DNA of 64,000 bases from Brevundimonas subvibrioides (GTDB lineage: Bacteria > Pseudomonadota > Alphaproteobacteria > Caulobacterales > Caulobacteraceae), in the NCBI RefSeq assembly GCF_002280785.1, contig NZ_NCEQ01000001.1, forward strand, positions 186,001 through 250,000, given 5' to 3'. Each line of letters begins with the position of its first letter. Positions within the stretch are counted from its first letter, which is position 1. The notes under the pieces are model-generated. The model had not been told where the DNA came from. It worked only from the letters and a program-made list of their open reading frames with translations, and searched no databases. Positions 1 through 64,000 of this stretch are shown here, piece after piece. A program made the translations under genes and the position numbers.

Positions 1-454
1 CGCCACCCTTGGACGAGGTCACAACCGTCTCGATCGAACCCAGGTCCGACGTCGCTTCGCGCTTGGCCAGGCCACGGGCGCGCAGGTTGATCTCGGCCTT
101 GGTCATCAGGTCGATCTTGCCGTCCCACTTGGAGACTTCGCCGGCGCCGTCGATGCCGGTGATACGCAGGACCGTTTCCATCTGGCGGTGGCCGTTGGTG
201 CGGCGATAGCCCTGACGACGGGTCTTCTTGAAGATCTTGACCTTCTCACCCTTGCGGGTCTCGATCAGGGTCGCGCCGACGAAGGCGCCGTCGATCAACG
301 GTGCGCCCAGGGTCACGCCCTTGTCGCCGCCCAGCATCAGGACGCTGTCGAATTTCAGTTCCTGGCCAGCATCGCCATCGAGCTTCTCGACGACGATCGT
401 GTCGCCCGGTTGAACCCGGTACTGCTTGCCGCCGGTCTTGATCACCGCGTACAT
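1..454 (-). CDS. rplU: 50S ribosomal protein L21 (partial, C-terminus outside window)
   Basis: Reading leftward from the ATG at 454, the protein starts MYAVIKTGGKQYRV, the hallmark N-terminus of L21, and continues through an FVGATLIE-like segment and the KKTRRQGYRRTNGHRQ basic stretch that contacts 23S rRNA. About 151 codons are visible, already beyond the roughly 103 residues of E. coli L21, so this is a form with a long C-terminal extension (ITGIDGAGEVSKWDGK onward). The frame is open to the window edge, so the gene is cut at its 3' end. L21 is a structural protein of the large ribosomal subunit. In most bacteria rpmA (L27) follows, which would lie outside to the left. Confidence 0.95.
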   Translation of the reverse strand, partial: MYAVIKTGGKQYRVQPGDTIVVEKLDGDAGQELKFDSVLMLGGDKGVTLGAPLIDGAFVGATLIETRKGEKVKIFKKTRRQGYRRTNGHRQMETVLRITGIDGAGEVSKWDGKIDLMTKAEINLRARGLAKREATSDLGSIETVVTSSKGG

Positions 455-485
455 GTTGGAGCCTCAGCGTAACGCAAAAAAGGAT

Positions 486-513
486 GCGCCCGCCGGGTAG
501 ACCCCGCGGGCGA
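486..513 (-). promoter_or_regulatory. GC-rich hairpin with U-run in the rplU leader
   Basis: Just upstream of rplU, on its coding strand, GCCCGC pairs with GCGGGC around a GGG/CCC inner stem. Six T residues follow, separated from the stem by six bases. It could be a terminator-like or autoregulatory leader structure, since many ribosomal-protein operons have one. The offset of the T-run makes an efficient intrinsic terminator doubtful. Confidence 0.35.
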
Positions 514-618
514 AGAGCGGCGACATATACGGACCGGCCCCTCGGAGTCAACGTGAAAGGGCGGATCGGGGCACGGAAAATGCCGCTGGTGTTGGGCTTG
601 ACCGTTCCCCCACCACCG

Positions 619-736
619 TGCACCCCGGCGAAGGCCCGGGTCCAGATCACAGACTGGATGTCCGGATCAGGCGTTGAAACCTCGCGTCACCGCCGATGTC
701 CGCCATCTGGACCCCGGCCTTCGCCGGGATGCACGG
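619..736. repeat. Intergenic hairpin repeat, family R1, degenerate copy
   Basis: A left arm (CACCCCGGCGAAGGCCCGGG, from about 621) and an inverted right arm (CCCCGGCCTTCGCCGGGATG, ending near 732) bracket about 60 bp. It is the same architecture as the better conserved copies at 5250, 34186, 41733, 54721, 56999 and 59265, with several substitutions. The right arm reads into the following gene as a spurious TPAFAGM peptide, which is why the gene start is placed downstream of it. Confidence 0.7.
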
Positions 737-758
737 ATATAGAGACGGGACCCTTGCC

Positions 759-2081
759 ATGACCCAGACCATCGACCGCCGGGTCACCGCCGCCCGCCGC
801 ATCGCCTCGCATATCGCAGACCAGTTGCAGGCCGACCTGTCGCTCCAGCTCTGGACCGGCGAGGTCATCCCCCTGGGTCCGAACGCCCGCGACGACATCC
901 GCATCGTCCTGGCCGACCCGTCCGCCGTGCGTCGTCTGGTGCTCAAGCCCGGCCTGATGACCCTGTTCGAGCTCTACGCCACCGGCGATATCCGCATCGA
1001 GGGCGGCTCGCCGCTGGAGGCCGCCGACCGCTGGGATCACGGCCGCGCCGTCCATCTGCCGCGCCGGGTGAACAAGGGCCTGATCGCGCGCGAACTGATT
1101 CCCTTCCTGCTGGCGGGCTCGACCCGCAGCGTCGGCGACGCCGCCTACGACCCGACCGGCGAAGCCGGTCAGCGCCAGACCAAGTCGGCGCGCAGGGACA
1201 AGGACTTCATCTCCTTCCATTATGATGTCGGCAACGACTTCTACGGCCTCTTCCTGGATCCGGAGATGGTCTATTCCAGCGCCTGTTATGCCGACGCGGA
1301 CCAGTCGCTGGAGGAGGCCCAGACCCGCAAGCTGGACCTCATCTGCCGCAAGCTGCGCCTCAAGCCGGGCCAGACACTGCTCGATGTCGGCTGCGGCTGG
1401 GGCGGCCTGTCTTGCTGGGCCGCGCAGCACTATGGAGTCACCGTCCACGGCGTGACCCTGTCGGAAGAACAGCTCGCCTTCGCCAACGCCAAGATCGCCC
1501 GCCTCGGCCTGCAGGACAGAATCACGCTCGAACTCAAGGACTACCGCGACCTGGAGATGACCGAACAGTTCGACGCCGTCTCCCAGGTCGAGATGTTCGA
1601 ACACGTCGGCTTCGCCAACCACGACCGCCACTTCCTGGAGATGCGCCGCCTGCTGAAGCCCGGCGGCCTCTATTTCCACCAGGCCTCGGTGCGTCGTGGA
1701 GGCCGCGACGCCGGCAACATCACGCCCCAGACCAATGCGACCCGCACCATCGGCCGTTTCATCTTCCCGGGCGGAGAGCTGGACACCATCGGCATGACGG
1801 TCACCAACCTCGGCCGGCTCGGTTTCGAGGTTCTGGACGTCGAGGATCTGCGTGAACATTTCCAGGCCACCACGGCCGAATGGTCCCGCCGCCTGATGGC
1901 GCGCCGCGACGAGGCCGTCGCCATGGTCGGGGAGGAACGCACCCGCCTCTGGCTCATTTTCTTCGCCATGTGCGCCAAGGGCTTCGAGCGCGGCTCGATC
2001 CTCGTCTACCAGACGGTCGCCCAGCGCCGCCGCGCGGGCCCGAGCGGCTTGCCGCTGGATCGGGGCAGTCTTTATCGGTGA
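759..2081 (+). CDS. cfa: Cyclopropane-fatty-acyl-phospholipid synthase family SAM methyltransferase
   Basis: The 440-residue protein has the Cfa layout: an N-terminal lipid-binding half followed by a class I methyltransferase domain. SAM-binding motif I is LLDVGCGWGGL, followed by GVTLSEEQ and by the QVEMFEHVG and FHQASVRR segments typical of mycolic acid/CFA synthases. The family transfers a methylene from SAM to double bonds of membrane phospholipid acyl chains. The start is ATG 759. The open frame extends further upstream, but that part encodes a TPAFAGM-type peptide from an R1 repeat. It stands alone, transcribed away from rplU. CFA synthase is the simplest reading, but related family members act on other lipids, so the substrate is inferred. 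Confidence 0.85.
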   Translation: MTQTIDRRVTAARRIASHIADQLQADLSLQLWTGEVIPLGPNARDDIRIVLADPSAVRRLVLKPGLMTLFELYATGDIRIEGGSPLEAADRWDHGRAVHLPRRVNKGLIARELIPFLLAGSTRSVGDAAYDPTGEAGQRQTKSARRDKDFISFHYDVGNDFYGLFLDPEMVYSSACYADADQSLEEAQTRKLDLICRKLRLKPGQTLLDVGCGWGGLSCWAAQHYGVTVHGVTLSEEQLAFANAKIARLGLQDRITLELKDYRDLEMTEQFDAVSQVEMFEHVGFANHDRHFLEMRRLLKPGGLYFHQASVRRGGRDAGNITPQTNATRTIGRFIFPGGELDTIGMTVTNLGRLGFEVLDVEDLREHFQATTAEWSRRLMARRDEAVAMVGEERTRLWLIFFAMCAKGFERGSILVYQTVAQRRRAGPSGLPLDRGSLYR

Positions 2082-2089
2082 GGTCGGAC

Positions 2090-2274
2090 GTCTCCTCCCT
2101 GTCGCGCAGCGATGGGGAGGTGGCAGCGAGCTCTTCGCGAGCTGACGGAGGGGGCGACACCGTCTTGCCGCGTGATCGCCGTGCGCCCTCACCCGACAGA
2201 TAACGTCGCCCCCTCCATCACGGCGCGAAACCGCGCCACCTCCCCATTCGCCAAGCGGCGAACAGGGAGGAGAC
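2090..2274. repeat. Intergenic palindromic repeat, family R3
   Basis: A roughly 185-bp imperfect palindrome. The left arm GTCTCCTCCCTGTCGCGCAG, then GGGGAGGTGGC, is mirrored by GCGCCACCTCCCC and CAGGGAGGAGAC at the right end. Other copies lie at 21193, 48745 and 50447. It fills the gap after the cfa-like gene and has no credible coding capacity. Confidence 0.75.
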
Positions 2275-2289
2275 GATTCTCCCTCGACC

Positions 2290-2302
2290 GTTATAAAGTA
2301 AC
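2290..2302 (+). promoter_or_regulatory. Candidate Zur-type operator before the zinc cluster
   Basis: GTTA-TAAAG-TAAC, an AT-rich palindrome in a GC-rich background, ends 17 bases before the first ATG of the metal cluster and is followed by ACGCTATATC. It resembles the GTTAT-N3-ATAAC core of proteobacterial Zur boxes. The assignment is inferred from the motif and from the zinc-related genes downstream. It could equally be an AT-rich core promoter. Confidence 0.4.
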
Positions 2303-2319
2303 ACGCTATATCGGAGTCA

Positions 2320-2979
2320 ATGTCGCCCCCCGCCTTTGAACAGCCGGTCCTCCTTTCCCTCGTCGCCGGCGGGTTCGCCGCGGCCTTCCTGCACGCGGCC
2401 CTGCCGACACACTGGCTGCCGTTCGTGCTCGTCGGCCGCGCCCAGCGCTGGAGCCTGACGAAGAACCTGCTGGCCGTCAGCGCCGCCGGCCTGGCCCACA
2501 TCGCCAGCACCGCAGTCGTCGGCAGCCTGATCGTCGCCGCCGGCCTGGCGCTGGACGGACTGGTGGCGGGATTTCTGCCCCATCTGTCGGCGGTCCTGCT
2601 CTTCGCCTTCGGCGGCTTTTATCTGATCAAGTCGGCGATCCGGCGGCCGGTGATGGCCGGCGGCCCCGCCCTCGACCTCGCCGAGCCCACGGTGTCGCAC
2701 GCCGCCGCCTTCTGGGGCCTGGTCGCCGTCATGGCCCTGTCGCCCGGCGAGGTGCTGCTGCCCATCTATATGTCGTCCGCCCAGGAAGGCGTCGGAGCCC
2801 TGGCGCTGCTGACCCTCGCCTTCGCGCTCGGCACCATCCTGGGCATGGCGACGTTCACGACCCTGGCCCGCGCCGGCGCCTCGGTGCTCAGGCTGGAACG
2901 GTGGGCGCGCTACGAAGGCGCCATCCTCGGCCTCGCCCTGATCGCGATCGGGTTGGTCATCGTGACGCACCAGCACTAG
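2320..2979 (+). CDS. NicO/UreH-like polytopic membrane protein, probable metal transport
   Basis: A 219-residue, almost entirely hydrophobic protein with about six membrane segments. An early His motif (FLHAALPTHWLPF) lies in helix 1, and a second helical block carries MALSPGEVLLPIY. Paired HxxxxxH and SPGE motifs within helices recall the nickel/cobalt efflux (NicO) and HupE/UreJ families, but I cannot place it firmly. It is first of three genes, 9 bp ahead of a CDF zinc exporter and followed by a COG0523 GTPase, so a role in zinc or other divalent metal movement is inferred. A possible Zur site precedes it. Confidence 0.6.
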   Translation: MSPPAFEQPVLLSLVAGGFAAAFLHAALPTHWLPFVLVGRAQRWSLTKNLLAVSAAGLAHIASTAVVGSLIVAAGLALDGLVAGFLPHLSAVLLFAFGGFYLIKSAIRRPVMAGGPALDLAEPTVSHAAAFWGLVAVMALSPGEVLLPIYMSSAQEGVGALALLTLAFALGTILGMATFTTLARAGASVLRLERWARYEGAILGLALIAIGLVIVTHQH

Positions 2980-2988
2980 GCTGGAGCC

Positions 2989-3954
2989 ATGACCGCACAC
3001 GATCACGCCCACGACGATCATGACCATGCCGGTCATGACCACGCCCACGGTCATTCGCATGGCGCAGGCGGCCACGCGGGGCACGTCCACGGCCCGGTCG
3101 ACACCGGCGACTGGCGCTACCTCGTCGGGCTGATCGTCAACCTCGCCTTCGTCGCCTGCGAGTTCGGGGCCGGCGTCTATTCGGGCTCGACCGCCCTGCT
3201 CGCCGACGCGGGTCACAACCTGTCCGACGTCCTCGGTCTCGCCATGGCCGGCGGCGCCGCCGTCCTCGCCCGTCGTGCGGCGGGCAAACAGCTGACCTAC
3301 GGCTTCGGCAAGGCGACCATCCTCGCCGCCCTGGCCAATGCGCTCCTGCTCATCTTCGCCTGTGGAGCCATCGCCTTCGAAGCGGTCCAGCGCCTGACCG
3401 ATCCCGCCCCGGTCCAGTCGGGCATCATCATGATCGTCGCCGGCATCGGCTTCGTCATCAATCTGGGCACCGCCCTGATGTTCATGCGCGACCAGCATTC
3501 GGATCTGAACGCCCGGGGCGCCTACCTGCACATGATGGCTGATGCAGGCGTCTCCATCGGGGTCGTCATCTCCGGCGCGATCATCATGTTCAGCGGCTGG
3601 TGGATCCTCGATCCGATCGTCTCGATCGCCATCGTCGCTGTGATCCTTTGGGGCACCTGGGGCCTGCTGAAGGATTCTGTCGGCCTCGCCATGGACGCCG
3701 CCCCCCGCTCGGTCGATGTCGCGGCGGTGCGCGAGGCTCTCGCCGCCCTGCCCGGCGTCTCGGCCGTCCACGACCTGCACGTCTGGAACATGTCGACGAC
3801 GTCGACGGCCCTGACCGCCCACCTCGTCCACGACCGCGGCGACCCCCGCGCCCTGCTGATCGAGGCCCAGACCCTGGCGAAGGCCCGTTTCAAGATCGCC
3901 CACACGACGCTCCAGCTCGAAACGGATGTCATGCCGGACTGTCCGACCTGTTAA
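2989..3954 (+). CDS. Cation diffusion facilitator (CzcD/ZitB-like zinc exporter)
   Basis: The 321-residue protein opens with a His/Asp-rich tail (about 35 residues dominated by HDHAHDDHDH repeats) expected to bind zinc in the cytoplasm. Six membrane helices follow, with the CDF metal-site signatures ALLADAGHNLSDV in helix 2 and HMMADAGVSIGV in helix 5. A short C-terminal dimerisation domain ends the protein (VHDLHVWNMS). HxxxD plus HxxxD ligands indicate Zn preference. CDF proteins are inner-membrane proton/metal antiporters that expel excess zinc. It follows the NicO-like gene by 9 bp and precedes the COG0523 GTPase, separated only by an R2 repeat. Confidence 0.92.
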   Translation: MTAHDHAHDDHDHAGHDHAHGHSHGAGGHAGHVHGPVDTGDWRYLVGLIVNLAFVACEFGAGVYSGSTALLADAGHNLSDVLGLAMAGGAAVLARRAAGKQLTYGFGKATILAALANALLLIFACGAIAFEAVQRLTDPAPVQSGIIMIVAGIGFVINLGTALMFMRDQHSDLNARGAYLHMMADAGVSIGVVISGAIIMFSGWWILDPIVSIAIVAVILWGTWGLLKDSVGLAMDAAPRSVDVAAVREALAALPGVSAVHDLHVWNMSTTSTALTAHLVHDRGDPRALLIEAQTLAKARFKIAHTTLQLETDVMPDCPTC

Positions 3955-3957
3955 CTT

Positions 3958-4124
3958 CCCTCTCCCGGTGGGAGAGGGCTTGAGCCGCCCGAGAGCCGTC
4001 AGGCGATCGGTCTTGCGCGAAAGGGTGAGGGTTGTATGCGAACCGGTGAGGCGCGACCCTCACCCTTTCGGCTGGCGCATCGCTTCGCTCTGCGAGCCTC
4101 AAGCCCTCTCCCACCGGGAGAGGG
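3958..4124. repeat. Intergenic palindromic repeat, family R2
   Basis: Outer arms CCCTCTCCCGGTGGGAGAGG (itself a hairpin, continuing GCTTGAG) and the exact inverse ending in CCACCGGGAGAGGG enclose inner arms CGAAAGGGTGAGGGT and ACCCTCACCCTTTCG. The whole 167 bp can fold as one long cruciform. A second copy lies at 19832-20012. It begins 3 bp after the CDF stop codon. Confidence 0.8.
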
Positions 4125-4161
4125 ACTTCCATTCCCGCACCCCAGCCGCCATTTACCGCCC

Positions 4162-5238
4162 ATGACCGACACCCGTATCCCCGTCACCGTGCTCACCGGC
4201 TATCTCGGCGCGGGCAAGACCACCCTGCTCAACCGCATCCTGACCGAGGACCACGGCAAGCGTTACGCCGTCATCGTCAACGAGTTCGGCGAGATCGGCA
4301 TCGACAACGACCTGGTCGTCGGGGCCGATGAAGATGTGTTCGAGATGAATAACGGCTGCGTCTGCTGCACGGTGCGCGGCGACCTGATCCGTGTCGTCGC
4401 CGGCCTGATGAAGCGCCAGAAGCCCGGCGCCCCTGCCTTCGACGCCATCATCGTCGAGACGACCGGCCTCGCCGACCCCGGCCCGGTGGCCCAGACCTTC
4501 TTCGTCGACGAGGACGTCAAGGCCAAGACCACGCTCGACAGCGTCACCGCCCTGGTCGACGCCAAACATGTCATGGCCCGGCTGGACGACTCGAAGGAGG
4601 CCCGCGAACAGGTCGCCTTCGCCGACCGAATCATCCTCAACAAGACCGATCTGGCGACCGAGGCCGAACTGGTCGCCGTCGAACAGCGGCTGCGCAAGCT
4701 GAACCCGCTGGCGCCCATCATCCGCGCCGAACGCGCTGACGTACCGCTGGACCAGGTCCTGGGCCTTCACGGCTTCGACCTCGAGCGGATCCTCGACATC
4801 CATCCCGAGTTCGCCAACTCAGTGTCCGGCCCGGCCCACGGCGAGGCCGGCCACGTCCATGACGAGCACTGCGGCCACGATCATCATGACCACGGGCATG
4901 ACCACGACCACGACCCTGGGCCGCGCGGCCACGACCACGGCGACGACATCAAGGGAATCTCCCTCAGCCTCGACCGACCCATGAACGGCGTCCGCTTCAC
5001 CGCCTGGCTGGACAAGCTGCTGGGCGAGAAGGGTCAGGACATTCTGCGCGCCAAGGGCATCATCAATGTCGAGGGCGAGGACAAACGTCTGGTCTTCCAG
5101 GCCGTCCACATGATCCTCGAGGGCGACCTCCAGCGCGAGTGGAAGCCCACGGAACGCCGCTGGTCCCGCGCCGTCTTCATCGGCCGCGACCTCGACGAGG
5201 CCGCGATCCGGGCCGGGTTCGAGGATTGCGCGGCCTAA
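4162..5238 (+). CDS. CobW/COG0523 G3E-family GTPase (zinc metallochaperone type)
   Basis: The 358-residue protein has the P-loop GYLGAGKTT near residue 15, the metal-binding GCVCC motif typical of the COG0523 family ([13 protein letters not shown]), ETTGLADP, and the NKTD guanine motif. A His-rich linker at about residues 230-260 ([13 protein letters not shown]) is followed by the CobW C-terminal domain ([12 protein letters not shown]). Members such as ZigA and ZNG1 deliver zinc to client enzymes under zinc limitation. The start is ATG 4162. Upstream in-frame sequence is translated R2 repeat and is excluded. Clustering with a CDF exporter supports zinc rather than cobalamin metabolism. Confidence 0.9.
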
Positions 5239-5249
5239 CCCAAATCCTT

Positions 5250-5393
5250 GCATCCCCGCGACCCGAAGGGCGGCGCGTAGCAGCCAATGCGGGACCCGGT
5301 GCTTTTGTGAGGCACGGTGCGCGGGATCGATTTCAACGCGGACTCGGTGATACCGGTCGCCCACAGAACTGGGTCCCCGCCTTCGCGGGGATG
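5250..5393. repeat. Intergenic hairpin repeat, family R1, inverted copy
   Basis: The right arm ACTGGGTCCCCGCCTTCGCG (5368 onward) is perfect, while the left arm (GCATCCCCGCGACCCGAAGG) is degenerate. The core GGCACGGTGCGCGGGAT...CGCCCACAGA is the reverse complement of the core in the copy at 54721, so this copy is inserted in the opposite orientation. Confidence 0.85.
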
Positions 5394-5409
5394 ATCGGAA
5401 GACAGATTG

Positions 5410-6375
5410 ATGCCCACCTTCACCTTCGACGCCCAGGTCACCTCGGCCCATTTCGACTCCTCCGGCGCGGTCTTCGCCCTGGGCGACGGCTCCGTGCGGT
5501 TCGAGGACCGGACCTTCGACGCGGTCCATGACGGCGCGATCCTGTGCGCCGTGGTCCATCCGTCCGGCGACGGCCTGGTCACCGGCGGCGACGACGGCCG
5601 GGTGATCTGGAGCCGCAAGGGCGAGGCGGGCGTGCTCGCCACCGCCAAGGGTCAGTGGATCGATTCCATCGACGCCTCCGCCGAAACGAAGCTGATCGCC
5701 TTCTCCGCCGGCAAGACCCTGTCCGTCATCGACGCGACCGACGCCGGCTTCCGCCGCGACTTCCAGCATGAGCGAACCGTCTCCGGCGTCGCCTTCGATC
5801 CCAAGGGCCGGCGGATCGCTGCGTCCACCTACGGCGGCGCCTGGCTGTGGTACGCCCGGATCGCCGAACAGAAGCCGACGAAGCTGGCCTGGGCCGGGTC
5901 ACATACCGGCGTCGCCTTCTCGCCCGACGGCGCCTTTGTCGTCACCATGATGCAGGACGCCCAGTTGCACGGCTGGCGACTGAAGGACGCCAAGAACATG
6001 CGGATGGGCGGCTATCCGTCCAAGGTCCGCTCCGTCGCCTTCATGGCGAAAGGCCGACTGCTCGCGACCTCGGGAGCCCAGGGCGCGGTGCTCTGGCCCT
6101 TCGACAGTTCCAACGGCCCCATGGGTCGCGAGGCGTCCGAGATCGGCTTCGACGACACCACCCTGGTCAACCTCGTCGCGTCGGCCAACCCGCACAGCCG
6201 CCTCGCCGCAGGCCTGGCCGACGGCCGCGTCTGGGTCGCCGATCCGGCGGGCCAGGGCCTCAACTTCATCAAGGCCGACAAGGGCGCGCCCATCATCGCC
6301 CTGGCCATGAGCCCCGACGCGACCCGTGTCGCCTGGGCCGACGAGGACGGACAGGCCGGCGTCGCCGATCTCTGA
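5410..6375 (+). CDS. WD40 repeat protein
   Basis: The 321-residue protein is built from repeated beta-blade units, for example CAVVHPSGDGLVTGGDDGRVIWS, SGVAFDPKGRRIAASTYGGAWLW, GVAFSPDGAFVVTMMQDAQLHGW and IALAMSPDATRVAWADEDGQAGV. This pattern of a seven-bladed propeller usually provides a protein-interaction surface. No signal peptide is evident, so it is probably cytoplasmic. ATG 5410 is preferred to the TTG one codon earlier. It lies between the COG0523 gene and mtgA, and nothing here shows its partner. Confidence 0.85.
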   Translation: MPTFTFDAQVTSAHFDSSGAVFALGDGSVRFEDRTFDAVHDGAILCAVVHPSGDGLVTGGDDGRVIWSRKGEAGVLATAKGQWIDSIDASAETKLIAFSAGKTLSVIDATDAGFRRDFQHERTVSGVAFDPKGRRIAASTYGGAWLWYARIAEQKPTKLAWAGSHTGVAFSPDGAFVVTMMQDAQLHGWRLKDAKNMRMGGYPSKVRSVAFMAKGRLLATSGAQGAVLWPFDSSNGPMGREASEIGFDDTTLVNLVASANPHSRLAAGLADGRVWVADPAGQGLNFIKADKGAPIIALAMSPDATRVAWADEDGQAGVADL

Positions 6376-6429
6376 GCCTCGACACCCTGCGTCGACACAC
6401 CCTATCGTCCGCGCGAACGGGGGTTCCTG

Positions 6430-6555
6430 ATGAAGGGTCGGACGGGAGGCGAGACGCCGCGAATGGCCTTCGGCTGCATGGCCGTCGGCATCCTGGTTCT
6501 GGTCGTGGTCGGCGCCTTCGCGGTGATCTTCCTGTGGGACGTGAACGTAAAATAG
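6430..6555 (+). CDS. Small single-span membrane protein (41 aa), hypothetical
   Basis: The frame MKGRTGGETPRMAFGCMAVG continues into ILVLVVVGAFAVIFLW and ends DVNVK. It has a short basic cytoplasmic tail, one clear membrane helix of about 22 residues and a short polar C-terminus. A G-run (CGGGGG) lies a few bases before the ATG. It sits in the 245-bp space between the WD40 gene and mtgA, in the same direction, and could be co-transcribed. I do not recognise the family. Support rests on the clean hydrophobic profile and the placement. Confidence 0.5.
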   Translation: MKGRTGGETPRMAFGCMAVGILVLVVVGAFAVIFLWDVNVK

Positions 6556-6620
6556 GCTGGCCCCGGCGTCGCCCTTGCATGGCCACGCTTCCCGGCCAAA
6601 ACTCCGCCCCGGGAGGGATC

Positions 6621-7316
6621 ATGACTGACGAACAGCCGCGGCGGCGCAAGCGCCGTCCGATCCTGACCGTCCTGCTGGTCCTGGCCGCCCTGCCGATCGG
6701 CGGGGTGTTGATCCACACCGTGGCGCCCCCGCCCATGACCCTTCTGATGGCGCGCGAGTTCGTGGCCGGTCACGGGCTCGACTATCGCTGGCGTTCGCTG
6801 GACCAGATCTCGCCCAACCTCGTCGCCTCGGCCATCGCCGCAGAGGACGCCCGCTTCTGCAGCCACGGCGGCTTCGATATGCAAGCTATCGAAAGAGCGC
6901 TGAAGACCAACGAGAACGGCCGCAAGGTCCGCGGCGGCTCCACCATCTCGCAGCAGACCGCCAAGAACGTCTTCCTCTGGCCCGGTCGCGACTGGGTCCG
7001 CAAAGGGTTCGAGGCCGGCTACACCGTCCTGATCGAGACCCTCTGGTCCAAGCGCCGCATCATGGAAGTCTATCTGAACGTCGCCGAGATGGGGCCGGGC
7101 GTCTATGGCGCGGAGGCCGCCGCCCGGCACTGGTTCGGCAAGTCCGCAGCCGACCTGACCCCGCGCGAGGCCGCCCGCATCGCCGCCATCCTGCCCAGTC
7201 CGCGCCGTTACAGCGCCGATTCGCCCGGCCCCTATGTCCGCCGCCGCGCCGCCAGCGTCCAGGCCAACGCCCGCGTCGTGCGCAACGAGGGGCTGGCGTC
7301 CTGCGTGCTGGACTGA
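6621..7316 (+). CDS. mtgA: Monofunctional biosynthetic peptidoglycan transglycosylase
   Basis: The 231-residue protein has a basic N-terminus, one signal-anchor helix (ILTVLLVLAALPIGGVLI) and a GT51 domain. The catalytic Glu is in AAEDARFCSHGGFD, and further motifs are RGGSTISQQTAKNVFLW, KRRIMEVYLNVAEMGPGVYGAEAAA, and the region ending TPREAARIAAILPSPRRY. It polymerises lipid II into glycan strands on the periplasmic face of the inner membrane and lacks the transpeptidase domain of class A PBPs. ATG 6621 is chosen because GGGAGGG lies six bases upstream. Confidence 0.93.
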   Translation: MTDEQPRRRKRRPILTVLLVLAALPIGGVLIHTVAPPPMTLLMAREFVAGHGLDYRWRSLDQISPNLVASAIAAEDARFCSHGGFDMQAIERALKTNENGRKVRGGSTISQQTAKNVFLWPGRDWVRKGFEAGYTVLIETLWSKRRIMEVYLNVAEMGPGVYGAEAAARHWFGKSAADLTPREAARIAAILPSPRRYSADSPGPYVRRRAASVQANARVVRNEGLASCVLD

Positions 7317-7418
7317 TCGTCCGTTAACCGTCCGCCTTGGCCGAAACCTTAACCGTCGTGCGCTAGACGAGGTCGATTGCGGTCCTCCGTCCGGGGCCGC
7401 CGCGCACACGGGTGGGCC

Positions 7419-9089
7419 ATGACGACCGAGAACCGGGGGAGCCGTCGACTGCGGGACGTCGCGCGCCGCTTCGCGTCCGACACGCGCGGCAACATCGCCA
7501 TGATCTCGGCCTTCGTGATCCCGGTTCTGCTGCTGATCACCTTCGGCGGCATCGATATCCACCGCGCCTCGACGGTGAAGGCCAATCTGCAGGACGCCCT
7601 CGACGCCGCCACCCTGGCCGCCGCGCGGTCGCCCTATACCAAAGACACCGACATCACCCGCGTGGGCCTGGCCTCTCTCCGCGCCAACCTCGCCCCCTAT
7701 AAAGACATCACCCTGCTGACCACCCGGACGAGCTTCGTCCTGGACGCCAGCACCGGAGCCGTCGTGGCCGAAGCCAAGGTCAATGTCACGGCCCTCGTCG
7801 CCAACATCATCCTGCCCATGGTGGGTCGGGGCACGGGCGACCAGATCCCCGTCGGCGCCCAGTCCGAGGTCCTGCGTTCGAACAAACGCATCGAGGTCGC
7901 CTTGGTGATCGACAACACCGGCTCGATGGCGGGCGCGAAGCTGACCAACACTAAGACCGCTGCGATCGACCTCATTGACCGGCTGGAAGCCGCAGACGGC
8001 CGTTCGATCGAGCCGGACGCGATCAAGATCTCGCTGGTCCCGTTCTCCCAGACGGTCCGTATCTCGGCGGGCGGCACCAACACGGTGCCCAGCTATATGT
8101 CCGACGCCGCGACCCATACCGGCGGAGGCGCGTGGCATGCCACGTCCAACAAATACAGTCTGTTCAACACGGCAGTCGGCCGATTCACCCTGTTCCAGCA
8201 GCTGGGCACGACCTGGGGCGGTTGCGTCGAGGCCCGGGCCCGGCCCTATGACATCCGCGACACCACCCCGACCAGCGGAAACCAGGATACGATGGTCGTT
8301 CCGTATTTCGCCCCGGATGAGCCGGACAAGGGTGACTATCCCAAGGACAATACCTGGAAGAACTGGCAGTACGAGGGCAACGACTATCTGGACGATGGCC
8401 GACCCGGAAACAACAGCGCTTTCGCCAATACCACGGCCCGCAACACCGAATGGTTCGCCCGTGTCCGCAATGTCGGCCGCTATGTCACCAGGTCCGGCCT
8501 CAACACCGATCTGGGCCCGAACAAGGGCTGCAATCTCCAGCCCCTGATCCGGTTGACGGATGACTACAATGCCCTGCGCACCGGCGTGAACAACATGACG
8601 GCAACCGGCAACACCAACGTCCCGCTGGGGACCATGTGGGGCTGGCACACCCTGTCACCCAACGCGCCCTTCCGGGACGGCCGCGCCTATACGTCCGAGC
8701 GGCTGCAGAAGATCATCATCATCATGACCGATGGCGAGAACGTCATGAGCGATACCAGCAGCCCCAGCGACGGGGCCTACAGCGGGTTGGGCTACATCTG
8801 GCAGGACCGCCTCGGCATCACCTCCGGCAGCACCTCCCAGCGCCGCACCGCCATGGACAACCGCTTCGACCATCCGACCGCAGGGGTCGAGGACATGTGC
8901 GGCAATATGAAGGACCAGGACATCGAGGTGTACACCGTCGCCGTCCAGGTCGACGGCTCGGCCCAGACCCTGCTGCGCCGCTGCGCCACCGACGACGCCC
9001 ACTACTTCCCCGTCGACAGCGCGGCCGGCATCGGCGCCGCCTTCGACCGCATCGCCGGGGCCATCGAGAACCTCAGGATCTCGCGATGA
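7419..9089 (+). CDS. TadG-like pilus assembly protein with von Willebrand A domain
   Basis: The 556-residue protein begins with the Tad/TadG N-terminal module (DTRGNIAMISAFVIPVLLLITFGGIDIHR, then ANLQDALDAATLAAA), a membrane anchor common to TadE/TadG pseudopilins. A VWA domain follows, with a MIDAS-like VALVIDNTGSM (D-x-T-G-S). The C-terminal part contains IIIMTDGENV and an Asn/Asp-rich insert. Such proteins are attached to Flp/Tad pilus biogenesis or adhesion at the cell envelope, but no other tad genes are present here, so it is an orphan copy. Start ATG 7419. TTAACCGTC occurs twice in the 100 bp upstream. It overlaps the next small gene by 4 bp (ATGA). Confidence 0.85.
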   Translation: MTTENRGSRRLRDVARRFASDTRGNIAMISAFVIPVLLLITFGGIDIHRASTVKANLQDALDAATLAAARSPYTKDTDITRVGLASLRANLAPYKDITLLTTRTSFVLDASTGAVVAEAKVNVTALVANIILPMVGRGTGDQIPVGAQSEVLRSNKRIEVALVIDNTGSMAGAKLTNTKTAAIDLIDRLEAADGRSIEPDAIKISLVPFSQTVRISAGGTNTVPSYMSDAATHTGGGAWHATSNKYSLFNTAVGRFTLFQQLGTTWGGCVEARARPYDIRDTTPTSGNQDTMVVPYFAPDEPDKGDYPKDNTWKNWQYEGNDYLDDGRPGNNSAFANTTARNTEWFARVRNVGRYVTRSGLNTDLGPNKGCNLQPLIRLTDDYNALRTGVNNMTATGNTNVPLGTMWGWHTLSPNAPFRDGRAYTSERLQKIIIIMTDGENVMSDTSSPSDGAYSGLGYIWQDRLGITSGSTSQRRTAMDNRFDHPTAGVEDMCGNMKDQDIEVYTVAVQVDGSAQTLLRRCATDDAHYFPVDSAAGIGAAFDRIAGAIENLRISR

Positions 9090-9295
9090 ACGCCGCCTCG
9101 ATCGCCGCCGGAGGCCTCGCCTCGGCCATGGCCCGGTTCGAACAGAGCGCCCAGCGGACGGCGAACGCCCCGCTCGACAACCTCGAGGCCGAGATGGTCG
9201 AGCGGATCGAGGCCAAGGCCTCGGTCTCGGCCAATATCGCCGTGCTCAGGACCGCCGACGACATGGCCGGCGCGCTTCTGGATATGTTCGCCTAG
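9086..9295 (+). CDS. Miniature flagellar rod/hook-like protein (69 aa)
   Basis: The N-terminus (MNAASIAAGGLASAMARFEQSA then QRTANA) resembles the N-terminal helix of flagellar axial proteins (FlgB/FlgC/FlgG: SGLxAAxxRxxxxAxNxAN). The C-terminus (AKASVSANIAVLRTADDMAG, LLD) resembles their C-terminal helix (ANxxVxxTADEMLxxLLD). The whole middle domain is absent. The pairing suggests a stripped-down rod-type protein that could form a coiled coil or a junction subunit. It is translationally coupled (ATGA) to the TadG-like gene. The assignment is by motif recognition only. Confidence 0.6.
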   Translation: MNAASIAAGGLASAMARFEQSAQRTANAPLDNLEAEMVERIEAKASVSANIAVLRTADDMAGALLDMFA

Positions 9296-9303
9296 AGCCT
9301 GAT

Positions 9304-9343
9304 CGCTTCGGGTGGACCCGCCACGCGGGTCCGACATGAAGCG
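9304..9343. terminator. Hairpin between convergent genes
   Basis: CGCTTC...GTGGACCCG pairs with CGGGTCCGAC...GAAGCG around a short CCACG loop. It lies between the stops of two convergent genes, so bidirectional termination is plausible, although no strong T-run follows on either strand. Confidence 0.45.
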
Positions 9344-9377
9344 TGACTCAGGCGCTCGCCAGGATCTGGAGCCTGGG

Positions 9378-9746
9378 TCACATCTGGTCAGGCCGGGAAG
9401 GGGTTTCGGGCGCCGTGGCGACGTCGGGAGTCGCCGTCGTCTCATTGGCCCGCCGCGTCGCAGATGTCGCATCGTCGGCGGCCGGTTCGGGCGACGGGGG
9501 CGCAGTCGGGGCCGGTGCGGCCTCAGCGGCCTTATCCTCGGCCGGTCCACCGTCCTCCTCAGGCTCTTCCTTCTTCGCGGCGGGCCGGGGTTGAGCCACA
9601 GGCGCGACCTCATCCTCCACGATCGGCACGGCCTCGATGAAGTCGAGTTCGGCGACCGGGGCCCCGGCCTCACCGGCGGCCGGCGACTGTTGTCCGCACG
9701 CCGCCATAAGGCCTGCAAGGACGATCGAGATGGCGATACGTTGCAT
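9378..9746 (-). CDS. Pro/Ala/Glu-rich lipoprotein, hypothetical
   Basis: The 122-residue protein has a type II signal peptide (MQRIAISIVLAGLMAACGQQ, lipobox LMAAC, Cys about residue 16). A low-complexity tail rich in Pro, Ala and Glu follows (VAPVAQPRPAAKKEEPEEDG). It should be lipid-anchored facing the periplasm. No enzymatic domain is visible. ATG 9746 puts the signal peptide at the N-terminus, while the open frame 18 codons further upstream would bury it. Convergent with the small rod-like gene and divergent from uvrC. Confidence 0.75.
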   Translation of the reverse strand: MQRIAISIVLAGLMAACGQQSPAAGEAGAPVAELDFIEAVPIVEDEVAPVAQPRPAAKKEEPEEDGGPAEDKAAEAAPAPTAPPSPEPAADDATSATRRANETTATPDVATAPETPSRPDQM

Positions 9747-9859
9747 GATGGAGCCCCCGAAACCGGAGACGCGCCGCCGGTCGCGGGAATCCTCCGTCAT
9801 TCTCCGAAGCTGATCAAGCCGCTCTGACAGATCGCTACGCGACGCCTATATTCGCCGGG

Positions 9860-11764
9860 ATGCCCGCCGACGCCCCGCCCATTGATTCGACCGTCCCTCT
9901 CGTCGCCGCCGATCTGATCCGCGACGAGGCCCGGCGCGCGCCCGACAAGCCGGGCGTCTACCGCATGTATGGCGAGGACGGGACCTGCCTCTATGTCGGC
10001 AAGGCGCGCTCGATCAAGAAGCGCATCCTCCAGTATGCCCAGGGCCGCTTCCACACCCAGCGCATCGGCCTGATGGTCTCGCTGACCCGCTCGATGGAAC
10101 TGGTGGTCACGGCGTCCGAGACCGAGGCGCTGCTGCTGGAATCCAACTTCATCAAGAAGCTGAAGCCCCGCTTCAACGTCGTCCTGCGCGACGACAAGTC
10201 CTTCGCCGAACTGATGATCCGCAAGGACCACCGCGCGCCCCAGGTCCGCAAGCATCGCGGCGCCCACACGACCGACGGCGAGTATTTCGGACCCTTCGCC
10301 TCGACCTGGGCGGTGAACCGGACCCTGAACACCCTGCAGAAGGCCTTTCTGCTGCGATCCTGTTCGGACAGCGTCTACGAGACCCGCACCCGCCCCTGCA
10401 TGCTGCACCAGATCAAGCGCTGCTCGGCCCCCTGCACCGGCCTGATTTCGCTCGAGGACTACGGCGACCTGGTCGAGGAGGCCTCGCTGTTCCTGCGCGG
10501 CAAGTCGCGCGCCGTGATCGGCCGCCTGTCGCAGGAGATGACCACGGCGGCCGAGGCCATGGATTTCGAACAGGCCGCCCGCGTCCGCGACCGCATCCGC
10601 GCCCTGTCGGCCATCACGATGGAGAACTCGGTCAGCGCCGACAGCGTGGCCGAGGCCGACGTCTTCGCCCTGTTCTCGGAGGGCGGTCAGGCCTGCGTCC
10701 AGGTCTTCTTCTATCGCGGCGGCCAGAACTGGGGCGGCCGCGCCTATTTCCCGCGCGTCGACAAGTCCGACACCGACCCGGAAATCCTCTCGGCCTTCCT
10801 CGGCCAGTTCTACGAGGACAAGCCGGTCGCCCGCCTGATCCTGTCCAACGTCGTCCCGTTCGAGAAGGAACTGCTGGAAGAGGCCTTCTCCATGAAGGCC
10901 AAGGAGGCCGACGGCCGTCGCGTCGTCTCGATCGAACGGCCGATGCGCGGCGACAAGAAGTCTCTCGTCGACCACGCCCACACCAATGCCCGCGAGGCGC
11001 TGGGCCGAAAGATGGCCGAGGGCTCGGCCCAGGGCAAGATCCTGACCGAGGTCTGCGAAGCCTTCGGGCTGGACGGCACGCCCGAGCGGATCGAGGTCTA
11101 CGACAACGCCCACATCCAGGGGACCAATGCGGTGGGCGGCATGATCGTCGCCGGCCCCGAGGGCTTCCAGAAGTCGCAGTACCGCAAGTTCAACATTCGC
11201 GGCGTCGATCTGACCCCCGGCGACGACTACGGCATGATGCGCGAGGTCATGCGCCGCCGCTTCAGCCGCCTGGTCAAGGATGAGGAGGACGGCGCCGAGG
11301 AGGTGGTCCGTCCCGACCTGCTGCTGATCGACGGCGGCGCCGGGCAGCTGGCCGAGGTCCAGGCGGTGCTGGCGGATCTGGGTCTGGACGACATCCTCGC
11401 TGTCGGCGTCGCCAAGGGGCCGGACCGTGACGCCGGAATGGAGCGGTTCTTCGTCCCCGGCAAACCGCCCTTCATGCTGCCGCTGAAGTCGCCGGCCCTC
11501 TATTACATCCAGCGGCTGCGCGACGAGGCCCACCGCTTCGCCAACGGCGCCCACCGCACCCGCCGTTCGATGGATATCAAGAAGAACCCGCTCGACGAGA
11601 TCGAGGGCGTCGGACCCGGCCGCAAGAAGGCCCTGCTGCACGCCTTCGGTTCGGCCAAGGGCGTCGGCCGCGCTGCCGTCGTCGATCTGGAGAAGGTCGA
11701 CGGCATCAACCGCGCCCTGGCCGAACGGATCCACGGCTTCTTCCGTCCCGCGGCGCAGCGCTGA
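9860..11764 (+). CDS. uvrC: UvrABC excinuclease subunit C
   Basis: The 634-residue protein, a normal UvrC length, has all expected modules. These are the GIY-YIG nuclease near residues 30-110 ([18 protein letters not shown], where GVY-YVG is the catalytic pair), a UVR motif binding UvrB around residues 215-250 ([14 protein letters not shown]), the UvrC RNase H-like 5'-nuclease domain ([28 protein letters not shown]), and two C-terminal HhH motifs ([20 protein letters not shown]). It makes the dual incisions in nucleotide excision repair. In many alphaproteobacteria uvrC precedes pgsA. Here a transporter and a carbonic anhydrase lie between them. Confidence 0.97.
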
Positions 11765-11862
11765 GCCGGCGGGTGTCTTAGCGGACGCCTCACTTATCGG
11801 GTACGGTGCGCGCGGCTGGATTGAGAATGCGCTCCCGGGCGCCCATCGGACTGGAACATGCG

Positions 11863-13140
11863 ATGAAGCCCACATCCGGCAGGCTGCGCCGCGCCGCCAT
11901 GCTCAAGCGGCTGGGTCCCGGAGTGATAACAGGGGCGGCGGACGACGATCCGAGCGGAATCGCCACCTATTCGCAGGCCGGCGCCCAATTTGGCCTCAAC
12001 ATGCTCTGGGCCATGGTGTTCCTGTATCCGCTGGTGTCCTCGATCCAGCTGATCAGCGCCAGGATCGGCCGCGTCACCGGACACGGGCTCGCCGCCAATC
12101 TGCGGCGGGTGTTTCCGCAGCCCGTGGTGACCGCCCTGGTCGCGCTCCTGTTCATCGCCAACACCATCAACATCGGCGCGGACCTGGCCGCCATGGGCGC
12201 GGCGGTGGAGCTGGTGCTGGGCTGGGGCCGTCACGCCTTCACCCTGGTCTTCGCAGGCCTGTCCCTGACGCTCCAGATTCTGGTGCCCTATCACCGCTAT
12301 GTCCGCTTCCTCAAATGGCTGACGCTGGCGCTGCTGGCCTATTTTGCGGTCGCGATGACGGTGCATATCGACTGGGGCGAAGTCGCGCGGCGCACGGTGA
12401 TGCCGCAACTCGCGCTCACCGGCGCGGCGGCAACCATGATCGTGGCGCTCTTCGGCACCACGATCAGTCCTTATCTGCTGTTCTGGCAGGCGTCGGAGGA
12501 AGTCGAGGAAGACGAGGCCGATCCGACCACCGACCCGCTGATCGACCATCCGGACCAGGCGGCGACCCAGCTCAGCCGCATCCGCTGGGACACCTATTTC
12601 GGCATGGGCTTCGCCAATCTGGCCGCCTTCTTCATAATCCTGACCACCGCTGTGACCCTGCACGCCGCCGGCGTGACCGACATCCAGACCTCCGCCGACG
12701 CCGCCCGCGCCCTGCGTCCGATCGCGGGCGACCTGGCCTATCTTCTGTTCAGCCTGGGCGTCATCGGCACAGGGCTGCTGGCGGTGCCCGTGCTGGCGGG
12801 ATCGGCCGCCTATGCCGTTTGTGAATCGCGCGGCTGGCCGGTCGGTCTGGAGCACCGGCCCCGTGACGCGATAGGCTTCTACACGGTGATCGGCATGGCG
12901 GTGCTGGTGGGCCTGGCGATCGGCTATTCGCCGCTGGACCCGATCAAGGCGCTGTTCTGGAGCGCCGTGGTCAACGGCGTGATTGCTGTGCCGCTGATGG
13001 CGGCAATGATGATCGTCGCATCACGTCGCGACGAAATGGGCGCGTTTGTCGCCCCGCTGCCGCTGCGGGTCCTGGGCTGGTTCGCGACCGTTTGCATGGG
13101 CGCTGCGGCGGTCACGATGGTCGCTACAGGCTGGGGGTGA
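11863..13140 (+). CDS. Nramp-family divalent metal transporter (DPSG variant)
   Basis: About 425 residues and 10-11 membrane helices. Helix 1 carries GAADDDPSGIATYSQAGAQF, where classical Mn/Fe Nramp proteins have DPGN. The helix-6 region reads FGTTISPYLLFWQASEEVEE, where classical ones have the Ala-x-x-Met-Pro-His motif. Loss of the metal-coordinating Asn and Met is the pattern reported for Nramp-related Mg transporters, so the substrate may not be Mn or Fe. An acidic cytoplasmic loop (EEVEEDEADPTTD) follows helix 6. ATG 11863 is preferred. In-frame ATGs at 11806 and 11827 would add up to 19 residues. Confidence 0.8.
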   Translation: MKPTSGRLRRAAMLKRLGPGVITGAADDDPSGIATYSQAGAQFGLNMLWAMVFLYPLVSSIQLISARIGRVTGHGLAANLRRVFPQPVVTALVALLFIANTINIGADLAAMGAAVELVLGWGRHAFTLVFAGLSLTLQILVPYHRYVRFLKWLTLALLAYFAVAMTVHIDWGEVARRTVMPQLALTGAAATMIVALFGTTISPYLLFWQASEEVEEDEADPTTDPLIDHPDQAATQLSRIRWDTYFGMGFANLAAFFIILTTAVTLHAAGVTDIQTSADAARALRPIAGDLAYLLFSLGVIGTGLLAVPVLAGSAAYAVCESRGWPVGLEHRPRDAIGFYTVIGMAVLVGLAIGYSPLDPIKALFWSAVVNGVIAVPLMAAMMIVASRRDEMGAFVAPLPLRVLGWFATVCMGAAAVTMVATGWG

Positions 13141-13220
13141 CCTTTCGCGGGCCGACGCCGAGGCCAGGGATTGCCGCCGTGCCTCTCCCCCAATGAGAGG
13201 CGATTGCCTATACGGCTCCC

Positions 13221-13844
13221 ATGGCTGACGATTCTTCCGATCCCCTGATCTCCGGCTACCACCGCTTTCGCGCCAACCACTGGCCGGCGGCGCGCGCGGA
13301 GTACGAAGCCCTGGCCGCCGGTCAGACGCCACACACCCTGATTGTAGCCTGTTCCGACAGCCGCGCCGACCCCGCCCTGATCTTCGACGCCGCGCCCGGC
13401 CAACTGTTCGTCGTCCGCAACGTCGCCAACCTCGTCCCGCCCTATGAGCCGGACGGCCAGCTGCACGGCGTCTCCGCCGCGCTGGAGTTCGGTGTGAAGG
13501 TCCTGAACGTCCGCCGCATCGTCGTCATGGGCCACGCCCACTGCGGCGGCGTCGCCGCCATGCGATACGGCGCACCCGACACCGTCCAGGACTTCGTCGC
13601 CCCCTGGATCGCCCAGGGCACGCCCGTCGTCCGCCGGATCGCCGAGACGTGCGAGCTGGAATCCTGTGAACAGGCGACCGAGGAGGCTGTCGTGCGCCTG
13701 TCGCTCGACAACCTGCGCACCTTCCCCTGGATCGCCGGGCGCGAGGCGGACGGGCGGCTCGAATTGACCGGTCTGCATTTCGGCATCGCTGAGGGCATGC
13801 TGCGCAAGTTGACTTCGGCTCCCCGGTTTGAACCGCTAAGCTAG
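13221..13844 (+). CDS. Beta-class carbonic anhydrase
   Basis: The 207-residue protein has the beta-CA zinc ligands in order: Cys in VACSDSRADP (with the catalytic Asp-Arg dyad), then His and Cys in GHAHCGGV, the H-x2-C motif. VRNVANLVPPY and GVSAALEFGV are also conserved. It interconverts CO2 and bicarbonate in the cytosol. The short intergenic space before it holds a perfect hairpin GCCTCTC-N6-GAGAGGC (about 13181-13200) whose role is unclear. It follows the Nramp-type gene by 80 bp and precedes pgsA by about 60 bp. Confidence 0.95.
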   Translation: MADDSSDPLISGYHRFRANHWPAARAEYEALAAGQTPHTLIVACSDSRADPALIFDAAPGQLFVVRNVANLVPPYEPDGQLHGVSAALEFGVKVLNVRRIVVMGHAHCGGVAAMRYGAPDTVQDFVAPWIAQGTPVVRRIAETCELESCEQATEEAVVRLSLDNLRTFPWIAGREADGRLELTGLHFGIAEGMLRKLTSAPRFEPLS

Positions 13845-13903
13845 CCGCGCGTTCGCTGAAAACCGCCTATGCTGTCCCGGCCAGCCCTGCCCACGGAATC
13901 GTC

Positions 13904-14545
13904 ATGTCCCCCACGCACCATGCCAACCCCATCCCCAACATCCTGACCGGCCTGCGCCTGGTCGCCGGGGTGGTGATGTTCCTGATCCTGGCGGGTGCGA
14001 CCGGCGGGGTGCCGATCCTGTCGTCCTATCTGAGCCCGGAGGACCAGTTCGGCCTCTATCGCGCGGCCTTCTACATCTTCGTGGTCGCCGCCTCGACGGA
14101 CTGGGTCGACGGCTATCTGGCCAGGCGCTGGCATTCGGAGACGCGCTGGGGCGCCATCCTGGATCCCATCGCCGACAAGGTTCTGGTCACCGGCGCCATC
14201 CTCGGCGTTCTCACCTCGGGCTCGGTGCCCCAGATCGCCATCCCCTGCGGCCTGATCCTGTTCCGGGAGTTCGCCGTTTCGGCCCTGCGCGAAACCATCG
14301 CCGGCCGCGTCACCCTGGAAGTCACCCTGCTGGCCAAGTGGAAGACCACCGTTCAGCTGGTCGCCCTGGGCTGCCAGCTGTTCGCCCGCAACTGGGACGG
14401 CTTCGGCCTCGACTTCGAATACCTGCCGTATTTCCAGCTGTTCGCCGACAGCCTGATCTGGTTCGCCGCCATCGCCACGCTCTGGACCGGCTGGCAGTAT
14501 TTCGACACAGCGAGACGGTCCCTGGCGGAGAAGGACGCCAGATAG
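13904..14545 (+). CDS. pgsA: CDP-diacylglycerol-glycerol-3-phosphate 3-phosphatidyltransferase
   Basis: The 213-residue integral membrane protein contains the CDP-alcohol phosphotransferase signature DG-x2-AR-x8-G-x3-D-x3-D, seen as DWVDGYLARRWHSE followed by WGAILDPIADKV. The N-terminus NIPNILTGLRLVAGV is typical of PgsA. It makes phosphatidylglycerol phosphate, the committed step to PG and cardiolipin. About five hydrophobic helices are visible. It converges on the S46 peptidase with 16 bp between stops. Confidence 0.94.
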   Translation: MSPTHHANPIPNILTGLRLVAGVVMFLILAGATGGVPILSSYLSPEDQFGLYRAAFYIFVVAASTDWVDGYLARRWHSETRWGAILDPIADKVLVTGAILGVLTSGSVPQIAIPCGLILFREFAVSALRETIAGRVTLEVTLLAKWKTTVQLVALGCQLFARNWDGFGLDFEYLPYFQLFADSLIWFAAIATLWTGWQYFDTARRSLAEKDAR

Positions 14546-14561
14546 GCGAGGGCGGCGGGGG

Positions 14562-16661
14562 TCAGTCGACCCCCAGCTCCTCCACCAGCCGGCCCATGTC
14601 GTAGACATCGCGCAGGGCCACGGTCACCGCCCCCGTGGTGACGATGACGCTGCGGTTGACGTTGCGGTCGTAGCCATAGGCGTTGCGCTGGGTCAGGACG
14701 GTGGAGTCGAAATTGGCCCCCAGCATCTCGCCCGCCGCATTGACCACCGGCGATCCTGACGAGCCGCCGATGGTGTCCGACGACAGCGTCATGTTGAGCA
14801 CGGTGTCGGCGTCGATCCGGTCGCGCGCCGCCAGCAGCTTCGGCGCCACGTCGAACGGGGCCGCGCCGGTCGCCCGGTCCCACAGGCCGGCGAAGGTCGT
14901 GAAGGGCCCCCAGCGCTGGCCGGGCACGTCCGATCCCTCGATCTTGCCATAGGTCAGTCGCAACGTCCCTGTCGCGTCCGGATAGACGGTGTCGCCATAG
15001 GCGGCGAAGCGCGCGGCCGCCAGGCGTTCGGCCGCCTGGTCGGTCGGCGCCTGCACGCGCGTCTCCCAGTCCGAACGCACGGCGCGGGTCTCGTCCTGGA
15101 TCGACAGCAGGTACTGGATCATCGGGTCGTCCGAGGCCTCGATGGCCGCCAGTCCGCCTTCCCACAGAGCGCGGCGCACGACCGGATCGGCCAGCGTCGT
15201 CCCCTCGACCAGGCGCGCCGACAGCTGTTCGGGGCTCTCCCGGCCCAGCAGGCTCCGCACCGCGGGATTGTCGACGGTCAGCCACTCGCGGGTCTTGGAC
15301 AGCCACCACTCCATCCGCACCTGCTCCAGCGCCGGATAGGTCGGACGCTCGGCGAACAGGCCGGACTGCACGCCCGACAGACGCGCATCGCCGAACTCGG
15401 GCAGGCGCTCGGCCGAGGGCCTGGCCCGCTCCTGCGCGCCGCGGACCAGGGTCCGCGCCCACAGGAACAGCTGCGACCCGCCGGCGACCGGCGTGGTGCC
15501 GATGCCCGTCCCGCCTTCCAGCAGGGCGTAGGCGGGATAGAGTTCACGCGCGATCGGCTGGACGGTCGCCAGCGCGCCCCACGGATCGGCGGCGCGCTCG
15601 GCCAGGGCGGCGTCGGCCGCGACCCGACTGCGGAAATCGACTTCGCCCCCGGCCCGCGTCGCCATGAAGCCCGGATCGGTCAGGGCGCGCATCCGCCCCA
15701 GGCCGCGCTTGTAGGTGTTTTCCAGGCCCACGATCGGATCCATGGCGATGAAGGCGTTCTCCTCCGACTCCCCGGAGAACCGGATCAACCGGCCGCGCAG
15801 TTCCGAGGCGATCAGCTGGTCCAGCGGCAGGACCACGTCGCGGACGGTGAACAGCTGGTCCTGGGTCAGCAGGCGCTGGGTCGCGCCGGGGCTGCCGGTC
15901 ACGAACACCGGCGTGCCCTCGACCGGCCTGTCGGCGTTCCAGACGAAGTGGGTCGCGGTCACCGCCGGGGCGCCGTTCTCGTACAGGCGGATGAAGGCCG
16001 CATCGATGGCGAAGCGCGGGAAGGAGAAGTTGTCCAGGTCGCCGCCGAAGGTCGCCGCCCGGTCCTCAGGCGCGAAGGCCAGGCGGACGTCGGTGTATTT
16101 CTTGTAGGTGTAGAGCTTGAACTGGCCGCCCCGGTACAGGGTCACGACCTGACAGCGCCTGTCCGTCGCGTCACCACAGGCCTCGGTCTCGATCCGCCCG
16201 ATCTCGGCGTCGCGCGCCCGGTTGAAGGCCTGACCCGTCAGTCCCTCGCCCGCCGCATGCACCCGCTCGGTGACATCACTGATGTCCGTCAGCACCTCGG
16301 CCGTGCCGCCCGGGCATTTCACCTCGTCCTCGCGATTGCGCGGCGTGAAACCGGTCTCGGCGTAGTTGACGGCCTGGGTCGACAGGTTGGCCACGCAGGT
16401 CGCGACGCAGTGGTTGTTGGTCATGACCAGGCCTTCGCCTGACACGATCCCGGCCGAACACCCGCCGAACTTCACCGAGCTCAACCGCACGCGATCCAGC
16501 CACGCCTGGTCGATCGAGGTCCCCAGGGTCGCGTTGGCGCGCGCGATGGGGAAGTTGTCGAACGTCCACATCCCCTCTTCGGCCCGGGCCGGGGCGGCGG
16601 GCATGGCGGCGCAGACGAGGGCCGCCATCGAAACAGCGGCGGCGAGCGAACGATAGTGCAT
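14562..16661 (-). CDS. S46 family peptidase (dipeptidyl-peptidase 7/11-like)
   Basis: The 699-residue protein starts with a Sec signal peptide (AAAVSMAALVCAAMPAAPARA) then EEGMWTFDNFP, the conserved mature N-terminus of S46 peptidases. The catalytic triad is visible as His in MTNNHCVATC, Asp in FGGDLDNFSFPRF, and Ser in TIGGSSGSPVVNA. Family members remove dipeptides from the N-terminus of oligopeptides in the periplasm, with substrate side chain set by a residue near the Ser (DPP7 versus DPP11), which I cannot assign here. ATG 16661 is chosen because it places the signal peptide at the terminus. Confidence 0.93.
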   Translation of the reverse strand: MHYRSLAAAVSMAALVCAAMPAAPARAEEGMWTFDNFPIARANATLGTSIDQAWLDRVRLSSVKFGGCSAGIVSGEGLVMTNNHCVATCVANLSTQAVNYAETGFTPRNREDEVKCPGGTAEVLTDISDVTERVHAAGEGLTGQAFNRARDAEIGRIETEACGDATDRRCQVVTLYRGGQFKLYTYKKYTDVRLAFAPEDRAATFGGDLDNFSFPRFAIDAAFIRLYENGAPAVTATHFVWNADRPVEGTPVFVTGSPGATQRLLTQDQLFTVRDVVLPLDQLIASELRGRLIRFSGESEENAFIAMDPIVGLENTYKRGLGRMRALTDPGFMATRAGGEVDFRSRVAADAALAERAADPWGALATVQPIARELYPAYALLEGGTGIGTTPVAGGSQLFLWARTLVRGAQERARPSAERLPEFGDARLSGVQSGLFAERPTYPALEQVRMEWWLSKTREWLTVDNPAVRSLLGRESPEQLSARLVEGTTLADPVVRRALWEGGLAAIEASDDPMIQYLLSIQDETRAVRSDWETRVQAPTDQAAERLAAARFAAYGDTVYPDATGTLRLTYGKIEGSDVPGQRWGPFTTFAGLWDRATGAAPFDVAPKLLAARDRIDADTVLNMTLSSDTIGGSSGSPVVNAAGEMLGANFDSTVLTQRNAYGYDRNVNRSVIVTTGAVTVALRDVYDMGRLVEELGVD

Positions 16662-16839
16662 CTGGTTTCTTCCCGGTGCGCCGGCGACCCGGCGATCTTG
16701 TGTGGCGATAGCTAGTCCCGCCGCCGACGGCGCGGCAAGCGTGGCCATGGCACGCCCGTTTTCCCTTACCCCGATTTAACTTGGAGGGAACCCGACAGCA
16801 GGTCAGATAACGCTGCAAGTCAGGGATGTTTCAAAGACC

Positions 16840-18012
16840 ATGTCGCTCGCGCTTTCCACGCTGCTCTTCGAGTGGCGCCGCTACATGGCCGCCGTCATGG
16901 CGCTGGCCCTGTCCGGCCTGCTCGTTCTCGCCATGACGGGTGTCTTCATCGGCATCGGCAAGGGCTTCACTGCGACCATCGAGCGTTCCAGCGCCGACAT
17001 CATCGTCATGCAGCCGGGCGCCAAGTCACTGATCGGCGGCCCGTCCGGCGTGCCGCGTCGCTTCATTCCCCAGGTCTACAACAACCCCGAGGTTGTCGAG
17101 GTCCAGCCTCTGGACGGCGCCGGCGGCTCGTTCCAGTCGGTCAAGGATATCGATCCGACAATGTCCCAGGCCGAACGCGCCAAGATGGGCGCGCCACGCC
17201 AGCAGTTCGTCCAGGCGTCGATCATCGACACCACGCCGGGCGCAGTGACCATTCCGACCGACTATTCGCGCGAGCTGGTCGACGCCCTGCGTCAGCCCTA
17301 CACCGTCGCCATCGACGAGACCGCCACGGCCAAGCTGGGCGTGAAGCTCGGCGACCGCGCCCTCTACAACGGCCAGACCGTCACGGTCGTCGGCATCACC
17401 CGCGGCTATCCCAACATGATGCAGTCGACCGTCATCATGTCCCGCGACACCCTGCGCATGGTGGGCCAGGCCGATACCGGCCCACGCGTCGGCCCCCTGA
17501 TGGTCAAGCTGCGCGACCCGACCCAGGCCGTCCGCGTCGCCGCAGAGCTCAACGCCTCCGGCAACGGCCAGTGGAAGGCCTGGACGCGTCAGGAACTGGC
17601 CGACGCCAATGCCGGCGCCATGTTCGAGGAAGGCATCCTCGTCATCATCATCGGCGGCTGCGTCGTGCTGGGCACCATCATCGGCGTGGCCATCACCTGG
17701 CAGACCCTGAGGGGCGCGATCATGGCCAACATCAAGGAGTTCGCCTCGCTTCGCGCCCTTGGCGTCGGCATGGGGGCGCTGAACCGGATCGTCATGGAGC
17801 TCAGCTTCTGGGTCGGCTGCGTAGGGGTCCTGGCCGCGATCCTGCTGACGATGGGCATTCAGGCCTTCGCCTTGGCCAACGCCGTGATCATCGCCCTGCC
17901 GCCGATCCTGCTGGTCGTCGTCGGCGGCGGCCTGATCGTCATCGCCATGCTGTCGGGCCTGCTGTCCCTCGGCATCCTCAAGAACAGCCAGCCCGCGGAC
18001 CTGCTGCGATGA
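16840..18012 (+). CDS. ABC transporter permease, FtsX/DevC-like
   Basis: The 390-residue MacB/FtsX-type permease has an N-terminal membrane segment (ALALSGLLVLAMTGVFIGIG), a large periplasmic domain of about 230 residues, then three C-terminal helices (ILVIIIGGCVVLGTIIGVAI, FWVGCVGVLAAILL, ILLVVVGGGLIVIAMLSGLL). It overlaps the ATPase gene by 4 bp and is followed by an HlyD-type adaptor. The three make a DevBCA-like exporter, an envelope system known for glycolipid or protein export with TolC-like partners. The cargo cannot be read from the sequence. Confidence 0.88.
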   Translation: MSLALSTLLFEWRRYMAAVMALALSGLLVLAMTGVFIGIGKGFTATIERSSADIIVMQPGAKSLIGGPSGVPRRFIPQVYNNPEVVEVQPLDGAGGSFQSVKDIDPTMSQAERAKMGAPRQQFVQASIIDTTPGAVTIPTDYSRELVDALRQPYTVAIDETATAKLGVKLGDRALYNGQTVTVVGITRGYPNMMQSTVIMSRDTLRMVGQADTGPRVGPLMVKLRDPTQAVRVAAELNASGNGQWKAWTRQELADANAGAMFEEGILVIIIGGCVVLGTIIGVAITWQTLRGAIMANIKEFASLRALGVGMGALNRIVMELSFWVGCVGVLAAILLTMGIQAFALANAVIIALPPILLVVVGGGLIVIAMLSGLLSLGILKNSQPADLLR

Positions 18013-18776
18013 CCGACTTCGTCCAGCACACCAAGGTTCACGGCAAGCATGGCGATTTCGCCATTGAGGCCAAGGGACTGGTCAAGCGCTTCAAGTCCGG
18101 CAAGGCCTTCGTCGAGGTCCTCAAGAATGTCGATTTCGACGCCCGCCACGGCGACCTGACCATGGTCATGGGCCCGTCCGGCTCCGGCAAATCGACCCTG
18201 ATCGCCGCCCTGTCTGGCCTGCTTCGGCCCGAGGAAGGCCGTGTGGACGCCCTCGACGTCGACGATCTGTGGAAACTGTCGCTCGGCAAGATCGACAAGT
18301 TCCGCCTCGATCACTGCGGCTTCATTTTCCAGGGCTTCAACCTGTTCCCGGCCCTGACCGCCCTGCAGCAGGTTGAGGTGGTACTGAAGTTCCAGGGCCT
18401 GACGCCTGGCCAGGCGAAGAAGCGCGCCACCCAGGCTCTGGAGGAGGTGGGCCTGGGCCCGCGCCTGCATCAGCGGCCTTCGGCCCTGTCCGGCGGTGAG
18501 AAGCAGCGCGTCGCCATCGCCCGCGCCCTCGCCAAGGACCCCAAGATCCTGTTCGCCGACGAACCGACCTCGGCGCTGGACGGCGAGAACGGCCAGATCG
18601 TCATCCGTCTGCTGCGTCGCGCGGCGGATGACTACGGCGCGGCCGTGATCTGCGTCACCCACGACCCCCGGCTCGAGGAATGGGCCGACCGGGTCATCAA
18701 GATCGAGGACGGCATCATCATCTCCGACGAGCGCCGCACGCCCAATCCGAACGCCACCCTGGCGTCCCACCACTAA
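18009..18776 (+). CDS. ABC transporter ATP-binding protein, DevA/LolD-like
   Basis: The 255-residue ATPase has Walker A GPSGSGKST, the Q-loop in FIFQGFNLFPALT, the signature LSGGEKQRVAIARAL, Walker B ILFADEPTSALD and the H-loop VTHDPR. It belongs to the MacB/LolD subfamily that works with FtsX-type permeases. The ATG overlaps the permease stop (ATGA), showing translational coupling. It powers the tripartite exporter with its neighbours. Confidence 0.95.
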   Translation: MTDFVQHTKVHGKHGDFAIEAKGLVKRFKSGKAFVEVLKNVDFDARHGDLTMVMGPSGSGKSTLIAALSGLLRPEEGRVDALDVDDLWKLSLGKIDKFRLDHCGFIFQGFNLFPALTALQQVEVVLKFQGLTPGQAKKRATQALEEVGLGPRLHQRPSALSGGEKQRVAIARALAKDPKILFADEPTSALDGENGQIVIRLLRRAADDYGAAVICVTHDPRLEEWADRVIKIEDGIIISDERRTPNPNATLASHH

Positions 18777-18800
18777 GACCGCCCGAGGATTCAAACCGTC

Positions 18801-19823
18801 ATGCCCGCCTTCCTGAAGAACAAATGGCTCTGGATCGGCATCGTGCTGATTATCCTGCTCGTGGTCGGATTCTCGTTCATGCGCAGCCAGGGCGAGGCCA
18901 AGAAGGCTGAAGCCGAGCAGGCCGAGGCCCAGAAGGTCGAGAGCCCCTACGCGGCCATCGCCAACGGCAAGGTCGATATCGAGGGCGGCATCATCCAGAT
19001 CGCGGCCCGTCGCGGCGGCATTGTGCGCGAGGTCCTGGTCCAGGAAGGCGACACCGTCGTCGCCGGCCAGATCCTGGCCCGTCAGGAAGATGACGAGGCC
19101 CGCCTGGCGCTTCAGACCGCGACCGCCGACCTGGCCTCGGCCCAGAGCCAGCTCAACCTGATCCAGGTCGACATCCGCACCGCCCAGCGCGAGTACGACC
19201 GGCTGGAACGCCTCGTCGCCACCAACTTCGTGGCCGCCCAGCGTCTCGACCAGGCGCGCGACGCCATCGCCCAGGCCCAGGCCCGCCTCGGCTCGCAACA
19301 GGCGGCGGTCCAGACCGCCGGCGCCCGCCGCGACCAGGCCGCCTACAATGTCGAACTGACGGTGATCCGCTCGCCCGCCGACGGCCGCATCGTGCGCCGC
19401 TACGCCAACCCCGGCGCCGGGGCCTCGACCCTGAACGTGTCGAACATGTTCGACCTCGAGCCGAACGCCCCCCGCATCGCCCGCGCCGAGATCGTGGAGT
19501 CGGATATCCCCAACGTCACGACCGGCCAGGCCGTGGAGATCACCCCCGAGGGCGACCCGTCCAAGGTCTATGTCGGCACGGTCCTGCGTCGCGCCGCCGT
19601 CTTCGGCGCCCGCAAACTGGCCTCGGACGACCCCTCGCAGCGGTCCGATGAACGCGTGGTGGAAGTGGTCGTCACCGCCGGAGACGCCCCCCTGTTGATC
19701 GGTCAGCGCGTACTGGTGAAGTTCATGAAGCCCGGCCAGGCCGCCGGCGCCGCGCGCACCCCGACCGTCGGCGTCCCCGCCACCCGCTCGATGCAGACGC
19801 CCGAAGCGCGGGCGGCGAGCTGA
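18801..19823 (+). CDS. HlyD/DevB-family periplasmic adaptor protein
   Basis: The 340-residue protein has one N-terminal membrane anchor (WLWIGIVLIILLVVGFSF), a lipoyl/barrel-sandwich half-motif (GIVREVLVQEGDTVVAGQIL), a long coiled-coil hairpin (about residues 90-185, many Gln/Ala/Glu heptads), the return lipoyl half (IRSPADGRIVRRYANPGAG) and a beta-barrel domain. Such adaptors link an inner-membrane exporter to an outer-membrane channel. It starts 24 bp after the ATPase gene in the same operon. No TolC homologue is present nearby. Confidence 0.92.
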   Translation: MPAFLKNKWLWIGIVLIILLVVGFSFMRSQGEAKKAEAEQAEAQKVESPYAAIANGKVDIEGGIIQIAARRGGIVREVLVQEGDTVVAGQILARQEDDEARLALQTATADLASAQSQLNLIQVDIRTAQREYDRLERLVATNFVAAQRLDQARDAIAQAQARLGSQQAAVQTAGARRDQAAYNVELTVIRSPADGRIVRRYANPGAGASTLNVSNMFDLEPNAPRIARAEIVESDIPNVTTGQAVEITPEGDPSKVYVGTVLRRAAVFGARKLASDDPSQRSDERVVEVVVTAGDAPLLIGQRVLVKFMKPGQAAGAARTPTVGVPATRSMQTPEARAAS

Positions 19824-19831
19824 CAACAAAC

Positions 19832-20012
19832 GACCCTCTCCCCTTGCGGGAGAGGGCTTGAGGCTCGCAGAGCGTAGCGATGCGGTTTAGCCGAAAGGGT
19901 GAGGGGTCCTGGCCGCCTCACCGGTGAGCGTCTGTGTGACCCCTCACCCGACCGCGCCAGAACGACGGCTCCGCCGCCGTGCGCGATCTCCCTCTCCCGC
20001 AAGGGGAGAGGG
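19832..20012. repeat. Intergenic palindromic repeat, family R2
   Basis: Second copy of the 3958-4124 element: outer arms ACCCTCTCCCCTTGCGGGAG and its inverse CTCCCTCTCCCGCAAGGGGA, with inner GAAAGGGTGAGGGGT and ACCCCTCACCC arms. It starts 9 bp after the adaptor gene stop. Confidence 0.8.
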
Positions 20013-20020
20013 CATTGATC

Positions 20021-20173
20021 TCAGTCTTTCTTCCCGTACCGGAAGGGCACGAAGTTGGACGGGTGGCTGACCACCCGCTCGCTTTGGCGAGGCGGTCGAT
20101 TGCCCACCAGCATCCCGCCCCACAGGGCAAAGGACATCATGGCATGCTGGAGGTTTCTCTCCTTGTCGTTCAT
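20021..20173 (-). CDS. Small hypothetical protein (50 aa)
   Basis: The frame begins MNDKERNLQHAMMSFALWGG and ends NFVPFRYGKKD. A perfect AAGGAG lies eight bases before the ATG, unusually strong for this genome and the main reason to believe it. The middle (MMSFALWGGMLVG) is mildly hydrophobic, and the tail is basic and aromatic. It stands alone between an R2 repeat and the divergent DUF1289 gene. I do not recognise the family. Confidence 0.6.
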   Translation of the reverse strand: MNDKERNLQHAMMSFALWGGMLVGNRPPRQSERVVSHPSNFVPFRYGKKD

Positions 20174-20325
20174 CCTGGCGTCTCCTTTCGCTGAACGATG
20201 AAAAGAGACGCGTCGTGCTCGCAGGGATTTTCACCCTCTCAGTCGTTTCGCGTCGATAACACCCTCGCACATTTCCGCAGATTTGCAAGTTTTTTTAGTC
20301 CGGCTTCGGATCAGTTTTCGCAATC

Positions 20326-20541
20326 ATGTCTTCAAATACAGCCCCACAGCCACACTCCATCGCCACCCCGTGCGTGCAGCTCTGCATCGTCGATGGGCCT
20401 ACGGGACTGTGCCTGGGGTGTTACCGGACCTTGGCGGAGATCGGCGGCTGGAGCCAGCTGACCGACAATCAACGCACTGAAATCATAGCTGAACTTCCGG
20501 CGCGGGAGGCTCGCATAGACCCCGCCAAGCTGGGCCGTTGA
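20326..20541 (+). CDS. DUF1289 small Cys-rich protein
   Basis: The 71-residue protein contains CVQLCIVDGPTGLCLGCYRT, the C-x3-C...C-x2-C pattern that defines DUF1289, followed by EIGGWSQLTD, also typical of the family. The four cysteines probably bind Fe-S or zinc. Function is unknown in the family. A run of seven T residues (20290-20296) lies in its upstream region, which otherwise shows nothing distinct. Confidence 0.85.
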   Translation: MSSNTAPQPHSIATPCVQLCIVDGPTGLCLGCYRTLAEIGGWSQLTDNQRTEIIAELPAREARIDPAKLGR

Positions 20542-20643
20542 ACCGTTAACCCCTCGTCAGCCACGTCGCTTCACCGCATCCCAACCCGGCGCAGGCACTG
20601 TGCGGCCATCCGCAGAAGCGGTCCGTCACGAAGGTGTGCCGCG

Positions 20644-21180
20644 TTGCGTCTAGATATCCAGTCAGCGATCGTCATGGGCATCGCAACCGTCTCCTCGTTG
20701 AGCGTCGCCTGGTGGCTGACCCACCAGGAACCACGCACGGCCCAGGCCGCAGAATTGCCTGCGATGATGGTGGTTCCCGGCGGGGCCTCCGCCACAGTGC
20801 GCCCCGCCCCTGGCCAACCCGCCCAGATCGCCCGCGCCGCCGACGGCCATTACTGGGCCGAGGCCGACATCGATGGTCGGGCCATCCGCGTCCTGGTCGA
20901 TACCGGAGCCTCGGTCGTCGCCCTGACCCGCCAGGACGCCCTGCGTCTCGGCCTGCGCCTGACCCCCGCCGATTTCACCCAGACGATCGAGACCGCGTCA
21001 GGCCCGGTCAAGGCCGCCCCCATCGATCTGGATCACGTCGCCGTCGCCGGCGCCCGGGTGAACAAGGTCCGCGCGCTCGTCGTCGAGGAAGGCCTGCCCC
21101 ACTCCCTTCTGGGCATGAGCTACCTCGGCCGCCTCTCCGCCTTCGAGGCGCGACCGACCGGTCTGACGCTCAGACCTTGA
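20644..21180 (+). CDS. Retropepsin-like aspartic protease (TIGR02281 type)
   Basis: The 178-residue protein has an N-terminal hydrophobic segment (IVMGIATVSSLSVAWWL) and a single-lobe aspartyl protease domain with the active-site motif VLVDTGASVVALT and a second-half flap region ending HSLLGMSYLGRL. Single-lobed proteases of this clan dimerise to form the active site. It is probably anchored in the inner membrane facing the periplasm. The first in-frame start is a TTG at 20644. ATG 20674 would shorten the N-terminus by ten residues but keep the membrane segment. Confidence 0.85.
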   Translation: MRLDIQSAIVMGIATVSSLSVAWWLTHQEPRTAQAAELPAMMVVPGGASATVRPAPGQPAQIARAADGHYWAEADIDGRAIRVLVDTGASVVALTRQDALRLGLRLTPADFTQTIETASGPVKAAPIDLDHVAVAGARVNKVRALVVEEGLPHSLLGMSYLGRLSAFEARPTGLTLRP

Positions 21181-21192
21181 TTTGAGAGCGCC

Positions 21193-21341
21193 GCTCTCCC
21201 TCCCACTTGGGGGAGGGTCGTCGCGCAGCGACGGGGTGGGGGCGGCGGGGTGATACGGATGCAGGCCTTGATGTCTTGCCTTGCCGCCCCCACCCGGTCT
21301 CCGCTTCGCTTCGACCACCCTCCCCCGAGGGGGAGGGAGAA
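21193..21341. repeat. Intergenic palindromic repeat, family R3
   Basis: CTCTCCCTCCCACTTGGGGG then GAGGGTCGTCGCGCAGCGAC is mirrored by CCACCCTCCCCCGAGGGGGA at the right end. Same family as 2090, 48745 and 50447. It occupies the first half of the 306-bp gap after the protease gene. Confidence 0.75.
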
Positions 21342-21354
21342 CAGCCCCTGCTGG

Positions 21355-21430
21355 CAAATGCAGTCTCTGCAGTTTTCTGCAGAAATTGCCGTAGCATCCC
21401 TCACCGAAATCGTCGGATTTTGCAGGATCT
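21355..21430. other. Cluster of TGCAG motifs in a convergent gap
   Basis: Four TGCAG words at 21359, 21368, 21378 and 21421, two of them as CTGCAG palindromes ten bases apart, in a locally AT-richer stretch (TTTTCTGCAGAAATTGC). It lies between the stops of the protease and TauE genes, so it is not an obvious promoter. No gene or RNA family recognised. Confidence 0.3.
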
Positions 21431-21486
21431 CACTAGCCGAAATCGCCGCGAACTCACCGGCGGGCGCCAGGACTGCAATTCGATCC

Positions 21487-22311
21487 TTAGAGCGCCTTCG
21501 CCACCACCGAGACTGCGGTCAGCAAAAGATAGATCGCGAACGCCTTCCTCAGCACCTTGCGGTTCAAGCGGTGCGCCAGCCGTGCGCCATAGGGCGCGAC
21601 CAGTGTCGTCAGCACGCCCATCGCCACGGCCGCCGGCACATTGACGTAGCCGAGGCTCAGCGGCGGTCTGCCATCAGCGCCAAATCCGAATATGATGAAA
21701 CCCAGGGTCGCCGCCGCCCCGATGGCGATCCCGAACCCGGACGCCGTCGCCACCGCCTGATGGATGGGCCGCCCGCACAGGGTCATCAGCATCCCGCCGA
21801 AACTGCCGCCGCCCACGCCCATCATCGCGGACAACAGACCAATCAGCCCCCCGATCCCTCGCCGCCACCAGCCCGTCGGCAGGTCCGCCCGGACGTGCAC
21901 CGTCTCCGGTAACAGCCCCATCTGCGCCGCGACCACGACGAGACAGACGCCGTAGACGATCGCCAGCCCCTCCATCGAGGTCAGGCCCGCGATCGCGGCG
22001 CCGACCAGCGCCCCCGCCCCGACCCAGGGCGTCCAGGTCTTCAGCACCTGTTCGTCCACCGCCCCGTGCGCCCGGTGCGCCCCCAGCGACCGCCAGGACG
22101 TCGCCACGATGGTCAGCAGGGAGGTGCCGATGGCGACATGCAGGTTGCTCTCCCCGCCCAGCCCCAGCACCGAGAAGGCATAGAACAGCGCCGGCACCAG
22201 CACCGTCCCGCCGCCGACCCCGAACAGGCCCGCGATCAGGCCGCCCGCCAGCCCCGCCGCCAGCACGGCGGCGGCCAGCAGGGCCAGTTCATTCAGGGGA
22301 AGGGAGGTCAC
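21487..22311 (-). CDS. TauE/SafE (UPF0721) family membrane exporter
   Basis: The 274-residue membrane protein with about eight helices shows the internal repeat of the family: GGLIAGLFGVGGGTVLVPAL near the N-terminus and GGLIGLLSAMMGVGGGSFGG in the second half. TauE/SafE proteins are proposed to export sulfite, sulfoacetate or similar organosulfonates across the inner membrane, though most members are untested. The start is a GTG at 22311. The gene runs convergently to the protease gene. Confidence 0.88.
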   Translation of the reverse strand: MTSLPLNELALLAAAVLAAGLAGGLIAGLFGVGGGTVLVPALFYAFSVLGLGGESNLHVAIGTSLLTIVATSWRSLGAHRAHGAVDEQVLKTWTPWVGAGALVGAAIAGLTSMEGLAIVYGVCLVVVAAQMGLLPETVHVRADLPTGWWRRGIGGLIGLLSAMMGVGGGSFGGMLMTLCGRPIHQAVATASGFGIAIGAAATLGFIIFGFGADGRPPLSLGYVNVPAAVAMGVLTTLVAPYGARLAHRLNRKVLRKAFAIYLLLTAVSVVAKAL

Positions 22312-22348
22312 GACCGGGGTCTAGCCCACAGCGCCGCGCCTGTCCGCC

Positions 22349-23026
22349 TCAGAAGCGGGCGGTGACGCCCAGTTGCACCACCGGGAAGAGGGCCTTGTCC
22401 TTCGCCTCCTCCTGGATGTCCCGCGCTTCCTGCTCCAGCCGGGCGCGGAAGATGGGATCGTTCGACAGGGTCCCGCCGCTCGACGACAAACCGACCTCCG
22501 GCTCCTGGCTCCAGGCCACCCCGACCAGACCGCGGAAGCCCCAACGCCCCTCGCGATAGAAGCTGTCGTCATAGCCGACGCCCACGAACGGCGCCGTATC
22601 CGACAGCTTGATCCGCCCGCTCAACGTCCCGACCTGCGCCGGCGTGAACGTCGCCCCGCCGATCTCCACCGGCGTCGTCGGCTGCCCGTTGAGGTTGATC
22701 GTCCGGTCTCCCACATAGACCCCGCCGGAGATGAGGAACCCATTCAGGAACGGATGCAGATCGACGAACCCCGACACGGTGTCGAAGTCGAACCGCCCCG
22801 AATAATCGACGTCGCTGTACGACTGATCGAAATCGTACCCCAGCGTGTCGATGCCCCCCCGCACTACAAACACTGGACCCAGCGAAAGCTGCACTTCGGC
22901 GCCCACGCCCGTCGTCCCGGCGTTCAGGGCGGCCGTGATCGGCGAGCGCGGATGACGACTCTGCGCCTCCGCCATACCGGCCGAGCCGGTCAAAAGAGTG
23001 AGAGCGATCAGCACTATGCGGGTCAT
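22349..23026 (-). CDS. Outer-membrane beta-barrel protein, hypothetical
   Basis: The 225-residue protein has a signal peptide (IVLIALTLLTGSAGMAEAQ), alternating strands such as VGAEVQLSLGPVFVVRGGID, FDFDTVSGFVDLHPF and GRWGFRGLVGVAWSQ, and a C-terminal aromatic residue (QLGVTARF), the usual outer-membrane barrel recognition signal. An 8-strand barrel fits the length. Ligand unknown. It is 37 bp upstream of the TauE gene on the same strand. Confidence 0.8.
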   Translation of the reverse strand: MTRIVLIALTLLTGSAGMAEAQSRHPRSPITAALNAGTTGVGAEVQLSLGPVFVVRGGIDTLGYDFDQSYSDVDYSGRFDFDTVSGFVDLHPFLNGFLISGGVYVGDRTINLNGQPTTPVEIGGATFTPAQVGTLSGRIKLSDTAPFVGVGYDDSFYREGRWGFRGLVGVAWSQEPEVGLSSSGGTLSNDPIFRARLEQEARDIQEEAKDKALFPVVQLGVTARF

Positions 23027-23071
23027 GGCCGCAGCCTTGTCCCGGTTACGCTTAACGGACCGTTGACCGTG

Positions 23072-24094
23072 TCAGGCGGCCTCTTCAACCCGGTCGCGCC
23101 GCGCCTCGGCCTCACGCACCGCCTCGACCGCGCGATCGACGACATCCAGACCCGCGCCCGGCCTGATCGCCTCGACCGTCAGAATGCGCCGGAAGGCCCG
23201 CGCACCCGGCCGCCCATGCATCACGCCCAGCATATGCCGCGTCATGGAGTGAAGGCCCGTGCCCGCCTCCAGCCGCGCGGCCAGATAGGGCTTGTACCGC
23301 TCGACCGCCGCGAACGGATCGACATCGGCGCCCCCCGCGCCAAACAGCCGCCGGTCCACCTGCCCCAGCAAGGCCGGCTCGTGATAGGCGGCCCGACCCA
23401 GCATGACCCCGTCCAGCTGCACCCCGTCGCTCGCGTCCAGATGCGCCTCCGCCTCGTCCAGCGAGCCGATGCCGCCATTGATGCAGACGGTCAGATGCGG
23501 CCGCTCCCGCTTCAACCGGCGCACCAGGGGATAGTCCAGCGGCGGCACGTCGCGGTTCTCCTTGGGCGACAGACCGCTCAGCCAGGCCTTGCGGGCATGG
23601 ACCACGAAGGTCGTCACCCCGACGGCCGCCGAGGCGTCCACCGTGGCGAACAGACTGACCGCCGGGTCCTGATCGTCCACGCCGATGCGGCACTTCACGG
23701 TCGCCGGCACGTCGACCGCCTCGCGGATCGCCGCCATACACTCCGCCACCAGCTCCGGCTCCCTCATCAGACAGGCCCCGAACCGCCCCGACTGCACCCG
23801 ATCCGACGGACAACCGACGTTCAGATTGATCTCGTCATACCCCATGGCCGCGCCGATCCGCGCGGCCTCGGCCAGCTGCGCCGGATCGGACCCGCCGAGC
23901 TGCAGCGCCACCGGATGCTCGACCGCGTCGAAGCCCAGCAGCCGCTCCCGGTCGCCATGGATCACCGCCGGCGCTGTGACCATTTCCGTATAGAGCAGGG
24001 CCCGCGTCGACAGGGCACGGTGGAACGCCCGGCAATGCCGGTCGGTCCAGTCCATCATCGGCGCGACGGACAGTCTGTGGGCGGGATGGGTCAT
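23072..24094 (-). CDS. dusA: tRNA-dihydrouridine synthase A
   Basis: The 340-residue protein begins RLSVAPMMDWTDRHCR, the DusA N-terminus, with the FMN barrel motifs QLGGSDPAQLAEAARIG and DEINLNVGCPSDRVQSGRFGACLM (catalytic Cys), then VKCRIGVDD and VCINGGIGS. It reduces U20/U20a in the tRNA D-loop using NADPH and FMN. ATG 24094 is chosen; an ATG five codons earlier has no better ribosome site. It follows cysNC at 35 bp on the same strand, probably as a read-through gene. Confidence 0.95.
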   Translation of the reverse strand: MTHPAHRLSVAPMMDWTDRHCRAFHRALSTRALLYTEMVTAPAVIHGDRERLLGFDAVEHPVALQLGGSDPAQLAEAARIGAAMGYDEINLNVGCPSDRVQSGRFGACLMREPELVAECMAAIREAVDVPATVKCRIGVDDQDPAVSLFATVDASAAVGVTTFVVHARKAWLSGLSPKENRDVPPLDYPLVRRLKRERPHLTVCINGGIGSLDEAEAHLDASDGVQLDGVMLGRAAYHEPALLGQVDRRLFGAGGADVDPFAAVERYKPYLAARLEAGTGLHSMTRHMLGVMHGRPGARAFRRILTVEAIRPGAGLDVVDRAVEAVREAEARRDRVEEAA

Positions 24095-24129
24095 CGTCGG
24101 CGACCCCATACGCGCAAGACGCCCGGAAG

Positions 24130-25950
24130 TCAGCCCAACCCCAGCCGCTTCACAATGGCCTCGGCCGCCTCGACCGCGCCAAGGACCGTGGTGTCGATGA
24201 CGATCTCGGGGGCTTCCGGCGCCTCATACGGGCTGTCGATCCCGGTGAAGTTCTTCAGGTCCCCGGCCCGCGCCTTGGCGTACAGCCCCTTCACATCCCG
24301 CGCCTCGGCGACCGCCAGCGGCGCATCGACGAACACCTCCAGGAACTCGCCCTGCGCCATCATTTCGCGCGCCATCCGCCGCTCGGCCCGGAAGGGCGAG
24401 ATGAAGGCCGTGATGACGATCAGGCCCGCGTCGGCCATCAGCTTAGCCACCTCGGCGACCCGGCGAATGTTCTCCACCCGGTCCTCTTCGGTGAAGCCCA
24501 GATCCCGGTTCAGCCCATGCCGCACATTGTCCCCGTCGAGCAGATAGGTGTGCCGACCCAGGGCATGCAGCCGCTTGTCGACGAGGTTGGCGATGGTCGA
24601 CTTTCCGGCTCCGGACAATCCAGTCAGCCAGACGACCGCGCCCGTCTGGCCCTTCAGCGCCGCCCGGGCATCGCGGTCCACGTCGATGGCCTGCCAGTGG
24701 ATGTTGTCGGCCCGGCGCAGGGCATAGCGGATCATCCCCGCCCCGACCGTGCGGTTGCTCATCCGGTCGATCAGGATGAAGCCGCCCAGGTCCCGGTTCC
24801 TCTCATAGGGCTCGAAGGCGATGGGCCGATCCAGCGAGATGTTACAGACGGCGATGTCGTTCAGCTCCAGCCGTTTGGCCGCCAGCTTCTCCAGCGTATT
24901 GACGTTGACCCGGTGACGGATCGCCGTGACCTGGGCCGTCGCAGTGCGCGCGCCGATCTTCAGCAGGTAGGAGCGGCCGGGCGACAGGGTCTCCTCGTCC
25001 ATCCAGACGACGGTCGCCTCGAACTGGTCCGCGACCTCGGGGGGCGCCTCGGCCGTCGCGATCACGTCGCCGCGCGAGATGTCGATCTCGTCCTCCAGCG
25101 TCAGGGTGACCGACTGGCCGACGGCAGCCTCTGCGAGGTCGCCGCGCATGGCCACGATCCGCGCGATCCGGCTCTCGCGCCCGGCCGGCAGCACCCGCAC
25201 GCGATCGCCCGGCAGCACCGTACCCGCCGCGATCAGCCCGGCGTAGCCCCGAAACTCCGGGCTCGGACGATTGACCCACTGCACCGGCATCCGGAATGGC
25301 TGCGCAGCCGCATCGTCACCGACCTCGACCCCTTCCAGCCACTCCAGCAGGGTCGGCTGATCGAAGCCCGGCGCCCGCGCTACGACCCCCTCCCCCGTCA
25401 GGCCCGAAAGAGCGATGGGGGTCACGTCGCTCAGACCGATGCTGTCGGCGAAATTGCGATAGTCCTCGACGATCTCCGCGAACAGGCCGGCGTCCCAGCC
25501 CACGAGATCCATCTTGTTGACCGCCAGCACGACCGTGCGGATGCCCAGCAGGGCGCAGAGGTAGGAATGCCGCCGCGTCTGGACAAGCACACCCTTGCGC
25601 GCATCGATCAGGATCACGGCCACATCGGCCGTGGAGGCGCCGGTGACCATGTTGCGCGTGTACTGTTCGTGGCCCGGCGTATCGGCGACGATGAATTTTC
25701 GCCGCTCGGTGGCGAAGAAGCGATAGGCCACGTCGATGGTGATGCCCTGCTCGCGCTCGGCCGCCAGACCGTCGACCAGCAGGGCGAAGTCGATGTTCTG
25801 ACCCTGGGTCCCGACCTTCTTCGAGTCCGCTTCCAGCGCCGACATCTGGTCGTCGAGGATCGTCTTGGTATCGTAGAGCAACCGCCCGATCAGGGTCGAC
25901 TTGCCGTCGTCCACCGAGCCGCAGGTGATGAAGCGAAGCAGGGACTTCAT
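24130..25950 (-). CDS. cysN: Bifunctional sulfate adenylyltransferase subunit 1 / adenylylsulfate kinase
   Basis: The 606-residue fusion has an EF-Tu-like GTPase (CysN) at residues 1-430, with P-loop [15 protein letters not shown], switch [14 protein letters not shown] and NKMDL. APS kinase (CysC) follows at about 435-606, with its own P-loop [13 protein letters not shown] and [15 protein letters not shown]. The first part drives ATP sulfurylase activity of CysD by GTP hydrolysis; the second phosphorylates APS to PAPS. The ATG overlaps the cysD stop by one base (TGATG). Fusion of CysN and CysC (NodQ-type) is common in proteobacteria. Confidence 0.96.
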
Positions 25951-26873
25951 CAGAAATAGCCCTCCGCCTTCTTCTTCTCCATCGAGGCGGACTGGTCGTG
26001 GTCGATCACCCGCCCCTGCCGTTCCGAGGTGGTGGAGGCCTTCATCTCGGCGATGATGTCGGCGACGCTGGTCGCCTCGCTCTCGACCGCGCCGGTCAGC
26101 GGATAGCAGCCGAGGGTCCGGAACCGCACCGACCTTACCGAAGGCGTCTCGCCGGGCAGCAACCGCATCCGTTGGTCATCGACCATGATCAGCGCCCCGT
26201 CGCGCTCGACCACCGGCCTCGGCCGAGCGAAATACAGCGGCACGATCGGGATCGCTTCCTGCTCGATGTATTGCCACACATCCAGCTCGGTCCAGTTCGA
26301 GATCGGGAAGACGCGAATGCTCTCCCCCGCCCCGATCCGCGTGTTGTAGAGCCGCCAGAGCTCCGGCCTCTGGTTCTTGGGGTCCCAGCGATGTCCGGCC
26401 GAGCGGAAGGAGAAGATTCTCTCCTTGGCCCGGGACTTCTCCTCGTCGCGCCGCGCCCCGCCGAAGGCCGCCTGAAAGCCGTGATGATCCAGCGCCTGTT
26501 TAAGCCCCTCGGTCTTCCAAAGGTCGGTATGGAGGGAGCCGTGATCGAACGGATTGATCCCCCGCGACCGCGCATCCTCGTTGACCCAGATCTTCAAATC
26601 GACGTCGCCCGCCGCCGCGACCTGGTCGCGCAGGGCATACATGTCCCTGAACTTCCACGTCGTATCGATGTGCATCAGCGGGAAGGGGATCGGCCCCGGG
26701 AAGAAGGCCTTTCTCGCCAGATGCAGCATCACGGCGGAATCCTTGCCGATCGAATACAGCATCACCGGCCGCTCGATCTCGGCCGCCACCTCGCGCAGGA
26801 TATGGATCGCCTCGGCCTCCAGCGACTGGAGGTGGGTCAGGCGGGCGGAGGGCGTCGGATCGGTCACACCCAT
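25950..26873 (-). CDS. cysD: Sulfate adenylyltransferase subunit 2
   Basis: The 307-residue PAPS-reductase-fold protein has the PP-loop [48 protein letters not shown] and the C-terminal KKAEGYF that ends CysD proteins. With CysN it makes APS from sulfate and ATP. ATG 26873 is preferred over TTG codons four and three positions earlier. It lies 52 bp downstream of thrC on the same strand and may be read through from the threonine operon, although an internal promoter is possible. No cysH or sulfite reductase genes are in the window. Confidence 0.95.
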
Positions 26874-26924
26874 CGATAGCAACAACCGTGACGGTGCGCA
26901 CCCCGTGCGAGCGGGACCTTCGGC

Positions 26925-28328
26925 CTAGCCAGAGAAGGCACGCACTGCCGCCCTCGCCGCTGCGGCATCAGCGTCGATGATCTCGAACCGCTCGGCCCGG
27001 TCACCCAGTTCGCGAATGACCCGGGGCGGGGCGGGATTGAAGCCGAGCACCGGCGCGACGTCCTTGCCGAACTTGGCGGGATGGGCGGTCGCAAGCGCCA
27101 CCACCGGACCCCGGCTTCTGTTCACGCCCCGCGCAGCCGAGAGGGCGACCGCGGTGTGCGGGCAGACGACCTGACCCCAGGTCGCGTAGGCATGGGCGAT
27201 CTGTTCACGCGTCGCGTCCTCACTGACTGACACGGCCGAGACCTCGGCGCGGATCGCGTCGAGCAGCGCCGGCGGGACCGTCACCGAGCCCTCGCGTGCG
27301 AAGGTTTCAAACAGGGCGCGGGTCAGGTCCGCATCTCGACCCGAAGCCTCGAACACCAGACGCTCGAAGTTCGACGGGGCCTGCACATCCATGCTGACCG
27401 ATGCGGTCTCGACGGCGGCCTTCCTGGCATAGACGCCGTCGTTGATGGCGCGCGCCAGGGCGTCGTTGCGGTTCACGGCGGCGACGAACCCGGCGACCGG
27501 CAACCCCATCCGCGACGCCGCGATCCCGGCAAAAGCGTCGCCGAAATTGCCCGTCGGGACCACGAACACCGGCGCCCGCGTCTCGCCCAGCGCAGCCAGT
27601 TGTGAAACCGCTGACAAGTAATAAGGAATCTGTCCCGCCAGCCTGGCCCAATTGATCGAGTTCACGCTGGAGAACCGGCCCCCGTCGCGCAGGCTCTCGT
27701 CGGCCAGCAACCCCTTCACCAGCCGCTGACAGTCGTCGAAGTCCCCGCGAACGGCCAGGTTCAGCACGTTCGGGGCCTCAACCGTGGTCATCTGGCGGCG
27801 CTGGACGGCCGAGACCCGCTCATGCGGGTGGAGCACGATCAGCCGGACCCGATCGGCATTGGCGAAGGCGGCCACGGCGGCCGCGCCGGTGTCTCCGCTG
27901 GTCGCCGTAACCAGGGTCAGTCGCTCGCCCGACGCCGCCAGCGCCTCGGACGAAAGCGCCGCCGCGAGCTGCATCGCCAGGTCCTTGAAGGCGGCGGTCG
28001 GACCGTGGAACAGCTCCAGCATATAGAGGCCGTCCTCGAGCCGACGCAGCGGCGTCACCTCGGCGGGCTCGAAGCCCGCCGTCAGTCGAGCCAGCCCCCG
28101 GCCCAACGCGCCCGCTGGCAGGGCGTCGCCGATGAAGGGCGCCATGGCTCGTGTCGCGATCGAGACATAGCCGCGCCCGGCCGCCCAGCTCTCGGGTGAG
28201 AGGCTGGGCCAGGCTTCCGGCAAGTAGAGGCCGCCGTCAGGAGCCATGCCGCGCAGCAAGGCTTCGGCGAAGTCGCTGCCGGAGGTCTCGCCTCGGGTCG
28301 AAACATAGCGTTCGGAAGTCTGGGCCAT
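26925..28328 (-). CDS. thrC: Threonine synthase
   Basis: The 467-residue fold-type II PLP enzyme starts MAQTSERYVSTRGETSG, the class with an N-terminal RGE motif and no SAM regulatory domain. The PLP lysine is in FHGPTAAFKDLAMQ, with the phosphate-binding TATSGDTGAAAV and VPTGNFGDAFAG. It converts O-phosphohomoserine to threonine. ATG 28328 is used, since the earlier open frame encodes a non-conserved 30-residue extension. A 68-bp gap with a small GGCGAA/TTCGCC hairpin separates it from thrB. Confidence 0.96.
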   Translation of the reverse strand: MAQTSERYVSTRGETSGSDFAEALLRGMAPDGGLYLPEAWPSLSPESWAAGRGYVSIATRAMAPFIGDALPAGALGRGLARLTAGFEPAEVTPLRRLEDGLYMLELFHGPTAAFKDLAMQLAAALSSEALAASGERLTLVTATSGDTGAAAVAAFANADRVRLIVLHPHERVSAVQRRQMTTVEAPNVLNLAVRGDFDDCQRLVKGLLADESLRDGGRFSSVNSINWARLAGQIPYYLSAVSQLAALGETRAPVFVVPTGNFGDAFAGIAASRMGLPVAGFVAAVNRNDALARAINDGVYARKAAVETASVSMDVQAPSNFERLVFEASGRDADLTRALFETFAREGSVTVPPALLDAIRAEVSAVSVSEDATREQIAHAYATWGQVVCPHTAVALSAARGVNRSRGPVVALATAHPAKFGKDVAPVLGFNPAPPRVIRELGDRAERFEIIDADAAAARAAVRAFSG

Positions 28329-28396
28329 CGTCATTCTGGTTCGGTTCGGCGAAGCGGGTTCGCCAAAGGGTGTAAGTTGGGGTCGTGCCGAAACGC

Positions 28397-29335
28397 TCAG
28401 GCCGCCTCGCGCCACCACGCGGCACGGCGGAAGAAGGCGGCCGGGTCCTTGGGTGTCACCAGCTTGGTCGGGTCATGGAAGATGCGGTCGTGAAGCCGGG
28501 TCAGGGTGAAACGGATCGCGGCGGCCTCGCCGAGCGTCGGCAGCGCGGCGGCCTCCGCCCGGGTCAGGGGGCGCACAGCCTCGTATCCGCGCCGGAAGGC
28601 GTCGACCGAACCGGAGATGGCGACGCCTGAGCCATCGAATCCCCAGGCGCTCAGCGCAATAGCGAGGTCATAGGCCAACAGGTCCGTGCAGCCGAAATAG
28701 AAGTCGATGACGCCGGATACCTGACCTCCGTCGAACAGGACATTGTCGGGGAAATAGTCGGCATGGATCGGTCCGCGAGGCAAATCCTCCGCCCAGGGGT
28801 CACCAAGCCGCGCCAGGGCCACTTCAACGCCGTCCAGGATCTCGCGGTCCTCCCCGCTGGCCACCGTCGCAGACCGATCCGCCAGCGCCCGCCAGACCAC
28901 GGGCCCGACAGGGTTGGCCCTCTGGACCGGGAAGCCGCCGGCCTCCAGATGCAGTCGCGCCAGCATCGCCCCCGCCGCCTCGACCTCGGCCGAAGACGGG
29001 TCCCGCAGCCAGGCGCCCGGAAGCCATTCGATCACCGCCGCCGGTCGGCCGTTCAGCGCCCCGACCCAGGCGCCGTCCTTGCTCCGGACCGGCCTCGGCG
29101 CCGGAAGTCCCCGGCCCGCGAGATGGTCGGTCAGGCCCAGACAGAACGGCAGAGATGCTGCGTCGGTGCGTGCCTCGAACAGGGTCAGGACATGGCGGGC
29201 GCCACGGGTCTCCAGCCGATAGTTGGTGTTCTCCACCCCCTCGGCGATGGGATGCAATGCCTCGAACGCGCCCAGCGGATAGTCCGCCAGGAACGCGCGC
29301 GCGTCATCGTCGGTGACCGGAGTGAAAACGGCCAC
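28397..29335 (-). CDS. thrB: Homoserine kinase (ThrB2, aminoglycoside-phosphotransferase fold)
   Basis: The 312-residue protein begins MAVFTPVTDDDARAFLADYP and carries GVENTNYRLET, the catalytic loop HADYFPDNVLF (H-x-D-x4-N) and the metal motif VIDFYFG. These are typical of the APH-type homoserine kinase used by alphaproteobacteria rather than the GHMP type of E. coli. It phosphorylates homoserine, committing it to threonine. The start is a GTG three bases after the stop of the AK-HSD gene, so the two are coupled. Confidence 0.94.
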   Translation of the reverse strand: MAVFTPVTDDDARAFLADYPLGAFEALHPIAEGVENTNYRLETRGARHVLTLFEARTDAASLPFCLGLTDHLAGRGLPAPRPVRSKDGAWVGALNGRPAAVIEWLPGAWLRDPSSAEVEAAGAMLARLHLEAGGFPVQRANPVGPVVWRALADRSATVASGEDREILDGVEVALARLGDPWAEDLPRGPIHADYFPDNVLFDGGQVSGVIDFYFGCTDLLAYDLAIALSAWGFDGSGVAISGSVDAFRRGYEAVRPLTRAEAAALPTLGEAAAIRFTLTRLHDRIFHDPTKLVTPKDPAAFFRRAAWWREAA

Positions 29336-29338
29336 GCG

Positions 29339-31078
29339 CTAGTGGTGACCCAGCGACGCATGGCGCGCGCGAACGATGTCGGCGAGGTCCGCCAGCACGC
29401 TCTCGGTCGTCGGCCAGCGGCCCGCGCCGCGGCCCTTGCACGACCAAACCCGACCATCCTCGCCATAGACCTTCAAGGCGTTGCGCTCCCCGTCCAGGCT
29501 CTGGAAGAACGGATCGTCGAGGCCTACGTCAAGCGAAACCGACGCTCTCAGCCCCTCCCCGTCCCGAACACAGGCGCCGATCTGGCGAACCGGCCCGGCC
29601 GGTTTGAACGCCTCCGACAGGACGGCGCAGGGCACGTCGGCTTCGGCCGGGGTCCGCCCGAAGGCCTCGAAAGCCAGTAACCGGACCTTGGCGGCCGAAT
29701 CGCGGCCCTCAAGATCCGACGACGGATCCTCCTCGGCGAAGCCCGCGACCCGGGCATCGGCCAGGGCGTCGGCGAAATCCGCGCCGGCCTGAAGCCGCGT
29801 CAGCATGAAGTTGACCGTGCCGTTCAGCACCGCCTCGAATCCCTTCACCGGCCCGGCCGCCCTGGCCACGCGCAGGGTCTCGATCATCGGCGCCCCGCCC
29901 CCGACCGCCGCCGAATAGGCGAGGTGGGAGCCGTGAGCACGGGCGGCGTCGGCGAGACCGGCCGGGTCCCGGCTGATCGCCTGTTTGTTGGCGCTGGCGA
30001 CATCGATGCCGCGTTCCAGGGCCGCGCGGATCAGATCGTGACCGGCGGCGCCCTCCGACAGGGCCTCCAGCAGGATGTCGGGCCGAAGCGCCAGCAGAGA
30101 CTCACGGTCGGACGTGAACAGTTCGGCGGGCGCCTCCACATCCCGGGGCTTGGATGGATCGCGCACCAGCACGCCGACCACCTGGAACCGGTTATCCTTC
30201 AGCAGCCGTTGCAGCAGGCCGCCGCCGACGACGCCGCAGCCCGCGATGGCCACCTTCAGAGGGGCATCAGGGATTGACGGCCCGGGAGGCGCTGAATGGT
30301 CTCCGACCACCGTGCAGTCGGCGCGACCGAGCGCGGCCACCTCGATCTCCACCGACCGCTGCAGGCCCATGTCGATCGCGTCGTGCTGGACCAGGGCGCC
30401 GCCGTGGCGGCGGGCGTCGTCCCAGCTGGCCCGGCGATAGCGCAGCGGCTTGCCCGAGGCCGAGGCCGGATCGCGGTCGTAGAGGCCGTCGACATCCTTC
30501 ACCAGACGCACGCGGCTGAGGCCCAGTTCGGCCGCGAGGAAGACCGCCGTCAGGTCCGAACCGCCGCGCCCCAGCAGCACCACCTTCCCTTTCTCACCCA
30601 CCGCGCCGAAGCCCGGAACAACGACGACTTGATGGTCCGCCAGCGCCTTCCACAGGGCGTCGCTGCGCAGCGAGACGGGATGCGCATGCTCGGCCGGGCC
30701 GTCGGCCACAATGCCCAGTTCGCGCACGGACAATGCCGCCGCATCCAGGCCGATCCGGTCGCAGGCGATGGCCACGAGCGCCGCCGCCTTCTCCTCCCCT
30801 AGCGCCACATAGCCGGGAAGGAGGTCGTTCTCGTGATCGAGGCCGAGGGCGCGTGCGTCGGCAAATAGGCGGTCGGTGTGGCCGCCCAGCGCCGAGACCA
30901 CGGCGATCACCTTCCGGCCCGCGCGGACGTGGCCATAGATCTCGGAGGCGACAGCGGGGGCGCAGGACTGGTCCTGCAGGATCGAGGAGCCGAACTTCAG
31001 CACCACCACTTCGGCGGTGGGCGAAGGCTCGGCGATCGGTTTCTCGACGACGGCGAGACGGGCGCTGGAGTGGGGCAT
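29339..31078 (-). CDS. thrA: Bifunctional aspartokinase / homoserine dehydrogenase without ACT domains
   Basis: A 579-residue fusion. Residues about 20-255 are an amino-acid kinase (VVVLKFGSSIL, GRGGSDLTAVFLAAELG, KDVDGLYDRDP). Residues about 275-579 are homoserine dehydrogenase (VAIAGCGVVGGGLLQRLL, SANKQAIS, VLNGTVNFMLTRL, EEDPSSDLEGRDSAAK). E. coli ThrA and MetL have about 810-820 residues with two ACT domains between the catalytic parts. Here they are about 20 residues apart, so no ACT domain fits. KFGSS replaces the usual KFGGT. It catalyses the first and third steps from aspartate to homoserine. It heads the operon thrA-thrB-thrC, behind a Thr attenuator. Confidence 0.93.
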   Translation of the reverse strand: MPHSSARLAVVEKPIAEPSPTAEVVVLKFGSSILQDQSCAPAVASEIYGHVRAGRKVIAVVSALGGHTDRLFADARALGLDHENDLLPGYVALGEEKAAALVAIACDRIGLDAAALSVRELGIVADGPAEHAHPVSLRSDALWKALADHQVVVVPGFGAVGEKGKVVLLGRGGSDLTAVFLAAELGLSRVRLVKDVDGLYDRDPASASGKPLRYRRASWDDARRHGGALVQHDAIDMGLQRSVEIEVAALGRADCTVVGDHSAPPGPSIPDAPLKVAIAGCGVVGGGLLQRLLKDNRFQVVGVLVRDPSKPRDVEAPAELFTSDRESLLALRPDILLEALSEGAAGHDLIRAALERGIDVASANKQAISRDPAGLADAARAHGSHLAYSAAVGGGAPMIETLRVARAAGPVKGFEAVLNGTVNFMLTRLQAGADFADALADARVAGFAEEDPSSDLEGRDSAAKVRLLAFEAFGRTPAEADVPCAVLSEAFKPAGPVRQIGACVRDGEGLRASVSLDVGLDDPFFQSLDGERNALKVYGEDGRVWSCKGRGAGRWPTTESVLADLADIVRARHASLGHH

Positions 31079-31120
31079 CTGGATGTTCCGTTCGGGGAGG
31101 AGCTTGGGATCAGGGCAATA

Positions 31121-31150
31121 GAAAACCCGCCTGGCCGGGGCCGGGCGGGT
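31121..31150 (-). terminator. Intrinsic terminator acting as threonine attenuator
   Basis: On the minus strand ACCCGCC (31150-31144 outward) pairs with GGCGGGT (31131-31125) around a GC-rich loop and runs straight into TTTTCTATT. It lies 42 bp before the AK-HSD start and 33 bp after the stop of the Thr-rich leader. Its 5' arm CCCGCCC (31149-31143) can instead pair with GGGCGGG (31199-31193) inside the last leader codons, which gives the alternative antiterminator. Confidence 0.85.
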
Positions 31151-31182
31151 CTGGGTTGGCTGAGGTGTTTTCGACCTGCGCG

Positions 31183-31317
31183 CTAACCTGTTCCCGCCCG
31201 CGAGGGGCCGGTGATGGTCATACCGGTCGTGGTCGAAATGGGAGTCGCGAGCGTCATCGAGCGCACCGCGAGAGCGGTGGTCGAGGTCGAAACGGCGATG
31301 TTGCCGGGACGGGACAC
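31183..31317 (-). CDS. thrL: Threonine operon leader peptide
   Basis: A 44-codon frame from GTG 31317 to TAG 31185-31183, with AGGA about ten bases upstream. Eleven codons are Thr and three are Ile. The core TPISTTTGMTITG closely resembles the ISTTITTTITITTGNG run of the E. coli threonine leader. Ribosome stalling at uncharged Thr tRNA would leave the downstream GGGCGGG free to form the antiterminator. A ribosome reaching the stop covers it and lets the terminator form. A shorter start at the internal ATG (24 codons) is possible. No known alphaproteobacterial homologue was checked. Confidence 0.8.
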   Translation of the reverse strand: MSRPGNIAVSTSTTALAVRSMTLATPISTTTGMTITGPSRAGTG

Positions 31318-31507
31318 GGGCGAGTTCCTGTAAAAATCGTTGATCTCACAGTGTCGGGAGAAACGACCGTCGTCAACCCGGTTAGAGCATCTTTTTTGCG
31401 CCTACCGTCTCTGTAGCGACCTTTCAGTCACAGCCTATTCGTCAGACTGGATCAATGGGGTAGATTTTTTCTCTTGACCGGCGGTCTTCGCACCCGCAAC
31501 GTAAATT

Positions 31508-31625
31508 CACTCATCAAGACCGACCGAGGGATAGGCCCTTTGACGTCGGGGCAACCATCGGTTTCCAGCCGAACGGTGCCAACTCCTGCGAGGATCCTTT
31601 TCGAAGGGTCCGCGAGAGATGAGTG
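31508..31625 (+). promoter_or_regulatory. SAM-I (S-box) riboswitch
   Basis: P1 is formed by CACTCATC (31508-31515) and GATGAGTG (31618-31625). Between them lie the invariant blocks CCGAGGG, GGCCC, the kink-turn/pseudoknot region with TCGGGGCAACC, a P3 hairpin (TCGG...CCGA), GGTGCCAACTCCTGC, a P4 hairpin (GGATCC...GGGTCC) and GAGAGATGAG. This matches the SAM-I consensus almost base for base. It precedes metX-metB, so SAM should repress methionine synthesis. Just downstream GTGGAGCGTCG can pair with CGACGTCTCCAC (31624-31652), but no T-run follows, so the mechanism may be translational. Confidence 0.95.
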
Positions 31626-31703
31626 GAGCGTCGACGAGGCGACGTCTCCACGATCTGTCATCGCATCCGGAGCCTTGCTGGGCGGGACGATGCAGACGAC
31701 GCC

Positions 31704-32750
31704 ATGGCTTTCGACACTCAACAGATTTCCGCAGAACCCCTCTGTCGCCCGACAGCGCGCTCGACTGCGATCCTAGCCCGCAAGGGCGGCGGTGCGGTCG
31801 ATATCGCCGTCGACATCCCGGTCGACTTCCGCCTCCAGTCCGGCGAGCGGCTGGGCCAGCGGCAGATCGTCGGGCGGCTGCACGGCCGGGCCGGGGCGCC
31901 GCTGGTGGTCGTGGCCGGCGGCATCTCGGCGGGGCGGTTCGTGCACCGGACCGAGACCAACGGCCTGGGCTGGTGGTCGGGCGCGGTCTCGATCCGCGGG
32001 CCGATCGACCTGAGCCGCTTCCAGGTCCTGGCCTTCGACTATGCGCCCGAGGCGGCCCACGGCGCGACGCCGGTCACCATCACCACCCAGGACCAGGCCC
32101 GGCTGCTGAAGCTGATCCTCGCCGAGATCGGCGATCCGGTCGTCTCGGCCTTCGTCGGCTGCTCCTATGGCGGCATGATCGCCCTGGCCTTCGGAGAGCT
32201 GTTCCCGGACCAGGTCGAGCAGCTGGTTGTGGTCTCCGCCGCCCACCGGGCCCATCCGCAGGCGACGGCCTGGCGCGGCATCCAGCGGCGCATCCTGCAG
32301 CTGGCCGAGGCCGCCGGCCGCCCCGAGGACGGGGTCGCCCTGGCCCGCGAACTGGCCATGACCACCTATCGCACCGCCGAGGAGTTCGGCGAGCGGTTCG
32401 AGACCGAGGCCCCCGCGGCGGCGGGCCAGGCCTATCCCGTGTGCGAATACCTGACCGCACGGGGCAAGGCCTACCGGACCCACACGACGCCGGCCCGCTG
32501 GCTGTCGCTGTCGGATTCGATCGACCGCCACAGCGTGACGCCCGAGGCGATCCGGACCCCGGTGACCCTGGTCGGCTTCACCTCGGACCGGCTGGTGCCG
32601 ATCGATGACATCCGCGAGCTCGGCGCTCGCCTGCCCGCCCTGTGGCGTCTGGTCGAGGCCCCGTCCCTGTACGGCCACGACGCCTTTCTGAAGGAGGACG
32701 AAGCGGTCGCCGCCATCCTCCGTTCCGCGCTCAAGGAGATCGACCAATGA
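31704..32750 (+). CDS. metX: Homoserine O-acyltransferase, MetX-like alpha/beta hydrolase
   Basis: The 348-residue alpha/beta-hydrolase-fold protein has the nucleophile elbow VGCSYGGMIALAFGE (MetX proteins usually have GxSMGGM), an oxyanion region VVAGGISAGRF, and late acid and base candidates in FTSDRLVPIDD and LYGHDAFLKED (His). MetX enzymes acylate homoserine with acetyl- or succinyl-CoA. The next gene is a close match to E. coli MetB, which uses O-succinylhomoserine, so succinyl transfer is inferred. ATG 31704 is used. An overlapping 28-codon frame from 31690 has a better upstream G-run and could be a coupling leader. The SAM-I riboswitch lies 78 bp upstream. Confidence 0.82.
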   Translation: MAFDTQQISAEPLCRPTARSTAILARKGGGAVDIAVDIPVDFRLQSGERLGQRQIVGRLHGRAGAPLVVVAGGISAGRFVHRTETNGLGWWSGAVSIRGPIDLSRFQVLAFDYAPEAAHGATPVTITTQDQARLLKLILAEIGDPVVSAFVGCSYGGMIALAFGELFPDQVEQLVVVSAAHRAHPQATAWRGIQRRILQLAEAAGRPEDGVALARELAMTTYRTAEEFGERFETEAPAAAGQAYPVCEYLTARGKAYRTHTTPARWLSLSDSIDRHSVTPEAIRTPVTLVGFTSDRLVPIDDIRELGARLPALWRLVEAPSLYGHDAFLKEDEAVAAILRSALKEIDQ

Positions 32751-33940
32751 CCCGTCCCACCGGCAAGCGCCCGCACGACGTCCGCACCACCTGCGCCCGC
32801 TCCGGCGTCGATACCGACACGGCCCACGGCGCGGTGATGCCGCCGCTGTATCTGTCCTCGAACTATTCGTTCGCGGGCTTCGAACAGAAGCGGAAGTACG
32901 ACTACAGCCGCTCCGGCAATCCGACGCGTGACGTCCTGGCCGAGACCCTGGCCGAGCTGGAAGGCGGCGCCGGCTGCGTGGTCACGGCGACCGGCATGGC
33001 GGCGGTCGACCTGCCGCTCAGCCTGCTGGAGCCCGGCGATTTGATGATCGCGCCGCACGACTGCTACGGCGGCACCCACCGCCTGCTGTGCGCCCGGGCG
33101 AAGAAGGGGCATTTCGAGGTGCTGTGGGTCGATCAGGGCGACACCGTCGCGCTGGATGCGGCGCTGGCCCTGAACCCCAGGCTGGTCCTGATCGAGACGC
33201 CGTCGAACCCGCTGCTGCGCGTGGTCGACATCGCCGACATCTGCACCCGCGCCCATCGGGTGGGGGCCAAGGTGGTGGTCGACAATACCTTCCTGTCGCC
33301 GGCGCTGCAGCGGCCGATCGAACTGGGCGCCGACATCGTGGTCCATTCGACGACGAAGTATATCAACGGCCATTCCGACGTGGTCGGCGGGGCGGTGATC
33401 GCGGCCGATCCGGCGGACCATGCCGAGCTGGCCTGGTGGGCCAACTGCCTGGGCGTGACCGGCTCGCCGTTCGACGCCTATCTGACCCTGCGCGGGGTGC
33501 GGACCCTCTTTGCACGGATCGAACGGCAGCAGACGACGGCGGGCAAGGTCGCCGACCTGCTGGCGGCCCACCCGGCGGTGTCGGTCGTCCACTATCCGGG
33601 CCTGACGTCGCACCCCGGCCATGCGCTGGCCGCACGCCAACAGCAGGGACCGGGCGCCATGCTCAGTTTCGAACTGGCCGGCGGGGTCGAGGCCGTGCGC
33701 CAGCTGGTCGAGACGCTGGAGACCTTCACCCTGGCCGAGTCGCTGGGCGGGGTCGAAAGTCTGATCGCCCACCCGGCGACCATGACCCACGCCGCCATGA
33801 CGCCGGAAGCGCGCGTCGTCGCCGGGATCACCGACGGCCTGCTGCGGCTGTCGGTCGGTCTGGAGCACGAGGACGACCTGATCGCGGACCTGGTGCAGGC
33901 GCTGGATGCCCTGGCGGAGGTGCGGGCCGAGGCGGCCTGA
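32747..33940 (+). CDS. metB: Cystathionine gamma-synthase
   Basis: The 397-residue fold-type I PLP enzyme is strikingly close to E. coli MetB: YDYSRSGNPTRDVL, APHDCYGGTHRLL, WVDQGDTVALDAALA, IETPSNPLLRVVDIADIC, VDNTFLSPALQRP. The PLP lysine is in HSTTKYINGHSD. It condenses O-succinylhomoserine with cysteine to give cystathionine. The ATG overlaps the metX stop by 4 bp, so both are under the SAM-I riboswitch. Related enzymes (MetZ, MetY) use sulfide instead, but the sequence favours MetB. Confidence 0.9.
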   Translation: MTRPTGKRPHDVRTTCARSGVDTDTAHGAVMPPLYLSSNYSFAGFEQKRKYDYSRSGNPTRDVLAETLAELEGGAGCVVTATGMAAVDLPLSLLEPGDLMIAPHDCYGGTHRLLCARAKKGHFEVLWVDQGDTVALDAALALNPRLVLIETPSNPLLRVVDIADICTRAHRVGAKVVVDNTFLSPALQRPIELGADIVVHSTTKYINGHSDVVGGAVIAADPADHAELAWWANCLGVTGSPFDAYLTLRGVRTLFARIERQQTTAGKVADLLAAHPAVSVVHYPGLTSHPGHALAARQQQGPGAMLSFELAGGVEAVRQLVETLETFTLAESLGGVESLIAHPATMTHAAMTPEARVVAGITDGLLRLSVGLEHEDDLIADLVQALDALAEVRAEAA

Positions 33941-33960
33941 CTGGACTCCAAAAAAACAGG

Positions 33961-34062
33961 GTGCAAAGAGTCCAAAACCTGCGGGAAGTTCAAAGCAGGA
34001 CGCGCTATCTCATTGTACTGTAAAAGAAAAGTTCTCTCGGCTGTTTTGGACTCGGGTTGCAC
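33961..34062. other. Unexplained structured, AT-richer element after metB
   Basis: GTGCAA plus GAGTCCAAAAC (33961-33978) are inverted at the far end as GTTTTGGACTC (34043-34053) plus TTGCAC (34057-34062). Inside is a hairpin CCTGC/GCAGG and an AT-rich stretch with TAAAAGAAAAG. A near-duplicate of the left arm (GGACTCCAAAAAAACAGGG) precedes it. It fills the first part of the 392-bp non-coding gap after metB. The remainder up to the R1 repeat at 34186 shows nothing I recognise. Confidence 0.4.
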
Positions 34063-34185
34063 GGTCGGTCGTCGTGTCTGGCGATTTCAAAGACCCGGTT
34101 GAGACGTGGTCGTCGCACGCGGCCAGCGCAAGCTCGGATGGAGAATAAATTCTTCTTCACGGAGGTGAGTGCATCCGTCATCCGC

Positions 34186-34303
34186 TCATCCCCGCGAAGG
34201 CGGGGCCCCGGTCTCAGGACGATGACTCTCGCCTGCGCGCCGTGAGGCGATCCCAGACGCCGAGCCTCACTCAAGCACTGGGTCCCCGCCTTCGCGGGGA
34301 TGG
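34186..34303. repeat. Intergenic hairpin repeat, family R1
   Basis: Arms CATCCCCGCGAAGGCGGGGC and CTGGGTCCCCGCCTTCGCGG are perfect inverses around a core with GAGGCGATCCCAGACGCC. It closes the metB downstream gap and ends about 30 bp before the stop of the PepSY-type gene. Confidence 0.85.
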
Positions 34304-34332
34304 GCGGCGTTCGGGGATCGGGCGCAGGCCGC

Positions 34333-34803
34333 CTAGGGGATCAGCAGGATCGCGACCGGGATGACCGTCCCGGCGAGCAGCGCCCAGCGCGCGACGATCT
34401 TCAGCCGTCCCATCGTCACGCCCATCCAGACGCCCAGCAGGGTCGACAGGAACAGGCCGACCGCGGCCAGGACGAAGAACCACTGGAGCAGGCTCTTCGA
34501 GAGCGGGGTCGCGGGCTTCCCGGCCTCCTGCGGCGCCGCGGCTCCGGCCGGACGCGCCGTCTCGGGCCGGGGCGTGCGCGGGGGCTGCACGTCGAAGACC
34601 TGGTCCTTGTGCACCCGACCCAGCTTCTCGATCAGCGGTGCGGGCGTATAGCCGGGATGGCTTTCCTGCAGGCGGAAGATCTGCAGGCCGCCGGTCAGCG
34701 CGAACATCAGGATCGAGGGCGCGATGACCATGCCGAGGATCGTGTGAATCTGGCGTGCCAGCATGGGCCAGGCGATCGGCCGCGGCGATGGATTCAAGCT
34801 CAT
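34333..34803 (-). CDS. PepSY-associated transmembrane protein
   Basis: A 156-residue protein with three membrane segments: one at the N-terminus (IHTILGMVIAPSILMFALTGGLQIF, with the conserved RxxH and GxxxxP pattern of the PepSY-TM family) and two near the C-terminus (LQWFFVLAAVGLFLSTLLGVW, WALLAGTVIPVAILLI). A Pro-rich periplasmic linker joins them. Family members are often linked to siderophore or iron uptake and to reductases. Two TonB-dependent receptors lie 7-11 kb away, too far to argue an operon. Start ATG 34803. Confidence 0.7.
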   Translation of the reverse strand: MSLNPSPRPIAWPMLARQIHTILGMVIAPSILMFALTGGLQIFRLQESHPGYTPAPLIEKLGRVHKDQVFDVQPPRTPRPETARPAGAAAPQEAGKPATPLSKSLLQWFFVLAAVGLFLSTLLGVWMGVTMGRLKIVARWALLAGTVIPVAILLIP

Positions 34804-34856
34804 GACGGCTCCGTTTCGGACCTGGAGGCATATCCAGTGCGGACCTTAGACGGACC

Positions 34857-35858
34857 TCACACGGGATTCCGTCGCTGCTGCATCGCGCCGGTCATGGGGA
34901 TGAAGAAGACGCCCACATCGCGGCGTGAACGGACCCGGCCGTCGGCGTCCTTGGTGTAGACATAGAGGACCTGACCGCGGCGGAAGGGCTGGCCGATCGG
35001 GATGATCAGCTTGCCGCCCGGCTTGAGCTGGCGGAACAACTCGGGCGGGGCGTACTGGGCGACGCAGGTCAGCATGATGGTGTCGAAACCCTCGGTCACC
35101 TCGGGCCAGCCGAAATAGCCGTCGCCGACCTTGCCGTGGACATTGTCGTAGCCGAGCGGGGCCCAGATCTTGCCGACCGCCTCGCCGATCGGCTGGATGA
35201 TCTCGATGGTGTAGCTGTCGCGGACGATGCGGCTGAGCAGGGACGACTGGAAGCCCGAGCCGGTGCCGATCTCCAGCGTCACATCGGTCGGTTTCGGGGC
35301 CGCGAGCTGGGTCATATAGGCCTGACCCAGATAGTCAGAGAGCACGCTGCCGTGGCCGATGGCCCAGGGCTTGGGGTTCGCCTCCCAGGCCTGATACGCG
35401 GTCGAGGCGTCCGAGGCGTAGGCGTAGTGGAAATACTCGCGCGGCAGGCTTTCGAAGGCCTGGATCACGTTCGGATCGTGGGCCCCGAAACGGCCGTCCA
35501 GATAGGTCCTGATGCGTTCGATGGCGGCGGGCTTGCGAGCCTGGATCTCGGTGAACTGGGCCTCGGTGATCGCGTGGGGACGCTGCGAGGCCTGCATGGC
35601 GGCGTTGAAGCGGGCGTAGGTCCAGGGCTCGCTCGGCATACGGACGGTCGCGGAGACGGCCGAGGCTGCCCCGGCGGCGGCCGTGGCCGGGGCGGCGGGC
35701 GCGGCGGCCCCTGCCCCGCCCGCGGCCTGGGTCGGGTTGAGGCGGGCCTGGACGGACTTCATCGTGGCCTCGTCGCAGGCGGCGAGCCCGGTCAGGGTCG
35801 CGGCGCCGGCGGCGCTCAGCAGGGTGCGGCGGTCCATCATCGTGCGATCAGGGGTCAT
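34857..35858 (-). CDS. Exported protein-L-isoaspartate O-methyltransferase-like protein
   Basis: The 333-residue protein opens with a twin-Arg, lipobox-bearing signal (MDRRTLLSAAGAATLTGLAAC), then an Ala/Pro-rich linker, then a PCMT-type methyltransferase domain from about residue 110 (SLPREYFHYAY, GHGSVLSDYLGQAYMTQ, LEIGTGSGFQSSLLSRI, VGDGYFGWPE, PPELFRQLKPGGKLIIPIG). PCMT repairs isoaspartyl residues using SAM in the cytosol. A predicted periplasmic version has no obvious SAM supply. It overlaps the upstream membrane protein by 4 bp. Confidence 0.8.
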   Translation of the reverse strand: MTPDRTMMDRRTLLSAAGAATLTGLAACDEATMKSVQARLNPTQAAGGAGAAAPAAPATAAAGAASAVSATVRMPSEPWTYARFNAAMQASQRPHAITEAQFTEIQARKPAAIERIRTYLDGRFGAHDPNVIQAFESLPREYFHYAYASDASTAYQAWEANPKPWAIGHGSVLSDYLGQAYMTQLAAPKPTDVTLEIGTGSGFQSSLLSRIVRDSYTIEIIQPIGEAVGKIWAPLGYDNVHGKVGDGYFGWPEVTEGFDTIMLTCVAQYAPPELFRQLKPGGKLIIPIGQPFRRGQVLYVYTKDADGRVRSRRDVGVFFIPMTGAMQQRRNPV

Positions 35859-38443
35859 GCGGGGCTCGTCTGGCTCTGGACAGACTGGCTCGGGCCAGTC
35901 TGCGCCGGGAAGGGGTCAAGGCGGGCGGGCTCGGGGTCCGGCAGGTCGGCAAAGGGATTGGCCGGAACGGCGGGCTCGAACACCGGGATGGTCTTTCGGA
36001 CAGCGGCGGCGACCGGCAGGACGAGGAAGGCGAGGGCATAGAGGCCGGCCGCCACAATCAGCAGGGACGAGAAGCCGACGTCGCGGCTCATCAGATTGGC
36101 GAGCGGCGTGGCGACGACGGAGAAGGCGCCGTTCAGTCCCCAGGCCCAGGGCAGGGCGCGACCGTCGCCGACCTGGATCAGGCCGAGCGGGAACGGCAGG
36201 CCCAGCGCCAATGACACTGGGGCGGCGGCGAGGACGACGAGGCCCGCCTTCATCGCCCACGACTGGTCGAGGGTGCGCATCATGAAGTCCTCGGCGCCGA
36301 CCAGCATGGCGCCGATCCAGCCGAGGACGACGATCAGGCCGATCATGGAGGCGACCTTGGGCATGGCGGCGCACTGGCCGGCGATCATGCTGCCGAGACC
36401 GGAGAAGATCAGCATGGCCGTCAGGACCAGGGCGAAGGCCGACGAATAGTCGTTGAGATAGAAGGCCGCCTTGTCGATCAGGAAGATCTCGACCAGCAGG
36501 AAGCCGAGGCCGAGCGCCGGGAAATACAGGGCGGGCCAGAGTTTCGACTTCTCCTTCACCCCTCCCGCGCGACGGCGGAACAGGGCGGGCGCGGCCAGGA
36601 CCAGAAGGGCGATGACGATGGCCTGACCCAGGACGGCGATGTTCACCAGGGCGCCGATCTCGGCCTGGGGCAGGACCTCGAGCCGCTTGATCAATGTGTC
36701 GAGGCGTTCGAGGCGCAGGGAGGAATAGAAGGCGGGGCGGTCGAGCGTCGCGGGGCGGACGTGGAAGGCCTCGGACGACGGCGACGGGCGACCGGCGAGG
36801 ACGGCGGCGACCTCGTTGGCGATGGCGTCGTCGGGGCCGTTCGAAGTCATCTGGCCGGTGTCGAAGGAGACGCTGGGCAGGTCGTTGAAGAGGGTCGCCC
36901 GAGCCGCGACCACATCCATGCCGGGACGCCAGGAGACGTCGAACGACCGTTCGGCGCACCAGGCCTGAAGCGCGGCCACGTCTGCGGGCGACCAGGCGGT
37001 GGGGCTGATCAGGATGCGGGCGTTCCACGCGGACCGGTAGATCAGGACGTGGGCGGACGGATCGACGATGCCCCTGGCCAGCAGTGCTTCACGGGCAGTC
37101 GAAAGGACCCTCAGGGCATAGACGGGGAAGTCGCGGATAGAGACGGAGATCGACACGGCGCCGCCGGGCTTCAGCGCGGTCAGATAGGCGGCGAGCGCCT
37201 CCTCGGTAACGCCCGTGACATTGGCGGGGGCGGCATCCACGAAGTCGGCGGAGACGTCGATGATGTCGTAGGAATTCGGCCCCGCGCGCCAGGCGGCGGC
37301 GATGGGGCCTCCGTCCAGCAGGGTGACTCTGGCGTCCGCGGCAAGCGCCGGCGACGGGCCGAGGCCGGCGGCGAGGGCGTGACGCAGGACGGGTTCGCCC
37401 TCGACGCCGTCGACGCGGGCGGCGCCGAGCGCCAGGGCCTCGGCGACGCGGAAGCCGCCGGACAGGCCGACGAGCAGGATGGCCGGAGACTGGCGCAGGG
37501 CATAGGGGGCGGCGCTGAGTGCGCTCGGCGCATAGGCGGCGTCGAGCGGACCGGCCTTCGGCAGGGAGGCGATGCGGTTGCCGTCGCGATACAGGCCATA
37601 GGTCGAGGGCGGCCCCGCGATCCCCATCAGGCCGGCGTTGTTGGAGACGTCGGCGTCGACCCGTTCGGTGAAATTCTCGAGCAGCAGATAGTGGCCGCGG
37701 GGCTGGCGGATCTCGGCGACGACGGCCGCGCCCGGGGTATTGAGCGGGGCGTAGATGGCCTTGAACTCGGAGAAGGCCGGGGGCGCGCCGAGGAAGAGGA
37801 TGGCCTCACCGGCGACAAGGGCCGCGCCGGCCAGACCCGCGCCGAGCCAGTTCAGCCGGCCGGGCTGGAACAGGGTCGAGAGGGCCAGCGGAACCAGCAG
37901 GACCGGCGCCAGCAGGAAGGGATGGACGACGAACATCAGGCCGAGCGCCAGGGCCGCGCCGAGCCCTGCGCCGATCAGGTCGTAGCCGTAGACCCGGCCG
38001 ATCTCGCGGTGGTTCAGGACGAAGATCAGGCTGATGTAGAGGCCGGCGAGGAAGAAGAAGGGCAGCAGGGCCGCGTAGTAGAGGCCGATGTTCCTGACCT
38101 GATCGGGCCAGGTGGTCGGGTTCTGAAGCTGCAGCGGGTTGAAGGCGTTGGCCGTGACCAGCTGGTATCCGACGGCCGCCGCGATCACCATCGCCGCCGG
38201 AAGAACGGTCCTCAGGATCACGCCGTGCCGGGCGACACTGTCGCGGAACAGGGCCGTGACGACGCCCGAGAGCGCGAACCCGGCCATGACGATGGAGATG
38301 ATCCAGTAGCCGTACTCCGACCATTTCGCGACGGCGAAATAGCGGGTCAGGGCGTTCTCGATCCCGACCACCCCCATGGCGATCAGGAACAGCGGGATCA
38401 GGGCCGCGCGGGTCTTGCCGGTCAGGTCGGGGGCGGCGGTCAA
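35855..38443 (-). CDS. Large membrane protein with spermidine-synthase-like domain
   Basis: The 862-residue protein has about seven N-terminal helices (from ALIPLFLIAMGVVGIENALTRYF to about residue 265), a soluble Rossmann-like methyltransferase/spermidine-synthase-type domain (about 270-590; SPAILLVGLSGGFRVAEALALGA, VDGVEGEPVLRHAL, YDIIDVSADF), and about six C-terminal helices with GLGFLLVEIFLIDKAAFYLN. This architecture matches membrane-embedded polyamine-synthase-like proteins of unknown reaction. The start is a TTG that overlaps the hydrolase stop (TTGA), and its stop overlaps the methyltransferase start (ATGA), so the three genes are tightly coupled. Confidence 0.75.
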   Translation of the reverse strand: MTAAPDLTGKTRAALIPLFLIAMGVVGIENALTRYFAVAKWSEYGYWIISIVMAGFALSGVVTALFRDSVARHGVILRTVLPAAMVIAAAVGYQLVTANAFNPLQLQNPTTWPDQVRNIGLYYAALLPFFFLAGLYISLIFVLNHREIGRVYGYDLIGAGLGAALALGLMFVVHPFLLAPVLLVPLALSTLFQPGRLNWLGAGLAGAALVAGEAILFLGAPPAFSEFKAIYAPLNTPGAAVVAEIRQPRGHYLLLENFTERVDADVSNNAGLMGIAGPPSTYGLYRDGNRIASLPKAGPLDAAYAPSALSAAPYALRQSPAILLVGLSGGFRVAEALALGAARVDGVEGEPVLRHALAAGLGPSPALAADARVTLLDGGPIAAAWRAGPNSYDIIDVSADFVDAAPANVTGVTEEALAAYLTALKPGGAVSISVSIRDFPVYALRVLSTAREALLARGIVDPSAHVLIYRSAWNARILISPTAWSPADVAALQAWCAERSFDVSWRPGMDVVAARATLFNDLPSVSFDTGQMTSNGPDDAIANEVAAVLAGRPSPSSEAFHVRPATLDRPAFYSSLRLERLDTLIKRLEVLPQAEIGALVNIAVLGQAIVIALLVLAAPALFRRRAGGVKEKSKLWPALYFPALGLGFLLVEIFLIDKAAFYLNDYSSAFALVLTAMLIFSGLGSMIAGQCAAMPKVASMIGLIVVLGWIGAMLVGAEDFMMRTLDQSWAMKAGLVVLAAAPVSLALGLPFPLGLIQVGDGRALPWAWGLNGAFSVVATPLANLMSRDVGFSSLLIVAAGLYALAFLVLPVAAAVRKTIPVFEPAVPANPFADLPDPEPARLDPFPAQTGPSQSVQSQTSPA

Positions 38444-39375
38444 TGGACCGTCCTCGCCACCCGGGTGTCGAGGAAGTCGAGCAGCAGGGCGTTGAACCGC
38501 TCCGGCTCATCGACGAACAGGGCGTGGCCGGCGTCCTCGAAGACGGTCATGGAGGCGTCCGGGTGGGTGCGGACGAGGGTCTCGCCCTGTTCTCGCCAGC
38601 GAGGACGGACGACATAGAGGACGGGGCGGTCGGTGGAATGGACGGCGGCGCGCCAGTATTCGCGGGTGACGTCGTAGGCGAGCAGCCGACGCTCGTCCTC
38701 GACGGTCATGCGCAGGGCCTGATCGGTCAGGCGGGCGCGATAGTCCGCCCCCGGATCATGGGCGAAGATGGAGGCGACGAAGGCGGCGCGGCGGGCGCGG
38801 CGTTCCTGTGGCGTCGGCTCGGGCGGCGGGGTAGCGGACCGCGGCGGAGCCGGGGCGGCGCGCGGCGCCGGTTCCTCACCGATGGAGTTGTCGATCAGGA
38901 CGAGGCCGGCGATCCGGTCGGCCCCGCCGTCGGCGACCCAGGCCAGGCTGTCGAGCACGCCCAGCGACCAGCCGACGAGTACGACCGGGCCTTCGGCGGC
39001 ATGGTCGATCAGCTCGCCGATATCCCGACCACGACGCTCATGGGTGTAGCCGAAGCGGGTCACCTCGCTCTCGCCCTGGCCGCGCGGATCGAGGGCGAGG
39101 ACGTGGTAGCGGTCGGACAGGGCCTCGATCTGGGTCTCGAAGATCCAGGCGGGCATGGTCCAGCCGGGCACGAAGACCACGGTCCGGGCTCCGCTAGGAC
39201 CCGCCTCCAGATAGTGGAGGCGGGCCCCGTCGGAAGTGATGAAACTGCGGCTCTCAGCCGCCGCGACCGCATCCCCCGATACGGCCGTCGCACTCGCGAG
39301 AACGGCTCCGCCCAGCACGCCGACCATGGCCGCCCGTGTCCATGCCGGCAGGGTCAGGTATCCGTTACGCCCCAT
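38440..39375 (-). CDS. Alpha/beta hydrolase, exported or membrane-anchored
   Basis: The 311-residue protein has an N-terminal hydrophobic signal (AAMVGVLGGAVLASATAV), an oxyanion region VFVPGWTMPAW, nucleophile elbow VLVGWSLGVLDSLAW (Ser), a Pro/Ala-rich lid (APRAAPAPPRSATPPPEP) and catalytic His in EDAGHALFVDEP. The broad family includes esterases and haloperoxidase-like enzymes. It is first in the operon with the membrane spermidine-synthase-like and exported PCMT-like genes. Confidence 0.82.
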   Translation of the reverse strand: MGRNGYLTLPAWTRAAMVGVLGGAVLASATAVSGDAVAAAESRSFITSDGARLHYLEAGPSGARTVVFVPGWTMPAWIFETQIEALSDRYHVLALDPRGQGESEVTRFGYTHERRGRDIGELIDHAAEGPVVLVGWSLGVLDSLAWVADGGADRIAGLVLIDNSIGEEPAPRAAPAPPRSATPPPEPTPQERRARRAAFVASIFAHDPGADYRARLTDQALRMTVEDERRLLAYDVTREYWRAAVHSTDRPVLYVVRPRWREQGETLVRTHPDASMTVFEDAGHALFVDEPERFNALLLDFLDTRVARTVH

Positions 39376-39442
39376 CGGGAGGCATGTGACTCACACCCGC
39401 GTTCGATGTCGATAGGGTTCCCCGGAGGCGGGAGCGATAGGG

Positions 39443-40264
39443 TTAAGGCCGTGGCCCGAACGGCACGACCTTGTTCTCGCGGTCGTGGGCGATGTCGGCG
39501 AGGCCGAGGTAAGGGATGCCCGAGCGCTCGCACCAGAACTGGACGATCTGTTCGCCGGTCAGGCCGAAGTCCGGCTCATTGACCGTGACGTCGGTGAAGC
39601 GGCCGGCGCGAATGCCGGCGACGCGGCGGATCGACGGCTGGCTGGTCAGGTGGAACATCATCCGGTCGATGCGGTAGGCGGCCTCGGACACGTCCTCGAG
39701 CATCAGGATGTGACCGGTCAGGTCGGGCTCCAGCGGGGTGCCCAGCAGCTGGTCGAGGACCGTCAGGTTGAAGGCGACGGCCGGGCGGGGATCGCTGAGC
39801 AACGACGGCTCCAGACCCTCGGTCTCGCCCTTGCGCAGCCAGTTCAGGGAGCGGAAGCCGGTCGGATCGTTGCGCACGCCGTCGGAGGCCATCGGGCCGT
39901 GGGCGACGTTGAAGCCGTTCCTGTAGAGGATGGCCAGCATCGAGCCGACGTCGGAATAGCCGAGATACCGTTTCCGCCTCGCCACCTCGGTCAGGCGCGG
40001 CATGACCGCCTCGGCGATGCGGCAGGAGCCGTAACCGCCGCGCGCGAACCAGATGTGATCCAGACGCGGGTCGTTGGCGAACTCGACGAAGGCATCGGCG
40101 CGGGCGGCGTCATCGCCGGCGAAATGGCCGGACTTGTCGAAACTGTTGGGGTGGAAGGCGACGGTGACCTCGCCCAGCGGGAACTTCAGGTCGAACCAGG
40201 CCTGGATGGCCTCGGCGCGCTCCTTCGCGAAGCGGGACGAGACGGCGACGACCCCGATCTTCAT
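39443..40264 (-). CDS. LD-carboxypeptidase, S66 family (LdcA/MccF-like)
   Basis: The 273-residue protein has the S66 layout. The N-terminal half contains WFARGGYGSCRIAEA and the nucleophile motif LGYSDVGSMLAIL (Ser); the C-terminal half holds LMLEDVSEAAYRIDRM (Glu) and the His-containing end. S66 enzymes remove the terminal D-Ala from murein tetrapeptides, or hydrolyse microcin-type conjugates. The divergent neighbour, 43 bp away, is a Mur ligase, which favours murein tripeptide recycling over immunity. Confidence 0.88.
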   Translation of the reverse strand: MKIGVVAVSSRFAKERAEAIQAWFDLKFPLGEVTVAFHPNSFDKSGHFAGDDAARADAFVEFANDPRLDHIWFARGGYGSCRIAEAVMPRLTEVARRKRYLGYSDVGSMLAILYRNGFNVAHGPMASDGVRNDPTGFRSLNWLRKGETEGLEPSLLSDPRPAVAFNLTVLDQLLGTPLEPDLTGHILMLEDVSEAAYRIDRMMFHLTSQPSIRRVAGIRAGRFTDVTVNEPDFGLTGEQIVQFWCERSGIPYLGLADIAHDRENKVVPFGPRP

Positions 40265-40307
40265 TCTTGTGTTCCCTCCCCGGCTTCTCCTCTTTAGTCA
40301 CCGGACC

Positions 40308-41717
40308 ATGAGCGAACCATCCTATTTCTTCTGCGGCATCGGCGGGTCGGGCATGCTGCCCCTGGCCATGATCGTCCAGGCGCGCGGCGCGGCGATCGAG
40401 GGATCGGACCGGGCGCTGGACCAGGGGCGGACGCCGGAGAAGTTCGACTGGCTTAAGCGCCACGGCGTGGTTCTGCATCCCCAGGACGGGTCCGGGGTGC
40501 GCGGCGACCATATCGTGGTGGCGACCGGGGCGGTCGAGGCCACGGTGCCGGACATCGGGGCGGCGAAGCGGGTGGGCGCAGAGATCGTTACCCGGCCGGA
40601 GTTGCTGAGCCAGATCTTCAACGCGGCCCCAACCTCGGTGGGGGTGGCCGGAACCAGCGGCAAGTCGACGATCACCGGCATGATCGCCTGGATTCTGAGC
40701 CAGTCGGGGCGGGAGCCGACCGTGATGAACGGGGCGGTGATGCGGAATTTCGCCGACGCGGATCATCCGTTCGCCAGCGCCCTGGTGGGCGGCGCCGACC
40801 TGTTCGTGGCCGAGGTGGACGAGTCGGACGGCTCGATCGCCCGCTACGATCCGACGGTGGCCGTAGTGTCGAACATCTCGCTGGACCACAAGTCGATGGA
40901 GGAGCTGCGCGACCTGTTCGGCGGCTTCACGGGCGGGGCGCGGACCGCAGTGCTGAACCTCGACAACGTCGAGACGGCGGCCCTGGCGCAAACCATGGTG
41001 GACCAGGGGCGGGCGGAGACGGTTCTGACCTTCGCCCTGGGCAATGAGGCGGCGGACTATGCGGCGCACGACCTGAAACCCCTGCCCGCCGGCATGACCT
41101 TCGACCTGACCGAGCGCTCGAGCGGGACGCGGATCGCGGCGACCCTGAACGTGCCCGGCGCACACAATGTCGCCAATGCGCTGGCGGCCCTGGGGGCGGT
41201 GCGGGCGCTGGGCGTGCCGCTGGAGGCGGCGGTGACATCGCTGGAGAGCTTCGCCGGGATCAGGCGGCGGATGGAGGTCGTGGGGGTCGCGAACGGGATC
41301 ACCGTTCTGGACGACTTCGCCCACAACCCGGACAAGATCGCCGCGACGGTGAAGACGCTGCACGCCTTCGACGGGCGGTTGCTGATCCTGTTCCAGCCGC
41401 ACGGCTTCGGGCCGCTGAAGCTGATGAAGCGGGAATTCATCGAGACCTTCGCAGGCCTGCTGAAGCCCGACGACCTGCTGCTGATGCCGGAGCCCGTCTA
41501 TTACGGCGGCACCACGGATCGCAGCGTGGGGTCGGAGGACATCGCCTCGGGCGTCCGCACCGAGGGTCGCAACGCCGAGGCCCTGCACGATCGCGCCGCC
41601 TGCGGCGACCGGATCGTGACGCTGGCGAAACCGGGCGACCGGATCATCGTCATGGGGGCGCGGGACGATACTCTGTCCACGTTCGCGGCGGAGTTGCTGG
41701 AACGGTTGCGCGTCTAG
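40308..41717 (+). CDS. Mur ligase (MurC/Mpl-type)
   Basis: The 469-residue protein has an N-terminal Rossmann UDP-binding motif FFCGIGGSGMLPLAM, P-loop GVAGTSGKSTITGMIAW, VAEVDESDGSIARY, SNISLDHKSMEEL, NVPGAHNVANALAALGA and a C-terminal DDFAHNPDKI. This is the MurC/Mpl subgroup. A normal MurC would be expected in the dcw cluster, and the head-to-head LD-carboxypeptidase supports an Mpl-like role, joining recycled tripeptide to UDP-MurNAc. The C-terminal motif AHNP is atypical for both (HHP). ATG 40308 is chosen; the longer open frame upstream overlaps the divergent gene. Confidence 0.8.
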   Translation: MSEPSYFFCGIGGSGMLPLAMIVQARGAAIEGSDRALDQGRTPEKFDWLKRHGVVLHPQDGSGVRGDHIVVATGAVEATVPDIGAAKRVGAEIVTRPELLSQIFNAAPTSVGVAGTSGKSTITGMIAWILSQSGREPTVMNGAVMRNFADADHPFASALVGGADLFVAEVDESDGSIARYDPTVAVVSNISLDHKSMEELRDLFGGFTGGARTAVLNLDNVETAALAQTMVDQGRAETVLTFALGNEAADYAAHDLKPLPAGMTFDLTERSSGTRIAATLNVPGAHNVANALAALGAVRALGVPLEAAVTSLESFAGIRRRMEVVGVANGITVLDDFAHNPDKIAATVKTLHAFDGRLLILFQPHGFGPLKLMKREFIETFAGLLKPDDLLLMPEPVYYGGTTDRSVGSEDIASGVRTEGRNAEALHDRAACGDRIVTLAKPGDRIIVMGARDDTLSTFAAELLERLRV

Positions 41718-41732
41718 GCATTTCCGGATCCC

Positions 41733-41852
41733 AGGATCCCCGCGAAGGTGGGACCCCATGCTTTCATGTGTCACCATGCCTGAAAGCGCTGATGATCAGC
41801 CTTCGGTAAGATAGCCCAGACCTGGCTCCGCGCCTTCGCGGGGATGCACGGA
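41733..41852. repeat. Intergenic hairpin repeat, family R1
   Basis: Left arm GGATCCCCGCGAAGGTGGGA and right arm CTCCGCGCCTTCGCGGGGAT, each with one or two mismatches to the consensus. It ends 50 bp before the start of a TonB-dependent receptor that lacks a signal peptide. Confidence 0.75.
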
Positions 41853-41902
41853 ACAGGGGGAGAGGTCCCCGGCTCAGCCGGTTGGATCCAAGAAAGAGTC
41901 GC

Positions 41903-43924
41903 ATGCTGCAAGACATCCCCGCCGACCTTCCCGACATCGTCGTCACCGCCGCGCGTCTGCCGCCCGCCGCGGGAGACGCGGCCTTCTCCGTGATCCGGCT
42001 GGACGAGGGGGTGCTGGGCCGGGCGAGGCGGATCGATGAGGCGCTGCAGACCGTGCCCGCGATCAGCCTGTTCCGGCGGACCTCGAGCCTGGCGGCCAAT
42101 CCGACGACCCAGGGGATATCGCTCCGGGCCATCGCGCCATCGGGCGCCGGGCGGACGCTGGTGACGCTGGACGGCGTGCCGCTGAACGATCCGTTCGGCG
42201 GCTGGGTGCTGTGGTCGCAAGTGGCGCCGGAAAGTCTGTCGGGCCTGGACATCGTGCGCGGTGCGGGAGCCGGACCCTATGGGGCAGGCGCCCTGACCGG
42301 GGTGATCCAGCTGCGTGAACGCGACGGCGACGGCGGAGCGCTGGACGTGTCCGGCGGAGACTATGGCGGGCGGAGGCTGGCGGCCGCGACGACGCTGGGC
42401 GCGGGGCGGTTCGCCCTGACCGGGGCGTTGCAGCGGGAGCTGAGCGACGGCTATGTCCCCGTGCGCGGCGCGGCAGCCGGCGCGGTCGACAGGCCGCTGG
42501 ATCTGGCGACGCTGAGCGGATCTCTGCGGGCGGACGTGGCGATCGATCCGGCGACGGCGCTGTCGCTGCGGGCCGCCGCCTATGAAGAGAATCGCGGGTC
42601 CGGTCTGGCGGGCGCCCGGTCGTCGGCGACGGGGCAGAGCTGGTCGGCAACTGTTTCGAGGACGCCCTCGGCCGATCGGTCGGGCTGGCGGGCTCAGGTG
42701 TGGCGCCGGGAGAGCGACTTCGCCAACACCTCGGTCGCAGTCGCGGCCGGGCGGGGATCGACCACGCCGGCCAACGACCAGTTCGCGACCCCGGCCGAGG
42801 GCTGGGGCGCCAATGTCGCCCTGCGCCGAGTGGCCGTCGCCCTGGGCAACGGCTTGCTGGAGTGGGAGCTGGGCGCCGACGCCCGCTTCAACGCGGGCGA
42901 GACGCGGGAGCTGTTCCGTTTCATGGCCGGGAGCTTCACGCGGGATCGGGTTGCGGGCGGGGAGGCCTCGGTGATCGGCGGCTATGGCGAGGCGTCGTGG
43001 ACGGCGGGGCCGTGGCTGGTGGCCGGCGGATTGCGGGTCGACGGGTGGGCGAATTCCAACGGCCGGCGGGTCGAGCGCGACCTGACGACCGGTCAGCCGA
43101 CGCTGGACGAGGGTTCGCCGGATCGATCGGGCGAGGTGGTCTCGGCGCGGCTGGCGGCGCGGCGTGATCTGGGCGGCGGGCTGGCGGCGCGGGCGGCCGC
43201 CTATTCCGGGTTCCGGCCGGCGACGCTGAACGAACTGCACCGGCCGTTCCGGGTCGGCAACGACCTGACCGAGGCCAACGCGGCCCTGGTTCCGGAAGAG
43301 CTCCAGGGCGTCGAGGCCGGCCTGGCCTGGAACGACGAGGCGACCTCGCTGGGCGCGACGGTGTTCTGGAACCGGATCGAGGACGCCATCATCAACGTGA
43401 CCATCGGCGTCGGGCCGGGCGCCTTCCCGAGGGCGGGCTTCGTGCCGGCGGGCGGGGTACTGAGGCAGAGGCAGAACGCGGGGACGATCGAGGCGACGGG
43501 CGTCGAGCTGACGGCCAGGCATCGGGTCGGCGAGCGGCTGTCCGTCGATGGGGCTCTGTCGTGGACGGATGCGGAGGTCGATGGCGGAACGTCGGCGGCG
43601 CAGCTGACGGCACTGCGCCCGGCCCAGGCGCCGGAGTGGAGCGTCTCGGCGGGGGCGGACTGGCGCGTGGTCGATCGGCTGACGCTGGTCGGGCGGGTGC
43701 GGTACGAGAGCGCGCGGTTCGAGGACGACCTGAACAGCCGGGTGCTGGACGCGGCGACGACGCTGGATGCGCGGGCCGAGTTCGAGCTGCGGACCGGGGT
43801 GGTCGCCTGGGTGGCTGCGGACAATCTGTTCGACGCCGAGGTCGAGGTGTCGGAGACGGGCGACGGGGTGGCGGGGTATGGGCCGCCGAGGACCGTACGC
43901 GCGGGGCTGACGCTGAGCTGGTGA
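41903..43924 (+). CDS. TonB-dependent receptor, apparently without signal peptide
   Basis: About 673 residues with a plug domain (DIVVTAARLP as TonB box-like start, TQGISLRAIAPSGAGRTLVTLDGVPLNDPFGGW, VRGAGAGPYGAGALTGVIQL) and a 22-strand barrel ending GPPRTVRAGLTLSW with the terminal aromatic. The plug begins only about 16 residues after the first ATG and no hydrophobic export signal precedes it in any frame, so either the 5' end was lost or the start lies in unrecognised sequence. An R1 repeat lies immediately upstream. Vitamin, heme or siderophore transport is possible; the ligand is unknown. Confidence 0.8.
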   Translation: MLQDIPADLPDIVVTAARLPPAAGDAAFSVIRLDEGVLGRARRIDEALQTVPAISLFRRTSSLAANPTTQGISLRAIAPSGAGRTLVTLDGVPLNDPFGGWVLWSQVAPESLSGLDIVRGAGAGPYGAGALTGVIQLRERDGDGGALDVSGGDYGGRRLAAATTLGAGRFALTGALQRELSDGYVPVRGAAAGAVDRPLDLATLSGSLRADVAIDPATALSLRAAAYEENRGSGLAGARSSATGQSWSATVSRTPSADRSGWRAQVWRRESDFANTSVAVAAGRGSTTPANDQFATPAEGWGANVALRRVAVALGNGLLEWELGADARFNAGETRELFRFMAGSFTRDRVAGGEASVIGGYGEASWTAGPWLVAGGLRVDGWANSNGRRVERDLTTGQPTLDEGSPDRSGEVVSARLAARRDLGGGLAARAAAYSGFRPATLNELHRPFRVGNDLTEANAALVPEELQGVEAGLAWNDEATSLGATVFWNRIEDAIINVTIGVGPGAFPRAGFVPAGGVLRQRQNAGTIEATGVELTARHRVGERLSVDGALSWTDAEVDGGTSAAQLTALRPAQAPEWSVSAGADWRVVDRLTLVGRVRYESARFEDDLNSRVLDAATTLDARAEFELRTGVVAWVAADNLFDAEVEVSETGDGVAGYGPPRTVRAGLTLSW

Positions 43925-43969
43925 CGCCCCTGCCTCAGCGGGGCCGCGTCGCCCTGCGGGGAACCGACC

Positions 43970-45958
43970 CTAGAAGCGCGTCCTCACAGTCAGTCTCGCG
44001 TTCAGCGGGGCGCCCGGCGAGATGTTGAAGTTGTTGTGGGCGTCGGAAAAATATGTCGCGTCGAACAGGTTCTCGACGTTGAGCTGGACCTGAACGGTGT
44101 CACTGACCGCATAGAAGGCCGCGAGGTCGACGCGGGTGAAGGCGGGCAGCCGGGTGGTCGCCGCGCTTGTGCGGATGGCGGCGAACTGATCGGACTGGTG
44201 GATGACGCCGAGGCCGAGGCCCAGCCGGTCGGTGACATCATACCGGTTCCAGAGGCTGAACTGATGCTCGGGGACCTGGGCCAGCCGGACTGCGTCGTTG
44301 CCCTGCAGCACGGCCTCCTGCCAGGCATAGCCGCCGCTGATCTGCCAGGCCGGTGAAATCCGGCCGGTGATGCCGAGCTCGACCCCGCGCAGATTGGGTC
44401 GGACGTCCCATTTCAGACCCAGCTCGTGGTTGACGAACTCTTCGGGTTCAAGGTTCGCCTGGGTCGTCGACAGGGTCAGGAACTGGTCGCCCGACCGGGG
44501 CAGGAACGACTGGCTGTAGCTGGCAAACAGGGAGACCTCGGGCCGGGGTTTGAAGATCAGGCCGAGGCGCGGCGAGACCTTGTCGTCGGTCCGGGCGAAC
44601 GGCCGGTCCGGATTGGGCTGGAGGTCGACCCCGTCGATGTCGAAGCGGTCGTATCGGAGGCCGACGACGGCCTCGAACCGCTCACCGAAGCTGATCTGGT
44701 CCTGCACATAGGCCGAGACCGACTCCACATGGGAGACCGTGTTCCGGGCCGGGGCTGAAAAGACCACCGTCGGGAACACCGGATTGGCCAGATTGAAGGT
44801 CCGGTTGGACAGGACCCCGTTGGTCCGCCGGTTGGTGGAGTCCTGATCGCCGTACTCAAGCCCGAACAGGACGATGTGGCCCACGCCGCCGGTCGCCGCA
44901 GTCCAGACCAGGTTGCTCTGGATCAGCAGATTCTGGCGGGTGGTCGGATCGCTATAGGCATCCAGCGCGACCGTGCCGGTCCGGGCCGTCGCGGCTCCGC
45001 TCGGGAAGACATTGGTATAGACCTTGTCGTAGTCGCCATAGAGGGCCGTGGTCGAGAACGACAGGTCGGGCGTGACGGCGCCGTCAATCCGCAGCTTGAC
45101 GATGTCGGCCTCCAGCGTCGTGCGGTTGACGCCGGGAACACCGAAGAACTGGTCGCGATAGCCCCGGATCGGCTCCCCTGCCAGCGAAGGCACGCCGCGG
45201 TCGGTGACCCGGTCGTCGTCGATATGTTCGTAGGACAGACCGGCCTTCCAGCCGTTGCCGAGGTCGACGGCGACATGCGGGTTCACCGCAAACCGCTCCC
45301 CCTCATAGTAGTCACGGTGATTGTCGAGTTGCTCGTAGACGGCGTTGATCCGGAACGCGGCCATGGCGCCGATCGGCGCATTCAGGTCTGCAGACAGGTC
45401 GTAGGCGCCGAAGCTGTTCGCGCTGGCCCGGACGCCCAGAAACTGTCCGGCCGCGCTGGGCGCCTTCTGGACGCGGTTGATGATCCCGCCGCCGCCGCCA
45501 CGTCCGAAGATCAGGGCGTAGGGCCCCTTCAGGATCTCCACCCGATCCAGATTGTACAGTCCGCGATAGTACTGGGTGTCGTCGCGCACGCCGTCGATGA
45601 AGAAGTCGGCCGTGGTGTTCTGGCCGCGCAGGGTGATCTGGTCGCGGTTTCCTTCACCCTGCCCCACGGTGACGCCGGGAACGTAGCGCAAGACGTCGCC
45701 GAGGCTGTACAGCGCCTGGTCGTCCAGTTGCGCGCGGGTCACCACCGTCACGCTTTGCGGCACGTCGATCAGGGCGGTGTCGGTCTTGGTCGCGGTGACC
45801 GAGTTGAGCGCGATATAGCCCCGTGCCGCCCCCGTGACGATAATCGGCTCCAGGTCGGTCGGCCCGGACTGCGCCAGGGCCGTCGCGGGAAGCGCTGTCA
45901 GGAGGGCGGCAGAGGCTGAAACGACTACGCGAAGAGTGACGGCGTTGGGGAGGGACAA
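43970..45958 (-). CDS. TonB-dependent siderophore receptor
   Basis: The 662-residue protein has a signal peptide (VVVSASAALLTALPATALAQ), a TonB box region EPIIVTGAARG, the siderophore-receptor plug (VDVPQS-type IDVPQSVTVVTRAQL, RYVPGVTVGQGEGNRDQITLRGQ, FFIDGVRDDTQYYRGLYNLDRVEILKGPYALIFGRGGGGGIIN) and a barrel ending NARLTVRTRF. It belongs to the FhuA/FcuA-like TIGR01783 group for ferric siderophores. The start is a TTG at 45958. Two TGCGA-N5-TCGCA palindromes lie just upstream. Confidence 0.92.
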   Translation of the reverse strand: MSLPNAVTLRVVVSASAALLTALPATALAQSGPTDLEPIIVTGAARGYIALNSVTATKTDTALIDVPQSVTVVTRAQLDDQALYSLGDVLRYVPGVTVGQGEGNRDQITLRGQNTTADFFIDGVRDDTQYYRGLYNLDRVEILKGPYALIFGRGGGGGIINRVQKAPSAAGQFLGVRASANSFGAYDLSADLNAPIGAMAAFRINAVYEQLDNHRDYYEGERFAVNPHVAVDLGNGWKAGLSYEHIDDDRVTDRGVPSLAGEPIRGYRDQFFGVPGVNRTTLEADIVKLRIDGAVTPDLSFSTTALYGDYDKVYTNVFPSGAATARTGTVALDAYSDPTTRQNLLIQSNLVWTAATGGVGHIVLFGLEYGDQDSTNRRTNGVLSNRTFNLANPVFPTVVFSAPARNTVSHVESVSAYVQDQISFGERFEAVVGLRYDRFDIDGVDLQPNPDRPFARTDDKVSPRLGLIFKPRPEVSLFASYSQSFLPRSGDQFLTLSTTQANLEPEEFVNHELGLKWDVRPNLRGVELGITGRISPAWQISGGYAWQEAVLQGNDAVRLAQVPEHQFSLWNRYDVTDRLGLGLGVIHQSDQFAAIRTSAATTRLPAFTRVDLAAFYAVSDTVQVQLNVENLFDATYFSDAHNNFNISPGAPLNARLTVRTRF

Positions 45959-45974
45959 TGCGGCGATCCGGTGT

Positions 45975-46048
45975 TGAAACTGCGATGCGGTCGCAATAGC
46001 AGCCTGGCCGGAGCGAGCAAGCCAATTTGCGAATTAGTCGCAGTTTCA
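45975..46048 (-). promoter_or_regulatory. Twin palindromic operator, candidate Fur-type site
   Basis: TGCGA-N5-TCGCA occurs at 45981-45995 and 46028-46042, and each is flanked by TGAAAC on its outer side, so TGAAACTGCGA is inverted as TCGCAGTTTCA around a 52-bp spacer. The first site is 23 bp before the siderophore-receptor start. Iron control by Fur or a similar regulator is inferred from the gene. Confidence 0.5.
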
Positions 46049-46095
46049 TTCCCGGAACGCCGGATGGCCCTCCTCTCCCGAGGAAGAGGGGAAGC

Positions 46096-46872
46096 TTATC
46101 CCACCACCGAAATACAGGGTCGCGCGGCGGGGGTCGGTTCCATCCACGGCGGGGCGGGCATGGTCCGATGCGCCTCGGCCAGGGCTTCGGACCAGCGGCG
46201 GCCGAGATCCTTGAAGTAGGGATCGTCGGCCTCGATGCGGCGCTGGTCGCCGTGCAGCGCGTCGCGCGGGATCACGATCATGTCGAAGGGCGGTCCGACC
46301 GCGATGTTCGAGCGGATGGTCGAATCGAAGCTGATCAGCCCCAGTTTGACCGCCTCGGACATCGGGGTGTCAGGGTGCAGGGCCCGGTCCAGAATGGGCT
46401 TGCCGTACTTCAGCTCGCCGATCTGGAGGTAGGGGGTATCGGTCCCGCACTCGATGAAATTACCCTGGGCGTAGATCAGGTAGAGGCCCATCTTGCCGCC
46501 CTTGATCTGGCCGCCGAGCAGCATGGAGGCCGTGACCTTCAGCGCATCGGCCGCGACCGTCGGCTGAAGGTCCTGGCGCACCTGGTTGAGGCAGTAGCCG
46601 ACCAGCTGGGCCGCGCGGAACAGGGTCGGGCAGGTCTCGAGCGTTTCCGGCACGTCGTGACCGGGCATGAGCACGCCCTCGGCCAGCATGGCCAGGGCCG
46701 TCTGGGTCACCGACAGGTTGCCGGCGGTGGCGATGGAGATGACGCGGTCGCCGGTGATCTCGGTGACGTGCAGCTTCTTGTAGGAGGAGATGTTGTCCAC
46801 ACCGGCGTTCGTGCGGGTGTCGGCGATCATCGCCAGACCCTCATCCACCATCATGCCGACGCAGTAAGTCAT
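46096..46872 (-). CDS. anbu: Anbu-type proteasome-related peptidase
   Basis: The 258-residue protein starts MTYCVGMMVDEGLAMIADTR, with Thr right after Met as the Ntn nucleophile, and continues GVDNISSYKKLHV, VISIATAGNLSVTQ and FIECGTDTPYLQIGELKYGKPILDRAL, all characteristic of Anbu, the ancestral beta-subunit family. Anbu forms open helical or ring assemblies rather than a closed proteasome. The ATG at 46872 exposes Thr; an upstream frame would hide it. A hairpin GGCCCC/GGGGCC with a pyrimidine tract lies just before the ATG. The neighbours are the transglutaminase, alpha-E and ATP-grasp genes usually found with Anbu. Confidence 0.92.
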   Translation of the reverse strand: MTYCVGMMVDEGLAMIADTRTNAGVDNISSYKKLHVTEITGDRVISIATAGNLSVTQTALAMLAEGVLMPGHDVPETLETCPTLFRAAQLVGYCLNQVRQDLQPTVAADALKVTASMLLGGQIKGGKMGLYLIYAQGNFIECGTDTPYLQIGELKYGKPILDRALHPDTPMSEAVKLGLISFDSTIRSNIAVGPPFDMIVIPRDALHGDQRRIEADDPYFKDLGRRWSEALAEAHRTMPAPPWMEPTPAARPCISVVG

Positions 46873-46966
46873 AGAGAAAGACCGGCCCCGAACCGGGGCC
46901 TCCATCCGAATGGAACAGTCACGTTAACAGATCTGGGATTCAACACGAGGTTAACGGCGTTCATGA

Positions 46967-47803
46967 TCAGGCCTGCGACTGCTGTTGCTGCTGGGTCTGT
47001 TGCATCTGGCGCACACGCAGGGCCACGGTCATGGTCTCGCGCCCCCCGCCGTAGCTGATGCCTCGAATCGGCGAGGCGCCGAGCGCGTCGAGACCGCAGG
47101 CGACGCGGACATAGTGTTCGGTCGGGCTGATGCCGTTGGCGGCGTCGAAGCCGACCCAGCCCAGATCCTCGACCCAGGCCTCGGCCCAGGCGTGGGCGGC
47201 CTCCTGGTTCTCTATCCCGTCGGTGCGGTGCAGGTGGCCGGAGATGTAGCGGGCCGGGATGCCCATGCGGCGGGCGGCCGAGATGAAGATCTGGGCGTGG
47301 TCCTGGCAGACGCCCTGACGCTGGGCCCAGGCGTCGGCGGCGGTGTGGTCGGCGGTGGTCGAGCCGACCATGAAGGCGACCGCGCCGTTGATGGCCTGCA
47401 TCAGACGGTGCAGGCGGGCGAGCGTATCACCCTGCTCCCCGACCTCGGCGGCGAGTTGGCGCAACGATCCGTCGGCGTGGGTCAGGGGCGTGTCGCGCAG
47501 GAAGACGAGAGGCGAGAGTCGCTCGGGGCTTCCGCGCAGGACGCCGCCGGTGTCCACGGTCGCGATCTCTCCGGTCACCCGCACCATCAGGGCGTTGGTG
47601 GGCCGCTCGGTATAGAGGGTGTGGACGATGTTGCCGAAGGAGTCCTCACTGCGACGCAGGTGCGCGTCAACGTCGGTCTCGATGCGCCAGTCGCGGACCT
47701 GCTGGCCCTCGGTCGAGCGCGGCGTCAGGCGCAGGACCTGGACGATGAACCGGGCGGCGCGGTCATAGGTGTAGCGGGTTTCGTGGTCGATCCGGATGCG
47801 CAT
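46967..47803 (-). CDS. Transglutaminase-like cysteine protease domain protein
   Basis: The 278-residue protein has an N-terminal beta domain (MRIRIDHETRYTYDRAARFI, LRLTPRSTEGQ) and a transglutaminase-like core with the triad Cys in RQGVCQDHAQIF, His in AAHAWAEAWVEDLGW and Asp in GFDAANGISP. The C-terminus is a Gln-rich tail (QMQQTQQQQQSQA). This COG1305 subfamily accompanies Anbu. The start overlaps the alpha-E stop by one base. A 94-bp gap with two GTTAAC words separates it from Anbu. Confidence 0.93.
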   Translation of the reverse strand: MRIRIDHETRYTYDRAARFIVQVLRLTPRSTEGQQVRDWRIETDVDAHLRRSEDSFGNIVHTLYTERPTNALMVRVTGEIATVDTGGVLRGSPERLSPLVFLRDTPLTHADGSLRQLAAEVGEQGDTLARLHRLMQAINGAVAFMVGSTTADHTAADAWAQRQGVCQDHAQIFISAARRMGIPARYISGHLHRTDGIENQEAAHAWAEAWVEDLGWVGFDAANGISPTEHYVRVACGLDALGASPIRGISYGGGRETMTVALRVRQMQQTQQQQQSQA

Positions 47804-48741
47804 CAGACGAGGTACTGATCGTGAACAGCGCTGGCCAGGGCGTTGTTCTCGCTGAGGAAGGCCAGGATGTATTCGTGCAGGCCGGACTGGAAGATCTCTT
47901 CGATATTGGTCTCGTTGAACCGTGTCAGCCGCGCCGAGGCGATGCGCTGGGCGGGTCCGCGTCGACCGTAGTCGGTGGCCAGCCGGTCCAGATAGCTGAC
48001 GATCATCCCCTGACAGCTGGCCAGGGAGCGCGGCATCTGGCGGTTCAGCACCATCAGGTCGGCGACCAGCCAGGGGCGGACGCTCTCGCGATAGACCCAG
48101 CGGTAGGCGGTCAGGGCGGAGACCTCGCGCAGCAGGGTGGTCCACTGGAAATAGTCGAGCTGGCCGCCGACCCGCTCTCCGGCCGGGAGCAGCAGGTGGT
48201 ATTTGACGTCCAGCAGGCGGGCCGTGTTGTCCGCCCGCTCGATCGCCATGCCGAGGCGCAGGAACCAGTAGGCGTCGTTGCGCAGCATGGTCCGAGACGA
48301 GGCGCCCTCGACGGCGAGGCTGACGTTCTTGACCCACTCCAGATAGCGGATGAAATCGTCGCGCCGGGTCGGTTCGCCGAACTCGTTCAGCCCGTTCCAG
48401 GCGCCGTTGATGGCCTCCCACAGCTCGATGGTCAGGGCGGTGCGGACCGACCGGGCGTTGGTGCGGGCCGCAGTGATGCAGGCCCGGATCGAGGAGGGAT
48501 TGTCCGGTGCGAAAGCCAGATACTCGCGGACCGACTTCTCCGAAGGGGTGCGGCCGCTGGCGGCGAACTGGCGCGACACGCCGGCCGAGGCAATGGCCGA
48601 GGCCCAGGCGGTGGCGGCGGCGCCATCGCGGGCCGGCAGGGCGGCCAGACGCACGGCCGCCTCGAGGATGCGCGCCAGGAAGTCGGCGCGCTCCATATAG
48701 CGGCCGGTCCAGTACAGGCTCTCTGCGGTGCGGCTCAGCAT
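47803..48741 (-). CDS. Alpha-E domain protein
   Basis: The 312-residue, largely helical protein starts MLSRTAESLYWTGRYMERAD, the signature of the alpha-E family (COG2307), with further conserved blocks NARSVRTALTIELWEAING, DAYWFLRLGMAIERADNTARLLDVKY and PRSLASCQGMI. It is predicted to work with the ATP-grasp partner, possibly as a peptide or amino-acid ligation accessory. ATG 48741 is used. Upstream in-frame sequence is translated R3 repeat. Confidence 0.93.
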   Translation of the reverse strand: MLSRTAESLYWTGRYMERADFLARILEAAVRLAALPARDGAAATAWASAIASAGVSRQFAASGRTPSEKSVREYLAFAPDNPSSIRACITAARTNARSVRTALTIELWEAINGAWNGLNEFGEPTRRDDFIRYLEWVKNVSLAVEGASSRTMLRNDAYWFLRLGMAIERADNTARLLDVKYHLLLPAGERVGGQLDYFQWTTLLREVSALTAYRWVYRESVRPWLVADLMVLNRQMPRSLASCQGMIVSYLDRLATDYGRRGPAQRIASARLTRFNETNIEEIFQSGLHEYILAFLSENNALASAVHDQYLV

Positions 48742-48744
48742 TCT

Positions 48745-48926
48745 ATTCCTCCCCCACCGGGGGAGGGGGACCGCGGCGCGCTTGCGCCGTGGTGGAGGGG
48801 GCGAGCCGCTCATGCAGGCGGCGGGCACGGAGCGTCGATCGACGGCGAAGGGACAAGGGCGAGCCGGTGTCTGAGGCAAGCCCCCTCCACCGCTTCGCGG
48901 TCCCCCTCCCCCGATGGGGGAGGAAT
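48745..48926. repeat. Intergenic palindromic repeat, family R3
   Basis: ATTCCTCCCCCACCGGGGGA then GGGGGACCGCGGCGCGC is mirrored by GCTTCGCGGTCCCCCTCCCC and CGATGGGGGAGGAAT. It separates the ATP-grasp and alpha-E genes of one operon without breaking the reading direction. Confidence 0.8.
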
Positions 48927-48935
48927 GTTGCGGCC

Positions 48936-50342
48936 TCAGTCATCCAGCACCCAGGTGTCTTTCGTGCCGCCGCCCTGGCTGGAGTTCACGACCAGCGAGC
49001 CCTGTTTCAGCGCCACGCGCGTCAGACCGCCCGGCGCGACGCGGATGCCGGCCGGGCTGGACAGGACGAACGGGCGCAGGTCGACGTGGCGGGGCGACAG
49101 GCCGCCGCTGCTGTCGAGCGTCGGGGCGGTCGACAGGGCCAGGGTCGGCTGGGCGATGAAGTCGTCGGGATCGGCGATCAGCTTGGCGCGGAAGGCCTCG
49201 ATCTCGGCCTTGGTCGAGGCCGGGCCGACCAGCATGCCGTAGCCGCCGGAGCCGCCGACCTCCTTGACGACCAGCTCGGGCAGCTTGTCGAGCACCTCCT
49301 TCAGCGCGTCCGGTTCGCGACAGCGCCAGGTCGGGACATTGCCGAGGATCGGATCGCCGCCGGAGAAGAAGCGGATGATCTCGGGCATGTAGGTGTAGAC
49401 GGCCTTGTCGTCCGCGACGCCGGTGCCGACCGCATTCGACAGGGTGACGTTGCCGGCGGTGTAGGCCGCCATCAGCCCGGGCACGCCGACCGTGGAGTCC
49501 GGACGGAAGGTCAGGGGATCAATCCAGTCGTCGTCGACGCGGCGATAGATGACGTCGACCCGCCTGGGCCCCTCGGTCGTGCGCATGAAGACGATGTCGT
49601 CGTTGACGAACAGATCCCCGCCCTCGACCAGCTCCACCCCCAGCTTGTCGGCCAGGAAGCTGTGTTCGTAGTAGGCCGAGTTGAACGGGCCGGGCGTCAG
49701 GACGACGATGTTCGGATCGGCCCCCGCATGGTCCGGGGCGCTGGCGCGGAGGCTGGCCAGCAGCATGTCAGTATAGGTCTCGACCGGGCGGATACGGTGC
49801 TCGGCGAACAGGTCCGGGAACAACCGCATCATCATCTCGCGGTTCTCCAGCATGTAGGAGACGCCCGACGGGGTGCGACAGTTGTCTTCCAGGACCACGA
49901 AGCCGTCCTCGCCCGTGCGGACCAGGTCGACGCCGCAGATGTGGGTCCAGATGTCGCCCGGCGGACGCCGCCCCTGCATCTCCGGCCGATAGTGGGGGTT
50001 GGTGAAGATCAGCTCGGCCGGGACGATGCCGGCGCGGATGCACTCCTGCGGGCCGTAGATGTCTTTCAGGAAGGCGTTGATCGCGCTGACGCGCTGTTTC
50101 AGCCCCTTTTCCAGCTCATCCCATTCGGACTTGCCGATGATGCGCGGCACCACGTCGAACGGGATGAGACGCTCGTTGGATTCAACGTCGCCATAGACCG
50201 CGAAGGTTACGCCCATGCGGCGGAAGAACAGCTCCGCCTGACGGGACCGGGCCTGAAGCAGGTCGGCAGGCGCGCTCTCGAGCCACCGGGCCAGCGTCCG
50301 GTAGCTTTCCCGGACCTCTTTCGATCCGGCGTGGCCTGACAT
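48936..50342 (-). CDS. Circularly permuted ATP-grasp protein (DUF404/DUF407)
   Basis: The 468-residue protein has LFFRRMGVTFAVYGD, ERLIPFDVVPRIIGKSEWDELEKGL, LEDNCRTPSGVSYMLENREMMMRLFPDLF, VVLTPGPFNSAYYEHSFLA and VVKEVGGSGGYGML, the circularly permuted ATP-grasp core (COG2308). Such ligases join an amine to a carboxylate. It is first in the cluster with alpha-E, transglutaminase and Anbu. ATG 50342 is given, but FDE just upstream matches the FDEM often found at the family N-terminus, so a TTG at 50426 is a real alternative. Confidence 0.9.
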   Translation of the reverse strand: MSGHAGSKEVRESYRTLARWLESAPADLLQARSRQAELFFRRMGVTFAVYGDVESNERLIPFDVVPRIIGKSEWDELEKGLKQRVSAINAFLKDIYGPQECIRAGIVPAELIFTNPHYRPEMQGRRPPGDIWTHICGVDLVRTGEDGFVVLEDNCRTPSGVSYMLENREMMMRLFPDLFAEHRIRPVETYTDMLLASLRASAPDHAGADPNIVVLTPGPFNSAYYEHSFLADKLGVELVEGGDLFVNDDIVFMRTTEGPRRVDVIYRRVDDDWIDPLTFRPDSTVGVPGLMAAYTAGNVTLSNAVGTGVADDKAVYTYMPEIIRFFSGGDPILGNVPTWRCREPDALKEVLDKLPELVVKEVGGSGGYGMLVGPASTKAEIEAFRAKLIADPDDFIAQPTLALSTAPTLDSSGGLSPRHVDLRPFVLSSPAGIRVAPGGLTRVALKQGSLVVNSSQGGGTKDTWVLDD

Positions 50343-50421
50343 TTCGTCGAACGTGACGGTCGCTCCCGAACCTGGCGGCCACTCTGGTGAATGGGCAGCG
50401 TGGACCGGGCGACAACCGATA

Positions 50422-50439
50422 CGCAACAGTTTTGTTGCG
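50422..50439. promoter_or_regulatory. Perfect palindrome upstream of the ATP-grasp operon
   Basis: CGCAACA-GTTT-TGTTGCG, a 7-bp perfect inverted repeat 80 bp before the ATG of the ATP-grasp gene, next to an R3 repeat. It could be an operator or the end of an upstream transcript. The regulator is not evident. Confidence 0.4.
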
Positions 50440-50446
50440 GTGCGGA

Positions 50447-50560
50447 ATTATTCCTCCCCCATCGAGGGAGGTGGACCGCAGCGCGCTTGCGCTGTGGTGG
50501 AGGGGACCAGCCCCGGACACCGAATCTGCGACAGGCCCCTCCGTCACGTCGCGAAAACGC
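50447..50560. repeat. Intergenic repeat, family R3, partial copy
   Basis: ATTCCTCCCCCATCGAGGGA then GGTGGACCGCAGCGCGC has the left-arm sequence of the 48745 copy, with only a degenerate right part (GGCCCCTCCGTCACGTCGCG). It takes up part of the 426-bp gap between the divergent ATP-grasp and histidine operons. The rest of that gap up to 50730 shows no gene. Confidence 0.65.
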
Positions 50561-50730
50561 GCCGCGCCTTGAGGATCGGCTCGTATACGCGCCGATCCTC
50601 AAGCCCCCGACGGGAGGATTTCTGACGGGTCACGACATCCCGGCGCATCGGGGCAAGCCTTGCCGGGAAGCGGTTCTGGAGCAGGAAGGCGACGCCCTCG
50701 TCCGCAAGGGGGAGGGTCGTGACTCAGCCC

Positions 50731-50762
50731 TTGACCGTTCCACTGTTACAGCATAGTGGAAC
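50731..50762 (+). promoter_or_regulatory. Promoter/operator palindrome of the histidine operon
   Basis: GTTCCACT (50737-50744) and AGTGGAAC (50755-50762) form a perfect 8-bp inverted repeat with a 10-bp spacer, ending six bases before the first ATG. TTGACC directly precedes it and CATAGT lies inside it, so it would overlap a promoter with little or no leader. It is a natural site for autoregulation by the TrpR-like gene that follows. Confidence 0.5.
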
Positions 50763-50768
50763 GCGCAG

Positions 50769-51089
50769 ATGTCCGATCCTCTTTCCCGCAAGGCCGTGAA
50801 CAAGGCCGCCGACGACCGGATGGCGCTGTACGACGCCCTCCTGTCGCTGAAGACGCCTGCCGAGCTGGACGCCTTTCTGTCCGACCTGTGCACCCCCGCC
50901 GAACTGCGCGCCTTCGCCGAGCGTTGGGCCGTGGCGAGACTGCTGGACGAGAAGTCCAGGACCTATCGCGAAATCGCCGTGGAAGCGGGCGCCAGCCCGA
51001 CAACCGTCGTCCGCGTCGCGCGTTTCCTGCGCGAAATGAACCATCAGGGCTATCGCCTCGTCCTGGACCGAATGAACAAGAAAGCCTGA
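50769..51089 (+). CDS. TrpR/YerC/YecD-family regulator
   Basis: The 106-residue all-helical protein has the TrpR-like fold signature FLSDLCTPAELRAFAERWAVARLL and the helix-turn-helix TYREIAVEAGASPTTVVRVARFL, as in Bacillus YerC. It lies 7 bp before hisG and leads the his operon, suggesting a regulator of histidine synthesis. No ribosome site precedes the ATG, consistent with a leaderless transcript. An inverted repeat over the start region could be its operator. Confidence 0.9.
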   Translation: MSDPLSRKAVNKAADDRMALYDALLSLKTPAELDAFLSDLCTPAELRAFAERWAVARLLDEKSRTYREIAVEAGASPTTVVRVARFLREMNHQGYRLVLDRMNKKA

Positions 51090-51096
51090 CTTCCCC

Positions 51097-51978
51097 ATGA
51101 GTACCGTACAGGGGCGACTTCGCATCGCCGTGCAGAAATCCGGCCGCCTGGCCGACCGCAGCCTCGACCTGGTGCGGGACGCCGGCCTTCGCGTCGTGAA
51201 GGGCGCCAACGACCTGCTCTACAAGGTCGAGAACTATCCGATCGACCTGCTGCGGGTGCGCGACGACGACATCCCGACCTTCGTGGCGGACGGGGTCTGC
51301 GACCTCGGCATCGTCGGCGAGAACGTGCTGGAGGAAGGCAAGAACGGTGGCGCGAACGCCTCGGTGATCATGCCTCTGGGTTTCGGCAAGTGCACGCTGA
51401 AGCTCGCCTGCCCGCCCACGCTCGACTACGCTGGACCGGCCTCTCTGGAGGGGCTGCGGATCGCGACCTCCTATCCTAAGATCCTCAGGCGTTATCTGGA
51501 TGAGCGTGGGATCGGCGCCGAGACCGTCGTCATGCGCGGGGCCGTCGAGGTGGCCCCGCGGCTGAAACTGGCCGCGGCGATCTGCGACCTGGTTTCAACG
51601 GGCGCAACGCTGGAAGCCAACGGCCTGATCGCCAAGGAGACGGTGTTCGAAAGCCAGGCCGTGCTGATCCGGTCGCCCGTGGCGCCAGAGCCGGGGCTGC
51701 AGCACCTGCTGGATTCGATCATCGAGCGGATGGCCGGCGTGGTGTCCTCGCAGGGGGCCAAATATGTCATGCTGAACGCCCCGCGCTCCGCCCTGGACGA
51801 GATCACGGCCATCCTGCCGGGCGCCGGCGCGCCGACGGTGATGCCGCTGATGGGCCGGGATGATGCGGTCGCGGTCCATGCCGTGTGTCAGGAGGCCGTC
51901 TTCTGGGAGACGCTGGAGAAGCTCAAGCGGGCGGGCGCCTCGGCCATCCTGGTCCTTCCGATCGAGAAGATGATGTGA
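51097..51978 (+). CDS. hisG: ATP phosphoribosyltransferase (long form)
   Basis: The 293-residue protein is HisG-L: LRIAVQKSGRLADRSLDLVRDAGL, DLGIVGENVLEE, ATSYPKILRRYLDERGI, GAVEVAPRLKLAAAICDLVSTGATLEANGL, plus a C-terminal ACT-like domain (about residues 220-293, VMPLMGRDDAVAVHAV) that binds histidine for feedback inhibition. It starts histidine synthesis from ATP and PRPP. It does not need HisZ. Its stop overlaps the hisD start by one base. Confidence 0.96.
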   Translation: MSTVQGRLRIAVQKSGRLADRSLDLVRDAGLRVVKGANDLLYKVENYPIDLLRVRDDDIPTFVADGVCDLGIVGENVLEEGKNGGANASVIMPLGFGKCTLKLACPPTLDYAGPASLEGLRIATSYPKILRRYLDERGIGAETVVMRGAVEVAPRLKLAAAICDLVSTGATLEANGLIAKETVFESQAVLIRSPVAPEPGLQHLLDSIIERMAGVVSSQGAKYVMLNAPRSALDEITAILPGAGAPTVMPLMGRDDAVAVHAVCQEAVFWETLEKLKRAGASAILVLPIEKMM

Positions 51979-53285
51979 TGAAGCGGTTCGACTGGTCATC
52001 GCTGGATGCGGCGGGGCGGAAAGACGCTCTCGCCCGGCCGAAACGGCGCTCGGAAACGCGTGTCGGCGACGTGGTGCGCGCGATCTTTGACGACGTGCAG
52101 GCGCGCGGCGGCGAGGCCGTGACCGAGTGGGCGATCAAGCTGGACGGCGCGCCGCCGCGGCGCATCGCCATCACCGACGCCGTGGTCGCCGAGGCGCGCA
52201 ACGCCCTGCCCCCGGCGGATACGCGGGCGCTGCGGGTCGCGGCGGAGAATGTGCGCGTCTTCCATCAGGCCACGACGCCCGAGGATTCGAAACGGGTGGA
52301 GACGACGCCCGGAGTGACCTCTCGGATCGTCTGGCGACCCATCGGCGCGGCCGGTCTCTATGCGCCCGGCGGGACGGCGCCGCTGTTCTCGTCCCTGTTG
52401 ATGCTGGCCATTCCGGCGGGCGTGGCGGGCGTGACGACCCGCGTCGCCGTGACCCCGCCGTCGAAGGACGGTTCGGCGCATCCGGCCATGATCCTCGCCG
52501 CCGCCGAGGCCGGGCTCGACGCCCTGTGGCTGCTGGGCGGAGCGCAGGCGATCGCCGCCATGACCTTCGGCGTGACGCTCGACGACGGCGAGATTCCCGC
52601 CTGCGACAAGCTGTTCGGGCCGGGCAACGCCTATGTGGCCGAGGCGAAACGTTATGCCTCGTCGCTGCCCGGCGGGCCGTCGGCGGACATGCCGGCGGGG
52701 CCTTCGGAACTGCTGGTCATCGCCGACCGGTTCGCCGATCCGGAGCTGGTCGCGGCCGACCTGCTGAGCCAGGCCGAACACGACGCCGACGCCCAGGTCG
52801 TTCTGGTCGCCGACCGGGCCGCGACGATCGACGCGGTGCTCGAAGCGGTCGAGGCGCAGGTCTCCACCCTGCCCCGCGAAGCCATCGCGCGCGCGTCTCT
52901 GGCCGAGGCGCGGGCGGTGCTTGTCGCCGATCTGGCCGAGGCCGTCGCGGTGTCGAACCTCTACGGCCCCGAGCACCTGGCCCTGCATGTCGAGGACGCC
53001 GAAAAGCTGGTGCCCTCGATCCGGGCGGCGGGCGCGGTCTTCGTCGGGCGCTGGGCTGCCGAGACCCTCGGCGACTATGCGGCGGGGCCGAGCCATGTCC
53101 TGCCGACCGACGGCGGGGCGCGGACGCTGGGCGGGATCACCACGTCCAGCTTCATGACCTCCATGTCGGTGCAGACGGTGACCGAGGCCGGCGCCGAACG
53201 GCTGGGGCCGATCGCAGCGCGGCTGGCGCGGCTGGAGGGGCTGGAAGCCCACGCCCGGGCGGCGGATCTGAGGAGCGTGGGATGA
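51978..53285 (+). CDS. hisD: Histidinol dehydrogenase
   Basis: The 435-residue protein contains GAAGLYAPGGTAPLFSSLLM, NAYVAEAKRY, DMPAGPSELLVIAD, AEHDADAQVVLV and the signature LYGPEHLALHVEDAE. Zn and catalytic His/Asp residues lie in the HDAD and GPSHVLPT regions. It oxidises histidinol to histidine in two NAD-dependent steps, the end of the pathway. It is coupled to hisG (TGATG) and to the following fusion gene (ATGA). Confidence 0.96.
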   Translation: MKRFDWSSLDAAGRKDALARPKRRSETRVGDVVRAIFDDVQARGGEAVTEWAIKLDGAPPRRIAITDAVVAEARNALPPADTRALRVAAENVRVFHQATTPEDSKRVETTPGVTSRIVWRPIGAAGLYAPGGTAPLFSSLLMLAIPAGVAGVTTRVAVTPPSKDGSAHPAMILAAAEAGLDALWLLGGAQAIAAMTFGVTLDDGEIPACDKLFGPGNAYVAEAKRYASSLPGGPSADMPAGPSELLVIADRFADPELVAADLLSQAEHDADAQVVLVADRAATIDAVLEAVEAQVSTLPREAIARASLAEARAVLVADLAEAVAVSNLYGPEHLALHVEDAEKLVPSIRAAGAVFVGRWAAETLGDYAAGPSHVLPTDGGARTLGGITTSSFMTSMSVQTVTEAGAERLGPIAARLARLEGLEAHARAADLRSVG

Positions 53286-54709
53286 CCCTGCCCGCTCCCT
53301 ATGCCCCCCTCGTCTCCGGCGGCGAGGGCCTGGAGAACTATCCCGGCGAGGCGTCGGCGCTGCAGGCGCGGATGGCGCAGATCTATGGCGTTGCGGCCGG
53401 TCAGGTGCTGGCGGTGCGCGGCCTGACGCACGGGCTGGAGCTGGTCTGGCGGCTGGCGGCGCGCGACGGCCGGTCGGTCGAGGCGCCCGACGCCGAGCCC
53501 TATGCCGGACTGAGCCGCATCTATCGCGCCAGCGACGGCGAACGGGCGGCGGTGGTGATCCGGGCTCTGGGCTCTGCGGAAGCCGTGGCCGAGATGGCGG
53601 AACGGGTCGCGCCGGCCCTGCTGGTCGTCGACGAGGGGCTGGTCGAGTTCGCGGATGCGCCGTCGGCGACGACCCTGATCGCGGACCACGCCAATCTGGT
53701 CGTCCTGCGCAGCCTGTCGCTGGCCTATGGGCTGGCCGGGGCGCGGGTCGGGGCGGCGTTGGCGCAGGCGCACACCCTGGCCCGGCTGGCGGATGTGGTC
53801 GAACCCTACGCCCTGCCCGAGCCTCTGGTGCGACTGGCGATCCAGGCCCTGGACCCGTCGCGGATGATCGAGACGGCGGAGCGGATCGCCTCGGTGCGGC
53901 GCGAACGCGAGCGGCTGGCCCGCGAGATCGGCCGGGCCATGGTGGTCGAGAGCGGCGTCGGGCCGATCCTGATGGCGCGGCCATCGGACATCGAGGCGAC
54001 GCTGGCCGAGCTGGCAATATACGGCGTGGCGGCGGACCGGTCGGGCGACCGGCTGAGGCTGCCAGTTTCGATCAAGGCGGAGGTCAACGACCGGCTGTTG
54101 ACGGCGCTCGGCCTGGAGCCGGCCAAGACGCGGCCGCACCGGGTCGGGCAGGCCGTGCGCGACACGAAAGAGACGCGCATCGTCTGCGCTGTCGATCTGG
54201 ACGCGACCGGGCCGATCCGGATCGAGACCGGCGTCGGCTTCTTCGACCACATGCTGGAACAGGTGGCGGCGCACGGCGGGTTCTCGCTGCGCCTCCAATG
54301 CGAAGGCGATCTGCACACGGATCCGCACCACACGATCGAGGACAGCGCCATCGCCCTGGGCCAGGCGCTGAAACAGGCGCTCGGCGAGCGGCGCGGCATC
54401 CAGAGGTATGGCTTCGTCCTGGCGATGGACGAGGCCCAGGCCAATGTCGCCATCGACCTGTCGGGACGGCCCTATCCCCTGTTCGAGGGGACGTTCGCGA
54501 CGCCCTTCATCGGCGAGTATCGCACCGACCTGACGGCCCACGTCTTCCGCTCGCTGGCCGAGGCCATGGGGGCGGCGGTGCATATCTCGGTCACCGGCGA
54601 CGACGACCACCACAAGACCGAGGCCGTCTACAAGGGCTTCGGCCGGGCGCTGCGGCAGGCCATCCGGGTCGAGGGCGACGCCGTGCCGAGCACCAAGGGG
54701 GTGCTCTAG
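53282..54709 (+). CDS. hisB: HisC-like (degenerate) aminotransferase fused to imidazoleglycerol-phosphate dehydratase
   Basis: A 475-residue protein in one uninterrupted frame. Residues about 1-275 align by eye to histidinol-phosphate aminotransferase: YPGEASALQARMAQIYGV, LLVVDEGLVEFAD, NLVVLRSLSLAYGLAGARVG. In HisC the last motif reads LSKAFGLAG, with K carrying PLP. Here it is Leu147 (CTG at 53720-53722), and the GNGSDE and DEAY motifs are also lost, so this half should be inactive. Residues about 285-475 are intact HisB: FFDHMLEQVAAHGG, DPHHTIEDSAIALGQAL, DDDHHKTEAVYKGFGRAL (Mn-binding His/Glu). Only the dehydratase step is supported. A working HisC must be elsewhere. Confidence 0.88.
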   Translation: MTLPAPYAPLVSGGEGLENYPGEASALQARMAQIYGVAAGQVLAVRGLTHGLELVWRLAARDGRSVEAPDAEPYAGLSRIYRASDGERAAVVIRALGSAEAVAEMAERVAPALLVVDEGLVEFADAPSATTLIADHANLVVLRSLSLAYGLAGARVGAALAQAHTLARLADVVEPYALPEPLVRLAIQALDPSRMIETAERIASVRRERERLAREIGRAMVVESGVGPILMARPSDIEATLAELAIYGVAADRSGDRLRLPVSIKAEVNDRLLTALGLEPAKTRPHRVGQAVRDTKETRIVCAVDLDATGPIRIETGVGFFDHMLEQVAAHGGFSLRLQCEGDLHTDPHHTIEDSAIALGQALKQALGERRGIQRYGFVLAMDEAQANVAIDLSGRPYPLFEGTFATPFIGEYRTDLTAHVFRSLAEAMGAAVHISVTGDDDHHKTEAVYKGFGRALRQAIRVEGDAVPSTKGVL

Positions 54710-54720
54710 TGTTTCACTCC

Positions 54721-54845
54721 GCGCATCCCCGCGAAGGCGGGGACCCAGTTCTGTGGGCGATCGGAGACACCCGGTTTGTCGATGACTTCAATCCCGCGCA
54801 CCGTGCCTCGCAACAGCACTGGGTCCCCGCCTTCGCGGGGATGAG
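54721..54845. repeat. Intergenic hairpin repeat, family R1 (best copy)
   Basis: CGCATCCCCGCGAAGGCGGG and CTGGGTCCCCGCCTTCGCGG flank a core with GTGGGCGATCGGAGACACC, AATCCCGCGCACCGTGCCTC. Present inside the his operon between hisB and hisH. The core is shared with the copies at 5250, 56999 and 59265. Confidence 0.9.
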
Positions 54846-54857
54846 CGGTGTTTTCAA

Positions 54858-55454
54858 ATGATCGCCATCGTCCATCTCGGCGCGGGGAACACAGCATCCG
54901 TCCAGTTCGCGCTGGAGCGGCTCGGCGCCGAAGTCGTCGTGACCTCGGACGCCGCCGTGATCGCGGAGGCCGAGCGGGTCGTCCTGCCGGGCGTCGGGGC
55001 GGCGGGCTACGCCATGGAGCGGATGGGCGCCCTCGGCCTGACCGACATCATCAAAAGGTTTGAACGGCCGCTGCTGGGCCTGTGCCTCGGCCAACAGCTG
55101 CTGTTCGCCGAGAGCGAGGAGAACGGCGGGGCGACGATGCTCGGGTTCATTCCCGGACGGGTCACCCGAATGCCTGTCCGCGACGACCTGCCGGTGCCGC
55201 ATATGGGCTGGTCCCAGCTCCATGGGCTGGCCGACGACCCGATCCTGCAGGGCGTTCGCGAGGGCGACTATGCCTATTTCGTGCATTCCTACGTCTGTCC
55301 CGATACCGATGCGACCATAGCCTGCGCCGACTACGGCGCCGAGGTTCCGGCCATGGTGCGACAAGGCAATCGCTGGGGCTGCCAGTTTCACCCGGAGCGT
55401 TCGGCGAAGGCCGGCGCACAAATTTTGCGAAACTTCCTGGAGCTCGACGCATGA
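54858..55454 (+). CDS. hisH: Imidazole glycerol phosphate synthase, glutaminase subunit
   Basis: The 198-residue class I glutamine amidotransferase has VVLPGVGAAGYAM, the nucleophile motif LLGLCLGQQLLF (Cys), MGWSQLH, FVHSYVC, and the His-Glu pair in WGCQFHPERSAKAG. It releases ammonia for HisF. The motif GQQ replaces the more common GMQ. The stop overlaps hisA by 4 bp. An R1 repeat separates it from hisB. Confidence 0.96.
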   Translation: MIAIVHLGAGNTASVQFALERLGAEVVVTSDAAVIAEAERVVLPGVGAAGYAMERMGALGLTDIIKRFERPLLGLCLGQQLLFAESEENGGATMLGFIPGRVTRMPVRDDLPVPHMGWSQLHGLADDPILQGVREGDYAYFVHSYVCPDTDATIACADYGAEVPAMVRQGNRWGCQFHPERSAKAGAQILRNFLELDA

Positions 55455-56185
55455 TCGTCTATCCCGCCATCGATCTGCGGAACGGCGTCTGCGTGCGGCT
55501 GATGCACGGCCGGTTCGATCAGGTGACCGAGTATGATCAGGTCCCGGCCGCGCGGCTGGCGGCGTTCGTCGCCGAGGGCGCGACCTGGGTCCACATCGTC
55601 GACCTGGACGGCGCCGAGGCCGGCCGCGCGGTGCAGCACGCCCTGGTCGGCGAACTGGCCGGCAGTATCGAGGTCAAGATCCAGTCGGGCGGCGGCGTGC
55701 GCGACGTGGACGATGTGGAGCGGCTGCTGGCTGCGGGCGTGTCGCGGGTCGTGGTCGGATCGCTGGCGGTCAGCAATCCGACCGTGGTGGCGGGATGGCT
55801 GGAGCGGTTCAGCCCGGATCGGATCACCCTGGCGTTCGACGTTCGGGTCGGCGAGGACGGGGTTCCCGTCCCCTCGCTGAAGGGCTGGACCGAGGCGGCG
55901 GGGCTGGACCTCTGGGCGGCGCTGGATCGCTATCCGGTCGGGACGCTGAAACATGTGCTGATCACCGACGTGGGCCGGGACGGGGCGCTGACAGGGCCGA
56001 ATCTGACGCTGCTGGCCGAAGTGCTGGAGCGGCGGCCGGAGCTGAAGGTGCAGGCATCGGGCGGGGTCTCCTCGCTGGAGGACCTGCTGGCGGCGAAGGC
56101 CATCGGCTGCGACGGCGCCATCGTCGGTCGGGCGATCTATGAGGGCCGGTTCACCGCGCGACAGGCGATCGAGGCTGTGACTTGA
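55451..56185 (+). CDS. hisA: ProFAR isomerase
   Basis: The 244-residue TIM barrel starts [20 protein letters not shown], with the catalytic Asp in [26 protein letters not shown], and the second catalytic Asp in [16 protein letters not shown]. The internal two-fold (beta/alpha)4 repeat is evident from GGG-R and GG-x-S phosphate loops. It isomerises ProFAR to PRFAR for HisF. Coupled to hisH (ATGA). Confidence 0.96.
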
Positions 56186-56219
56186 CCGCCGCCTCCCGTC
56201 TCCAGAAGCGAGCCGTCCA

Positions 56220-56987
56220 ATGACGGCTCGACGCATCATCCCCTGCCTCGACGTCAAGGACGGCCGGGTCGTGAAGGGCGTGCGCTTCGAGGGGCATGTC
56301 GACATGGGCGACGCCTGCGAACTCGCCGCCCGCTATCGCGACGAGGGCGCCGACGAACTGGTCTTCTATGACATCACCGCGAGCCCCGAGGGGCGGACGC
56401 TGGACTATGGCTGGGTGAGGGATATCGCGCGGCTGCTGGACATTCCCTTCTGCGTGGCGGGCGGAATCCGCAGCGTGGATCAGGCGGCGGCCTGTCTCGA
56501 CAACGGGGCGGACAAGGTCTCGATCAACTCGCCGGCACTGGAGCGGCCGGAGCTGATCTCCGAGATCGCCGAGCGGCTGGGGTCGCAGTGCGTGGTCGTC
56601 GGCGTCGATAGTCGGCGCGAGGACGGCGCCTATGTCGTGCACAAATACACCGGCGATCCCGATGCGCGTCGCCTCGCCGGGCGACGGACGATGGACTGGA
56701 TCGTCGAGGCGCAGGAGCGCGGCGCCGGAGAGATCGTGCTGAATTGCATCGACCAGGACGGGGTGCGCAAGGGCTATGACACGGCGCAGCTGGCCGATGC
56801 GCGGGCGCGACTGACCATCCCTCTGGTGGCCTCGGGCGGAGCCGGGGCGGCATCGCATTTCCTCGACGTGTTCGACCGGGCGAACGTGTCGGGCGCGCTG
56901 GCGGCCAGCGTGTTCCACTCCGGACAGATCTCGGTGCCGGATCTGAAGGCGTTCCTGGCGGGCGCGGGTGTTGAGGTGCGGCAGTGA
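56220..56987 (+). CDS. hisF: Imidazole glycerol phosphate synthase, cyclase subunit
   Basis: The 255-residue barrel starts [22 protein letters not shown], with [53 protein letters not shown] (catalytic Asp) and [15 protein letters not shown]. With HisH it closes the imidazole ring, giving IGP and AICAR. It follows hisA by 34 bp. Confidence 0.97.
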
Positions 56988-56998
56988 CGACCCTCTCC

Positions 56999-57128
56999 AT
57001 GCATCCCAGCGACGGCGGGGCCCCAGGTTTTCAGGCGATCGGGCAGACCCCGGCGCGGGCCTCACATCAATCCCGGACGCCGTGCGTCGCAAACGAACTG
57101 GGTCCCCGCCTTCGCGGGGATGCACGGA
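56999..57128. repeat. Intergenic hairpin repeat, family R1
   Basis: Left arm GCATCCCAGCGACGGCGGGG (degenerate) and right arm CTGGGTCCCCGCCTTCGCGG (perfect), core CAGGCGATCGGGCAGACCC, CATCAATCCCGGACGCCGTG. Lies between hisF and hisIE in the same orientation as the 54721 and 59265 copies. Confidence 0.85.
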
Positions 57129-57135
57129 ACCCAAG

Positions 57136-57759
57136 ATGATCGATCCATCCAGCCTCGACTTCGCAAAGGGCGCCGGCCTGATCCCAGCCGTGGTGCAGGA
57201 CGCCGACACCCTCCAGGTGCTGACGCTCGCCTATATGGATCGGGCGGCGCTGGAGGAGACGATCGAGAGCGGCGAGGCGACCTTCTTCTCGCGCTCGCGG
57301 GGCGGCCGGTGGCGCAAGGGCGAGACCAGTGGCAACCGGCTGACGGTCGTGTCGATCACGCCCGACTGCGACGGCGACGCCCTGGTGCTGGCGGTGCGGC
57401 CGATGGGACCGGCCTGTCACCTCGGGACGACCAGCTGTTTCGGCGATGCGGACGCGCCGGGCCTGGGCCGTATCGCGCGGCTGGAACGGACCATCGCCGA
57501 ACGCGCGAGCGCCGATCCGGAGAGCAGCTGGACGGCGAAACTCCTGGCGCAGGGGCCCAAGCGGGCCGCACAGAAGGTCGGCGAGGAGGGCGTGGAGACG
57601 GCCCTGGCCGGCGCCGCCGGGCCTGATGAAGAGGTCGCATCCGAAGCGGCGGACCTGATCTACCACTTGCTCGTTCTGTTACGGGCGCGTCACTTGTCGT
57701 TTCAGGCGGTGCTGGACGTGTTGGCCTCGCGCGAGCGACCGGCCAAACAACCACAATAG
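57136..57759 (+). CDS. hisI: Bifunctional phosphoribosyl-AMP cyclohydrolase / phosphoribosyl-ATP pyrophosphatase
   Basis: The 207-residue HisIE fusion. HisI spans about residues 1-110: [38 protein letters not shown], the metal motif [23 protein letters not shown]. HisE spans 115-207: [36 protein letters not shown]. It carries out steps 2 and 3 of histidine synthesis. ATG 57136 follows an R1 repeat, so the upstream open frame is discounted. It closes the his operon. Confidence 0.96.
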
Positions 57760-57797
57760 ACGACGGGGCCTCGTCCCCGACAGGGAGACAGGCAAGC

Positions 57798-59255
57798 ATG
57801 ACGGCTCTGGTGCTGTTCGGCGGCGGCGGCGATCTGGCGATGCGCATGCTGCTGCCCTCGCTTTACTTCCTGGAGCACGACGGCCTGTTGCCGGACGGCC
57901 TCAAGATCATCGGCGCGGCCCGCTCCGAGGAGAGCCGGGACGAGTATGTCGAGAAGGTCCGCGCGGCCGTCGAGGGCAAGGCGAAGGCAGACGACGCCTG
58001 GGATGACGCCAGCTGGAGCCGGATGAAGGCGCGCCTCGACTATCTCGCCGTCGACGCCACCTCGGCGGAGAGCCTGAAGCCGCTGAAGGACAAGGTGGGC
58101 GACGGGTCCTGCACCAGCTTCCTCGCCGTCTCGCCGTCCCTCTATGCGAAAATCGTCACGGCGATGCGGGCGGCGGGCCTGGCCGAACCCGAGGACCGGG
58201 TGGTGCTGGAGAAGCCCGTCGGGCGCGATCTCGAGAGCTTCCGCGCCATCGACGACGCGGTCGCCGACGCCTTCTCGGAACAGCAAGTGTTCCGCATCGA
58301 CCACTATCTCGGCAAGGAGACGGTCCAGAACCTGATCGCCCTGCGCTTCGGCAACGTCATCTTCGAGCCGCTGTGGAACAACCTCTCGATCGATCACGTT
58401 CAAATCACGGTCGGCGAGACGGTCGGGGTCGGCGACCGCTGGCCCTACTACGACGAATACGGCGCGCTTCGGGACATGCTGCAGAACCACATGCTGCAGC
58501 TGTTGTGCCTGGTGGCGATGGAGCCGCCCAGCGACCTCGATCCGGATTCGGTGCGCAACGAGAAGGTCAAGGTCATCCGGTCCCTTCGCCCCATCACCGA
58601 AGAGGACGCCGAACGCACCACCGTGCGGGGCCAGTATGTTTCGGGCACCGTCGAGGGCCAGCGCGTTCCCGGTTACGACGAGGAGCGCGGGGCCGACTCG
58701 GACACCGAGACCTTTGTCGCCATCCGCGTGGACATCGACAACTGGCGCTGGGCCGGGGTGCCGTTCTTCCTGCGGACCGGGAAGCGGCTGCCCGAGAAGC
58801 GGACCGAGATCGTCATCCAGTTCAAGCCGGTGCCGCACTCGATCTTCGGCGACAACGGCCACGAGGAAGACAGCGCCAACCGCATGGTCATCGAGCTGCA
58901 GCCCGAGGAAGACATCTCCCTGACGGTCATGAACAAGAAGCCGGGTCTGGATCAGCGGATGCAGCTTCAGCCGATCCAGATGTCCCTGTCCTGGGGCGTC
59001 GGCGGGGCGGGGGACAAGCCCCCGCGTCGGCGCATCGCCTATGAGCGGCTGCTGCTCGATGCGCTGAAAGGGGATTCGACCCTGTTCGTGCGCCGCGACG
59101 AGGCGGAAAAGGCCTGGGAGTGGGTCGACGGCGTGTCGCAGGCCTGGGTCGACGGCAAGGTCAAGCCGCAGCCCTATCGGGCGGGAACCTGGGGTCCGGA
59201 TGCCGCCGACATGCTGATGGCGCGCACAGGCCGGGACTGGAATACGCAGGAATGA
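57798..59255 (+). CDS. zwf: Glucose-6-phosphate 1-dehydrogenase
   Basis: The 485-residue protein has the NADP fold FGGGGDLAMRMLLPSLY (a GASGDLA-type motif with GGGGDLA), the active-site signature RIDHYLGKETVQN (catalytic His and Lys), EKPVGRD and FLRTGKRLPEK. It oxidises glucose-6-phosphate to 6-phosphogluconolactone. First gene of the Entner-Doudoroff set zwf-pgl-edd-glk, 38 bp after the his operon. Confidence 0.97.
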   Translation: MTALVLFGGGGDLAMRMLLPSLYFLEHDGLLPDGLKIIGAARSEESRDEYVEKVRAAVEGKAKADDAWDDASWSRMKARLDYLAVDATSAESLKPLKDKVGDGSCTSFLAVSPSLYAKIVTAMRAAGLAEPEDRVVLEKPVGRDLESFRAIDDAVADAFSEQQVFRIDHYLGKETVQNLIALRFGNVIFEPLWNNLSIDHVQITVGETVGVGDRWPYYDEYGALRDMLQNHMLQLLCLVAMEPPSDLDPDSVRNEKVKVIRSLRPITEEDAERTTVRGQYVSGTVEGQRVPGYDEERGADSDTETFVAIRVDIDNWRWAGVPFFLRTGKRLPEKRTEIVIQFKPVPHSIFGDNGHEEDSANRMVIELQPEEDISLTVMNKKPGLDQRMQLQPIQMSLSWGVGGAGDKPPRRRIAYERLLLDALKGDSTLFVRRDEAEKAWEWVDGVSQAWVDGKVKPQPYRAGTWGPDAADMLMARTGRDWNTQE

Positions 59256-59264
59256 CCCGCTTCG

Positions 59265-59396
59265 CTCCGTGCATCCCCGCGAAGGCGGGGCCCCAGGCCT
59301 TTGGGCGATCAGCGGCGCCGTGTGAGCCCAGCCGCCAAGTCCAGACGTTGGGCCTCACGACAGAACTGGGTCCCCGCCTTCGCGGGGATGCACGGA
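59265..59396. repeat. Intergenic hairpin repeat, family R1
   Basis: GTGCATCCCCGCGAAGGCGG and CTGGGTCCCCGCCTTCGCGG flank TTTGGGCGATCAGCGGCGCC. It sits between zwf and pgl. Together with the 54721 and 56999 copies it is the third same-oriented insertion in 4.7 kb. Confidence 0.9.
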
Positions 59397-59402
59397 AATA
59401 AG

Positions 59403-60110
59403 ATGACCGAACTCGAGACCTTCCCCACCCTCGAAACCTGGGCGCAGTCGATCGCCGGGCGGATCGAGGAGACCCTGGCCGCCGCCGTCCTCGCCGACGG
59501 CAAGGCCCTGTTCGCGGGCCCCGGCGGATCGACCCCCTCACCGGTCTATGCCCGCCTGGCCCAGGCGGATATCGGCTGGGACAGGGTCGCGGTCACCCTC
59601 GTCGACGAGCGCTATGTGCCCGAGACCGACCCGGAATCGAACGCGCGGCTGATCAAGGCCGTGCTGCTGCAGGGGCCGGCGTCACGGGCGACCTTCATTC
59701 CGCTGTACCATTCCGAGGTCACGGTCGACCGGGCCGCAGCGGTGGCGGCGCACAGGCTGGCCGCGGCCGGCGGGCGGTTCGACGCAGTGCTTCTGGGCAT
59801 GGGCGAGGACGGGCACATCTGTTCGATGTTCCCCGGCAGCCCCACGCTGAAGACCCTGTTGTCGCCGACGCTGAAGCCCACGGTGCTGGGCGTGCCGCAC
59901 GGGCGTGACGGGATGGCACCGAGCCTGGAGCGGCTCTCGATCAACCTGCCGTACCTGATGTCGGCGGGTCGGGTGATCCTCGCCCTTAAAGGCGCAGCCA
60001 AGCGTTCGATGTTCGAGCGGGAGGCCCAGGGCGATCCGGCCGTGCAACCGATCGCGGCGATGATCGCCGCCAAGGTCCCGCTCGAAATCGTCTGGACGGA
60101 GGCCGGCTGA
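59403..60110 (+). CDS. pgl: 6-Phosphogluconolactonase
   Basis: The 235-residue SugAR/glucosamine-6-phosphate isomerase-fold protein has [43 protein letters not shown] and [11 protein letters not shown]. It hydrolyses the lactone made by Zwf. ATG 59403 is used; upstream frame is repeat-derived. Its stop overlaps the edd start by one base. Confidence 0.95.
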
Positions 60111-61984
60111 TGGCACTGCATCCTGTTGTCGCGGAGGTTACAGCCCGCATCATCGAACGCAGTCGCGAGACGCGAACCGACTACATCCGCCGCATGGACG
60201 CGGCGCGGGACGCGGGCGTCGGTCGCGCCAAGCTGTCGTGCGCCAACTGGGCTCATGCCTTCGCGGGCCAGACCATCGCCGACAAGCTGAAGGTGATGGA
60301 CGGCAAGACGCCCAACGTCGGCATCGTCACCGCCTACAACGACATGCTGTCGGCGCATCAGCCGTTCGAACGCTTCCCGGATGTGATCCGCAAGGCCACC
60401 CGCGAGGTCGGCGCGACGGCCCAGGTCGCCGGCGGCACGCCCGCCATGTGCGACGGCGTCACCCAGGGGCGGCCGGGGATGGAACTGTCGCTGTTCAGCC
60501 GCGACGTCATCGCCATGTCGGTCGGGGTCGCCCTGACCCACGACGCTTTCGACGCGGCCATGATGCTGGGCGTCTGCGACAAGATCGTGCCGGGCCTGTT
60601 CATGGGGGCGCTGGCGTTCGGCCACCTGCCGGTCGTCTTCGCCCCCGCCGGACCGATGCCCTCGGGCATCCCCAATGCCGAGAAGGCGCGGGTGCGGGCC
60701 GAGTATGCGCAAGGCAAGGTCGACCGCCAGACCCTGCTGGAGAGCGAGATCGGCTCCTACCATTCGCCGGGCACCTGCACCTTCTACGGCACGGCCAACT
60801 CCAACCAGATGATGATGGAGCTGGGCGGCCTGCACATGCCGTCGACCGCCTTCGTCCATCCGGAGACGGGCCTGCGCGACGCCCTCACGGCGGCCGCTGC
60901 AAAGCGGGCGGTCGAGCTGGCCGTCAACGGCGAGTCCCGGATGGCCGACGTCATCGACGAGAAGTCGATCGTGAACATGATCGTGGCCCTGCTCGCCACC
61001 GGCGGATCGACCAACCACGCCATCCACCTGGTCGCCATGGCGCGGGCGGCGGGGGTGCTGATAGACTGGACCGACATGGACCAGCTGTCGTCCGTGACCC
61101 CGTTGCTGGCGCGGATCTATCCGAACGGATCAGCCGATGTGAACGCCTTCCAGGCGGCGGGCGGCGTAGCCTTTGTCGCGCGGGAACTGGCCCGGGCGGG
61201 ACATATCCATTCCGACGTCACCACCATCATGGGCCGGGGCATCCATCATTATTTCCAGGAGCCGGCGATGATCGACGGCGAGCTGGTCTGGAAGGATGGC
61301 GTGGCCGAGAGCCTGGACCGCGACATCCTGCGTCCCGCCTCCGACCCCTTCGACAGCGAGGGCGGCCTGCGGCTGGTGAAGGGCAACCTCGGCAGGGCGG
61401 TGATCAAGATCTCGGCGGTGAAGCCGCAGCATCGCAGGGTCGAAGGCCCCGCACGGGTTTTCGATGCCCAGGAGGACGTGCTGGCGGCCTTCCAGGCGGG
61501 CGCGCTGGATGGAGGCGGCGTGATCGTCCTGCGCTTCCAGGGGCCCAGGGCCAACGGCATGCCTGAACTGCACTCCCTGTCGCCCCTGATGAGCGTGCTG
61601 CAGGATCGCGGCGTGCCGATCGCCCTCGTCACCGACGGCCGGATGTCAGGCGCCTCGGGCAAGACCCCGGCGGCCATCCATGTGACGCCGGAAGCGCTGG
61701 AGGGTGGGCCGCTGGCCTATGTGCTCGAGGGCGACATCGTCCGACTGGACGCCGAGGCCGGGGTCCTGGCCATCGACGCGGACCTGACCACGCGCGAGCG
61801 GGCGCGGCCGAACTCGGTGCAGAGCTGGGGCTATGGCCGCGAGCTGTTCGGCGCCTTCCGCGCGACCGTGTCGTCGGCCGAGCGCGGCGCCTCGATCTGT
61901 TTCGCGGCCGAACCAACGCAGCAGCAACCCGAGATCCGCGATGTCGCCGATCCCAATGTGCAGAACCGGGAGATCGACGCATGA
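60110..61984 (+). CDS. edd: 6-Phosphogluconate dehydratase
   Basis: The 624-residue IlvD/Edd family enzyme has [39 protein letters not shown], the cluster cysteines [12 protein letters not shown] and [24 protein letters not shown], and [18 protein letters not shown]. It needs a 4Fe-4S cluster and makes KDPG from 6-phosphogluconate. It overlaps glk by 4 bp. The aldolase gene eda is not in the window. Confidence 0.97.
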
Positions 61985-62949
61985 GCGACAGCACCCTTCT
62001 CGTCGGCGATGTCGGCGGAACGAATGCCCGCTTCGCCCTCGCCCGCATGGTCGACGGCCAGATCACGCTGGACCACCACGAGAGCTTCCCGGCCGAACAG
62101 TATCCGACCTTCCTGAAAGGGGTCGCGGCCTTCGTCGATGGCTGCGAGGTCAAACCCTCGGGCGGCGTCATCGCCGTGGCCGGACCGGTGACCGACGGAG
62201 CCATCGACCTGACCAACAGCCCGTGGGCGGTGTCGGAAGCCGCGTTGCAGACACTGGGCCTCAATCCCGTGCGGCTGATCAACGACTTCGAAGCCCTGGC
62301 CTGGGGCGCGCCGGTCGTGCCGGCGGCGGATCTGGCGCATCTGGGCGGGCCGACCGAAGGCGATCCGCATTCCGCCATCGCGGTGCTGGGCCCGGGCACC
62401 GGCTTCGGCGTCTCGGCCCTCGCGCGGGATATCCATGGCCGGGAGATCGCCCTGCCGTCCGAAGGCGGCCACGCCTGTTTCGCGCCGGGCGATCCGGTCG
62501 AGGACGAGATCCTGCGCATCCTGCGCCAGCGCTACGACCGGGTGTCGATCGAGCGGCTGGTCTGCGGTCCGGGCCTGCTGAACATGCACCGGGCCCTGGC
62601 CCAGATCGACGGCCGCGTGACCCATATTGATGACCCTGCCCAGATCACGGACGAGGCTCTGGCCGACCCGCGCAGCCACTGTGGCGCCACCCTGGCCCGG
62701 TTCTGCGCCATCCTGGGCGCGGTGGCCGGGGACGTGGCGTTGACGATGGGTTCGCGGGGCGGGGTCTATATCGCCGGAGGAATCGCGCCGCGGATCCTGC
62801 CCTTCCTGAAGGCCAGCCCCTTCCGTGAGCGATTCGAGAGGAAGGGCCGGTTTCAGGACTATATGGCCGATATCCCGACCTGGGTGATCACCCACAAACA
62901 TGCCGCCCTGCTCGGGGCCGCACGGGTCGCCTTTGCCGACATCGCGTAA
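61981..62949 (+). CDS. glk: Glucokinase
   Basis: The 322-residue ROK-independent glucokinase has [49 protein letters not shown] (catalytic Asp), [12 protein letters not shown], and [23 protein letters not shown]. It phosphorylates glucose to feed Zwf. Last gene of the zwf-pgl-edd-glk operon, coupled to edd (ATGA). Confidence 0.95.
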
Positions 62950-63031
62950 CGTCGATCATATTTTTCTTCACGCACCCGTGAACCTTCCGTGAGACGGCGC
63001 ATTTTTCCGGCTTCACTCGAAGGGAGTCCCC

Positions 63032-63298
63032 ATGCGTAAACTGATCATCGCCTCCGCCGCCCTAGCCCTTGCGGGCTCGCTCGCCGCCTGCGGTGAATCC
63101 GCTGCCGACAAGCAAGCTGAAGTCCAGGCCGATGCTCTGGAGCAGCAGGCCGCCGCGGCTCCGACCGAAGCCCAGGAAACCGCCCTGAACGCCGAAGCCG
63201 ACCGCATCGAGCAACAGGCCGGCAACGCCGACGGCGGCATGACCACCTCGAACACGCCGAACACCTCGCCGTCCGACCCGGCCGCTCCGGCCCAGTAA
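63032..63298 (+). CDS. Small Ala/Gln-rich lipoprotein, hypothetical
   Basis: The 88-residue protein has a lipoprotein signal (MRKLIIASAALALAGSLAAC, lipobox SLAAC), then a helical, Gln/Glu/Ala-rich body (QAEVQADALEQQAAAAPTEA) and a Ser/Pro/Thr tail. AAGGGAG lies seven bases before the ATG. Likely outer- or inner-membrane anchored. A strong terminator follows. Confidence 0.85.
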   Translation: MRKLIIASAALALAGSLAACGESAADKQAEVQADALEQQAAAAPTEAQETALNAEADRIEQQAGNADGGMTTSNTPNTSPSDPAAPAQ

Positions 63299-63353
63299 GG
63301 ACCGCCTCACCGGGGCCTCATGAACCCCGGAATCAGCCTTCAGATGTTCACGG

Positions 63354-63388
63354 AACCCCCGTCGCGAAAGCGGCGGGGGTTTTCGTTT
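63354..63388 (+). terminator. Rho-independent terminator
   Basis: CCCCCGTCGC pairs with GCGGCGGGGG around a GAAA tetraloop (one G-T pair) and is followed by TTTTCGTTT. It ends the lipoprotein transcript. It lies 6 bp from the stop of the convergent DUF1295 gene and may serve both. Confidence 0.9.
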
Positions 63389-63394
63389 GGCCGG

Positions 63395-64000
63395 TCAGAA
63401 CTTCTTCGGCGGCATGGGCACGAAGGCGCTCGTGCGGCGGATGTAGTCGGCGTATTTCGGCCGGGACTTGCCGATGGCCTTCTCGGTGATGCCGATCCCC
63501 GACCAGCGGGTCAGGGTGAAGGTCAGGAAGATCGGCCCGACCACCGAGGCGATCCCGACCCAGCCGGTCTCGGCCGCGATCAGCCACAGTCCCCACCAGA
63601 CGCAGGCGTCGCCGAAATAATTGGGGTGGCGGGTGTAGCGCCACAGGCCCGTGTCCAGCACCTTGCCCTTGTTTTTCGGATCCTTGCGGAAGGCCGCCAG
63701 CTGGGCGTCACCGAGGCTCTCGAAACCGATTCCGACCACGACGACGAGGGCGCCGATCCAGCCGAGCCAGCCGATCGGCCCGTGTTCGACCTGGCCCAGT
63801 TGCACCGGCAGGGAGGTCAACCACCCCAGAAACGCCTGGGGCAGGAAGACGAACAGCAGGGCGGTCTTGCCGAAGCTCCAGCCGTGCTCCCTCTCCTGGG
63901 TCTCGACGATCTCGGCGTAGCGGCCGTCGACGCCGTTCGCGCGCCACCGGCGCAGCAGGTGCCAGGCCAGGCGGACGGCCCAGACGGCGCAGAGCCAGAG
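63395..64000 (-). CDS. DUF1295 / steroid 5-alpha-reductase-like membrane protein (partial)
   Basis: About 201 C-terminal codons are visible, and the frame is open to the window edge. LWRYTRHPNYFGDACVWWGLWLI is the hallmark of the DUF1295 and ICMT/steroid reductase clan, with KSRPKYADYIRRTSAFVPMPPKK at the C-terminus and several hydrophobic helices. Members are membrane methyltransferase or reductase-like proteins of unclear substrate. The N-terminus lies outside. An internal TTG at 63820 is not the start. Confidence 0.9.
   Translation of the reverse strand, partial: LWLCAVWAVRLAWHLLRRWRANGVDGRYAEIVETQEREHGWSFGKTALLFVFLPQAFLGWLTSLPVQLGQVEHGPIGWLGWIGALVVVVGIGFESLGDAQLAAFRKDPKNKGKVLDTGLWRYTRHPNYFGDACVWWGLWLIAAETGWVGIASVVGPIFLTFTLTRWSGIGITEKAIGKSRPKYADYIRRTSAFVPMPPKKF

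Follow-up and report, generated by a model that had tools for sequence, protein, structure and literature searches.

A HisC-derived domain lacking the catalytic lysine is fused to HisB in Brevundimonas and some of its relatives

Results

The window analysed here is a stretch of 64,000 nucleotides from the 3.3 Mb genome of a Brevundimonas subvibrioides strain. It carries, on the forward strand, a his operon in the order TrpR-family gene, hisG, hisD, fusion gene, hisH, hisA, hisF and hisIE. The TrpR-family gene at the head (50769..51089, PF01371) is HisR-like and probably encodes HisR; according to the available part of PMC9413887, most proteobacterial his operons begin with hisR. It is followed by a long form of hisG with a C-terminal domain (51097..51978, PF01634 and PF08029) and by hisD (51975..53285, start assumed, Pfam PF00815 with 452.5 bits), whose stop overlaps the start of the fusion gene in an ATGA (53282..53285). 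Downstream of the fusion (53282-54709, 475 aa plus stop) lie hisH (54858..55454, PF00117), hisA (55451..56185, start assumed, PF00977), hisF (56220..56987, PF00977) and hisIE (57133..57759, start assumed, PF01502 and PF01503).

An inverted-repeat element with arms of 39 nt that are 92 % complementary is located between hisB and hisH (window 54716-54851), with a second copy 5' of hisIE (56995-57128) and further copies near 59272-59390 and 34187-34302. The 25-nt core of the element is matched 30 times in the genome at no more than 2 mismatches, compared to 0 for the control, and the matches are mostly found as +/− pairs with a spacing of about 95 nt.

The initial annotation described the fusion as HisB joined to an aminotransferase-like domain, and this holds: a single gene encodes an Aminotran_1_2 match (55.9 bits, aa 100-221) and an IGPD match (PF00475, 191.5 bits, aa 316-457). 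We delimit a degenerate HisC domain at aa 1-280 (53282..54121) and a HisB, or imidazoleglycerol-phosphate dehydratase, domain at aa 287-475 with the stop (54140..54709). The HisB domain was said to be intact and it is. The fusion scores 235.7 bits over 231 with NF002111, and His323, His349, His350, Glu353, His420, His443, His444 and Glu447, and with them both HHxxE metal-binding motifs, are invariant in a 20-row alignment.

The full-length AlphaFold model has a mean pLDDT of 86.5, with blocks of 82-96 in the N-terminal half and only 67-68 in the first 20 residues; its pTM of 0.58 leaves the relative arrangement of the two domains unsure. In a fold search against pdb and pdb_via, residues 13-280 of the predicted N-terminal half superpose on HisC (7szp, 1gey and others) with Z of about 28 and rmsd of about 2 over about 262 residues, and the predicted HisB half superposes on IGPD with Z of about 28 over about 181 residues.

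Despite its predicted HisC fold, the N-terminal half reaches only 99.8 bits against the TIGR01141 HisC cut-off of 276.55. A phmmer alignment to E. coli HisC (1fg3) places residues 111-219 of the fusion on 178-286 without a gap, and therefore Leu147 (codon CTG, 53720..53722) corresponds to E. coli residue 214, the PLP lysine in LSKA, in agreement with the initial annotation. The other motif changes it pointed to are also found, GxDE being replaced by GLTHG with loss of the acidic residues and DEAY by DEGL with loss of the Tyr. Beyond these, the half has lost two segments. About 35 residues are missing at the N-terminus (model residue 13 equals E. coli 48) and about 30-32 internally, with 43 residues between positions 57 and 100 compared to a median of 75 in 43 Lys-bearing rows; the internal loss includes the NNPTG loop present in full-length HisC-HisB fusions and stand-alone HisC.

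Some of the old active site is kept. Asp117-Glu118 is invariant in all 90 rows of the alignment, Ser146 and Arg155 are retained in Brevundimonas, and Arg259 is retained in 94 % of Brevundimonas rows and 87 % of the other Lys-less rows. At position 252 every Lys row has Arg, Asp prevails in Brevundimonas, and Glu is found in about half of the remaining Lys-less rows. Tyr20, the Tyr of the RYP motif, which may reach across the HisC dimer, is kept by 97 % of the Brevundimonas rows and by none of the Lys-less rows shown from outside the genus. The best-conserved stretch of the half is segment 141-160 around the position of the old Lys (0.94 in Brevundimonas versus 0.925 for HisB). Four derived residues, His50, Ser144, Glu174 and Pro228, are common to most Lys-less rows and absent from the 43 Lys rows; Glu174 and Pro228 are found in 32/32 Brevundimonas rows and in 13/15 and 14/15 of the other Lys-less rows, respectively.

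The initial annotation proposed searching other genomes for the same fusion and checking whether Leu147 is conserved. The half is matched in 117 of 131 genomes of the genus at E ≤1e-15; 115 of these matches look by identity like the present type (≥46 %, a few being fragments at contig ends) and two (G111 and G372) are of the Lys type. The Lys column was read in 46 distinct sequences from the 115 genomes, counted after removal of the exact duplicates L043, L238, L241 and L248, and none carries Lys: 44 have Leu, one Met and one Ser. Because the pattern recurs in 46 distinct sequences it is not due to chance, and these sequences rule out a strain-specific loss or a sequencing artefact. One single-contig assembly (G363:C1, about 2007627-2007645, L235) has a frame break inside the dead half that may be a sequencing error.

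IGPD was searched in the 14 genomes of the genus without the half and was not found in 13 of them; the 14th, G387, has it at a contig start, with aa 253-475 present and the gene cut by the contig end. No stand-alone HisB was seen in these 14 genomes or in G111. Four of the 14 are less than 90 % complete, and in G230 HisB may be lost to an assembly gap, since HisD sits at the contig start. The genomes without IGPD also include G081, G331, G343, G352, G353, G364, G366, G386 and G393; in G081, which is 100 % complete, HisD was not found either. These genomes are possibly histidine auxotrophs, or they may reflect gaps in fragmented assemblies.

Across the order, 224 of 299 genomes match the half at E ≤0.001, many of the matches being ordinary aminotransferases. 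Lys-less versions occur in another genus of the same family and in two further families, and all 15 Lys-less rows outside the genus have Q, L, A, Y, I, M, S or a gap at the Lys position, the column by which Lys and Lys-less rows were themselves sorted. L162 and L165 (genus g27, family f3) have a still shorter half with a gap at the Lys position. In L055, from a Hyphomonadaceae MAG, a 634-aa ORF joins HisD directly to HisB and the HisC half is gone; HisB of this kind can therefore do without it.

Full-length fusions that retain the Lys are present in 28 sampled genomes of the order, one of which belongs to this genus. They occur in families f4 and f5 and in the genus itself (G111 and L050), as well as in MAGs labelled Balneolaceae, Bacteroidales, Cyclobacteriaceae, Burkholderiales and Neisseriaceae. 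The initial annotation held that Lys-bearing orthologues would reveal a local loss. Such orthologues do exist, but the loss is not local to this strain, and they likely represent the ancestral state.

The presence of a second hisC, also raised by the initial annotation, is confirmed. The genome has one HisC above the TIGR01141 cut-off, full-length and with its Lys in an FSK motif (G000:C26:47875-48924, 290.5 bits); it matches the dead half weakly (29 % over about 120 aa, E 2.4e-6). A separate HisC above the cut-off is found in 36 of 38 genomes with a Lys-less fusion versus 7 of 28 with a Lys fusion, the other 21 having no further HisC above the cut-off (Fisher p 2e-9, computed on related genomes that are not independent cases; G241, with the Lys-less L171, was left out). 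The two Lys-less exceptions are G094, which is 1 bit short, and G291, which has none in a genome that is 65 % complete. Of three further Lys-fusion genomes, G404 and G406 have both genes and G405 has the fusion only. The L055 genome also has a separate HisC.

Rows were dropped when they lay at a contig edge (L048, L058), repeated the genes of another row (L166 those of L039, L176 those of L179), held a broken gene (L177, L178) or lacked HisB (L185) or the HisC half (L055). We built trees from HisB alone and from HisD+HisB+HisH after thinning near-identical rows. In the HisB tree, seven stand-alone HisB from other members of the order group apart in a clade of their own (100/99) and the Lys-less Brevundimonas clade lies inside the fusion clade beside the Lys-bearing L050/L179 (94/89). 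The HisD+HisB+HisH tree gives the same neighbours (98/94) and a second Lys-less clade made of family f3 plus L040 (100/98). The ancestor was probably a bifunctional HisC-HisB fusion, given the surviving Lys-bearing fusions, most of which are accompanied by no other HisC above the cut-off.

Left free, the trees need 5 (HisB) or 4 (HisD+HisB+HisH) changes at the Lys, and the starred branches force at least three. L170 (G099) is a separate full-length fusion in which the Lys is replaced by Ser, and a single origin of all Lys-less halves including L170 is rejected by the AU test on HisD+HisB+HisH (p 4.6e-6; LG+G4, 30 rows chosen from 61), the value for HisB alone being 0.054. One origin without L170 is not rejected, with p 0.15 (HisB) and 0.27 (HisD+HisB+HisH), or 0.37 for the latter when L174 is removed as well. 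At nine sites the two Lys-less clades have in common, in most of their rows, a residue that no Lys row carries; L174 has five of them and L050/L179 none. These shared derived residues favour one origin of the Lys-less halves with the exception of L170, and a single loss may be common to Brevundimonas, family f3 and G260.

The dead half is under purifying selection, with a constraint that is real but relaxed. By NG86 estimates, with L235 left out for its frame break, the eight closest Brevundimonas pairs have a dN/dS of 0.15-0.25 for the N-terminal half and of 0.03-0.06 for HisB. The medians are 0.35 and 0.15 over 985 related, non-independent pairs and 0.52 and 0.18 over 15 Lys-less pairs outside the genus; ten active-fusion pairs, most of them distant, yield 0.45 and 0.33. 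The median dN ratio of the half to HisB is 3.2 in Brevundimonas, 3.1 in the other Lys-less fusions and 1.6 in the ten pairs of active fusions. Both the dN ratio of about 3 and the dN/dS of 0.52 outside the genus fit a relaxed constraint.

Discussion

The initial annotation suggested a pseudoenzyme retained as a domain, with scaffolding or channelling as a possible role, or a relic. Sequence evidence supports the retained pseudoenzyme well, while scaffolding and channelling are hypothetical roles, the half being genus-wide, predicted to fold, constrained at dN/dS below 1 and accompanied by a separate HisC; judged by its sequence, the half is most likely non-catalytic. We lean towards the explanation that a former HisC was retired as an enzyme and retained as a structural half of HisB. 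HisC uses the product of HisB, imidazole-acetol phosphate, and an ancestral fusion would have combined both activities, the IGP dehydratase and the next enzyme of the pathway. Once a separate HisC covered the transamination, the fused half could have lost catalysis, an order of events that we infer. The half would then have been retained for the sake of HisB, whose folding, assembly or stability would rely on a folded N-terminal partner domain.

The main rival to the structural-half explanation, which we consider rather unlikely, is that the half has no role and has stayed because HisB follows it in frame. A misfolded N-terminal half would harm HisB, so that selection would keep only foldability during a slow shrinkage. 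The faster evolution of the half, its shortening in L162 and L165, its complete loss in L055 and the frame break in G363, if not an error, are all in line with such a relic. Against it, in-frame deletions could have occurred, yet the genus genomes searched held no stand-alone HisB; moreover segment 141-160 is as conserved as HisB, and Glu174 and Pro228 are shared among Lys-less rows and found in 0/43 Lys rows. Alternatively, it is conceivable that the half was turned by enzyme retirement into a regulatory or assembly domain that controls HisB oligomer assembly or HisB activity much as HisZ controls HisG, a metabolite or the separate HisC being its possible binding partner. This proposal is a speculative one; if true, His50, Ser144, Glu174 and Pro228 would mark the new function.

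More specific roles appear less probable still. Catalytically dead subunits pair with active partners in other systems and HisC is a dimer, so the half might dock the separate HisC and hand over to it the product of HisB, as the conservation of the old active-site segment could suggest; the weak match of the separate HisC, the missing N-terminal arm and the restriction of Tyr20 to Brevundimonas among the rows shown make this improbable. We give even less credit to a sensor in which the emptied pocket binds histidine, histidinol phosphate or PLP and tunes HisB: the retention of Asp117-Glu118 and Arg259 speaks for it, but the Arg at position 252 is mostly replaced in Brevundimonas and often elsewhere, and the DEAY Tyr and the NNPTG loop are gone. 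Finally, an aminotransferase that still works without its Lys could draw on the fold and on Asp117, Ser146 and Arg155, which are kept in Brevundimonas. The half lacks Lys, NNPTG and the DEAY Tyr, however, the genome encodes a separate HisC, and the residue at the Lys position varies freely outside the genus, and we regard such an activity as extremely improbable.

Compared to known proteins, the half shares the fold of HisC (E. coli 1fg3/1gew, Klebsiella 7szp) and keeps in the genus the Asp-Glu of DEAY and the Ser and Arg of SK...R, but it lacks the Lys, NNPTG and the N-terminal arm, and GxDE and DEAY are changed. Relative to IGPD of Medicago (8qax) and Arabidopsis (4mu0) the HisB domain is complete with its His and Glu residues intact, whereas elsewhere its N-terminus is bare or carries a phosphatase instead of a dead HisC.

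SPTLC1 of serine palmitoyltransferase is likewise a PLP-fold subunit without the Lys, but it pairs with an active paralogue, a pairing that is only putative for the fused half. HisZ, the histidyl-tRNA-synthetase-like regulator of HisG, is a protein resembling a former enzyme. The available portion of the literature describes it as activating HisGS. Like the fused half it belongs to histidine biosynthesis without its old catalysis, but it forms a subunit of its own whose regulatory role has been demonstrated, a role that is only putative for the half. Enterobacterial HisNB, a phosphatase-IGPD fusion in the his operon according to the accessible part of PMC8305728, also places another domain of the his pathway at the N-terminus of IGPD within a his operon; the partner here differs in being derived from HisC and, by its residues, apparently inactive.

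No HisC-HisB fusion or dead HisC is described in the open-licence PMC titles and abstract starts searched. The 'hisC-hisB' of PMC6432763 refers to a Corynebacterium operon, and the word 'fusion' is absent from the available part of that article. The his genes that a 2007 survey names in its accessible part as taking part in fusions are hisA, B, D, E, F, H, I and N, with hisC missing (PMC1963479). Section 14 of PMC8305728, as far as available, mentions an unrecognised N-terminal domain in HisB of Balneolota. In L056 and L057 from Balneolaceae, which may not be the strains of that article, the N-terminal domain of HisB is a full-length HisC with its Lys.

A single order thus holds a graded series that runs from the fusion with Lys to a full-length fusion with Ser (L170), a truncated dead half under selection, shorter halves (L162, L165) and a HisB from which HisC is gone (L055). 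Together with the contrast in separate HisC, this series allows the retirement of an enzyme into a domain to be tested directly, related species serving as controls. As read from their sequences, Brevundimonas and some relatives would offer successive natural stages in which an enzyme becomes a non-catalytic domain that is rarely lost.
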